Position numbers and translations under genes: made by a program. This document shows, in pieces, positions 1 through 35,812 of a stretch of 35,812 nt of DNA; within the stretch, counting starts at the first letter, position 1; each line of letters begins with the position of its first letter. The stretch comes from an uncultured Oscillospiraceae bacterium. Its GTDB lineage: Bacteria; Bacillota; Clostridia; Oscillospirales; Oscillospiraceae. Location: the NCBI GenBank assembly GCA_947625355.1, contig CANQOA010000018.1, positions 1-35,812 of the forward strand, given 5' to 3'. The notes beneath the pieces were generated by a model that ran no database searches, was not told the origin of the DNA, and worked only from the letters and a program-made list of their open reading frames with translations.

Positions 1-2
1 CC

Positions 3-89
3 GTGAGACGCATTTTCTGGCAAGAACAGCCCGCCGGGTACATAACCTATTGTGATGGGAGGGATGGTCTTGGCAAAAAAAGAACGTGA
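3..89 (+). CDS. C-terminal end of an unidentified element gene (partial)
   Basis: An open frame enters from the left edge and stops at TGA 87-89. It would encode about 28 residues beginning VRRIFWQEQ and ending GLGKKRT. I do not recognise the family. Two things suggest it is real: it overlaps the next small gene by 20 nt, as in a compact operon, and a 13-base piece of it, in the same reading frame (VRRI), reappears at 33072-33084 inside the second element. Being so short and cut by the window edge, it remains a weak call. Confidence 0.35.
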   Translation: MRRIFWQEQPAGYITYCDGRDGLGKKRT

Positions 90-216
90 ACTTGACGTGA
101 TATGCCAATATGCAGAGAAAGGGGAGAGCGCGGCAAACTCCATCCAAAGGAGCCTGCGCGTTTTTATTGAGAGAGAACTCCGAGCGCACCGCGAAAATTT
201 GACAACAGCGCTATGA
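70..216 (+). CDS. Small 48-residue protein upstream of the recombinase
   Basis: A short frame with a TTG start at 70, six bases after a GGGAGG ribosome-binding site (58-63), encodes about 48 residues and stops at 214-216. The product is basic and probably helical, beginning MAKKERELDV if TTG is read as Met, with an ERELRAHRE segment near the end. In-frame ATG codons at 55 and 64 are alternatives, but they sit on top of the ribosome-binding site. I know no family for it. Its position 49 bases before the recombinase start suggests an accessory or regulatory protein of the element; that is inference. Confidence 0.45.
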   Translation: MAKKERELDVICQYAEKGESAANSIQRSLRVFIERELRAHRENLTTAL

Positions 217-265
217 GGCCGTACAATTATATTGATGAATGGCCGCTTATTTCTGGAGGCGAGAT

Positions 266-1843
266 ATGTACTTCGAGATAAGCGACCCCATGGCCTACCA
301 CGCGGCACTTTATATTCGGCTTTCAAAGGAGGATGAGAACGAGGGACCGTCAGAGAGCGTCACCAACCAACGATCGTTGCTGGATGATTTTGTCCGACAG
401 CACCGTTTGACCGTGTATGATACCTATATCGACGACGGATGGAGCGGCACCAGCTTCGACCGCCCGGCCTTTCAGCGCATGATCGGGGACATCGAGGACA
501 AGAAGGTAAACATGGTAATTACCAAAGACCTGTCCCGCCTGGGCCGTGACTACATAATGACCGGGCATTACATGGAACGGTATTTCCCCGAAAACCGTGT
601 TCGCTACATATCCTTGCTGGACGGCATCGACACGGGCGTTGAATCCAGCGCCAACGACATCACGCCTTTCCGGGCCGTTATGAACGATATGTACGCCAAG
701 GACATATCCAAAAAGATACGCAGCGTCAAGCACGACAAACAGCGCAAGGGGCAGTTTATCGGCGGCAAGCCATTGTTCGGTTATAAAATGCACCCTACGG
801 AGAAAAACCGTATCGTGCCGGACGAGCTGGCCGTCCCATTGGTGCAACGGATATTTGCTATGGCATTGGAGGGGATGAGCTGCCGACAGATCGCCGCCCG
901 GCTGAACGAGGAACATGTGCCCACCCCGGCCACCTATGCAGGATTGACCATTTCCAATCCTGGCCCCTATACGGGCCTTTGGAGTAGTGAGCGCATATCC
1001 GATATGCTCCAGAATGAGACGTACATCGGCAACATGGTCCAGGGCCGGTCGGTAAAAATCAGCTACAAGTCCAAGAAATGCGTGAAACAGCCCAGGGATA
1101 AATGGGTGGTGGTGGAGGGCACTCACGAGCCGATCATAGACACGGAGACGTTTCAGAAAGTGCAAATGCTTGTCCGCAGCCGAAAGACCACGCAGGTGCG
1201 AAAATATGACTTTCTGCTGAAAGGGCTCATCTTCTGCCATGAGTGCGGCTATCCGCTATGCGTGATAAACCGCAAGAACGCAGCAGGGGAGGACGTTCTC
1301 TACTTTGTCTGCCGGACCTACCAACGGTTCACAAAGGCAGGCGTATGTACCAGCCACGCCATCAAGGAGAGTACAGTCACAGCGGCGGTCATCGACCAAA
1401 TCCAGAAGGTCTGCCAGAAGTACCTGGACGCGGACGCCTTGCTTCCCGTGGCAGAAGCGGAAGTTGAAAAGGTACGACAAGCAGAACGCCATGAAAACGA
1501 GCGTCAGACCCTTCGGTGCAGGATTGAAAAGCTGACCGCCGACCTGGACAGGACGTACATGGATAAGCTGAACGGACTTTTAGCGGAGGCAGACTTTGAC
1601 CGCATATATGGCCGCATCAAGCAGGAGCGGCGCTCTCTGGAGGACCAACTGGCCAGCATGGAGGAGCCGGACGCCACGCCGGAAAAGCGGGAGGAGCAGG
1701 CAAAGGCGCTTGTACGCCGTTTCATAGACACGGCCTGGGTCAACAGGGAACTGCTAGTGAGTCTCATTGAAAGGGTAGAACTCACGGAGAACAAACAGAT
1801 CATTATACGGTTTCGGTTCTGTGAATTGAACGACGTACAGTGA
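266..1843 (+). CDS. Large serine recombinase (TndX/TnpX type site-specific integrase)
   Basis: This 525-residue protein cuts and rejoins DNA at attachment sites to integrate or excise the element. The N-terminal resolvase domain starts with ALYIRLSKEDE, which holds the catalytic serine (S20), followed by DDGWSGTSFDRP and the DLSRLGRDY arginine motif. A recombinase domain follows (FGYKMHP, SCRQIAARLN, NETYIGNMVQG, VEGTHEPIID). Next come a zinc ribbon starting with CHEC at about residue 324 and a long coiled coil in the last third. I chose ATG 266 because GGAGG lies at 255-259; the upstream ATG at 239 has no ribosome-binding site. It is a distant paralogue of the recombinase at 31137-32690. The element it moves extends beyond the left edge. 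Confidence 0.93.
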   Translation: MYFEISDPMAYHAALYIRLSKEDENEGPSESVTNQRSLLDDFVRQHRLTVYDTYIDDGWSGTSFDRPAFQRMIGDIEDKKVNMVITKDLSRLGRDYIMTGHYMERYFPENRVRYISLLDGIDTGVESSANDITPFRAVMNDMYAKDISKKIRSVKHDKQRKGQFIGGKPLFGYKMHPTEKNRIVPDELAVPLVQRIFAMALEGMSCRQIAARLNEEHVPTPATYAGLTISNPGPYTGLWSSERISDMLQNETYIGNMVQGRSVKISYKSKKCVKQPRDKWVVVEGTHEPIIDTETFQKVQMLVRSRKTTQVRKYDFLLKGLIFCHECGYPLCVINRKNAAGEDVLYFVCRTYQRFTKAGVCTSHAIKESTVTAAVIDQIQKVCQKYLDADALLPVAEAEVEKVRQAERHENERQTLRCRIEKLTADLDRTYMDKLNGLLAEADFDRIYGRIKQERRSLEDQLASMEEPDATPEKREEQAKALVRRFIDTAWVNRELLVSLIERVELTENKQIIIRFRFCELNDVQ

Positions 1844-2029
1844 CACACAACCACGCCATACGGCGCGTTTTCAAGGCCCCATCGCTTACAATCCCGGCGG
1901 CGGAAAGTATCGCGCATCGAAAAGCGGGCGCTGGAGAAATTGCGGGGCCAATTGGAGTGACAGAGGACGAAATATGGTGGTCTCGCCCGGACAGGGACAC
2001 AAATAATAGGAAAAGAATTGAAAAAGTGC

Positions 2030-2058
2030 TTGATTTATACGTATGACTGTGGTATATT
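2030..2058 (+). promoter_or_regulatory. Sigma-A type promoter of the rimP-nusA-infB operon
   Basis: TTGATT (2030-2035) and TATATT (2053-2058) are separated by exactly 17 bases. It is the only good promoter between the mobile element and rimP, so the operon keeps its own promoter despite the insertion next door. Confidence 0.65.
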
Positions 2059-2084
2059 CAAAACAGCAAATGTCTCTTTTCCTG

Positions 2085-2109
2085 GAGTGGGTCATGTCCC
2101 ACTCTTTTT
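2085..2109 (+). terminator. rimP leader hairpin, possible attenuator
   Basis: GAGTGGG (2085-2091) pairs perfectly with CCCACTC (2098-2104) across a 6-base loop, followed by TTTTTC. It lies between the promoter and rimP, so it is either a partial terminator controlling operon expression or a processed 5' leader. A comparable hairpin before rimP is common in Firmicutes as far as I recall. Function here is inferred from shape. Confidence 0.5.
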
Positions 2110-2149
2110 CTTGATTTGAAAAGATTTGTCAGAAATTGGAAATCACTCA

Positions 2150-2602
2150 ATGAACCGTATCGAAAAGACTGTTTGGGACCTGGCAAAACCGGTGGTGGAG
2201 CAGATGGGGCTGGAGCTCTGGGACGTGGAGTACGTCACCGAGGCCGGCCAGCGGGTCCTGCGCGTATATCTGGACGGTCCGGACGGGGTGGACCTGGACG
2301 CCTGCGAGGCGGTGTCCCGGGCGCTGGACCCCATGCTGGACGAGGCGGACCCGATCCCGGACAGCTATACCTTTGAGGTCAGCTCCGCCGGCTGTGAGCG
2401 GCAGCTGAAGCGTCCGGGAGACTTCGAGCGGTTCATGGGCGCGCTGGTGGAGGTAAAGCTCTACAGCGCCGCCGACGGGGCCAAGCAATGGATCGGGAAG
2501 CTGCTTGCCTACGAGGACGGAGCCATTGTCATCGACGCCGGCGGAGAGCGCCGGTTCACAAAGAATCAAATCGCCAGCGTGCGGCTGCGGCTGGAAATGT
2601 GA
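2150..2602 (+). CDS. rimP: Ribosome maturation factor RimP
   Basis: RimP binds the 30S subunit and helps its late assembly. The 150-residue product shows the family pattern: N-terminal GLELWDVEYV and VLRVYLDGPDGVDLDACEAV, the conserved FEVSSAGCERQLKRPGDFERF (family form: S-S-P-G-x-x-R-P-L), then an SH3-like C-terminal domain. ATG 2150 was chosen because family members begin close to this point; a TTG at 2126 would add eight residues, and neither has a strong ribosome-binding site. It is the first gene of the rimP-nusA-rnpM-infB operon, with nusA starting 13 bases after its stop. The SSAG in place of the usual SSPG is a small deviation. Confidence 0.95.
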   Translation: MNRIEKTVWDLAKPVVEQMGLELWDVEYVTEAGQRVLRVYLDGPDGVDLDACEAVSRALDPMLDEADPIPDSYTFEVSSAGCERQLKRPGDFERFMGALVEVKLYSAADGAKQWIGKLLAYEDGAIVIDAGGERRFTKNQIASVRLRLEM

Positions 2603-2615
2603 CGGAGGATATGTG

Positions 2616-3668
2616 ATGAACGCGGAATTCTTTGCAGCGATCGAGGACCTGGAGCGCGAGAAGGGCATCCCCCGGGAATATATGTACGACAAGATCAACC
2701 AGGCCATGCTGACCGCTTTCCGGAAGGATAACCCCGCCGCGGCGGACAATGTGGTGGTGGAGCTTGACGAGGACAAGAAGAAGATCGAGATGTACGTGGT
2801 CACCAACGTGGTGGAAGAGGTGACCGATCCCGCGGTGGAGATGACCCTGGAGCAGGCCCACAAGATCAACAAGCGGGCCAAGGTGGGCGGCCAGATCAAG
2901 GTCCCCGTCAACACCAAGGAGCTGGGCCGGATCGCCGCCCAAAACGCCAAGCAGGTCATCATCCAGGGGATCCGCGAGGCGGAGCGGGGGCTCATCTATG
3001 ACGAGTTCACCTCCCATGAGCATGAGATCCTCACCGGCGAGGTGGCCCGCATCGACCCGCGCACCGGCAACGCCTCTTTGAAGATCAGCTCCAACTCCGA
3101 GTATACCGACGCGCTGCTCTCCGTGAACGAGCAGATCCGCGACGAGGTCCTCACCGAGGGCAAGCGGCTGAAGGTCTATGTGATCGAGGTGCGCAAGTCC
3201 GCCCGCGGCCCCCAGGTGCTCATCAGCCGGACCCATCCGGTGCTGGTCAAGCGCCTGTTCGAGCTGGAGGTGCCCGAGATCGCCGACGGCACCGTGGAGA
3301 TCATGTCCATCGCCCGGGAGGCGGGCTCCCGCACCAAGATGGCCGTGTGGAGCACGGCGGCGGACGTGGACCCCATCGGCGCCTGCGTCGGTCCCCGGGG
3401 CGGCCGCGTTTCCAGCGTGGTGGACGAACTGGGCGGCGAGAAGATCGACATCGTCAAGTACAGCGAGATCCCCGAGGAGTATGTGGCCGCGGCCCTCTCT
3501 CCGGCGGAAGTGCTGAACGTATATATGGATGAGGAAGGCAAGAGCTGCCGGGTCATCGTGCCCGACAACCAGCTCTCCCTCGCCATCGGCAAGGAGGGCC
3601 AGAACGCCCGCTTGGCCGCGAAGCTCACCGGCATCAAGATCGACATCAAGCCGGAGAGCGAGGACTGA
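2616..3668 (+). CDS. nusA: Transcription termination/antitermination factor NusA
   Basis: NusA binds RNA polymerase and nascent RNA and modulates pausing, termination and antitermination. At 350 residues it has the usual Firmicutes size, without the C-terminal acidic repeats of proteobacteria. The N-terminal domain (about 1-125) begins MNAEFFAAIEDLEREKGI. It is followed by an S1 domain (HEILTGEVARIDPRTG), then two KH domains (DPIGACVGPRGGRV, then LAIGKEGQNARLAAKLTG near the end). The ATG at 2616 has GGAGG at 2604-2608. It is directly followed by rnpM, one base after its stop. Confidence 0.96.
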   Translation: MNAEFFAAIEDLEREKGIPREYMYDKINQAMLTAFRKDNPAAADNVVVELDEDKKKIEMYVVTNVVEEVTDPAVEMTLEQAHKINKRAKVGGQIKVPVNTKELGRIAAQNAKQVIIQGIREAERGLIYDEFTSHEHEILTGEVARIDPRTGNASLKISSNSEYTDALLSVNEQIRDEVLTEGKRLKVYVIEVRKSARGPQVLISRTHPVLVKRLFELEVPEIADGTVEIMSIAREAGSRTKMAVWSTAADVDPIGACVGPRGGRVSSVVDELGGEKIDIVKYSEIPEEYVAAALSPAEVLNVYMDEEGKSCRVIVPDNQLSLAIGKEGQNARLAAKLTGIKIDIKPESED

Positions 3669-3669
3669 T

Positions 3670-3933
3670 ATGGCCGAGCCCGTACGGATGTGCGTGGGCT
3701 GTCGGACCCACGCCCCCAAGAGGGAGCTGATCCGCATCGTCCGCACCCCGGCGGGCGAGGTGGTAGCCGACGCCAAGGGGAAGCTGCCTGGCCGGGGCGC
3801 CTATATCTGCCGGAAGGCGGAGTGCCTGGAGAAGGCGCGGAAGAGCCGGGCGCTGGAGCGGATGCTGGAAGTGACCATCGCACCGGAGGCGTATGCCTCT
3901 TTGGCGGAGGCCGTCGAGCGTGCCGATGGATAA
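3670..3933 (+). CDS. rnpM: RNase P modulator RnpM (YlxR family)
   Basis: This small basic RNA-binding protein (87 residues) belongs to the YlxR family, whose Bacillus member was shown to bind RNase P RNA and modulate its activity. The family signature is clear: MCVGCRTHAPKRELIRIVR at the N terminus and KLPGRGAYICRKAECLEKA in the middle. It sits between nusA and the L7Ae-like gene, its conserved location in Firmicutes. Its 3' end overlaps the start of the next gene. Confidence 0.92.
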   Translation: MAEPVRMCVGCRTHAPKRELIRIVRTPAGEVVADAKGKLPGRGAYICRKAECLEKARKSRALERMLEVTIAPEAYASLAEAVERADG

Positions 3934-4255
3934 GGCCCTGGGCTATCTGGGCTTGGCGGCACGCGCCGGCCGGCTGGCCATCGGCGCGGAGGACTGCGGA
4001 AAGGTCCTGCGGGGCCGGAAGGGGAGGCTGCTCGCCGCAGCGTCCGACGCCGGATCGGCCGCGCTGGGCCATGTGACAGCCCTGGCGCAGGGGCGATGCC
4101 CGGTGCTGCTCACGGCCTATACGAAAAACGAGATCGCCCGCGCCGTCGGCCGGGCTGTCCCCGTTGCCATGGTCCTCATCACGGACGAGGGGCTGGCAAG
4201 GGCTTTTGCGGCGTCCGCCCAATTGGATCGAGGAGAAGAGGAGGAGCGAGTATGA
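3920..4255 (+). CDS. L7Ae-family ribosomal/RNA-binding protein (YlxQ-like)
   Basis: This is a 111-residue member of the L7Ae/L30e/Gadd45 fold, which in archaea binds kink-turn RNA. The bacterial copy in the nusA-infB operon is of uncertain role, though probably ribosome or RNA associated. Visible family features are LGLAARAGRLAIG near the N terminus and the lysine in YTKNEIARAVGR. GTG 3920 is preferred because GGAGG lies at 3906-3910; ATG 3926, two codons later, is possible. It overlaps rnpM by 14 nt and shares the ATGA stop/start with infB. Confidence 0.87.
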   Translation: MPMDKALGYLGLAARAGRLAIGAEDCGKVLRGRKGRLLAAASDAGSAALGHVTALAQGRCPVLLTAYTKNEIARAVGRAVPVAMVLITDEGLARAFAASAQLDRGEEEERV

Positions 4256-6588
4256 GCTTGATGAAATACCGTGTGCATGAGGTGGCCAAGGATTTTGGCG
4301 TCACCTCCAAGGTCATTACCGAGATCTTGACGGAATATGCCACCACGCCCAAGAACCATATGCAGGTCCTGGAGGATGAGGAACTGAGCATCATCTTCGA
4401 ATATCTGACCCAGCATAACCAGGTGGAGAGCATCGCGGAGGTGTTCGCGGAAGGCGCCAGCCAGTCCAAGGCGGAGCCCGCCGCGAAGGAGGACCGGCCC
4501 GCCCAGGAGAAGAAGGCCGCGCCTCAGCAGAGCCCGAGCGGGTCCGCCGCTCCTCAGAATCAGGTCAAGCAGCCCAAGCCGGAAAAGCCCCATGTCCCCA
4601 AGCAGCAGCCCCAGAAGAAGGTGGTGGACACCCGCGGCTCCACCAACACCGACCTTTCGAAATACGACGAGCGCTTCGACCGCATGGCCGGCGACAAGGC
4701 CGACAAGATGAAGCGCGGCAAAGAGAAGATCGGCAAGGGCAACAAGCAGCGTCAGAACACCGCCGCCGCCAGCGCCAAGCGCCGGCAGGAGGAGCGGGAC
4801 AAGATGCAGCGGCTCCAGTTCGAGATCGCCAAGAAAGCCCCCACGCGGGTCCAGATCCCCGACGAGATCTCCGTGCAGGAGCTGGCCGTGCGCATGAAAA
4901 AGAGCGGCGCCGAGGTGGTCCGCAAGCTGGTCAAGATGGGTGTCATGGCCGGTCTGCCCGACGTGATCGACTTCGATACCGCCGCCCTGGTGGCCATGGA
5001 GTTCAACTGCAAGATCGAGCATGAGGTGGTCGTCACCGTGGAGGAGCGGCTGATCGACGACCATGTGGATACCGAGGAAGAGCTGGTGCCCAGAGCCCCC
5101 GTGGTGGTGGTCATGGGCCACGTGGACCACGGCAAGACGTCCCTTTTGGACTATATCCGCAACACCAAGGTGGCCGCCGGAGAGGCCGGCGGCATCACCC
5201 AGGCCATCGGCGCCTATGTAGTGGAGATCGGCGGCAGCCCCGTCACCTTCCTGGATACGCCGGGGCATGAGGCGTTCACCTCCATGCGCGCCCGCGGCGC
5301 CATGGTGACGGACGTGGCCATCCTGGTGGTGGCCGCCACCGAGGGCATCAAGCCCCAGACCGTGGAGTCCATCAACCACGCCAAGGCCGCCAACATCCCC
5401 ATCGTGGTGGCCATCAACAAGATGGATATGCCCGGCGCCAACCCGGAGCGGGTCAAGCAGGAACTGACCGAGTACGACCTGGTGGCCGAGGAATGGGGCG
5501 GCGACACCATCGTGTGTCCCATCTCCGCCAAGACCGGCCAGGGCATCGACAATCTTCTGGAGATGCTGGCGCTGCAGACCGAGATGCTGGGCCTGCGGGC
5601 CAACCCCAACCGCGCCGCCAGCGGCACCGTCATCGAGGCGCGGCTGGACAAGGGCCGCGGCCCGATCATGACCGTGCTGGTGCAGAACGGCACGCTGAAG
5701 CAGGGCGACGTGATCATCGCCGGTACAGCCGTGGGCCGCGTGCGCACCATGATCAACGACAAGGGCCAGCGGGTCACCGAGGCGGGCCCCTCCGTGCCGG
5801 TGGAGATCGCCGGTATGGGCGAGGTGCCCAACGCGGGCGACACCTTCAACGCCGTGGCCGACGAGCGCATGGCCCGCGAGCTGGTGGAGGAGCGCAAGGC
5901 CAAGGAGAAGCTGTCCGCGTCCGCCGCTCCCAAGAAGGTCTCTCTGGACGACCTGTTCGCCCGCATCCAGGAGGGCGAGATGAAGGACTTCAACATCATC
6001 GTCAAGGCCGACGTGAAGGGAAGCGCCGAGGCGGTGAGGGCCTCGCTGGAGAAGCTCTCCAACGAGGAGGTCCGGGTGCGGGTCATCCACTGCGCCGTGG
6101 GCGCCATCAACGAGTCCGACGTGATGCTGGCCTCCACCTCCGGGGCGGTCATCGTGGGCTTCAACGTGCGGCCTGACAACGCCGCCCGGGACAGCGCCGT
6201 CCGCGACCATGTGGATATCCGGCTGTACCGGGTCATCTACGACTGCATCAACGAGATCGAGGCGGCCATGAAGGGCATGCTGGCGCCCAAGTTCCAGGAG
6301 AAGATCATCGGTCACGCCGAGGTCCGCCAGACCTACAAGGTCTCCAAGGTGGGCACCGTCTGCGGCTGCTATGTGCTGGACGGCAAGATCCAGCGCAGCT
6401 GCAAGGTCCGGGTTCTCCGGGACAACATCGTGGTATACGAGGGCGACCTGGCCAGCCTGCGCCGGTTCAAGGACGACGTGCGCGAGGTGGCCGCGGGCTA
6501 CGAGTGCGGCATGCAGGTGGAGAAGTTCAACGACATCAAGGAACAGGATGTCATCGAGTGCTTTGTGATGGAGCAGATCAATGCCTAA
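4252..6588 (+). CDS. infB: Translation initiation factor IF-2
   Basis: IF-2 is the GTPase that brings initiator tRNA to the 30S subunit and promotes subunit joining. At 778 residues it has an IF2_N domain at the start (KYRVHEVAKDFGVTSKVITEIL). A Lys/Pro/Ala/Gln-rich linker follows (about 80-190), then a second IF2_N (PDEISVQELAVRMKKSGAEV). The G domain carries GHVDHGKTS (about 289), DTPGHEAF (about 336), NKMD (about 389) and a SAKTG box. Domains II to IV follow, including the GFNVRPDNAARD region. The start ATG 4252 overlaps the L7Ae-like stop, with a GAGGAG ribosome-binding site upstream. It overlaps rbfA by 8 nt. Confidence 0.97.
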   Translation: MSLMKYRVHEVAKDFGVTSKVITEILTEYATTPKNHMQVLEDEELSIIFEYLTQHNQVESIAEVFAEGASQSKAEPAAKEDRPAQEKKAAPQQSPSGSAAPQNQVKQPKPEKPHVPKQQPQKKVVDTRGSTNTDLSKYDERFDRMAGDKADKMKRGKEKIGKGNKQRQNTAAASAKRRQEERDKMQRLQFEIAKKAPTRVQIPDEISVQELAVRMKKSGAEVVRKLVKMGVMAGLPDVIDFDTAALVAMEFNCKIEHEVVVTVEERLIDDHVDTEEELVPRAPVVVVMGHVDHGKTSLLDYIRNTKVAAGEAGGITQAIGAYVVEIGGSPVTFLDTPGHEAFTSMRARGAMVTDVAILVVAATEGIKPQTVESINHAKAANIPIVVAINKMDMPGANPERVKQELTEYDLVAEEWGGDTIVCPISAKTGQGIDNLLEMLALQTEMLGLRANPNRAASGTVIEARLDKGRGPIMTVLVQNGTLKQGDVIIAGTAVGRVRTMINDKGQRVTEAGPSVPVEIAGMGEVPNAGDTFNAVADERMARELVEERKAKEKLSASAAPKKVSLDDLFARIQEGEMKDFNIIVKADVKGSAEAVRASLEKLSNEEVRVRVIHCAVGAINESDVMLASTSGAVIVGFNVRPDNAARDSAVRDHVDIRLYRVIYDCINEIEAAMKGMLAPKFQEKIIGHAEVRQTYKVSKVGTVCGCYVLDGKIQRSCKVRVLRDNIVVYEGDLASLRRFKDDVREVAAGYECGMQVEKFNDIKEQDVIECFVMEQINA

Positions 6589-6952
6589 CCACCATATCGA
6601 CCGTATCAATGACGATATCCGCCGGGTCCTGGCCGAAAAGCTGCGGGACGTCAAGGACCCGCGCATCCAGCAGGGCGCTATGCTCACCGTCACCCACACC
6701 GACACCTCCGCCGATCTGCGCCATTGCAAGGTATATGTGAGCGTGCTGGGCCAGGCGGACGAAAGGCAGTTGATGCGCGGACTGAAGTCCGTATCCGGCT
6801 ATCTGCGCCACGAACTGGGCCAGAGCCTGGACCTGCGGTATACCCCCGAGCTTCACTTCCAGCTGGATGACTCCATCGCCCATGGAGCCTATATCAACCG
6901 GCTGATCAACGATCTGGATATACAACATGACGACGATGATGACCCTCAATGA
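6581..6952 (+). CDS. rbfA: 30S ribosome-binding factor RbfA
   Basis: RbfA is a KH-like cold-shock factor that helps mature the 5' end of 16S rRNA on the 30S subunit. The 123-residue product has the family landmarks: RINDDIRRVLAEKLRDVKDPRI at the N terminus, LTVTHTDTSADLRHCKVYVSVLG in the middle, and LRHELGQSLDLRYTPELHFQLDDSI towards the end. The tail is a run of Asp (HDDDDDPQ). It overlaps both infB (8 nt) and the next gene (26 nt), so translation is probably coupled along the operon. Confidence 0.95.
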   Translation: MPNHHIDRINDDIRRVLAEKLRDVKDPRIQQGAMLTVTHTDTSADLRHCKVYVSVLGQADERQLMRGLKSVSGYLRHELGQSLDLRYTPELHFQLDDSIAHGAYINRLINDLDIQHDDDDDPQ

Positions 6953-7874
6953 CTGCATAACTTTTCTCAATGACCACGACGGATACCTGCTCCTGACGCA
7001 TATCCGCCCGGACGGCGACACGCTTGGCAGTGCCGCCGCCCTTTGTCATATCCTGCGCCGGATGGGGAAGGTGGCTTTCGTCTACGACAACCCCCAGATG
7101 ACGGACACCTACGCGCCGTTCCTGGAGCCGTTCCTGGCCCTGGAGGGATATACGCCCCTGTGTACGGTGGCGGTGGACCTGGCGGCGGAGAATCTCTTCC
7201 CCGAGGGCTTCGGCGGGGGGAAGATCGACCTGTGCATCGACCATCATCCCACCAACAGCCGCTATGCGGAGAATCTGCTCTGCATGCCGGAGAAGGCCTC
7301 CTGCGGCGAGATCATCCTGGAGCTGGCCCAGGCGCTGGACCTGCTGGACAAGAGGACGGCGGACCTGCTCTATATCGCCACGGCCACCGACTGCGGCTGC
7401 TTCGTCTATGCCAACACCAACGCGGACACCCATCGCGCGGCGGCCGCGCTCATCGAGGCGGGGGCGGACTACAAAGCCCTCAATAAGCTCTTTTTCCGCA
7501 CCTTCTCCTATGCCCGGCTGAAGCTGGAGGGCATGATCTACGCGGGGATGCAGCGCTTCGGCGACAAGGGCTGCGTGACGGTGGCCACCATCACGCTAGA
7601 TATGCTGGAGGAGAGCGGCGCCACCGAGGCGGACTGCGAGGATCTGGCGTCCCTGGCCGGCCGGGTGGCCGGCAACCGGGTGGCCGTCACCGTCCGTGAG
7701 CTGGAGAAGGGCGTCAGCAAAATCAGCCTGCGCAGCGGGGAGGACTTCGACTCCGCCGCCATCTGCGCGCTCCACGGCGGCGGCGGGCACAAGATGGCGG
7801 CCGGCTGCACCATCCGCTCCGATCCCGACGAGGCGCGGGACGCCATCGTCTGGGATATCCTGGAGGCGCTTTGA
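6927..7874 (+). CDS. DHH/DHHA1 phosphoesterase (NrnA-like nanoRNase / pAp phosphatase)
   Basis: This 315-residue protein should hydrolyse short RNA oligonucleotides and possibly 3'-phosphoadenosine 5'-phosphate, as the NrnA family does, using manganese. DHH domain motifs are visible: THIRPDGDTLGS (residues 24-34) and the DHH triad CIDHH at about 103-107. The C-terminal DHHA1 domain ends in LHGGGGHKMAAGC. Location between rbfA and truB is the standard place for nrnA-type genes in Clostridia. The ATG at 6927 lies inside rbfA; in-frame ATGs at 6936 and 6939 are alternatives, and no strong ribosome-binding site decides between them. Confidence 0.92.
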   Translation: MTTMMTLNDCITFLNDHDGYLLLTHIRPDGDTLGSAAALCHILRRMGKVAFVYDNPQMTDTYAPFLEPFLALEGYTPLCTVAVDLAAENLFPEGFGGGKIDLCIDHHPTNSRYAENLLCMPEKASCGEIILELAQALDLLDKRTADLLYIATATDCGCFVYANTNADTHRAAAALIEAGADYKALNKLFFRTFSYARLKLEGMIYAGMQRFGDKGCVTVATITLDMLEESGATEADCEDLASLAGRVAGNRVAVTVRELEKGVSKISLRSGEDFDSAAICALHGGGGHKMAAGCTIRSDPDEARDAIVWDILEAL

Positions 7875-8566
7875 TGGACGGCCTGCTTCTGGTGGACAAG
7901 CCCATGGAGTGGACCAGCATGGACGTGTGCGCCCATCTGCGGGGCGTGCTCCATGAGCGCCACATCGGCCACACCGGCACCCTGGACCCCAACGCTACGG
8001 GTCTGCTGGTGGTCCTGACCGGCAAGGGCACCAAGGCCGCCAAATACGCGGAGAACGACGAAAAGGAATATGCGGCCCGGCTCCGGCTGGGCACCGTCAC
8101 CGATACCCAGGACATTTGGGGCACGGTGCTGCGCCGGGAGGAGCCGGCCGTCGGGCGGGAGGAGATCGAAGCCGTGCTGGACCGGTTTCGCGGCCCGATC
8201 CTGCAGCTGCCGCCCATGTACTCGGCCATCAAGCACCGGGGCAAGAAGCTCTATGAGATCGCCCGCCGGGGCGGGGACGTGGAGCGGGAGCCCCGGCCCA
8301 TCACCATTCGCCGCCTAGAACTGACCGACCGGGACGGGGCGGGGGACTGGGGGCTGGAGATCACCTGCTCCAAGGGCACCTATATCCGCACCCTGTGCCA
8401 CGATATCGGCCAGGCGCTGGGCTGCGGCGGGTGCATGAGCGCTCTGCGCCGGGTCCGGGCAGGGCAGTTCACCATCGCGGAAGCCCACACTTTGGAAGAG
8501 ATCCGTTCCGATCCGACGGGCTGCATGCTGCCCCTGGACCGGATCCTGCAGGGAGGCGAGCGCTGA
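7874..8566 (+). CDS. truB: tRNA pseudouridine(55) synthase TruB
   Basis: TruB makes the universal pseudouridine at position 55 in the T loop of tRNA. The catalytic aspartate is in GHTGTLDPNATG (D38). Other family blocks are LLLVDKPMEWTS at the start, QLPPMYSAIKHRGKKLYEIAR and SKGTYIRTLCHDIG. At 230 residues it is shorter than the roughly 300-residue enzymes because most of the C-terminal PUA-like domain is missing; the protein ends soon after LDRIL. The start overlaps the preceding stop, and the stop overlaps the ribF start. Confidence 0.94.
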   Translation: MDGLLLVDKPMEWTSMDVCAHLRGVLHERHIGHTGTLDPNATGLLVVLTGKGTKAAKYAENDEKEYAARLRLGTVTDTQDIWGTVLRREEPAVGREEIEAVLDRFRGPILQLPPMYSAIKHRGKKLYEIARRGGDVEREPRPITIRRLELTDRDGAGDWGLEITCSKGTYIRTLCHDIGQALGCGGCMSALRRVRAGQFTIAEAHTLEEIRSDPTGCMLPLDRILQGGER

Positions 8567-9474
8567 TGCAGATACCGCGCCGAGTGGTGGCCCTGGGCTT
8601 TTTCGACGGGGTCCACCTTGGCCATCAGGCTCTGATGATGACCGCCCGGGAGCGGGCGGAGCAGCTTGCCGCCGTCCCGTCCGTTATCACCTTCGACGCC
8701 CATCCGGATGCGGTGGTCCGCGGCATGGACGTGGCCCTGCTGGGGGACCTGGAGGAACGCAAGAGCCTCATCGCCCGGGTAGGCGGCATCGACGACATCC
8801 ACGTGTTCCACTTTGATCGGCAATTCATGCGTGTCGCCTGGGAGGACTTTGTCCGCCAGGTGAAGGACGAACTGGGCGCGGTCCATCTGGTCATTGGCTG
8901 GGATTTCTGCTGCGGCTGGCGGGGCGAGGGCACCGCGGCGCGCATCGCCGCCTGGTGCGGAGAGCATGACATGGGCTGCGACATCGTGGAGCAGGTGACG
9001 CTGGACGGCACGCCGGTCAGCTCCACCTATATCCGCTCGCTGGTGGCGGCGGGGGACATGGAGCGCGCCGCCCGGTTCCTGGGGCATGCCTACAGCGTCA
9101 GCCATGCGGTGGTCCACGGCTGCCAGCGGGGCCGGCGCATGGGCATCCCCACCATCAACTTTCCCATCCCGGAGGGGATCATCGTGCCCCGGTACGGGGT
9201 ATATGCCACCTGCGCGCATCTGGCCTCGGGGCCGCAGTGCGCCGTCACGAACGTAGGCGTGCGCCCCACCTTTGCCGGGGACGGCCGCGTGACGGTGGAG
9301 ACCAATCTGCTGGACTATGCGGGGGAGCTCTACGGCCAGAACGTGCGGATCGACTTTCTGGCCTTTTTGCGGGACGAGACCCGCTTTCCCTCCCAGGCGG
9401 CTCTGGCGGAGCAGATCCGGCGGGACATCGACAATACCCGGCGGTATTTCCGCGACCGGGAGGTGGGCGTCTGA
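8566..9474 (+). CDS. ribF: Bifunctional riboflavin kinase / FAD synthetase RibF
   Basis: RibF phosphorylates riboflavin to FMN and adenylates FMN to FAD. The N-terminal nucleotidyltransferase domain carries GFFDGVHLGH (residues 11-20) and the SSTYIR motif (152-157). The C-terminal riboflavin kinase domain has GIPTINFP at about 193, YGVYAT, NVGVRPTF and the LLDYAGELYGQ segment. The length of 302 residues is normal. The ATG follows a GGGAGG ribosome-binding site and overlaps the truB stop. truB-ribF adjacency is typical of Firmicutes; the continuation into ruvC is less usual and suggests ruvCAB shares this transcript. Confidence 0.95.
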   Translation: MQIPRRVVALGFFDGVHLGHQALMMTARERAEQLAAVPSVITFDAHPDAVVRGMDVALLGDLEERKSLIARVGGIDDIHVFHFDRQFMRVAWEDFVRQVKDELGAVHLVIGWDFCCGWRGEGTAARIAAWCGEHDMGCDIVEQVTLDGTPVSSTYIRSLVAAGDMERAARFLGHAYSVSHAVVHGCQRGRRMGIPTINFPIPEGIIVPRYGVYATCAHLASGPQCAVTNVGVRPTFAGDGRVTVETNLLDYAGELYGQNVRIDFLAFLRDETRFPSQAALAEQIRRDIDNTRRYFRDREVGV

Positions 9475-9989
9475 TGCGCATTCTCGGCGTCGATCCGGGC
9501 ATCGGAACGGTGGGGTTCGGCGTGGTGGACGCGGTCCACGGGCAGGTGTCCTATGTGGCCTGCGGCGCCGTCACGACGCCGCCCAACACGGCCCTGTCGC
9601 CCCGGCTGGATATGATCTATAACGATCTGAACGAGCTGATCGTCACCTTTTCCCCGGACGCCATCTCCGTGGAAGAGCTGTTCTTTTCCAAGAACATCAC
9701 CACTGGCATCGCCGTGGCCCACGGCCGGGGCGTGATCCTGCTGAGCGCCTATCGCAGCGGCGTGCCCGTCTATGAGTACACGCCCATGCAGGTGAAGCAG
9801 GCCGTGGTGGGCTACGGAAACGCCAAGAAGCATCAGGTCATCTACATGGTCCAGCGGCTCCTCAATATGAAGTCGCCGCCCAAGCCCGACGATGCGGCCG
9901 ACGCCCTGGCCCTGGCCATATGCCACGCCCGGAGCATGGCCAGCCGCCTTGCGCCGGAAGGAGGAGAAAACCCATGTTCTACCATTTGA
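9474..9989 (+). CDS. ruvC: Holliday junction resolvase RuvC
   Basis: RuvC cuts Holliday junctions symmetrically during recombinational repair, working with RuvAB. The four acidic catalytic residues are all present: D7 in LGVDPGIG, E67/E68 in VEELFF, and D140 and D143 in KPDDAADALA. The length of 171 residues is typical. It starts at an ATG overlapping the ribF stop and overlaps ruvA by 16 nt, so the ruvCAB block is compact and in the canonical order. Bacillus lacks RuvC and uses RecU instead; Clostridia commonly have it. Confidence 0.95.
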   Translation: MRILGVDPGIGTVGFGVVDAVHGQVSYVACGAVTTPPNTALSPRLDMIYNDLNELIVTFSPDAISVEELFFSKNITTGIAVAHGRGVILLSAYRSGVPVYEYTPMQVKQAVVGYGNAKKHQVIYMVQRLLNMKSPPKPDDAADALALAICHARSMASRLAPEGGENPCSTI

Positions 9990-10579
9990 ACGGCGTCGTC
10001 ACCGATCTGGAGCCCGGCCTCGCGGTGGTGGACTGCGGCGGGGTGGGCTTTGCCGTGAACACCACCGCCAACACCGTGGGCCAGCTGCGCCGGGGGGAGA
10101 AGGCCAAGCTCTATATCTGCGAGCAGGTCCGGGAGGATGCCTTTGACCTCTATGGCTTCGCCACGCCGGGGGAGAAGCGGTGCTTCGAGATGCTGATCTC
10201 CGTGTCCGGCGTGGGTCCCAAGGCCGCGGCGGCCATCCTGTCCGTCAACACGCCGGAGCAGTTTTTCATGGCGGTCATGGGCGAGGACGAACGCGCCCTC
10301 ACCGCCGCCCAGGGCGTGGGGAAACGCCTGGCCCAGCGGATCATCCTGGAGCTGCGGGACAAGCTGGGCAAGCAGCAGGACGAACTGGCCATCAAGCAGT
10401 CCGGCACCGCTGTGCCCGCCGCTGCCGCCGGCCAGAGCATGCAGGCGGACCTGATGAGTGCGCTGACCGTGCTGGGTTATACCCGGGCGGAGTGCGCCGC
10501 CGCCATGCGGGGGCTGGACCTGGAGGCCATGAGCCTGGAGGAGGCCATCCGCGCGGCCCTGCGGGCCATGATGAAGTGA
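9974..10579 (+). CDS. ruvA: Holliday junction branch migration protein RuvA
   Basis: RuvA forms a tetramer that holds the four-way junction and loads the RuvB motor. The 201-residue protein has the OB-fold domain ([15 protein letters not shown] to [15 protein letters not shown]). Tandem helix-hairpin-helix motifs follow ([16 protein letters not shown] and [20 protein letters not shown]), then a flexible linker and the C-terminal RuvB-contacting domain ([18 protein letters not shown]). A GGAGG-like site precedes ATG 9974 inside the end of ruvC. ruvB begins 13 bases after its stop. Confidence 0.95.
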
Positions 10580-10592
10580 GGGGAGGGAGCCT

Positions 10593-11633
10593 ATGAGCAT
10601 CAACTTTTCCGGAGACGGTCCGGATGAGGAGATCCTGACCGCCGCTTATCAGCCGGAGGACGCCGCCGAGGCGTCGCTGCGGCCCCGGCGCCTGGCGGAT
10701 TACACCGGCCAGGAGAAGGCCAAGGAGAATCTGGCGGTGTTCATCCAGGCGGCCAAGCTCCGCAACGAGCCCCTGGACCATGTGCTGCTCCACGGCCCCC
10801 CGGGCCTGGGCAAGACCACGTTGGCCGGGGTCATCGCCAACGAGATGGGCGTCAACATGCGCATCACCTCTGGCCCCGCCATCGAAAAGCCCGGCGACCT
10901 GGTGGCGCTGCTGACCAACCTGCAGGAGAACGACATCCTCTTTCTGGACGAGATCCACCGGCTGAACCGGTCGGTGGAAGAGATCCTCTATCCGGCCATG
11001 GAGGACTATGCCATCGACATCATCCTGGGCAAGGGTCCCTCCGCCAGCTCCGTCCACTTCGGCCTGCCGCATTTCACCCTCATCGGCGCCACCACCCGGT
11101 CGGGACAGCTGTCCGCGCCGCTGCGGGACCGCTTCGGCGTGGTGCTGCGGCTGGAGCTGTACAGCACCGACGATCTGCGCCGCATCGTGGAACGCAGCGC
11201 CGGCATCCTGGGCGTGGAGATCGAGCCGGACGGCGCCGTGGAGATCGCCTCCCGCAGCCGGGGCACCCCCCGGATCGCCAACCGGATGCTGCGCCGGGTC
11301 CGGGATTTCGCCCAGGTGAAAGGGGAGGGGGTCATCACCCGCGCCATCGCCAACGAGGCGCTCCTGCGCCTGGAGGTGGACCAGGCCGGTCTGGACAACG
11401 TGGACCGGCGGATGCTCCGGGCCATCATCGAGCTCTATGGCGGCGGCCCCGTGGGTCTGGAGGCGCTGGCCGCCACCATCAACGAGGAAGCCGTCACGCT
11501 GGAGGATGTGTATGAGCCGTTCCTGCTGCAGCAGGGCTTTTTGACCCGCACCCTCCGCGGCCGTTGCGTCACCCCAAAGGCCTACGAACACCTCGGGATC
11601 GAGTATTTGGGCCAACAAAAGCTGGACATGTGA
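10593..11633 (+). CDS. ruvB: Holliday junction branch migration ATPase RuvB
   Basis: RuvB is the AAA+ hexameric motor that pumps DNA through the RuvA-bound junction. The 346-residue protein has Walker [10 protein letters not shown] (about residues 67-75), Walker B LFLDEIHR, sensor 1 in IGATTRSG and the arginine-finger segment LRDRFG. The C-terminal winged helix contains [17 protein letters not shown] and the end block [24 protein letters not shown] ribosome-binding site precedes the ATG. It is the last gene of the plus-strand operon that starts at rimP; no clear hairpin terminator follows it. Confidence 0.97.
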
Positions 11634-11705
11634 CCGATCTCGTCAGAAATATCCAGTAATTGTCAAAAATATTCAATTATAATGCGGAACTTTTGTAAAA
11701 AATGC

Positions 11706-11733
11706 TTGACTTCTTGTAGGAAAGAGCTATAAT
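11706..11733 (+). promoter_or_regulatory. Sigma-A type promoter of sigH
   Basis: TTGACT (11706-11711) and TATAAT (11728-11733) are separated by 16 bases, in an AT-rich stretch that stands out from the GC-rich surroundings. The expected transcription start, about 7 bases past the -10 box, falls on or next to the only sensible sigH start codon (GTG 11739), which implies a leaderless mRNA. Confidence 0.7.
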
Positions 11734-11738
11734 CTTTA

Positions 11739-12353
11739 GTGTGTTATTCTAGTTACAGTGGAATACCGGATGAAGAGTTGCAGGCACTGGCAAAAAAACA
11801 GGCCGCTGGGGCGGAGGAAGCCCTGGCGGAGCGGTATGCCCGCACCGTGCGCATGTGCACCCGCCCATACTTTTTGATCGGCGGTGACAGCGAGGACCTG
11901 ATCCAAGAGGGAATGATCGGCCTGCTGGCAGCCATCCGGGAATACGACAGTGAAAAGGGCGCGTCCTTCAGGACCTATGCCCAGGCATGTATCCATAACC
12001 GCATCCGATCGGCCGTTCGCAGCGCCCAGCGTTTGAAAAACGCCCCGCTGAACGACGGCGTCCCCTTAGACGATGTCCTCTCAGATGAATCCCAGTCCCT
12101 AGGTACCCACTACTTTCAGCGCAGTCCCGAGGAGCAGGTTCTGGCCAGAGAGACCGAAAAGGAATTCATTACCGCCTATTCACGGTGTTTGTCAAAATTA
12201 GAATCCCAGATCCTCCGTCTGTATCTGGAGGGCCTTTCCTATGAGGAGATGTCCGCCGCCTCAGGCAGAGATGTGAAGGCCGTAGACAACGCCGTCCAGC
12301 GCATCCGGCGCAAACTGGCGAAGCTGACCTCAGGCGAAAACAGCGAAAGCTGA
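11739..12353 (+). CDS. sigH: Sporulation sigma factor SigH (Spo0H)
   Basis: SigH directs transcription of early stationary-phase and sporulation-initiation genes such as spo0A and spoIIA. The 204-residue product matches the family throughout. DEELQALAKKQAAGAEEALAER is at the start; region 2 holds YFLIGGDSEDLIQEGMIGLLAAIREYD and the FRTYAQACIHNRI segment; region 4 has LSKLESQILRLYLEGLSYEEM and a helix-turn-helix ending NAVQRIRRKLAKL. The GTG at 11739 is the only in-frame start that keeps the N terminus; there is no ribosome-binding site and the promoter is immediately upstream. The next gene starts 51 bases downstream. Confidence 0.9.
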   Translation: MCYSSYSGIPDEELQALAKKQAAGAEEALAERYARTVRMCTRPYFLIGGDSEDLIQEGMIGLLAAIREYDSEKGASFRTYAQACIHNRIRSAVRSAQRLKNAPLNDGVPLDDVLSDESQSLGTHYFQRSPEEQVLARETEKEFITAYSRCLSKLESQILRLYLEGLSYEEMSAASGRDVKAVDNAVQRIRRKLAKLTSGENSES

Positions 12354-12404
12354 TCGCAATATACTGCCCTAAAGGGAAATTTTCATCTAAAGAGAGGAAC
12401 CGAA

Positions 12405-12686
12405 ATGTACGAAGACAAGACCCTTGTGTGCAAGGAATGCGGACAGGAGTTCGTGTTCACTGCCGGTGAGCAGGAGTTCTATGCTGAGCGCGGCTTCCAG
12501 AATGAGCCCCAGCGCTGCAAGGCCTGCCGCGACGCCCGCAAGGCCGCTGCCCGCGGTCCCCGGGAGTTCTTCACCGCTACCTGCGCTGCCTGCGGCGGCG
12601 AGGCCCGCGTCCCCTTCGAGCCGAAGAGCGACCGCCCCGTGTATTGCAGCGAGTGCTTCGCGAAGATGCGCACCGGTGAACTTTGA
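12405..12686 (+). CDS. Zinc-ribbon domain protein
   Basis: This 93-residue protein carries four CxxC pairs: CKEC and CKAC in the N-terminal half, CAAC and CSEC in the C-terminal half, forming two likely zinc ribbons. The N-terminal part (LVCKECGQEFVFTAGEQEFYAERGFQNEPQRC) matches a probable zinc-ribbon family widely found in Clostridia, with no proven function. A GAGAGG ribosome-binding site precedes the ATG. It follows sigH by 51 bases on the same strand and may be cotranscribed with it; a strong terminator follows. Codon use is biased towards a few preferred codons, suggesting high expression. Confidence 0.85.
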   Translation: MYEDKTLVCKECGQEFVFTAGEQEFYAERGFQNEPQRCKACRDARKAAARGPREFFTATCAACGGEARVPFEPKSDRPVYCSECFAKMRTGEL

Positions 12687-12704
12687 TCGTTAAGTTTACA
12701 AGGG

Positions 12705-12741
12705 AAAACAGAGGAAGTCCGGCGGGCTTCCTCTGTTTTAT
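12705..12741 (+). terminator. Terminator after the zinc-ribbon gene
   Basis: ACAGAGGAAG (12708-12717) pairs perfectly with CTTCCTCTGT (12727-12736) across a 9-base loop and is followed by TTTAT. Confidence 0.85.
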
Positions 12742-12759
12742 TGGATCGCGAAATTTCTG

Positions 12760-12788
12760 TTGAAATCTCCCGCCGGAACGGATATAAT
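12760..12788 (+). promoter_or_regulatory. Sigma-A type promoter of the DUF1858 gene
   Basis: TTGAAA (12760-12765) and TATAAT (12783-12788) are spaced by 17 bases, about 40 bases upstream of the start codon. Confidence 0.75.
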
Positions 12789-12826
12789 AAGCCTACAAAT
12801 CAGTACTTCTTCGGAGGAGCGAAATT

Positions 12827-13042
12827 ATGTATCAGATCACGAAAGATACCATCGTTTACGATATCATGGTGAACGCCCCCGCGACCCAGCCCCTGTTCCT
12901 GGAGATCGGGATGCACTGCCTGGGCTGCGCCTTCGCCACCGGCGAGAGCGTGGAGCAGGCCTGCATGGCCCATGGCGTGGAGGTAGAGCCCTTTGTGGCG
13001 AAGGTCAACGCCTTCATCGCCGCCAACGGCGTCGGCGCTTGA
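12827..13042 (+). CDS. DUF1858 domain protein (hybrid-cluster-protein-associated redox disulfide)
   Basis: A 71-residue protein with the DUF1858 fold: ITKDTIVYDIMVNAPATQPLF, then the conserved GMHCLGCAFATGESVEQA with the CxxC pair, ending VAKVNAFI. The family occurs alone or fused to hybrid cluster proteins and other anaerobic redox enzymes, and is thought to be a redox disulfide or metal-binding module; its reaction is unknown. It has its own promoter, a GGAGGAG ribosome-binding site and a terminator, so it is a single-gene unit. Confidence 0.9.
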   Translation: MYQITKDTIVYDIMVNAPATQPLFLEIGMHCLGCAFATGESVEQACMAHGVEVEPFVAKVNAFIAANGVGA

Positions 13043-13053
13043 CGGACACCTCG

Positions 13054-13080
13054 CGGCGGGGGAGGACCCCGCCGTTTTTT
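13054..13080 (+). terminator. Terminator after the DUF1858 gene
   Basis: CGGCGGGG (13054-13061) pairs with CCCCGCCG (13067-13074) across 5 bases, followed by six T residues. Confidence 0.9.
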
Positions 13081-13101
13081 ATTGCGCAAAAGGAGCACGC
13101 T

Positions 13102-13773
13102 ATGATCCGTCTCTCTGCCCGCTTGGCCGCGGTGGCGGCGCTGGTGCCGCCCGGCGCGTCCGTCATCGACGTGGGCACCGACCACGCCATGGTCCCGGTC
13201 TGGCTCGTCCAGGCGGGGATCTGCCCGCATGTCCTGGCAACGGATATCCGCCCGGGGCCGCTGCGGAGCGCCGCCGCCCTGCTGGAGCGCACCGGTACGG
13301 GGGATCGCATCCGCCTGATGCAGACAGACGGCCTGGCCGGCATCGCCCCGGAGGGGTACGACACCGTGATCATCGCCGGGATGGGTGGGGAGACCATGGC
13401 GTCCATCCTGTCCGCCGCGCCCTGGACACGCTCCGGCGTGCTTCTCATCCTGGCGCCCCAGAGCAAGCAGGCGCAGCTGCGGAGGTTCCTTGTAAAGAAC
13501 GGCTATGTCATCACGGCGGAGCGCCTGGCGGCCGACGCCGGGCGCGTCTATCCCATCCTCACCGCCCGGGGCGGCGTATCGCTGGATTACGGCGAGGCGG
13601 AGCTTCACCTGGGGCGGTTGGAGCAGATCGGGACGGACCCGCTGTTTGGCCGGGTCCTGGACGCGGCCCGCGCCCAGGCGGCCAAAGCCGCGCCATTCGA
13701 CAGCGGCGCCGCGCAATCGCTGGAGGAATATGATCGGATCAGGAGGGAGCTTGACCATGACCACAGTTTCTGA
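13102..13773 (+). CDS. trmK: tRNA (adenine(22)-N1)-methyltransferase TrmK
   Basis: TrmK methylates N1 of adenine 22 in the D loop of tRNA, using S-adenosylmethionine. The 223-residue protein has a Rossmann methyltransferase core with IDVGTDHAMVPVWLVQAG (about 22-39), ATDIRPGPL for the SAM ribose, and IIAGMGGETM, the family hallmark. AGGAG precedes ATG 13102. It overlaps the Nif3-family gene by 17 nt, the usual trmK-nif3 pair in Firmicutes; the usual upstream neighbour sigA is not here. Confidence 0.92.
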   Translation: MIRLSARLAAVAALVPPGASVIDVGTDHAMVPVWLVQAGICPHVLATDIRPGPLRSAAALLERTGTGDRIRLMQTDGLAGIAPEGYDTVIIAGMGGETMASILSAAPWTRSGVLLILAPQSKQAQLRRFLVKNGYVITAERLAADAGRVYPILTARGGVSLDYGEAELHLGRLEQIGTDPLFGRVLDAARAQAAKAAPFDSGAAQSLEEYDRIRRELDHDHSF

Positions 13774-14524
13774 TGTTTTTGACGTGCTGAATGAAAAAGC
13801 GCCGGTGGAGACCAAGATGTCCTTTGACAACGTGGGACTGCTGGTGGGCCGGGGGAGCCGGCCGGTCACGCGGATCGTGACGGCGCTGGACGTGACGGAG
13901 CAGGTCATCGAAGAGGCGGCGGACCTGGGGGCGGAGCTGATCGTGAGCCACCACCCCATCTTTTTCGAGCTGAAGTCCGTCACGGACGGCGACCAGAACG
14001 GCAGCCGCGTCCTGGCCCTGGCGGAAAGGGGCATCGCCGCCATCTGCATGCACACCAATCTGGACGCGGCGGCGGGCGGCGTGAACGACGCGCTGATGGC
14101 CGCCCTGGGCGGTGCCGTCACCGGCATTTTGGAGCCGGACACCGGCATCGGCCGGGTCGGCACTCTCCCGGCGCCAGTGCCCTTTGCCGATTTTCTGCCC
14201 TTTGTGAAGCAGGCGCTACGCTCCAACGGCCTGCGCTACCATGACGCCGGCCGCCCGGTCAAGTACCTGGCAGTATGCGGCGGCTCCGGCGGCGGCGATA
14301 TCGGCCTGGCAGCGGCGGCGGGCTGCGACACCTTCGTGACGGCGGACGTGAAGTACAGCCAGTTCCAGGAGGCGGCATGGCGCGGCATCAACCTCATCGA
14401 CGGGGACCACTTCTGCACGGAGAACGTGGTGGTGCCGGTGCTGGCGGGATGGCTGCGCGCCGCTTTTCCCGATGTGGACGTGCGCGTCAGCCAGGTCCAC
14501 CGGCAGACGGCGCAGTTTCTTTGA
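13757..14524 (+). CDS. Nif3-like dinuclear metal centre protein
   Basis: A 255-residue member of the NIF3/YqfO family, often labelled GTP cyclohydrolase 1 type 2 from one member's activity; the cellular substrate here is unknown. Metal-binding residues are visible in VSHHPIFF (H65, H66), MHTNLDAA and the late GDHFCTENVVV motif. The length fits the short form without the inserted PII-like domain. AGGAGGG lies nine bases upstream of ATG 13757, inside the end of trmK. Confidence 0.9.
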   Translation: MTTVSDVFDVLNEKAPVETKMSFDNVGLLVGRGSRPVTRIVTALDVTEQVIEEAADLGAELIVSHHPIFFELKSVTDGDQNGSRVLALAERGIAAICMHTNLDAAAGGVNDALMAALGGAVTGILEPDTGIGRVGTLPAPVPFADFLPFVKQALRSNGLRYHDAGRPVKYLAVCGGSGGGDIGLAAAAGCDTFVTADVKYSQFQEAAWRGINLIDGDHFCTENVVVPVLAGWLRAAFPDVDVRVSQVHRQTAQFL

Positions 14525-14528
14525 AAAT

Positions 14529-14558
14529 GTCATAAACCATCCCTCCCGGGCGTATGTT
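14529..14558 (+). promoter_or_regulatory. Candidate sigma-E (mother-cell) promoter of spoIVA
   Basis: GTCATAAA (14529-14536) and CGTATGTT (14551-14558) are separated by 14 bases, resembling the sigma-E pattern (-35 near GTCATATT, -10 near CATACANT). spoIVA is a sigma-E regulon member in Bacillus. The match is imperfect. Confidence 0.5.
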
Positions 14559-14587
14559 TTACCAAACATGCCTTGGAGGGATAAGTT

Positions 14588-16060
14588 GTGGACAGCATCT
14601 ATGAGGATATTGCCCGCAGGACGGACGGGGACATCTATTTGGGCGTCGTCGGGCCGGTGCGGACGGGAAAATCGACCTTTATCAAGCGTTTCATGGAGAC
14701 GCTGGTCATCCCCAACATCGAGAACGTATATAAGAAGGAACGGGCCCGCGATGAGCTGCCCCAGTGCGGCTCCGGCCGGACCGTCATGACGGCCGAACCA
14801 AAGTTCGTGCCGGAAGAGGCCGTGGAGCTCACCTTCGCCGGGCAGACCGCCGCCAGGATGCGCCTGATCGACTGCGTGGGATATATGGTCCCGGGAGCGG
14901 AGGGCCTCTATGAGGACGGGACCGAGCGGAAGGTGACCACCCCCTGGTACGACCATGAGATCCCCATGACCCAGGCGGCAGAGGAGGGGACCCGGAAGGT
15001 CATCGCCGAGCACTCCACCATCGGCCTGGTCATCACCACCGACGGCACCTTTGGCGACATCCCACGGGAGAACTACGCGGCGGCGGAAGAGCGGGTCATC
15101 CGGGAGCTGATAGACATCGGCAAGCCCTTTGCCGTGCTGGTGAACAGCGCTTTCCCCGAAGGGGAGGCGGCCGCCGCGCTGACAGGGCAGCTCTCAGAGA
15201 CGTACCGGGTGCCCTGTATGGCGGTGAACTGCCAGGAGCTGAGCGAAGAGGACATCCACGCGGTCATGGAGGCGGTGCTGTTCCAGTTCCCGCTGCAGGA
15301 GCTGAGTCTGTGGCTGCCGCCCTGGGCGGAAGCGCTGCCGGAGGACAGCGAGCTGAAAAAGACCCTGTACGGGATGCTGCTCTCCGCCGGACAGACCATG
15401 AACGCTCTCACAGACGCCTACGGCTGCATGGAGTTTCTGAGCCAGAGTGAGCTGGTGAGCGCGGCGCGCATCTCCTCCGTCCAGGCGGGGGCCGGCACCG
15501 CCACGGCCGTCATCGAGCTGGAGCCGGGGCTCTATTACAAGACCGTCAGCGAGCAGTCCGGCTTTGAGATCCGCGACGACACGGACCTGATGGAGCTGCT
15601 GCGGTCCTTAAAGAGCGTCAAGACCGAGTATGACCACGTCCATGAGGCGCTGGAGCAGGCCCGCCAGACCGGTTATGGCATCATCATGCCCGGCCCCGAC
15701 GAGATGGAGCTGGAGGAGCCCAAGATCATCAGCCGGGGCGGCCGCTACAGCGTGCGCCTGAAGGCCAGCGCGCCGGCCATCCATCTGTTCCGGACCCAGG
15801 TAGAGACCGAGGTCTCGCCCGCCGTGGGCGGGGAGAAGGCGTCGGAGCAGATCGTCAACTTCCTCCTGCAGGGCTTCGACGGGGACATCAACCGCATCTG
15901 GGAGTCCAATATCTTTGGCAAATCCCTGAACGATATCGCCGAGGAGGGCCTGACCGCCAAACTGCAGCGGATGCCGCCCAATATCCGCAAGCGGCTGCAG
16001 GGGACCATACAGCGGCTGGTGAACGACGGAGGCTACGGGCTGATCTGCATCGTTCTGTGA
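14588..16060 (+). CDS. spoIVA: Stage IV sporulation protein A (spore coat morphogenetic ATPase)
   Basis: SpoIVA polymerises on the outer forespore membrane, using ATP, to form the platform for spore coat assembly, and is also needed for cortex formation. The 490-residue product has the usual length. It begins with DSIYEDIARRTDGDIYLGVVG and has the Walker A loop GPVRTGKST (residues 22-30), the CGSGRTVMTAEPKF segment and IDCVGYMVPGA. The C terminus ends NDGGYGLICIVL, as in the family. GTG 14588 has a TGGAGGG ribosome-binding site. It is transcribed alone and followed by a strong terminator. Confidence 0.97.
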   Translation: MDSIYEDIARRTDGDIYLGVVGPVRTGKSTFIKRFMETLVIPNIENVYKKERARDELPQCGSGRTVMTAEPKFVPEEAVELTFAGQTAARMRLIDCVGYMVPGAEGLYEDGTERKVTTPWYDHEIPMTQAAEEGTRKVIAEHSTIGLVITTDGTFGDIPRENYAAAEERVIRELIDIGKPFAVLVNSAFPEGEAAAALTGQLSETYRVPCMAVNCQELSEEDIHAVMEAVLFQFPLQELSLWLPPWAEALPEDSELKKTLYGMLLSAGQTMNALTDAYGCMEFLSQSELVSAARISSVQAGAGTATAVIELEPGLYYKTVSEQSGFEIRDDTDLMELLRSLKSVKTEYDHVHEALEQARQTGYGIIMPGPDEMELEEPKIISRGGRYSVRLKASAPAIHLFRTQVETEVSPAVGGEKASEQIVNFLLQGFDGDINRIWESNIFGKSLNDIAEEGLTAKLQRMPPNIRKRLQGTIQRLVNDGGYGLICIVL

Positions 16061-16090
16061 ACGACAAAACCGTTGCGTCAAAGCGCTTTC

Positions 16091-16137
16091 GCGAGGTATA
16101 ATGGTCTGGCGGCCATATACCTCGCTTTTTGTTTTTC
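16091..16137 (+). terminator. Terminator after spoIVA
   Basis: GCGAGGTATAATGG (16091-16104) pairs with CCATATACCTCGC (16113-16125) with one bulged base, followed by TTTTTGTTTTT. The left arm also contains TATAAT, with TTGCGT 18 bases upstream, so a weak promoter could overlap the terminator. Confidence 0.85.
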
Positions 16138-16152
16138 TGCCTGCGCATAGCT

Positions 16153-16191
16153 GTCCCACCGGCGACATAAGCTACAGCGAGGTGGTGGGAC
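16153..16191 (+). promoter_or_regulatory. Inverted repeat over the ribosome-binding region of the amidase gene
   Basis: GTCCCACC (16153-16160) is perfectly complementary to GGTGGGAC (16184-16191), five bases before the amidase ATG at 16196. In RNA this would hide the GGTGGTGGG stretch that must serve as ribosome-binding site. A translational control role is possible but unproven. Confidence 0.35.
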
Positions 16192-16195
16192 GGAT

Positions 16196-16897
16196 ATGGC
16201 AAACCGGATCAAGTGGTGGTTTCCCCTGGCGGCCGCGGCGGTGCTGGCGGCGGCTGCCCTGGCGGGCCGGCAGGCGGACCTAGCGGCGGAGGGCGCGGCA
16301 CAGCCGCCGGTGCTGGTGATCGACGCCGGCCATGGGGGCGCGGACGGCGGCGCTGTGGCGGCCGACGGCACGCTGGAGAGCGAGATCAACCTGGACATCG
16401 CTCTGCGGCTGGAGGCGCTGGCCCGGTTCTGGGGGCTGGACCCGGTGATGACCCGCCGGGAAGAGTCGATCGGCTATCCCGCCGGCGCGGACACCATCGC
16501 CAAGAAAAAGGTCGCCGATCAGCACGCCCGTCTGGCCCTCATCAACGGCACGCCGGGGGCGGTGCTGGTGAGCATCCACCAAAATAACTATCCCGCCGCC
16601 GCGCCCAGAGGCATCCAGGTTTTCTACAACGCCTCGCCCGGTGCGGACGCCTTCGCGGCGCTGGCCCAGGAAAACCTCACCGCGTGCCTTTTGCCGGAAA
16701 ACCGGCGCGTGGCCGCCCCGGCGGACCCGGGCGTATTTCTCATGAAGAGGACTGCCTGTCCGGCCATCCTGGCCGAGTGCGGCTTTTTGTCCAATCCCGG
16801 CGACCTGGCCAAACTGCGAACGCCGGAGTACCGCACACAGCTGGCCGTGGTGCTGCTGGGCAGCTATCTGCAATACATAAGAGGGACGATCGCATGA
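16196..16897 (+). CDS. cwlD: N-acetylmuramoyl-L-alanine amidase, CwlD-like
   Basis: Amidase_3 enzymes cut the bond between N-acetylmuramic acid and L-alanine. CwlD removes the peptide as the first step in making muramic lactam in the spore cortex. The 233-residue protein has an N-terminal membrane anchor or signal (about 6-24) and the zinc-binding residues of the family: H46 in VIDAGHGG, the glutamate in GTLESEIN, and H127 in VSIHQN. The catalytic glutamate is in ILAECGFLSN. Length, anchor and position just downstream of spoIVA support CwlD, but general cell-wall amidases share the motifs. Its stop overlaps the radA start. Confidence 0.85.
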   Translation: MANRIKWWFPLAAAAVLAAAALAGRQADLAAEGAAQPPVLVIDAGHGGADGGAVAADGTLESEINLDIALRLEALARFWGLDPVMTRREESIGYPAGADTIAKKKVADQHARLALINGTPGAVLVSIHQNNYPAAAPRGIQVFYNASPGADAFAALAQENLTACLLPENRRVAAPADPGVFLMKRTACPAILAECGFLSNPGDLAKLRTPEYRTQLAVVLLGSYLQYIRGTIA

Positions 16898-18243
16898 AAG
16901 ACAAGACCATGTTTTACTGCTCCGCCTGCGGCTATGAGACCTCCCGCTGGCAGGGCCAATGTCCCAGCTGCCGGGCGTGGAACACGCTGGTGGAGGCCCC
17001 CGCGGCCCCCAAGGCGGCGGAAAAGGCCCGGCCCGTGCGCCGGGCTATGCCCAGAAAGCTGGCGGAGCTGGACGAGACGGAGGAGCTGCGGTTCTCCACC
17101 GGCATCGCGGAGCTGGACCGGGTGCTGGGCGGCGGGGCCGTGCGGGGCTCCATCGTGCTGTTCGGCGGCGCGCCGGGCATCGGCAAGTCCACACTGCTGC
17201 TGCAGGCCTGCGGGAGCATCGCCCCGGACGAGTCGATCCTCTATGTGACCGGCGAGGAGAGCGAGCACCAGCTGAAGATGCGCGCCCGCCGGCTGGGGGT
17301 GGAACGAGAGCAGCTGCATGTGCTGGCGGGCACGGACATCAATGATGTGATCGCCGCCATCGAGGACCTGGAGCCGGAGATCGTCGTCATCGACTCCATC
17401 CAGACCGTCTATGATCCCGCCCAGAACACCGCCCCCGGCAGCGTGGGCCAGGTCAAGCAGTGCGCCATGGAGATCATGCAGCTGGCCAAGAGCGCCGGCT
17501 TCACCGCCTTTGTGGTGGGCCATGTGAACAAGGAGGGCGCCATCGCCGGACCCAAGGTGCTGGAGCACATGGTGGACTGCGTGCTGTATTTTGAGGGCGA
17601 CGGCAGCCTCAGCTACCGCATCCTCCGGGCAGAGAAGAACCGTTTCGGCTCCACCAACGAGATCGGCGTGTTCGAGATGGTCCGGGAGGGACTGCGGGAG
17701 GTGCCCAACCCCTCGGAGGTGATGCTGGCCGGCCGGCCGGTGGGCGTGCCCGGCACCTGTGTGGCCTGCGTGATGGAGGGCAGCCGGCCCATCCTGGCGG
17801 AGGTCCAGGCGCTGCTGACGCCCTCGGGCTTCACCGCGCCCCGGCGCACCTCCAACGGCTTGGATTACAACCGGCTATACCTGCTGCTGGCGGTGCTGGA
17901 AAAGCGCGGCGGCATGAATGTGAACGCCTGCGACGCCTATGTGAACGTGGTGGGCGGCCTGACGCTGGACGAGCCCGCCGCCGACCTGGCCGCGTGCCTG
18001 GCCATCGCGTCTAGCTTTCGGGATACGCCCCTGCCGGACAAGCTGGCGGCCGTGGGGGAGGTGGGGCTCACCGGGGAGATCCGCTCGGTGCAGGCGCTGG
18101 AGCAGCGCCTGGCCGAGATCGCCCGCCTGGGCTTTGCCCAATGCGTGATCCCCGCCCGCATCCGGGGCCAGCTGAAGGCGCCCAAGGGTCTTGAGCTGAT
18201 CTATGTCAAGACCCTCCGGGAAGCCGTGGAAAAGACGCTGTGA
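16894..18243 (+). CDS. radA: DNA repair protein RadA
   Basis: RadA (Sms) is a RecA-like ATPase that promotes branch migration during recombination. The 449-residue protein has an N-terminal zinc finger (C9, C12, C23, C26), Walker A GGAPGIGKST (91-100) and Walker B IVVIDSIQT. The RadA-specific KNRFGSTNEIG motif follows, with a C-terminal Lon-protease-like domain (VGGLTLDEPAADLAACLAIASS, VGEVGLTGEIR). The ATG at 16894 overlaps the amidase stop and the stop overlaps the next GTG, so it lies in a coupled three-gene cluster. Confidence 0.96.
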   Translation: MKDKTMFYCSACGYETSRWQGQCPSCRAWNTLVEAPAAPKAAEKARPVRRAMPRKLAELDETEELRFSTGIAELDRVLGGGAVRGSIVLFGGAPGIGKSTLLLQACGSIAPDESILYVTGEESEHQLKMRARRLGVEREQLHVLAGTDINDVIAAIEDLEPEIVVIDSIQTVYDPAQNTAPGSVGQVKQCAMEIMQLAKSAGFTAFVVGHVNKEGAIAGPKVLEHMVDCVLYFEGDGSLSYRILRAEKNRFGSTNEIGVFEMVREGLREVPNPSEVMLAGRPVGVPGTCVACVMEGSRPILAEVQALLTPSGFTAPRRTSNGLDYNRLYLLLAVLEKRGGMNVNACDAYVNVVGGLTLDEPAADLAACLAIASSFRDTPLPDKLAAVGEVGLTGEIRSVQALEQRLAEIARLGFAQCVIPARIRGQLKAPKGLELIYVKTLREAVEKTL

Positions 18244-18923
18244 CGCTGCTGATAGGGGAGAGGTACCGGCCGCTTCTGGCGCAAAGTCTTGCGGCGCAAG
18301 GGCTCGCGGTATTTTGGCTCCCCGATAACGCCGCCGTGGACCCCCGTCTGGCCGGCCATGCCGATCTGAGCGTGTTCGTCAGCGGCCGCCAAGCCGTCGC
18401 CGCGGAGGGGATCTATCCCCATATTGTGAACTTTTTAACTAATAGGGAATACACCGTCAGTCGATCGAACAGGCAGGGACCGGTCTATCCCAATGACGCG
18501 GGACTGTGCGTATGCGGCACGGGGAAATATACGATATATGATCCTGAGACGGTCGACCCGGCCGTGCTGGACATACTGGACGATGTCCCGGTGGCCGTGC
18601 GCCAGGGCTACGCCCGTTGCGCTGCGGCGGTCGTGGATGACCATTCCATCATCACCGCGGACGCTGGCGTCTCCAGAGCCGCGAAAAACGCGGGGATGGA
18701 CGTGCTGGACATCGCCGCCGGACACATTGCATTGGACGGCTACGATACCGGCTTCATCGGCGGCGCGTCGTTTCTATTAAATAATAATGTGTACTTCACC
18801 GGAACACTGGATGAGCATCCGGACAGAGACCGCATCATCCGTTTCATCGCGGAGCGCGGCAAAAAGCCGGTGTTCCTCACGGACCGGCCCATTTTTGATA
18901 TCGGGGGCGCGATCCCTGTTTAG
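18240..18923 (+). CDS. DUF6873 / GME-fold family protein
   Basis: This 227-residue protein starts at a GTG overlapping the radA stop. It resembles an uncharacterised Clostridia family (DUF6873) with the fold of guanidino-group-modifying enzymes; I rely on memory of that family, and no activity is known. Visible features are a conserved-looking VNFLTNREYTVSRSN block, CGTGKYTIYDP, VVDDHSIITADAGVSRAAKNAGM, the GYDTGFIGGASFLLNNNVYFTG stretch and VFLTDRPIFDIGGAIPV at the end. Translational coupling to radA and the terminator directly after it place it last in the amidase-radA unit. Confidence 0.75.
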   Translation: MTLLIGERYRPLLAQSLAAQGLAVFWLPDNAAVDPRLAGHADLSVFVSGRQAVAAEGIYPHIVNFLTNREYTVSRSNRQGPVYPNDAGLCVCGTGKYTIYDPETVDPAVLDILDDVPVAVRQGYARCAAAVVDDHSIITADAGVSRAAKNAGMDVLDIAAGHIALDGYDTGFIGGASFLLNNNVYFTGTLDEHPDRDRIIRFIAERGKKPVFLTDRPIFDIGGAIPV

Positions 18924-18932
18924 CCCTCCCCT

Positions 18933-18968
18933 AAATTCGGCATAATATTAATTATGCCGAATTTTTTG
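18933..18968 (+). terminator. Terminator after the DUF6873 gene
   Basis: AAATTCGGCATAAT (18933-18946) pairs perfectly with ATTATGCCGAATTT (18951-18964) across ATTA, followed by more T residues. It may act on both strands. Confidence 0.9.
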
Positions 18969-18981
18969 TGTATTTTGCCAC

Positions 18982-19010
18982 TGGACAGGTCCTGTCCCCT
19001 CTGGTATGAT
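18982..19010 (+). promoter_or_regulatory. Promoter of the xer-like operon with a palindrome over the -35 region
   Basis: TGGACA (18982-18987) and TATGAT (19005-19010) are 17 bases apart. The -35 box is embedded in a perfect 7-bp palindrome, GGACAGG-T-CCTGTCC (18983-18997), which is well placed to be a repressor operator. The regulator is unknown. Confidence 0.5.
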
Positions 19011-19034
19011 TAGGCAGGGATCGGAGGCGTTCTT

Positions 19035-20012
19035 ATGAGCTATCAGACCGAGGCGCCCCGCGTGCTGCGGGAATTTCTGGTGTATCACGACACCATCAAA
19101 GGTCAGTCGGAACGGACGGTGGATTCGTATTTCATGGATCTGCGCACGTTTACGCGCTATCTCTATATCAGCCGGGACCTGGTCCCCAGGGACACGCCGC
19201 TGGAGGACATCGACATCCGCGGCGCCGACCTGGACTTCTACGGCAAGGTGACGCTGGCGGAGGTCTATGACTATCTGGCGTATCTCTCCCGGGACCGGGA
19301 GCTGAACGCCGCCAGCCGCGCGCGGATGATCACCAGCATCCGGGGCTTTTACAAATACCTCACCATCAAGACCAAGCAGCTGGCGGAAAACCCCGTCCAG
19401 GACCTGGACACGCCCAAGCTGCAAAAGTCCCTCCCCCACTATCTGACGCTGGAAGAGAGCCAGCGCCTGCTCAGCGCCGTGGATGGCGCCAACAAGGAGC
19501 GGGACTACTGCATCTTATGCCTGTTCCTCAACTGCGGGCTGCGTATCTCGGAGATGGTAGGGCTGAACCTGACGGACATCCGGTCCGACAGCCTGCTCAT
19601 CCACGGCAAGGGCAACAAGGAACGGGTGGTCTATTTGAACGACGCCTGCGTCCGGGCCCTGAACGACTGGCTGGCCATCCGAAAGGACATCGCCACGGCC
19701 GACAAAAACGCCGTTTTCCTCTCCAGCCGCCGCAAGCGGGTCAGCGTGGACGCCATCCAGGTGATGGTCCGCAAGACGCTTCTGAAGGCCGGTCTGGACG
19801 CGGGCTCCATCTCCCCCCATAAGCTGCGCCACACGGCGGCCACTCTGATGCTGCAAAACGGCGTGGACGTGCGCACGCTCCAGGAGATCCTGGGCCACGA
19901 GAGCCTGAACACCACCCAGATATACACCCACATCGCCAACGCCGAGCTGAAAAAGGCCGCCGCCGCCAATCCCCTGGCGGGCTTTGCCCCGGCAAAGGGC
20001 GGAAAGGATTGA
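19035..20012 (+). CDS. Tyrosine recombinase, XerC/XerD-like
   Basis: A 325-residue tyrosine recombinase with all catalytic residues: R170 (CGLRISE), K192 (HGKGNKER), H262 and R265 (PHKLRHT), H288 (LGHES) and nucleophile Y297 (TTQIYTH). The N-terminal SAM-like domain spans about 1-115. Length and lack of nearby phage genes fit a chromosomal Xer protein that resolves chromosome dimers at dif. It could also be an orphan integrase. It has its own promoter and a GGAGG ribosome-binding site, and the MBOAT gene starts six bases after its stop. Confidence 0.9.
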   Translation: MSYQTEAPRVLREFLVYHDTIKGQSERTVDSYFMDLRTFTRYLYISRDLVPRDTPLEDIDIRGADLDFYGKVTLAEVYDYLAYLSRDRELNAASRARMITSIRGFYKYLTIKTKQLAENPVQDLDTPKLQKSLPHYLTLEESQRLLSAVDGANKERDYCILCLFLNCGLRISEMVGLNLTDIRSDSLLIHGKGNKERVVYLNDACVRALNDWLAIRKDIATADKNAVFLSSRRKRVSVDAIQVMVRKTLLKAGLDAGSISPHKLRHTAATLMLQNGVDVRTLQEILGHESLNTTQIYTHIANAELKKAAAANPLAGFAPAKGGKD

Positions 20013-20018
20013 CCCGCT

Positions 20019-21416
20019 ATGGTATTTTCCAGCATCCTGTTTTTGTTCCTCTATCTGCCGGTGACACTGGCGGTCTATTACCTGGTCCCTTCCCGCTGGC
20101 GCAATGTGTGGCTGTTCGCCGTGAACCTGGTGTTCTATGGCTGGGGCGAGCCGGTGTATATCCTGCTGATGGTCTTTTCCATCTGCCTGAACTATGTCAG
20201 CGGCCTGCTCATCGGAAAGCATCGTGACGCCGACCGGAAAAAAGCCCGGCGGGTACTGGTCATCAACACGGTGCTGAACCTGTCGATGCTGTTCTTCTTC
20301 AAATATTTCGACCTCATGGCGCGCACCCTCAGCGCCATCCCCGGCGTGGACATCCCCACCCTGGGACTGTCGCTGCCCATCGGCATCAGCTTTTATACTT
20401 TCCAGACCATGAGCTACCCCATCGACGTGTACCGGGGCGACGGCCATGTGCAGCGAAATTTCATCAAATTCGGCACCTTCGTGGCCCTCTTCCCCCAGCT
20501 CATCGCCGGCCCCATCGTCCGCTACAAGGACATCGCCGCCCAGCTGGACGAGCGGCAGGAGACGCTGGACAAGTTCGCCTCCGGCGTGCAGCGGTTCATC
20601 GTGGGCCTGGCGAAAAAGGTGCTGATCGCCAACAACGTGGGCATGCTCTGGGACGTCTACGCCGACGCCGCCCCCGGCCAGCTGACCTTCCTGGGCGCGT
20701 GGCTGGCGGCCATCGCCTTTTCCCTGCAGATCTATTTCGATTTCTCCGGCTACTCGGACATGGCCATCGGCCTGGGCCGGATGCTGGGCTTCGAGTTTCT
20801 GGAGAACTTCAACTACCCCTATATCTCCAAGTCCGTCACCGAGTTTTGGCGCCGGTGGCACATGAGCCTGGGCACCTGGTTCCGGGACTATGTGTATATC
20901 CCCCTGGGCGGCAGCCGAAAGGGCCTCCCCCGCCAGATCGTGAACCTGCTGATCGTCTGGGCGCTGACGGGCCTGTGGCACGGCGCCAGCTGGACGTTTC
21001 TCTTTTGGGGGCTCTATTACGCCTTCTTCCTGATCCTGGAGAAGCTCTTCCTGCTCCGATGGCTGGAAAGGCACCATACGGTGGGCCACGTCTATACCCT
21101 CCTGGTGGCGGTGTCCGGCTGGGTCATCTTCCAGCAGACCAGCGTCAGCCAGACGCTGGTGTTCTTCCAGGCCATGTGCGGGCTCGGCCCGGCCGGCTTC
21201 TGCGCCGGGCAGGACCTCTATTATCTGGCCGGCTTCGGGCCGGTGCTGCTGGCGGCCTGCTTTGCCAGCCTGCCGGCGGGCAAGGCGCTTTTTGCCAAGC
21301 TGCCGGAAAAGGCACAGTCCGTGGCGGTGCCGGTGCTGATCCTGGCGGTGCTGACCGTGTCCACCGCCTATCTGGTGGACTCCACCTATAACCCCTTCCT
21401 CTATTTCAAGTTTTGA
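20019..21416 (+). CDS. MBOAT family membrane O-acyltransferase (AlgI/DltB-like)
   Basis: This 465-residue integral membrane protein belongs to the family that passes acyl or acetyl groups across the membrane to extracellular polysaccharides. Many hydrophobic segments are visible from the first residues (SSILFLFLYLPVTLAVYYLV). The family core includes YFDFSGYSDMAIGLGRMLGF, FWRRWHMSLGTWFRDYVYIPLGG and the probable active-site histidine in LTGLWHGASWTFLFWG (about 318). It is followed within 10 bases by a DHHW-family partner, the typical pair for exopolysaccharide O-acetylation. The substrate polymer is not evident, as no polysaccharide synthesis genes are in view. Confidence 0.92.
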   Translation: MVFSSILFLFLYLPVTLAVYYLVPSRWRNVWLFAVNLVFYGWGEPVYILLMVFSICLNYVSGLLIGKHRDADRKKARRVLVINTVLNLSMLFFFKYFDLMARTLSAIPGVDIPTLGLSLPIGISFYTFQTMSYPIDVYRGDGHVQRNFIKFGTFVALFPQLIAGPIVRYKDIAAQLDERQETLDKFASGVQRFIVGLAKKVLIANNVGMLWDVYADAAPGQLTFLGAWLAAIAFSLQIYFDFSGYSDMAIGLGRMLGFEFLENFNYPYISKSVTEFWRRWHMSLGTWFRDYVYIPLGGSRKGLPRQIVNLLIVWALTGLWHGASWTFLFWGLYYAFFLILEKLFLLRWLERHHTVGHVYTLLVAVSGWVIFQQTSVSQTLVFFQAMCGLGPAGFCAGQDLYYLAGFGPVLLAACFASLPAGKALFAKLPEKAQSVAVPVLILAVLTVSTAYLVDSTYNPFLYFKF

Positions 21417-21426
21417 GGTGGCATCC

Positions 21427-22545
21427 ATGAAAAAAGCAGCCAATATCGCCGTTGCGGCCGTATTTTTGATCTTCATCGGAGCGTTTTTCGTCCTTCAATT
21501 TGCCATCCCCGACCGGGAATTCTCCGAACAGGAGAACCGATACCTGCAAGAGACACCGGAATTCTCCTTCCGGGCGCTGTTCGACGGCAGTTTCACCTCC
21601 AAATTCGAGACCTATACCACCGATCAGTTCCCCTTCCGGGACCACTGGATCACCATGAAAGCCCGGTGCGAGCTGCTCAGCGGGAAAAAGGAGAACAACG
21701 GCGCCTATTACTGCGGCGACACGATCCTGGCCGATTATGAGAATCCCGGCAGGGACGATATCGACCGCCGGGTGGACTATGTGAACGCCCTGGCGGAAAA
21801 GATCGACGCGCCGGTCTATTTTGGCCTCATCCCCGGTCCCACGATGATCAACGCCTCCCTCCTGCCCAAAAATGCCCCCACCGACGACCAGCAGACGGTC
21901 CTGGACTGGGCCTATCACCGCAGCCGCGCCGCCGCCAACATCGACCTCGCCTCCGCTTTGGGCGCTCACAAGGATGAATACATCTATTACCGCACCGACC
22001 ACCACTGGACCAGCCTTGGCGCCTATTACGGCTACACCGCCATCTGCGAGGCCATGGGCCTGACCCCCTCCCCCCTGTCCGCCTACGACCGGCAGACGGT
22101 CAGCGAGGATTTCTGCGGCACCACCTGGTCCTCCTCCGGCTTCACCTGGGTCCCCCCGGACACCATCGAGACCTTCGTGCCCGACGACGGCACTGCCAGC
22201 ATCACCCTCTTCAACGGCCGGGAGCAGCTCGCCACGCCGCTTTACGACACCTCTTATCTGGCTAAGAAGGACAAATACTCCATGTTCCTGGGCGGCAACG
22301 CGCCCCTGCGCAGCATCGAGACGGGCCATGACGGGCCCAGCCTTCTGATCGTCCGGGACTCCTATTCCGACAGCCTTGCCCCCTTCCTGCTGGAGCATTT
22401 CTCCCGCATCGACCTGGTGGACCTGCGCTATTATGCCAGCTCCCTCTCCGCCTACATCGCTCAGAACGGCTTTGACGCGGTGCTGGTGCTCTACAGCGTG
22501 CCCAATTTCACCACGGACCTGAACCTATTCCTGCTCTCACTGTGA
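21427..22545 (+). CDS. DHHW family protein, AlgX/AlgJ-like acetyltransferase partner
   Basis: A 372-residue extracytoplasmic protein with one N-terminal anchor (about residues 3-24, AANIAVAAVFLIFIGAFFVLQ) and a SGNH-hydrolase-like domain. The name-giving motif is in YRTDHHWTSLGAYYGY, and the presumed catalytic serine is in LLIVRDSYSDSLAPFL. Such proteins finish the transfer of acetyl groups delivered by the adjacent MBOAT protein. ATG 21427 follows a GAGGTGG ribosome-binding site that overlaps the MBOAT stop. The polysaccharide acted on is unknown. Confidence 0.9.
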   Translation: MKKAANIAVAAVFLIFIGAFFVLQFAIPDREFSEQENRYLQETPEFSFRALFDGSFTSKFETYTTDQFPFRDHWITMKARCELLSGKKENNGAYYCGDTILADYENPGRDDIDRRVDYVNALAEKIDAPVYFGLIPGPTMINASLLPKNAPTDDQQTVLDWAYHRSRAAANIDLASALGAHKDEYIYYRTDHHWTSLGAYYGYTAICEAMGLTPSPLSAYDRQTVSEDFCGTTWSSSGFTWVPPDTIETFVPDDGTASITLFNGREQLATPLYDTSYLAKKDKYSMFLGGNAPLRSIETGHDGPSLLIVRDSYSDSLAPFLLEHFSRIDLVDLRYYASSLSAYIAQNGFDAVLVLYSVPNFTTDLNLFLLSL

Positions 22546-22559
22546 ACAAGGAGGACGCC

Positions 22560-22970
22560 ATGAAAGTGACCTTAGACCCCGGAGCCATCATGCCCACCCG
22601 GGCCCACGCGCTGGACGCGGGCCTGGACCTTTACGCCCGGGAGGCGGGCGTCATCCCCGCCGGCGGCAGCGCCGTCATCGACACCGGCGTGCACGTATCC
22701 ATCCCCGCCGGGGCGGTGGGCATGCTCAAGAGCAAGAGCGGCCTGAACGTGAAACGGAACGTCCTCTCCGAGGGCGTCATCGACGCCGGCTATACCGGCC
22801 CCATCGTGGTCAAGCTCTATAACCACGGGTTCGAGGACGTGGCCGTGACGCCGGGGATGAAGATCACCCAGCTGGTGATCCTGCCCATCCTGACGCCGGA
22901 GCTGGAGCTGACGGACGCTCTGGAGGAGACGGAGCGGGGCGACGGCGGCTTTGGGAGCACCGGCGCATGA
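22560..22970 (+). CDS. dut: dUTP diphosphatase (trimeric dUTPase)
   Basis: dUTPase hydrolyses dUTP to dUMP and pyrophosphate, keeping uracil out of DNA. All five motifs are present in the 136-residue protein: AGLDLYA (motif 1), KSKSGL (2), GVIDAGYTG with catalytic D75 (3), the KITQLVILP block (4) and ERGDGGFGSTG at the C terminus (5). ATG 22560 has a proper AGGAGG ribosome-binding site; an in-frame GTG at 22542 would overlap the previous stop. Its own stop overlaps the next ATG. Confidence 0.95.
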   Translation: MKVTLDPGAIMPTRAHALDAGLDLYAREAGVIPAGGSAVIDTGVHVSIPAGAVGMLKSKSGLNVKRNVLSEGVIDAGYTGPIVVKLYNHGFEDVAVTPGMKITQLVILPILTPELELTDALEETERGDGGFGSTGA

Positions 22971-23851
22971 GCGGCGTGCTTCGCATCGCGCTGCTGCAGA
23001 TCGCGCCCACCGGCAGCCTGGAGGGAAACCTGGAAAAGGGCCTGCGCGGCTGCCGGGAGGCCCGGCGGCTGGGCGCGGACATCGCCCTGTTCCCGGAGAT
23101 GTGGAGCAACGGCTATGACATCTACGGCCGCCCCGCCCCGGACTGGACCGCCGACGCCATCGACGCCGACAGCCATTTTGTCCGCGCCTTCGGGCGGCTG
23201 GCGGCGGAGCTGGACATGGCCATCAGCGTCACCTTCCTGGAACGGCATCCGGGCGGGCCCCGGAACACGCTGGCCCTTTATGACCGCCGCGGCGAGCGGC
23301 AGCTTCTGTACGCGAAGGTGCACACCTGCGACTTTGACGCGGAGCGGGCGCTGACGCCCGGGGAGGACTTCTTCGTCTCCGCTCTGGATACCGCCCAGGG
23401 GCCGGTGCAGGTGGGTGCCATGATCTGCTTCGACCGGGAATTCCCCGAGAGCGCCCGCATCCTCATGCTCCGGGGCGCGGAGCTCATCCTCGTGCCCAAC
23501 GCCTGCCCCATGGAGATCAACCGCCTCAGCCAACTGCGCGCCCGCACCTATGAGAACATGCTGGCCATCGCCACCTGCAACTATCCCGCATCCGTCCCCG
23601 ACTGCAACGGCGGCTCCAGCGTCTTTGACGGCGTGGCCTATCTGCCCGACGCGGCCGGCTCCCGGGACACATGTATCCTCCAGGCAGGTTTGGAGGAAGG
23701 CGTCTATCTTGCCGAACTGGACTTAGACCAGCTGCGGGCCTACCGGGCGCGGGAGGTGCATGGCAACGCCTTCCGGCGGCCGGAAAAATACGGCTCTCTG
23801 GTGGAGAGGACCGTGTCCCCGCCCTTTCTCCGCCCCGGCCGGCGGGAATAA
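22967..23851 (+). CDS. Carbon-nitrogen hydrolase (nitrilase superfamily)
   Basis: A 294-residue amidase-type hydrolase with the Glu-Lys-Cys catalytic triad: E44 in LFPEMW, K117 in YAKVHTCDFDAE and C154 in AMICFDREFPE. The family cleaves amide or nitrile C-N bonds, for example in omega-amidases and N-carbamoyl-putrescine amidases; the substrate here cannot be told. Its start overlaps the dUTPase stop. It is the last gene of the plus-strand group that begins with the Xer-like gene. Confidence 0.9.
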   Translation: MSGVLRIALLQIAPTGSLEGNLEKGLRGCREARRLGADIALFPEMWSNGYDIYGRPAPDWTADAIDADSHFVRAFGRLAAELDMAISVTFLERHPGGPRNTLALYDRRGERQLLYAKVHTCDFDAERALTPGEDFFVSALDTAQGPVQVGAMICFDREFPESARILMLRGAELILVPNACPMEINRLSQLRARTYENMLAIATCNYPASVPDCNGGSSVFDGVAYLPDAAGSRDTCILQAGLEEGVYLAELDLDQLRAYRAREVHGNAFRRPEKYGSLVERTVSPPFLRPGRRE

Positions 23852-23856
23852 GATAG

Positions 23857-23896
23857 AAAAAAACCAGGTGCGGCTCATGTCACACCTGGTTTTCCT
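23857..23896. terminator. Bidirectional terminator between converging genes
   Basis: AAAACCAGGTG (23860-23870) pairs with CACCTGGTTTT (23883-23893). A-rich and T-rich flanks on the two sides let it serve both the nitrilase-family gene and the minus-strand histidine kinase. It overlaps the last codons of the kinase. Confidence 0.8.
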
Positions 23897-26012
23897 TATT
23901 CTCTTCTTCCACTGTCGGCGGCGGGGCCTCCCCCGCTGTCGGCTCCAGGAGCAGCGCCGCCTTGGGGAAGGTCACCTGGGCCTTGAACAGGTCCCCGTCC
24001 AAAATGAGCGTCAACTGGCCGCCCATCAGCTCCGACAGGCTCCTGGCGATGGAGAGCCCCAGGCCGCTTCCCTCGGTGCTGCGGGAGCTGTCCGCCCGGA
24101 CGAAGCGCTCCATCAGCTCCTCCGCCGGGATGTCCAGCGGCTCGCGGGAGGTGTTTTTGATGTCGATGGCCACCTGCTCCGTCCCGCATTCCAGGTCGAA
24201 ATAGGCCCTGGTGCCCGGCTGGGCGTACTTGAGCACATTGACGGTCAGATTGTCCAGCACCCGGCCCAGCAGCCGCGGGTCCGCCAGGATCAGCGCCTCC
24301 TGCTCCGGCAGGTGCAGCACCGTCTCGATGCCGGCGGCGGTCAGCCGCTCGCTGTACTCCCCCGCCGTCTGCTCCACCAGCTCCCGCACATCGAATACCT
24401 CGCTGTTCACCTTCACCGCGCCGCTGGCGGCCTTGGAGGCCTCCACCACGTCCTCGGTGAGTTTCTTCAGCTTGGCTCCCTGCCGGTCCAGCACCTCCAG
24501 GTACTCCCGGCGGGTCTGCTCGGGCAGGTCCTCGTTTTTCAGCAGCTCGATATAGCTGATGATGGAGGTCAGCGGCGTTTTCAGATCATGGCTCACATTG
24601 GCGATGAGCTCGGTCTTCATCCGCTCGGAGCGCATCCGCTCCTCCACGGCCAGCGCCATGCCCTCGCCGATCCGGTTCAGGTCCTGGCCCAGCTCCTTCC
24701 AGACCGAGTGCAGATGCCGGGTATCCACCTTATAGCTCAGGTCTCCGGCGGCCAGGGCCTTGGACGCCTGCCGGACCCGCCGTTCCTCCACGCCCCGGCG
24801 CAGCACACAGGGCAGCACTACCGCGTCCGCCAACGCCAGTAGCAGAAAGATGACCCGCTCGCCCAGGTGGTCGAAAAACGCCGCACACAGCAGCACCACG
24901 GCGCCATGGACGCACAGCAGCGCCAGCATCAGCACCGTCACGGACAGCTTCTGGATCATCCGGCGCAGCAGGAGCTTTTCTTTCCACACCTTGGCGGCGA
25001 TCTGGTTCGCCAGCAGACAGCCCAGGACGCCGGCTCCCCAGAGCTCCACCACGATCTCTTCCATCTCATGAAGGGACATGTCCAGCAGCGCTGTCACCCT
25101 CCACAGCTCCGAGAACTCGTAGCTCTGATCCACCAGGAATGAGGCCGCCAGCACCCACGCCAGCACCGCCACATCCGTCGGCACCCGGCCCAGGAGCGTG
25201 AGCGTTCCCCGCCGGCCGCACAGGATCGCCGCCGCTATGCCGAACGCCATGCAGACCGCCGCCGCCACCGCGCAGACCACGGTCACCGGCAGGAAGAACT
25301 CCCGCAGCGGATAGAGGCGCGAGAAGAGGTAATACTCCCGGTAGCAGCCGTCATAGGGCTCCACCGGCAGATTCACATAGCCCTCCAGGGTGAAGGCATA
25401 AAGCTGTTCATCGGTCCCCGAAGCGCCCGGGACCTGGATCACGCTCTGGGGGTCAATGGACTCGGGCTCCAACGCATCGATGACGACCGGAGCATGACGG
25501 TCCGGCTCCGTCTCCGATCCATCCTGGCCGGCATCCGTTTCGCTGGCGAGGGAAACGCTCGCCGGCGCGGGGGTAGGCAGCGCGGTCATCCCCGCTCCGG
25601 AAAAAGTATCCTTTGCTGCCTCCTCCACGGTCGGCGGGCGCAGGATCGGGTCCGCCACCGCCACGGTCCAGCTGGTCACAAATTCGGACGCGCCGCCGGT
25701 GGTGTCGCTCATCACCTGCCCATTCTCATCCACGATCCGGTAAGCGAACGCGCTGCCGCCCCAGCCGCCCAGACTCGGGCTGGTCGGGTCCTTGAGCCAC
25801 TGCAGGTTGCTGTTCAGATGGCTCAGGCACTCCTCCACATATCTCTTGCACAGGCCGCTCTGGGTAAAACCGAAGTCCTCCTGGTCAGAATACCAGCCGT
25901 CCATCAAAACATAGCGAAACAGGGACCCGGCAAACACCGCCACGCCGGCACATATGCAGTACAGCGCCAGCATCAGGGCCCGAAACCAGGTCCTCTGCAT
26001 CAGTGCTCTCAT
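23880..26012 (-). CDS. Membrane sensor histidine kinase
   Basis: This 710-residue kinase has an N-terminal membrane segment (about 11-33), a large external domain (about 34-240) rich in acidic, Ser and Pro residues, and several further membrane segments between about 240 and 405. A HAMP-like linker follows. The HisKA domain has phospho-acceptor H475 in ANVSHDLKTPLTS, and the ATPase domain has an N box (LDNLTVNVLKYA, about 586-597) and a G box (GSGLGLS, from 648). The ligand is unknown. It lies three bases downstream of its response regulator. The four to five extra central membrane segments are more than in simple two-pass kinases. Confidence 0.92.
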   Translation of the reverse strand: MRALMQRTWFRALMLALYCICAGVAVFAGSLFRYVLMDGWYSDQEDFGFTQSGLCKRYVEECLSHLNSNLQWLKDPTSPSLGGWGGSAFAYRIVDENGQVMSDTTGGASEFVTSWTVAVADPILRPPTVEEAAKDTFSGAGMTALPTPAPASVSLASETDAGQDGSETEPDRHAPVVIDALEPESIDPQSVIQVPGASGTDEQLYAFTLEGYVNLPVEPYDGCYREYYLFSRLYPLREFFLPVTVVCAVAAAVCMAFGIAAAILCGRRGTLTLLGRVPTDVAVLAWVLAASFLVDQSYEFSELWRVTALLDMSLHEMEEIVVELWGAGVLGCLLANQIAAKVWKEKLLLRRMIQKLSVTVLMLALLCVHGAVVLLCAAFFDHLGERVIFLLLALADAVVLPCVLRRGVEERRVRQASKALAAGDLSYKVDTRHLHSVWKELGQDLNRIGEGMALAVEERMRSERMKTELIANVSHDLKTPLTSIISYIELLKNEDLPEQTRREYLEVLDRQGAKLKKLTEDVVEASKAASGAVKVNSEVFDVRELVEQTAGEYSERLTAAGIETVLHLPEQEALILADPRLLGRVLDNLTVNVLKYAQPGTRAYFDLECGTEQVAIDIKNTSREPLDIPAEELMERFVRADSSRSTEGSGLGLSIARSLSELMGGQLTLILDGDLFKAQVTFPKAALLLEPTAGEAPPPTVEEENKENQV

Positions 26013-26015
26013 TCG

Positions 26016-26705
26016 TTATCCCTCGATCTTATAGCCCTTGCCCCAGACCACCTTCAGGTATCGGGGCTCCGCCGGATCGATCTCCAGCTTTTCCCGCAGG
26101 TGGCGGATGTGGACGGCCACCGTCCCCTCCGCGCCCATGGGCTTATCCTGCCACACCCGGCGGTAGATCTCCCGGCTGGAGAACACCTTTCCGGGGTTTT
26201 CCATAAAAAACTTCAAAATGTCGTATTCCTTGGGGGTGATGGTGATCTCCTCCCCCTCCACGGTGACGGTCTTGGTGCTGTCGTCCAGCTCGATGCCGCC
26301 CAGCGTCAGCGCCGTGCCCTTGGGCGCTTCGTTCAGGCGCATATACCGCCGCAGCAGGGCTTTCACCCGCGCCAGCACCTCCTGGGCGTTGAAGGGCTTG
26401 GTCACATAGTCGTCCGCCCCCAGCTCCAGGCCCATGATCTTGTCCTCATCCTCGCTTTTGGCGGTCAGCAGGATCACGGGGATGTTGCTCCGCTCCCGCA
26501 GCAGCGTCAGCGCGCTGACGCCGTCCAGCTCCGGCATCATGATGTCCAGCAGGACCAGGTGGACCTCTTCCCTGCCGACGATGTCCAGCGTCTCTTGGCC
26601 GTTGGCCGCCTCCAGCACCCGGTATCCGGCGCCCGTGAGATAGATACTCAGCGCCCGGCGGATATCCCGGTCGTCGTCACAGACCAGAACGGTATACACA
26701 TCCAT
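26016..26705 (-). CDS. OmpR/PhoB-family response regulator
   Basis: This 229-residue DNA-binding regulator is the partner of the kinase downstream. The receiver domain has the acidic pair D10/D11 (VLVCDDD), phosphorylation site D54 (LVLLDIMMPE) and the conserved lysine in VTKPF. The C-terminal winged helix carries ITPKEYDILKFFMENPGKVFSSREIYRRVW and ends VWGKGYKIEG. The ATG follows a GGGAGG ribosome-binding site. Direct repeats upstream suggest autoregulation. Confidence 0.95.
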   Translation of the reverse strand: MDVYTVLVCDDDRDIRRALSIYLTGAGYRVLEAANGQETLDIVGREEVHLVLLDIMMPELDGVSALTLLRERSNIPVILLTAKSEDEDKIMGLELGADDYVTKPFNAQEVLARVKALLRRYMRLNEAPKGTALTLGGIELDDSTKTVTVEGEEITITPKEYDILKFFMENPGKVFSSREIYRRVWQDKPMGAEGTVAVHIRHLREKLEIDPAEPRYLKVVWGKGYKIEG

Positions 26706-26754
26706 CGCCTCCCTCTTCCTCAGGATAGCACATCCCGCCGGACGGAAAAAGGGG

Positions 26755-26780
26755 GGAAATCTTAAGATTTTCTTAATTCC
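26755..26780 (-). promoter_or_regulatory. Candidate response-regulator binding repeats
   Basis: On the minus strand, two TTAAG half-sites with an 11-base period lie about 60 bases upstream of the response regulator. This is the arrangement bound by OmpR-family dimers. A weak -10 (TATCCT) lies nearer the gene with no good -35 box, consistent with an activator-dependent promoter. Confidence 0.4.
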
Positions 26781-26787
26781 CCATAAA

Positions 26788-26816
26788 ACGACGCCCCGGG
26801 CGGTCCGGGGCGTCTT
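26788..26816 (-). terminator. Terminator of the P-type ATPase gene
   Basis: GACGCCCCGG (26790-26799) pairs perfectly with CCGGGGCGTC (26805-26814). On the minus strand it is followed by GTTTTA, just after the ATPase stop at 26820. Confidence 0.8.
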
Positions 26817-26819
26817 GGT

Positions 26820-28526
26820 TCATTTTTCTTCCTCCGGCAGGACCGGTTCCTTCATCACGAAGGCCCGCAGGGAGTTGAGCACCGCCAGCAGCGCCACGCC
26901 CACGTCCGCGAACACCGCCAGCCACAGCGGACAGGTCCCGAACATGTCCAGCACCAGGATGATGGCCTTGAAGGCCAGAGCGAACAGGATGTTTTGCCAG
27001 ACGATGCGGCGGGTATGGCGGGCGGCCTCGATGGCCGATACCACCTTGGAGGGCGCGGTGCCCATGATGACCACGTCGGCCGCCTGGATGGCGGCGTCGG
27101 ACCTGGCGCCGTTGAGGCTCATGCCCACGTCGGCCGCCTGGATGCACTCGGCGCTGCGCTCCGCATCGCCCACGAAGATCAGCGTCCCCCGCTTGATCTG
27201 GCGGTTCTGGATCTCCCTGACCACGGCGACCTGCTCATCCGCCGGGCAGTCCGGATAGAACTCGCCGATCCCTACCTGGCGGGCGAATTTTTCCGTGGCG
27301 GCGGGGCTGTCCTCGGTGATCATGGCCACCTGCCGGTCCTTCTCCCAGGTCAGCACCGTCACCGCCCCGGACACGTCCGGCTTGGCCACGCTGCCGAACA
27401 CGATCCGGCCGGCGTACTGACCGTCGATGGCGAGATACGCGCAGTTCTCCCGGCTCTCGTCCGGTCCGGGATCGACCCCGTGCGCCGCCATGAAGGATGC
27501 CTCGCCCAGGATGATCTTCACGCCATCCACTTCCACCGTGATGCCGAAGCCCTTCTCCTGCTGCTGGAAGCTCTGGATGAGCTCGATATAGATGACGCCC
27601 TTGTAGGCGGCCTTGATGGCGTCGGCATAGGGGCTGTCGGCATAGGCGCAGGCGTGGGCGGCGATGCGCAGGAACACGTCTGCCTCCATCTTCTCGCTTT
27701 TCACGGAACTGACCCGCAGCCCCTCCCCTTCCAGCGCGCCGGTCTTGTCAAAGACCACCGCCTTGGCCCGGGCCACGTCGTCCATGGCGCAGGTGTTCTT
27801 GAAGAGGATGCCCTGGCGGGTGGCGCCGCCGAGGCCGGCAAAATAGCTCAGGGGGACGGAGATGACGATGGCGCAGGGGCAGGCGATGACCATCAGCACC
27901 AGCGCCCGATAGACCCCCTCCGATATCGTGGTGTGCAGCACCAGCGGCGATATGACGGTGATGACCAGCGCGATGGCCAGCACCACCGGGGTATAGAAGT
28001 GGGCAAAATGGGTGATGAACTCTTCCGTTCGGCCCTTGGGCCCCTTGTCGGAGCGCACCTCCGCCAGGGCGGCGCTGGCCTCGGGGGACCGGTTCTCCAT
28101 CAGCCCCTCGATGTTTTGGCGCACCTTGGCCACGGCATAGCCCTGGAACAGCTCTCCCAACTGGTACAGGATCATCACGCTGGCGCCCTCGCTGGCCTCG
28201 CCGATGATCATCGACGCCACGGCCACCACGCTCATGAGCAGGCTCTCGTCAAAGAGCCGCCGGCGGATGATGTTGGCCACCGCCTTGATGAACACGTCAT
28301 AGCCGGCGCACAGGATGGACGCCGCGTTCAGGCCCAGCGCCAACTGGGGCAGCGTGCTCTCCGCGACTGCCCCTCCTATGAAAAAGGCCACGGCGGTGAT
28401 AAGGCGCCAGACCATCACGGTGTCAAAACCGTGATGGTCGTGGTGATGCTCGGCCATGCAGTCGTCGCAGGTGCAGTCATGGCCGTGGCCGGATATCGCT
28501 TCTTTGATCTCCCGGATAAAGCCCAT
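26820..28526 (-). CDS. Degenerate heavy-metal P-type ATPase lacking the actuator domain
   Basis: A 568-residue relative of cadmium/zinc-exporting P1B ATPases. It has a His/Cys-rich metal-binding N terminus (residues 13-32), membrane segments, the metal-site CPC (C216-P217-C218) and the phosphorylated aspartate D260 in DKTG. However, the whole actuator domain with its TGE motif is missing: the sequence passes directly from SAALAEVRSD (about 151-160) to GRTEEFITHF. Other motifs are altered: DKTGA for DKTGT, no HP dipeptide (SPYADAI), TED for TGD, and VGDAERSAE for GDGINDAP. The frame is intact. It is unlikely to pump ions in the normal way; a metal-binding, regulatory or decaying protein are options. 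The aldolase gene lies directly upstream. Confidence 0.85.
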   Translation of the reverse strand: MGFIREIKEAISGHGHDCTCDDCMAEHHHDHHGFDTVMVWRLITAVAFFIGGAVAESTLPQLALGLNAASILCAGYDVFIKAVANIIRRRLFDESLLMSVVAVASMIIGEASEGASVMILYQLGELFQGYAVAKVRQNIEGLMENRSPEASAALAEVRSDKGPKGRTEEFITHFAHFYTPVVLAIALVITVISPLVLHTTISEGVYRALVLMVIACPCAIVISVPLSYFAGLGGATRQGILFKNTCAMDDVARAKAVVFDKTGALEGEGLRVSSVKSEKMEADVFLRIAAHACAYADSPYADAIKAAYKGVIYIELIQSFQQQEKGFGITVEVDGVKIILGEASFMAAHGVDPGPDESRENCAYLAIDGQYAGRIVFGSVAKPDVSGAVTVLTWEKDRQVAMITEDSPAATEKFARQVGIGEFYPDCPADEQVAVVREIQNRQIKRGTLIFVGDAERSAECIQAADVGMSLNGARSDAAIQAADVVIMGTAPSKVVSAIEAARHTRRIVWQNILFALAFKAIILVLDMFGTCPLWLAVFADVGVALLAVLNSLRAFVMKEPVLPEEEK

Positions 28527-28529
28527 GGA

Positions 28530-29498
28530 TCAGGCCTTGCCGCTGCAGCCCAGCACGTCCACCAGCTTGTGGCGCACCAGCTCCTTGATATTGGCGCGGG
28601 CGGGCTTGAGGTACTCGCGGGGATCGAACTTGTCGGGATGCTCCACGAAGAACTGCCGGATGGTGCCGGTCATGGCCAGGCGCAGATCGGAGTCGATGTT
28701 GATCTTGCACACGCTCATGGTCGCGGCCTTGCGCAGCTGCTCCTCGGGGATGCCCACGGCGTCAGGCATCTTGCCGCCGTGCTCGTTGATCATCTTCACA
28801 TACTCCTGGGGCACGGAGGAAGAGCCATGCAGCACGATGGGGAACCCGGGCAGACGGCGGGAGACCTCCTCCAGCACGTCGAACCGCAGGGGAGGCGGCA
28901 CCAGGATGCCCTTCTCGTTGCGGGTGCACTGGGCGGCGGTGAACTTATAGGCGCCGTGGCTGGTGCCGATGGCGATGGCCAGGCTGTCGCAGCCGGTCTT
29001 GGTGACGAACTCCTCCACTTCTTCGGGATGGGTGTAGGAGGAATCCTCGGCGGAGACCTTCACCTCGTCCTCCACGCCGGCCAGGGTGCCCAGCTCGGCC
29101 TCCACCACCACGCCGTGGTCGTGGGCGTACTCCACCACCTTGCGGGTGATCTCGATGTTCTCCGCGAAGGGCTTGGAGGAGGCGTCGATCATGACGGAGG
29201 TGAAGCCGCCGTCGATGCAGCTCTTGCAGGTCTCAAAGTCGGGGCCATGGTCCAGATGCAGCACGATGGGGATCTCGGGGCACTCGATCACGGCGGCCTC
29301 CACCAGCTTCACCAGGTAGGTGTGGTTGGCATAGGCGCGGGCGCCCTTGGAGACCTGGAGGATGACGGGAGCGTGCTCCTCCTTGCAGGCCTCGGTGATG
29401 GCCTGGACGATCTCCATGTTGTTGACGTTGAAGGCACCGATGGCATAGCCGCCGTCGTAAGCCTTTTTGAACATTTCGGTAGAAGTTACCAGAGGCAT
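28530..29498 (-). CDS. fba: Class II fructose-1,6-bisphosphate aldolase
   Basis: This zinc-dependent enzyme interconverts fructose 1,6-bisphosphate with dihydroxyacetone phosphate and glyceraldehyde 3-phosphate. The 322-residue protein has the class II landmarks: GAFNVNNMEIVQAI, LHLDHG with catalytic D83 and zinc ligand H84, VEAELGTLAG, GTSHGAYKF and VLHGSSSVP. AAAAGGAG lies upstream of the ATG. It is divergent from the phosphofructokinase gene, which makes its substrate, and their promoters overlap. Only three bases separate its stop from the start of the degenerate ATPase, so the two are probably cotranscribed. Confidence 0.96.
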   Translation of the reverse strand: MPLVTSTEMFKKAYDGGYAIGAFNVNNMEIVQAITEACKEEHAPVILQVSKGARAYANHTYLVKLVEAAVIECPEIPIVLHLDHGPDFETCKSCIDGGFTSVMIDASSKPFAENIEITRKVVEYAHDHGVVVEAELGTLAGVEDEVKVSAEDSSYTHPEEVEEFVTKTGCDSLAIAIGTSHGAYKFTAAQCTRNEKGILVPPPLRFDVLEEVSRRLPGFPIVLHGSSSVPQEYVKMINEHGGKMPDAVGIPEEQLRKAATMSVCKINIDSDLRLAMTGTIRQFFVEHPDKFDPREYLKPARANIKELVRHKLVDVLGCSGKA

Positions 29499-29535
29499 AG
29501 CAAAAAACTCCTTTTAGTTTATTTTTTCTATGGCC

Positions 29536-29567
29536 TTTATTTTACCGCAGTTTCATGGTATAATCAA
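29536..29567. promoter_or_regulatory. Interlocked divergent promoters for fba and the phosphofructokinase gene
   Basis: Plus strand: TTTATT (29536-29541), 17 bases, TATAAT (29559-29564). Minus strand: TTGATT (complement of 29562-29567), 17 bases, TAAAAT (complement of 29539-29544). The -10 of each promoter overlaps the -35 of the other, so two polymerases cannot bind at once. Confidence 0.6.
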
Positions 29568-29611
29568 TAAAAACATTTTGTACATTAACATGTTTTGGGA
29601 GGAATTCATCA

Positions 29612-30853
29612 ATGGCAAATAAACTTGTCGGCGCCTGCGTCATCGGCCAGTCCGGCGGGCCCACCTCGGTCATCAACGCCAGCGCTTACGGCGCTATCAG
29701 CGCCGCGCTGGAGGCGGAAGAGATCACCCAGGTGCTGGGCGCTGACCACGGCATCACCGGCGTGCTCTCGGACAAGCTCTACGACATGGGTCTGGAGGAC
29801 CCCCAGGAGCTTGCCTACCTGAAAAACACCCCCGCCTCCGAGCTGGGCTCCTGCCGGTATAAGCTGGCCGATCCCGACGTGGACGACACCGACTACAAGC
29901 GCATCCTGGAGGTTTTCAAAAAGCACAACGTCCGCTATTTCTTCTATAACGGCGGCAACGACTCCATGGATACCTGCGACAAGATCAGCCGCTTCATGGC
30001 CAAGTCCGGCTGGGACTGCCGTGTGATGGGCATCCCCAAGACCATCGACAACGACCTGTGGGGCACCGACCACTGCCCCGGCTTCGCCTCCGCGGCCAAG
30101 TATATCGCCACCAGCGCCATGGAAGTGTCCAAGGACGGACGGGTCTACCCCACCGGCCAGGTGACCATCATGGAGATCATGGGCCGGCACGCTGGCTGGC
30201 TGGCCGCCTCCGCGGCGCTGGCCACCCACTTCGGCGCGGGTCCCGACCTGGTGTACCTGCCGGAGACGGACTTCGACCAGGACGCTTTCCTCAGCGATGT
30301 GGAGCGCATCTATAAGGAAAAGGGCAGCTGCCTGGTGGCCGTGTCCGAGGGCCTGCACTTCGCCGACGGCACCTTCGTCTCCCAGGCCAAGACCAGCTCC
30401 ACCGACGGCTTCGGCCATGCCCAGCTGGGCGGTCTGGCCGCCCGTCTGGGCGAGATGGTCAAGGAGCGCACCGGCGCGAAGGTCCGCCCCATCGAGCTGA
30501 GCCTGCTGCAGCGTTGCGGCGCGCACCTGGCCTCCAAGACCGATGTGGAAGAGGCCGAGATGGCCGGGCGCAAGGCGGTGGAAGCTGCCGTTGCCGGCGA
30601 GACCGGCAAGATGGTGGCCTTCGAGCGCGCCGCCGACGCGGAGGGCAAGTATCTGTGCAAATATATCCTCCTGCCCCTCACCTCCGTGGCCAACGCGGAG
30701 AAGAAGGTCCCCCTGGAGTGGATCACCCCCGAGCACAACTTCGTCACCCAGGATTTCATCGACTATGCCCTGCCTCTGATCCAGGGCGAACCGGAGCGCC
30801 CCACCGAGTGCTCCCTGCCCCGCTACGCCAAGCTCAAGAAGGTCCTGGCGTAA
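29612..30853 (+). CDS. pfp: Phosphofructokinase, probably pyrophosphate-dependent
   Basis: This 413-residue enzyme phosphorylates fructose 6-phosphate to the 1,6-bisphosphate. The phosphate-donor motif is GGNDS (114-118) rather than the GGDGS of ATP enzymes, and the active-site motif is PKTIDND (142-148) rather than PGTIDND. Both point to pyrophosphate as donor, which makes the step reversible. Other family blocks are CVIGQSGGPTSVINAS at the start and EIMGRHAGWLAA. The asparagine in GGNDS, where GGDDS is usual, is a variant. The start has a GGGAGG ribosome-binding site. Divergent from the aldolase gene; a strong terminator follows. Confidence 0.9.
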   Translation: MANKLVGACVIGQSGGPTSVINASAYGAISAALEAEEITQVLGADHGITGVLSDKLYDMGLEDPQELAYLKNTPASELGSCRYKLADPDVDDTDYKRILEVFKKHNVRYFFYNGGNDSMDTCDKISRFMAKSGWDCRVMGIPKTIDNDLWGTDHCPGFASAAKYIATSAMEVSKDGRVYPTGQVTIMEIMGRHAGWLAASAALATHFGAGPDLVYLPETDFDQDAFLSDVERIYKEKGSCLVAVSEGLHFADGTFVSQAKTSSTDGFGHAQLGGLAARLGEMVKERTGAKVRPIELSLLQRCGAHLASKTDVEEAEMAGRKAVEAAVAGETGKMVAFERAADAEGKYLCKYILLPLTSVANAEKKVPLEWITPEHNFVTQDFIDYALPLIQGEPERPTECSLPRYAKLKKVLA

Positions 30854-30872
30854 AGGTTACAATATGACAGAT

Positions 30873-30906
30873 GGCCCGGCCGGGATATCCCCGGCCGGGC
30901 CTTTTG
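30873..30906 (+). terminator. Terminator after the phosphofructokinase gene
   Basis: GGCCCGGCCGGG (30873-30884) pairs perfectly with CCCGGCCGGGCC (30890-30901), followed by TTTT. It lies between two converging genes and may also serve the cotJC 3' end. Confidence 0.88.
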
Positions 30907-30915
30907 CCGTGTGGT

Positions 30916-31113
30916 TTACTTCTTCTTGTCGAACGCCGGGTTGACGGCGTATACGTTGCGCTGGTCCATCTTGGCGGTGGCGATGCCCATGGCCTCGCCG
31001 AAGCGCTGGAAATGGACCACCTCCCGCTCCCGCAAAAAGCGCATCACGTCGATCACGTCCGGATCGTCCGCCATGCGCAGGATGTTGTCATAGGTCACCC
31101 GGGCCTTCTGCTC
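30916..31113 (-). pseudogene. cotJC: cotJC 3' part (spore-coat manganese catalase, C-terminal fragment)
   Basis: This is the downstream piece of the interrupted cotJC gene. It encodes EQKARVTYDNILRMADDPD, followed by the REREVVHFQRFGEAMG motif with a Glu and the last manganese-ligand His, and ends FDKKK. The mobile element joins at the core TC (31112-31113), which supplies the first two bases of the glutamate codon. Read from the other side of the element, the frame continues exactly. On its own this piece has no promoter or ribosome-binding site, so it should be silent unless the element is excised. Confidence 0.9.
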
Positions 31114-31136
31114 TGGTGCGACTGGATAAAGACAAC
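31112..31136. repeat. Left attachment junction of the cotJC element
   Basis: The core TC (31112-31113) is followed inward by a 23-base arm (31114-31136) beginning TGGTGCGAC and ending GACAAC. It ends exactly where the recombinase stop codon begins (31137). The arm matches the opposite end in inverted orientation at 17 of 23 positions. Confidence 0.8.
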
Positions 31137-32690
31137 TTAAAAATTCCAGTGTATCTCGATGGGTACGTCCCGTGTGTCGGGAATGCGTTTGCCCACGGTG
31201 ATGTGGTCGATCAGCACTTCCACGGTCTCCCGGTCAAGGTGTTCCAGGTTGGTGTACTGCTCAATGAGTTCCCGGCGGTTGTCGCCTGCGGCGATCCTGG
31301 CGTCAATGGCATTGATCTGCTTTTCCGTGTCGGCGACGGCCAGTTCTAACCGTTTGCGTTCCTCGGTGAAATCACGTGACATGTCCAGATAATCGCCCTC
31401 GGACAACAGACCCTTGACCTTATCCAGATAAAGGTCCCGGATGCCTTTGGTGTACTCGGCGATCCGCTTTTGATATGCCGTTATCTCGGACTGTAGACTG
31501 GACTTTTGCTCTTGCAGGTCTGTACAAAACTCGATCTGTCGGGCCAGTTCGTCCTTGTCCAAATACTCCGCCGTCAGCCGGTTCAGTTCTGTCAGCACCA
31601 TCTGTTCCAGTTTGTCAACGGCGATGAACGCGCCCTCGCAGGCGTCCTTTGACACGTGGCGGGTGCAGCATTGTAGATAGTGGCGGCCCCGGTTCTTGGA
31701 TGAACGCATGACATAGCTACAGCCGGCGCATCGGGCTTTTCGGGCAAACAGCCCGATTTTGCCGGAGTCAAAAGGCTTGGCTCTCTGCTCCCGCAGGGCC
31801 TTTACCGCGTCCCACAACGGCCGGTCAATGATGGGCTCATGAGTGCCCTCTACCACATACCACTGGTCTTTGGGGCGTGGGCGGCATTGCTTCGTCTTGT
31901 AGGACACGCTGCCGTACTTTCCCTGTACCATGTTGCCGATGTACATTTCGTTTTCCAGCATATCCGCGATGGCGAAGTATTTCCAGAGGGTGCTGTTCTT
32001 TGTGGCAGGCTGCATATAGCGCAGACCGTGCAGACGCTTATACTCCGTGGGATTCGGTATGCCCCGGTCGTTGAGCATCCGGGCGATGGCGGTCTTGCCG
32101 TAGCCCTGGGCATAGAGGGTAAATACCTCCCGGACAACGGCGGCAGCCTCCTCGTCGATAATAAGGTGGCCTTTCTGGTCGGGGTCTTTCTTGTAGCCGT
32201 AGAGAGCAAAGGCCCCAATGTGAAAGCCGTTTTCTCGGCGACTCGTCAGTACGCTGCGAATATTCTCGGACATATCCTCCAGATACCATTCATTCACTAG
32301 CCCGTTGATCTGGCGGGATTTTTTGTTGCCCTTGTTGGCGGTGTCGGCGTTGTCCACGATGCTGATAAAACGGATGCCCCAGAGGGGAAAGAGGCCGTGT
32401 ATGTACTTCTCCACCAGCTCCAGTTCGCGGGTAAAGCGCGATTGGGTCTTGCAAAGAATGATGTCAAATCTCCGCTGCTCCGCGTCCCGCAAAAGCCGGT
32501 TGAACTCCGGTCGCCGCCGGTCCGCTCCAGTGTAATCGTCGTCGCTATAAATGTTGTAAAGCTCCCACCCCTGTTCCATGACGTATTGCAGCAGCATGGT
32601 CTTTTGGTTTTGTATGCTGTTGCTGTCATCGGTCGCGAATTGTTTGTTTCTATCTTCTTCGGATAAGCGGCAATAAATAGCTACCTTCAT
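31137..32690 (-). CDS. Large serine recombinase of the cotJC element
   Basis: This 517-residue site-specific recombinase is presumably the enzyme that inserted the element and could excise it. The resolvase domain begins MKVAIYCRLSEEDRNK with catalytic S10. It continues with SDDDYTGADRRRPEFNRLL and KTQSRFTRELELVEKYI. The recombinase domain contains FALYGYKKDP, NEMYIGNMVQGKYGS and VVEGTHEPIID. A zinc ribbon follows (CAGC, then CC and a further C), and the C-terminal third is a coiled coil. The start at 32690 follows an AGGAGAAAGGAA ribosome-binding region; an upstream in-frame ATG at 32717 lies before it. Its stop is 23 bases from the element end. Expression is probably controlled by the palindromic promoter region upstream. 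Confidence 0.94.
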   Translation of the reverse strand: MKVAIYCRLSEEDRNKQFATDDSNSIQNQKTMLLQYVMEQGWELYNIYSDDDYTGADRRRPEFNRLLRDAEQRRFDIILCKTQSRFTRELELVEKYIHGLFPLWGIRFISIVDNADTANKGNKKSRQINGLVNEWYLEDMSENIRSVLTSRRENGFHIGAFALYGYKKDPDQKGHLIIDEEAAAVVREVFTLYAQGYGKTAIARMLNDRGIPNPTEYKRLHGLRYMQPATKNSTLWKYFAIADMLENEMYIGNMVQGKYGSVSYKTKQCRPRPKDQWYVVEGTHEPIIDRPLWDAVKALREQRAKPFDSGKIGLFARKARCAGCSYVMRSSKNRGRHYLQCCTRHVSKDACEGAFIAVDKLEQMVLTELNRLTAEYLDKDELARQIEFCTDLQEQKSSLQSEITAYQKRIAEYTKGIRDLYLDKVKGLLSEGDYLDMSRDFTEERKRLELAVADTEKQINAIDARIAAGDNRRELIEQYTNLEHLDRETVEVLIDHITVGKRIPDTRDVPIEIHWNF

Positions 32691-32713
32691 GTTCCTTTCT
32701 CCTAAGAGATAGA

Positions 32714-32763
32714 ACAAGCTGTCTCCCTATGAATATTATAACATAGGGAACGCAGCTTGTCAT
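32714..32763 (-). promoter_or_regulatory. Recombinase promoter embedded in a large palindrome
   Basis: On the minus strand ATGACA (complement of 32758-32763) and TATAAT (complement of 32735-32740) are 17 bases apart. The -10 box lies at the centre of a two-part inverted repeat: ACAAGCTG (32714-32721) with CAGCTTGT (32753-32760), and CCCTATG (32725-32731) with CATAGGG (32742-32748). This is well placed for repression, perhaps by the recombinase itself or a host regulator. Confidence 0.55.
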
Positions 32764-33102
32764 TTTTTCGGGCAGCTTTCCGCGCTTATCTGTCTTTCTC
32801 TCTCTCGCCGAGTGATAAGCTCTATCCATTTTGCAGTGAAGGTGTCTCTGCATATCGCGTTCCCGCCGCTTTTGAAAACGCTCTTGCAGTTCGTTGCGTG
32901 GTGCTGATTTTTTGTCAAATAAGCATTGCTCCTTTCCGTGTTTGGGTAGTACAGCCTATGAGACTGCCTCTGTCGTCTACTACGACAACGGAAGGGCAAA
33001 ATAACAGAAAATCCCCAAAAGAAGCCAAAACTTTCCTGAATGATACAGGTTTTGACAAATTAAATCTCACGGTGAGACGCATTTCCGGGGATGATAGATG
33101 GA
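32764..33102. other. Intergenic region with a possible gene remnant
   Basis: No convincing gene. A plus-strand frame ending at 33113 has no ribosome-binding site and a non-protein-like first half. Its last part (about 33030-33113, reading FDKLNLTVRRISGDDRWIDG) shares the VRRI segment, in the same frame, with the partial gene at the left edge of the window. It may be the degraded 3' end of a gene common to such elements. Confidence 0.4.
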
Positions 33103-33131
33103 TTGATGGATAGACCCCTGTGTGGTATAAT
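33103..33131 (+). promoter_or_regulatory. Promoter of the MBL-fold gene
   Basis: TTGATG (33103-33108) and TATAAT (33126-33131) are 17 bases apart, 35 bases before the start codon. Confidence 0.65.
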
Positions 33132-33166
33132 GGTCACGCATTTCTGGAGGACTGGAAGAACGATCT

Positions 33167-33931
33167 ATGAATGATTGGTTTACAATTGAACAAATCGACG
33201 CAGATACTTACGCGATCAGTGAGTACAAGCATTGGGAAGAAACACACTGCTATCTTCTCTGCGGAACGGACAAAGTGATTCTGATCGATACAGGCTTGGG
33301 CGTCGCCAATATTCGGGAAGTGGTGGCCAGCCTTACCGCACTCCCCGTCATGGCGGTCACCACCCATGTCCATTGGGACCATATTGGCGGACACAAGTAT
33401 TTTGACAGAATTGCGGTACATGAAGCGGAGACAGATTGGCTTTCTGTCAAGTTTCCGATACCATTGCCAGTGGTCAAGAGCAATCTGATGCGTGAGACTT
33501 GTGATTTTCCAAGCGGCTTTTCTATTGATGACTACGAGCTTTTTCAGGGTGCGCCGCAAAGAATTCTGCATGATAGGGATCGTCTGGACCTAGGTAACAG
33601 GCAGTTGACAGTCATACATACACCCGGACACTCTCCCGGTCACTGTTGCTTCTATGAAGCGAAGAGAAAGTATCTGTATTCCGGTGATTTGATCTATCGG
33701 GGCTGTCTTGATGCGTTTTATCCGACAACCGACCCGCAGAAATTCTGGCAGTCTGTGAAGAGAGTCCAGAAACTCGATGTAGCAAAAATCATGCCTGGCC
33801 ATCATCAGCTGAATATCCCTGTAGACCTAATCGATAGAATAGAAAAAGGATTTAGTGAATTGGCAGCTTCCGGTAAACTGGAACAAGGAAACGGCATATT
33901 TGATTTTGGCGACTTCAAAATCAATACCTGA
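33167..33931 (+). CDS. Metallo-beta-lactamase-fold hydrolase (element cargo)
   Basis: A 254-residue MBL-fold protein with a complete metal site: HVHWDH (H67, H69, D71, H72), H155 in TPGHSPGH, D174 in YSGDL and H212 in MPGHH. The fold covers hydrolases of thioesters, lactones, phosphodiesters and lactams. The HWDH form with a glyoxalase-II-like layout gives no reliable substrate. No signal peptide is visible, so it is cytoplasmic. It has its own promoter and a hairpin terminator inside the element, so it is independent cargo. Composition is more AT-rich than the chromosome, in line with transfer. It could be a detoxification or resistance gene; that is speculation. Confidence 0.88.
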   Translation: MNDWFTIEQIDADTYAISEYKHWEETHCYLLCGTDKVILIDTGLGVANIREVVASLTALPVMAVTTHVHWDHIGGHKYFDRIAVHEAETDWLSVKFPIPLPVVKSNLMRETCDFPSGFSIDDYELFQGAPQRILHDRDRLDLGNRQLTVIHTPGHSPGHCCFYEAKRKYLYSGDLIYRGCLDAFYPTTDPQKFWQSVKRVQKLDVAKIMPGHHQLNIPVDLIDRIEKGFSELAASGKLEQGNGIFDFGDFKINT

Positions 33932-33947
33932 ACCCATTATATGCTGG

Positions 33948-33974
33948 AAAAGCCCGCGTTAGCGGGCTTGTGTG
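33948..33974 (+). terminator. Terminator after the MBL-fold gene
   Basis: AAGCCCGC (33950-33957) pairs perfectly with GCGGGCTT (33962-33969) across GTTA. Only a weak T-rich tail follows. Confidence 0.65.
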
Positions 33975-33998
33975 CTGTTATCCCCTTAAAGACCAAAT

Positions 33999-34104
33999 TT
34001 CCGGCGCGTGGCCTCGGTCAAGGCCCTGCCAGCTTTCGGCTGGCAGGCTCGTTCAGCGATTGCGACAGCAATCGCCAAGCCTTGACAGAGACCGCACGCC
34101 GGAA
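33999..34104. repeat. Three-way-junction inverted repeat (branched stem-loop)
   Basis: A 26-base outer arm (33999-34024) is complementary to 34079-34104 at 22 of 26 positions. Inside it lie two perfect hairpins: CCTGCCAGC / GCTGGCAGG (34025-34047, 9 bp) and GCGATTGC / GCAATCGC (34056-34075, 8 bp). The whole folds into a long stem with two arms. It is GC-rich within an AT-rich element. It could be a structured RNA, a protein-binding DNA structure or part of a transfer or replication origin. The only open frames through it are by-products of the repeat. Confidence 0.7.
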
Positions 34105-34140
34105 TATAATTTAGGACAAGGGATAACCGCTCCGCCGTCA

Positions 34141-34202
34141 GGGGCTTGGGGTCTGCCCCAACAAGGTCATTTGGTAGCACAAATGACATACTTGCTATGG
34201 TT
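34141..34202. other. Candidate origin of transfer (oriT-like)
   Basis: Next to the branched repeat lie a TTGGGG/CCCCAA hairpin (34146-34161) and a perfect 8-bp inverted repeat, GTCATTTG/CAAATGAC, with a 6-base loop (34166-34187), directly followed by ATACTTGCTATGG. An inverted repeat with a short conserved sequence on one side is the usual layout of a relaxase nick site. The element has no relaxase, so it would depend on one supplied by another element. Recognition is by layout only. Confidence 0.35.
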
Positions 34203-34219
34203 AGAAATGGGATGCTAAT

Positions 34220-35206
34220 ATGAAATACGGAAAAATTCGTCCTGTGTCGCATATTACCGGTGAAATAGGTGTTGAAATACTCAAAAGAAAAATCCCGCAA
34301 GAGTGGGTAGTGCGGGAGTATCATCCTGATTACGGTATAGATTTAAGTATAGAAATCTTTACAGCGTATATGGACGATTATATTACTAGTGGTGAGCATC
34401 TGCTTTTTCAAGTGAAAAGCACAAAAAACTTGACCAAGAAAATAATTGAGATACCCCCACGTGTGAATGTAGAAAAAGGGAATCATACAATAGATGGAGA
34501 ATTAATATCTATGGAAGTAGTAACATTTCCGATTGATACAGGATTATTATCGGTTGTTGAAAAAATGGGAAGCGCCGTACCGGTCATACTGGCCGTTGTT
34601 GACATTACAACAGAAGCAATATATTTTGTGTGTCTGAATGACTATATAGAAAAAATTGTTGTCCCTGATGATCCAGATTACACACACTATCAAACAAAAA
34701 CCGTTTGCCTTCCTACGAAAAACTGTATCAATGGTGAAGCCGGCATACGTATGCTGGAGTGGTACGCAAAACGGCCAAAGCTATATGCTTTGTTTAATAA
34801 AATCAATTACCAAAAAAGTGAATTAAATTATTACTACGGGCAACAGTTAATTGATATTGCTCAACACTTTCTCAAAATATTACTTAGGTATGACGCTTGG
34901 GATGCAGGCTATTACTTTCCGATCATGACTGATATGAGGGAAGAAATTGAATTCTATTTATCTCATGGCTTTACCAAAGATGCTGAACGCAGAAACGAGC
35001 AGTTGATTGCAAAAGGAATTGATATTGATAATGAAATGTGTGAAGCAACATGGTGTGCTGATCTAGTTCCCATACGGTATGCAAACATAATACAGGGCAT
35101 ACATCAATTATGGGAGAAGTTAGATACCATTGACGGCATATTTGAAGAGTCTTGTAAAGAAGCTTTTCTTCCCACATATATGGGAGCGAAAATTTCCAAT
35201 ACTTGA
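34220..35206 (+). CDS. DUF4365-type nuclease-like protein (element cargo)
   Basis: A 328-residue protein whose first part (about 8-160) resembles DUF4365, a PD-(D/E)xK restriction-endonuclease-like fold. The core pattern is present: D41 in YGIDLSIEIF, E45, and Q64-V65-K66 in LLFQVKS. The C-terminal half (about 165-328) is helical and unrecognised. The gene is strongly AT-rich compared with the chromosome, a sign of recent transfer. Proteins of this type are often found in mobile elements and near defence genes, so a role in defence against phage or plasmids is plausible but unproven. No clear ribosome-binding site is visible before ATG 34220, and the structured region lies directly upstream. 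Confidence 0.75.
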   Translation: MKYGKIRPVSHITGEIGVEILKRKIPQEWVVREYHPDYGIDLSIEIFTAYMDDYITSGEHLLFQVKSTKNLTKKIIEIPPRVNVEKGNHTIDGELISMEVVTFPIDTGLLSVVEKMGSAVPVILAVVDITTEAIYFVCLNDYIEKIVVPDDPDYTHYQTKTVCLPTKNCINGEAGIRMLEWYAKRPKLYALFNKINYQKSELNYYYGQQLIDIAQHFLKILLRYDAWDAGYYFPIMTDMREEIEFYLSHGFTKDAERRNEQLIAKGIDIDNEMCEATWCADLVPIRYANIIQGIHQLWEKLDTIDGIFEESCKEAFLPTYMGAKISNT

Positions 35207-35255
35207 GTGGTTCTTGAGTTGTTAGGGGCCAGCTTGTCCTATCGTATTTCCTCAT

Positions 35256-35280
35256 GTTGTCCTTTCCTGGTCGTACCATC
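35256..35280. repeat. Right attachment junction of the cotJC element
   Basis: The 23-base arm 35256-35278 begins GTTGTCC and ends GTCGTACCA, followed by the core TC (35279-35280), after which cotJC resumes. Its reverse complement matches the left arm at 17 of 23 positions, including the shared CGAC and ACAAC blocks. Confidence 0.8.
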
Positions 35281-35598
35281 CGCGCCCATGTCCTCAGCCA
35301 GGTCCGCGATCACGTCGCCCTTGACCTGGAAGGTGGCGGCGCTGTAAGGCCAGCCGCCTGCCGCCTGGGCATAGATGCCGGCGGTATGGTCCACGAAGTA
35401 GTCCTGGAAGCCGGCCTTCTCCACCTGCTCCACGGACATGTTCCGGGTCAGCTGGTGAACGACCGTGCCCACGATCTCCAGATGTGCCAGTTCCTCCACG
35501 CCGATGTCGGTGAGGACGGCCTTGATCTGGTCATAGGGCATGGAATAGCGCTGGCTCAGATACCGCAGGGAGGCGGAAAGCTCGCCGTCTGGACCACC
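35279..35598 (-). pseudogene. cotJC: cotJC central part (spore-coat manganese catalase, truncated at both ends)
   Basis: The frame encodes GGPDGELSASLRYLSQRYS, then TDIGVEELAHLEIVGTVVHQL and ADLAEDMGA. These are ferritin-like helices with manganese-ligand glutamates (GEL and EEL) and the histidine of ELAH. At 35280 it runs into the element and stops at 35239 after a few foreign residues. Rejoined to the 3' part it gives about 171 codons, against about 190 for CotJC proteins. The missing part is the N terminus (family form near MWVYEKKLxYP): directly upstream of GGPDG there is AT-rich sequence and another gene's terminator, with no start codon or ribosome-binding site. The gene is therefore broken twice. 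cotJA and cotJB are not visible. Confidence 0.88.
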
Positions 35599-35621
35599 TT
35601 TTCTCAATAACCTACTATAGC
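35599..35621. other. Unexplained AT-rich junction at the 5' end of cotJC
   Basis: About 23 bases of AT-rich sequence separate the truncated cotJC from the neighbouring gene's terminator. On the minus strand the junction reads GTGGTCCA-GA-CGGCGAG; the CCA-GA matches the CCA-GA at the left junction of the 4.2-kb element (GCACCA-GA-GCAG). This looks like half of another attachment site or a deletion scar. Confidence 0.4.
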
Positions 35622-35656
35622 AAAAAATGAACCCCGGCGCCATATCGGCGCCGGGG
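35622..35656 (-). terminator. Terminator of the minus-strand gene at the right edge
   Basis: CCCCGGCGCC (35632-35641) pairs perfectly with GGCGCCGGGG (35647-35656). On the minus strand it is followed by TTCATTTTTTG, a good intrinsic terminator. Confidence 0.88.
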
Positions 35657-35677
35657 ATGCTTTTTCTCATCTTCTTC

Positions 35678-35812
35678 TCACTTCTCCAGACCCAGCACAT
35701 CCTCCGCCGGCCTCCCATTCACGCTTATGCACTGGCCGAAGCGGCCGTCGTGCTTGGGGTTGAACACGGCCTTGTTCACTGCCTGGACCTGGGGCGCGGT
35801 GGACGCGGTGAC
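35678..35812 (-). CDS. C-terminal end of an unidentified gene (partial)
   Basis: A minus-strand frame enters from the right edge and ends at TGA (complement of 35678-35680). The 44 visible residues include VNKAVFNPKHDGRFGQC and end GRPAEDVLGLEK. GC-rich codons match the host chromosome rather than the element. I do not recognise the family. A strong terminator follows 22 bases later. It lies directly upstream of the truncated cotJC, where cotJB would normally be expected, but it does not resemble CotJB. Confidence 0.6.
   Translation of the reverse strand, partial: VTASTAPQVQAVNKAVFNPKHDGRFGQCISVNGRPAEDVLGLEK

Follow-up and report, generated by a model that had tools for sequence, protein, structure and literature searches.

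Two mobile DNA elements cut the spore-coat catalase gene cotJC of an uncultured gut Oscillospiraceae bacterium into three pieces

In the genome of a gut bacterium, an uncultured member of the Oscillospiraceae, the spore-coat catalase gene cotJC was found in three pieces, cut by two mobile DNA elements. The window, meaning the whole 35,812-nt stretch of DNA that was analysed (contig CANQOA010000018.1), carried two of these pieces and, between them, one entire element, here called element A, inserted in codon 136. Element A and its kin are probably mobile, skin-like gene-intervening elements that are excised in the mother cell; the excision step is our inference.

On the reverse strand, the cotJC 3′ piece (codons 136-200) occupied positions 30916..31113 (PF05067 Mn_catalase, E 2.1e-10), with 65 of 65 residues identical to the intact CotJC of a congener (G013). 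The middle piece (codons ~30-136), also on the reverse strand, occupied 35279..35598 (PF05067, E 1.5e-22) and shared 92% DNA identity with the G013 gene. The first 31 codons were outside the window, on another contig of the same genome (contig C7 of G000, 6135-6230, reverse strand), after a CotJA/CotJB gene. Element A spanned 31114..35278 (4,165 bp, or 4,167 bp counting the GA core once), and the core was present at both junctions (31112-31113 and 35279-35280). Excising 31114-35280 on paper joined GCG to GAG CAG, kept the exact reading frame of uninterrupted congeners and gave a 200-aa CotJC; the junctions were consistent across the intact G013 gene and seven occupied congeners, this genome included. 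The first-pass annotation had described a 4,167-bp serine-recombinase element splitting cotJC, a shared junction dinucleotide (GA on the cotJC strand), element ends pairing as an inverted repeat in 17 of 23 bases and a scarless in-frame removal; we confirm that the element is real and correctly placed, and each of these features was reproduced. The two flanking pieces that it recognised also stand, and what it missed was the further cut at codon 31 and the third piece on another contig. A search of the window genome's assembly (96.75% complete, 78 contigs) did not find an intact cotJC. The interrupted gene is a mother-cell sporulation gene, standing behind the CotJA/CotJB gene and listed as sigma-E in Bacillus subtilis (PMC3416734). 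That the host sporulates is suggested by a SpoIIID homologue (106.1 bits, below the cut-off of 111.5) and two SigE/SigK-like sigma factors (254 and 250 bits, below the cut-off of 298.65), the latter detected with a model that also matched in 11 of 14 controls, none above that cut-off.

Element A encoded its own site-specific recombinase adjoining the attachment site. The attachment-site arms, one adjoining the 3′ piece (31114..31136) and one on the 5′ side (35256..35278), formed a 23-base inverted repeat with 17 matches, and beside the former arm lay the gene of a 517-aa large serine recombinase (31137..32690, reverse strand), with the Resolvase, Recombinase and Zn ribbon order of that family together with a DUF4368 domain. 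It is of the same kind as TndX of Tn5397, the two being about 30% identical along all 517 aa, and the core used by TndX and TnpX is GA, as at the cotJC junctions. Unlike TndX, which belongs to a conjugative transposon, the cotJC recombinase clade holds to one target. Cargo on the forward strand comprised a metallo-beta-lactamase-fold hydrolase (33167..33931; best NCBIfam match hydroxyacylglutathione hydrolase, with the listed resistance models far under their cut-offs) and a DUF4365 protein (34220..35206), which has no copy in the 3.18-kb elements of two congeners (G029 and G032) that contain even fewer genes than element A. The genes recognised in element A were those for the recombinase, a small open reading frame and these two proteins, with no phage structural or replication genes among them; NCBIfam models of the Ccr recombinases of SCCmec-type cassettes scored at most 120.5 bits (CcrB), far from the cut-off of 900.

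The same arrangement recurred well beyond this genome. The first-pass annotation had proposed searching relatives for an intact gene and for the element at the same codon, and both were found: empty sites with the predicted junction were present in congeners, and, of the best 80 among 339 recombinase relatives in public genomes, 73 had in the fetched flank a cotJC half interrupted at codon 136, in several Clostridia families and with isolates among them. A by-eye count of 75 of the relatives' genomes gave 72 with a 3′ piece, two with only a 5′ piece and one (G130) with neither. Within the genus (35 genomes), the recombinase was present in exactly the seven genomes with the codon-136 cut and, at E <= 1e-100, absent from the remaining 28; an uncut site was seen in 27 of these, and one (G019) had no cotJC. 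Among 3′ halves the junction read GA in 57 of 58, and among 5′ halves in 64 of 68 (the 68 being drawn from two overlapping locus sets and not 68 separate genomes), the remainder reflecting one-codon or gap shifts of the script. A Mantel test on the alignments (56 of 81 rows) gave a rho of 0.26, with 0 of 500 permutations as high. Phage records held recombinase relatives only below 60% identity, as did plasmid records except for one match at 71%. That record (OY725852.1, labelled a circular plasmid) was considered as an excised circle and rejected; in it, genes of chromosomal type follow a cotJC 3′ half, and it is therefore most likely a mis-called chromosomal contig.

A conserved gene for a protein of about 50 aa preceded the recombinase in 73 of the 74 loci having upstream sequence (seven of the 81 recombinase rows had none). 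In element A this gene encodes 52 aa from a TTG start (32760..32918, reverse strand; codon-position entropies 0.84/0.83/1.36), and we consider the product a candidate recombination directionality factor (RDF). Upstream of the small gene, an ATA-N15-18-CATA motif was found in 57 of 73 loci (shuffle mean 3.8, maximum 10), with a spacer of 17 in 55 of them, and was kept in 22 of 30 loci after thinning. The 16 loci lacking it include the window, where the motif (32957..32980, reverse strand) reads GTA-N17-CATA and differs in one base from the family's ATA-N17-CATA; from its form, the motif may be a sigma-E promoter. In C. difficile, a sigma-E promoter of the form ATA-N16-CATATATA has been mapped before spoIIID. 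Of 74 regions upstream of the recombinase, 39 contained a sigma-A-like pattern, TGAC-N17-20-TAYAMT, against a shuffle mean of 0.09; in element A it was read as ATGACA-17-TATAAT at 32735..32763 (reverse strand). Taken as promoters, these motifs give a control layout that matches the published logic of C. difficile skin, in which the recombinase is under sigma-A and the RDF under sigma-E plus SpoIIID (PMC5025042, in excerpt). We propose that the recombinase, produced from its sigma-A-like promoter, would integrate element A at the single site in cotJC; the small protein, produced under mother-cell (sigma-E-type) control, would then switch it to excision, and the mother-cell chromosome would recover an intact cotJC. 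In the window genome, the unrelated serine-recombinase element at codon 31 would have to leave too.

Alternatively, these may be plain site-specific mobile elements (IMEs, ICEs or prophages) using cotJC as a conserved landing site that is silent in growth, with excision serving transfer only and the host living without CotJC; we regard this as unlikely, though with appreciable weight. Recombinases were identical in Anaerotignum and Hungatella and near-identical in Diplocloster and Clostridium fessum, which shows horizontal movement between families, and the elements ranged from 3.2 to about 40 kb, with cotJC pieces on 6 of 9 related viral contigs. B. subtilis cotJC mutants reportedly have no apparent defect, and C. 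difficile cotCB/cotD mutants show only lower catalase activity, so the host may be under little selective pressure to excise the elements. Against this reading stand the sigma-E-like motif kept ahead of the small gene, the open frames of nearly all cotJC halves (67 of 68 5′ halves were stop-free) and the dN/dS in occupied genomes, which resembled that in intact ones (0.099 vs 0.080). The latter comparison covered all but one of the 28 genes (an intact one below 597 nt was dropped), and its medians omit pairs with undefined or out-of-range dS, keeping 28 of 28 split-split, 121 of 152 split-intact and 117 of 171 intact-intact pairs. The joined cotJC of the eight occupied genomes of the genus was 600 nt and open in every case, and dN/dS against the nearest intact species was 0.012-0.029 for six of them; the values for G025 and G008 (0.093 and 0.099) were not below those between intact genes. 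Since the elements move horizontally, open cotJC halves could also reflect recent insertion.

That the insertions are dead, with cotJC a pseudogene and the recombinase decaying, is very unlikely. A stop did occur in one 5′ half (locus L163) and in the element B recombinase of one congener (G009), and stops were listed in six rows of relatives' cotJC pieces, several of them because the match extends beyond the piece. By contrast, all seven element A recombinases of the genus were open (one partial at a contig end), element ends retained the arm and GA pattern across loci, and the joined proteins of the window genome and G029 were identical, with dN 0.000 at dS 0.235. More improbable still is that the DNA stays unexcised and the pieces act as a split protein put together in trans: 3′ pieces often lie inside longer open frames, but 5′ frames continue into unrelated element sequence, some genomes have three or four cotJC pieces, and the cuts are located at recombinase attachment sites. 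Misassembly or chimeric contigs, conceivable for a genome in 78 contigs, can be set aside almost entirely, as recurrence at the same codon in loci of other genomes (73 of the best 80 of 339) speaks against both chance and misassembly, and dozens of independently assembled genomes share the codon and core. Among them are isolates whose records carry both pieces on a single contig (Blautia sp. An249, Roseburia faecis M72 and Clostridium fessum SNUG30386).

Our preferred reading, developmental excision of a mobile element, places the cotJC elements among known gene-intervening elements. C. difficile skin, as described in excerpts of PMC5025042, likewise pairs a large serine recombinase (CD1231) with a sigma-A-type promoter and a small RDF (CD1234) under sigma-E control, and interrupts a mother-cell gene that excision restores exactly; here the RDF is a candidate, the sigma-E motif a likeness and the restoration predicted from junctions. 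The candidate factor is about 50 aa long here, against 72 aa for CD1234. Unlike skin, the cotJC elements target cotJC and not sigK, move between families, and extend down to 3.18 kb without phage genes. The gin element in gerE of Bacillus cereus (PMC5595907, in excerpt) also lacks phage genes and combines serine recombinase with a small factor, and the excerpted text proposes that non-viral mobile elements can serve as gene-intervening elements; gin differs in its 28.6-kb length, three recombinases and 9-bp shared sequence, against one recombinase, a 2-bp GA core and an unrelated target here. SP-beta in spsM, vfbin in spoVFB, vrin in spoVR and yin in yabG (PMC4191935 and PMC10747680, both in excerpt) are serine-recombinase elements in sporulation genes restored by excision, as predicted here, but with one element per gene. 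DUF4368, carried by the window recombinase, is described in excerpts of PMC10083194 as typical of a multi-targeting clade, unlike the one codon of one gene seen here in 73 of the nearer relatives (the best 80 of 339); the words "catalase" and "spore" do not occur in the main text of PMC10083194. As far as the excerpted literature goes, sporulation gene-intervening elements were isolated examples from Bacillus and from a small number of clostridia. Here one recombinase clade is found at one codon of one spore gene in several gut families, is mobile between them and has a conserved candidate excision factor. The first-pass annotation, which had weighed a skin-like element against a mobile one, was partly supported, both sides gaining ground through skin-like control features and site-specific mobility, and had missed that the element belongs to a Clostridia-wide set. 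If excision takes place, commensal spore-formers would commonly rearrange their DNA during development, the split cotJC genes of these genomes would be accounted for, and the elements would provide a family of recombinase, RDF and attachment-site sets with natural orientation switches. Cultured commensal isolates carry the element, Flintibacter muris DSM 110149 being a further one, and the idea is therefore directly testable.

The separation of codons 1-31 is due to a second serine-recombinase element, element B. An 8-bp repeat, GGTGGTCC, at the site B junction (35591..35598) was common to the N-terminal piece on contig C7, where the element B recombinase gene (4594-6129) ends about 6 bp from the codon-31 junction; position 35598 is therefore a second recombination junction and not the gene start. 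The inner end of element B (35599..35812) was broken off by the contig end; a phage-type S24-peptidase/HTH repressor was present in what was read of its gene content. Elsewhere cotJC was also cut at codons ~31, ~64 and ~177, giving four sites across Clostridia and up to three in one genome. Of three contig-edge breaks examined, one fell on a crossover point, an assembly fork in G020 exactly at the site B crossover with one branch carrying an intact cotJC, which favours the excision reading; a fork in G001 (77-nt contig overlap) was rejected as site A evidence, being 6 nt off, and a contig edge in G006 was rejected as not at a site. Tentatively, and with slightly less than even confidence, we suggest that cotJC is a shared Clostridia landing gene, with at least four sites in ~600 nt near presumed metal-ligand codons, used by different elements, all linked to excision in the mother cell; at three of these sites the large serine recombinases lying in the gap differ. 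In some species the mother cell would then need two or three DNA splicing events to assemble the one gene. A terminally differentiating bacterial cell would thus routinely edit its chromosome at a gene in which mobile DNA finds refuge. Whether the cuts fall in the best-conserved DNA of cotJC was also considered, and the idea was rejected: among 560 windows site C ranked 5, but sites B, A and D ranked 176, 203 and 315.

In the host genome (2.1 Mb in 78 contigs), the 35,812-nt window contig carried an element at 31114-35278, element A, with cotJC pieces on both sides, both on the minus strand. The first-pass annotation had described an element splitting this spore-coat catalase gene, with GA at both junctions and ends forming an inverted repeat that matches at 17 of 23 positions; this was real, and the intact gene of a congener (G013) held the joined sequence. 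Element A, inside codon 136 (site A), encoded a large serine recombinase of 517 aa (Resolvase, Recombinase, Zn ribbon and DUF4368 domains), a small ORF directly upstream of it, an MBL-fold hydrolase (33167-33931) and a DUF4365 protein (34220-35206). The hydrolase was retained beside the recombinase in the smallest elements (congeners G029 and G032), and it attained the cut-off of none of the resistance models compared. The DUF4365 cargo was absent from 3.18-kb elements and gave a weak match to the candidate defence model PDC-M02A (E 5.8e-5).

The earlier description of a single cut held for element A but under-described the gene, missing a second, unrelated element at codon 31 (element B, site B). 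The 5' piece in the window started at codon ~30, and a search of the whole genome with PF05067 (Mn_catalase family) found three cotJC pieces, one on another contig (profile 1-32, C7:6135-6230) and two on the window contig (profile 30-154 and 148-199), and no intact copy. The N-terminal piece lay after a CotJA/CotJB gene, overlapped the window piece by 8 bp and adjoined a 511-aa serine recombinase, which ended ~6 bp from the junction and was ~23.5% identical to that of element A over the matched stretch. Joined, the gene encoded a CotJC of 200 aa whose sequence was the same as that from the joined G029 gene, despite a dS of 0.235 between the two genes. G029 was cut at both sites as in the host genome, with element B DNA 98% identical over 1,956 nt, and another congener (G009) was cut at site B alone. 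In G020, contigs C5 and C1 had in common a 99-mer ending at gene nucleotide 92, the exact start of element B in the host genome, G029 and G009, and one branch of this assembly fork at the site-B crossover continued as intact cotJC; no contig in the assembly carried the occupied side of the site. Such a fork would arise if site B were empty in part of the sampled population and occupied in the rest; this hint of mixed states comes from one of three contig-edge breaks examined.

Genome contigs were scanned with the element A recombinase, and the flanks of the best 80 of 339 relatives were searched with intact CotJC proteins. Of these 80 loci, 58 had the 3' half of cotJC past the recombinase and on its strand (within 300 bp in most, up to ~4 kb away in a few), 14 had a 5' half there on the other strand, one (L104) had the 5' half on the opposite side of the recombinase, and seven had no cotJC half within the fetched flank. 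The best 80 included Roseburia faecis, Clostridium fessum, Blautia sp. An249, Parablautia intestinalis, Anaerotignum lactatifermentans, Flintibacter muris and Diplocloster modestus, and five loci (L034-L037 and L048) matched congeners (G032, G002, G008, G033 and G025, respectively). PF05067 pieces in the remaining 75 genomes, counted by eye, included one starting at profile 141-150 in 72, a 5' piece only in two (G069 and G134) and none in one (G130); a full-length or almost full-length copy was additionally present in nine. Both things that the first-pass annotation had proposed seeking in relatives, intact cotJC and the same element at the same codon, were found. Empty sites were common, with one piece running from the gene start past codon 136 in 24 of 34 congeners. 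Of the 35 genomes in the genus, seven had the recombinase, and these were the very seven in which cotJC is cut at codon 136. Element A, widespread and mobile with a single target, is most likely a new member of the gene-intervening elements.

In a recombinase tree built by a quick method, A. lactatifermentans and Candidatus Hungatella pullicola had identical recombinases, and those of D. modestus and C. fessum were near-identical. Distances between recombinases correlated weakly with those between the neighbouring cotJC halves (rho 0.26, 56 rows, 0/500 permutations as high), and the G029 recombinase was closer to that of G032 (dS 0.186) than to that of the host genome (0.398), the reverse of the order for cotJC (0.543 and 0.235, respectively). 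Element A therefore passes between lineages, landing at the same codon. Its orientation relative to cotJC changed eight times by parsimony, at least three of these forced by starred branches. Given the near symmetry of the attachment arms (in several loci, for example, TGCAATCATATAAGAACAAC and its reverse complement), we infer that the GA core alone would set orientation. Related recombinases were found on nine viral contigs, six of which carried cotJC pieces. OY725852.1 (23.9 kb), deposited as a 'plasmid' of Subdoligranulum variabile, is most likely a chromosomal contig, since it carries chromosome-like genes as well as the 3' half of cotJC.

The small ORF, conserved in an alignment of the regions upstream of 74 recombinase genes, is a candidate recombination directionality factor (RDF). 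A profile of 14 seeds, themselves from the 74 loci searched, found it in 73, with none in L083. Its codon positions had mean entropies of 0.84, 0.83 and 1.36, the third varying most, its consensus began CKSVFKSGESTTSKEQFTKKWIELINRLEKNK, and two members scanned had no Pfam or PHROG match at E 0.01. Ahead of it, 57 of 73 regions carried ATA-N15-18-CATA, against a mean of 3.8 and a maximum of 10 over 200 dinucleotide shuffles, and the spacer was 17 nt in nearly all of them; common ancestry of the regions weakens this statistic, a concern that thinning at 85% recombinase identity meets in part (22/30; shuffle mean 1.85, maximum 6). The window copy was GTA-N17-CATA. In 39 of 74 loci, a sigma-A-like pattern was located no more than 100 nt from where the recombinase starts (shuffle mean 0.09, maximum 1). 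For skin, the Clostridioides difficile element interrupting sigK, the passages available describe the recombinase CD1231 as sigma-A-dependent and constitutive and the RDF CD1234 as needing sigma-E and SpoIIID (PMC5025042), and a mapped sigma-E promoter in that species reads ATA-N16-CATATATA (PMC3789822, likewise available in part); as far as these passages go, this control parallels the two patterns found here. Mainly because of this parallel, the skin-like reading, excision in the mother cell, would be the best-supported mechanism for the cotJC element. Beside two elements lay a second candidate-RDF-like ORF (L063, 8448) and a duplicated cotJC tail of codons 173-198 (L061, 3265-3342), which are perhaps traces of nested elements.

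All eight joined cotJC genes of the genus were open. Median dN/dS (NG86) was 0.099 among split genes, 0.090 between split and intact genes and 0.080 among intact genes; when each split gene was compared with the nearest intact species, the values were 0.012-0.029 for six (G000, the host genome, and G002, G009, G029, G032 and G033), 0.093 for G025 and 0.099 for G008. The two explanations are that the insertions are young compared with the species splits or that cotJC is still used, and owing to horizontal movement they are not separable case by case. One of 68 5' halves (L163) contained a stop, and five of 58 3' halves were shorter than 58 codons, of which two lay at a contig end, L077 had been mis-registered by the script, and L054 and L072 had an altered tail. 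Six rows of the genome search had stops inside the PF05067 match, several matches extending beyond the piece end.

Within the titles, abstract openings and passages of the mainly open-access literature covered, none described an element inserted into cotJC. The nearest case there is the C. difficile prophage phi027, which lies next to a CotJC-like gene, situated downstream of attR, and not within it (PMC11222575, PMC12122855).

cotJC probably hosts several gene-intervening elements, being cut in other genomes also near codons 31 (site B), 64 (site C) and 177 (site D). G086 had four pieces on four contigs, fitting cuts at B, C and A, and Blautia sp. An249 had three in order on one contig. In a class-wide sample, 105 of 147 genomes had PF05067; by eye, at least 11 of these held site-C pairs (one piece ending at profile 63-70, another starting at 56-64) and at least five, the host genome included, had pieces flanking site A, some of the cut genomes additionally having an intact copy. 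Site-C pieces lay 157 kb apart in a single-contig genome (G165). Site-C gaps ranged from about 5 to 157 kb, and three (L197 in G095, L198 in G100 and L199 in Blautia sp. An249) contained distant serine recombinases. Site D lies between FGE and GCA (codon ~177); because the new end was nearly the same in L077, L096 and L112 and similar in L108, the sequences suggest one more element family there. Other ends were seen at site D in L054, L098 and L074. Residues invariant in 39 intact genes lay near the cuts (E35, E64/E65/H68, E136 and H169), and we take them to correspond to the metal-ligand motifs of Mn catalases. DNA conservation around the cut sites was high only at site C.
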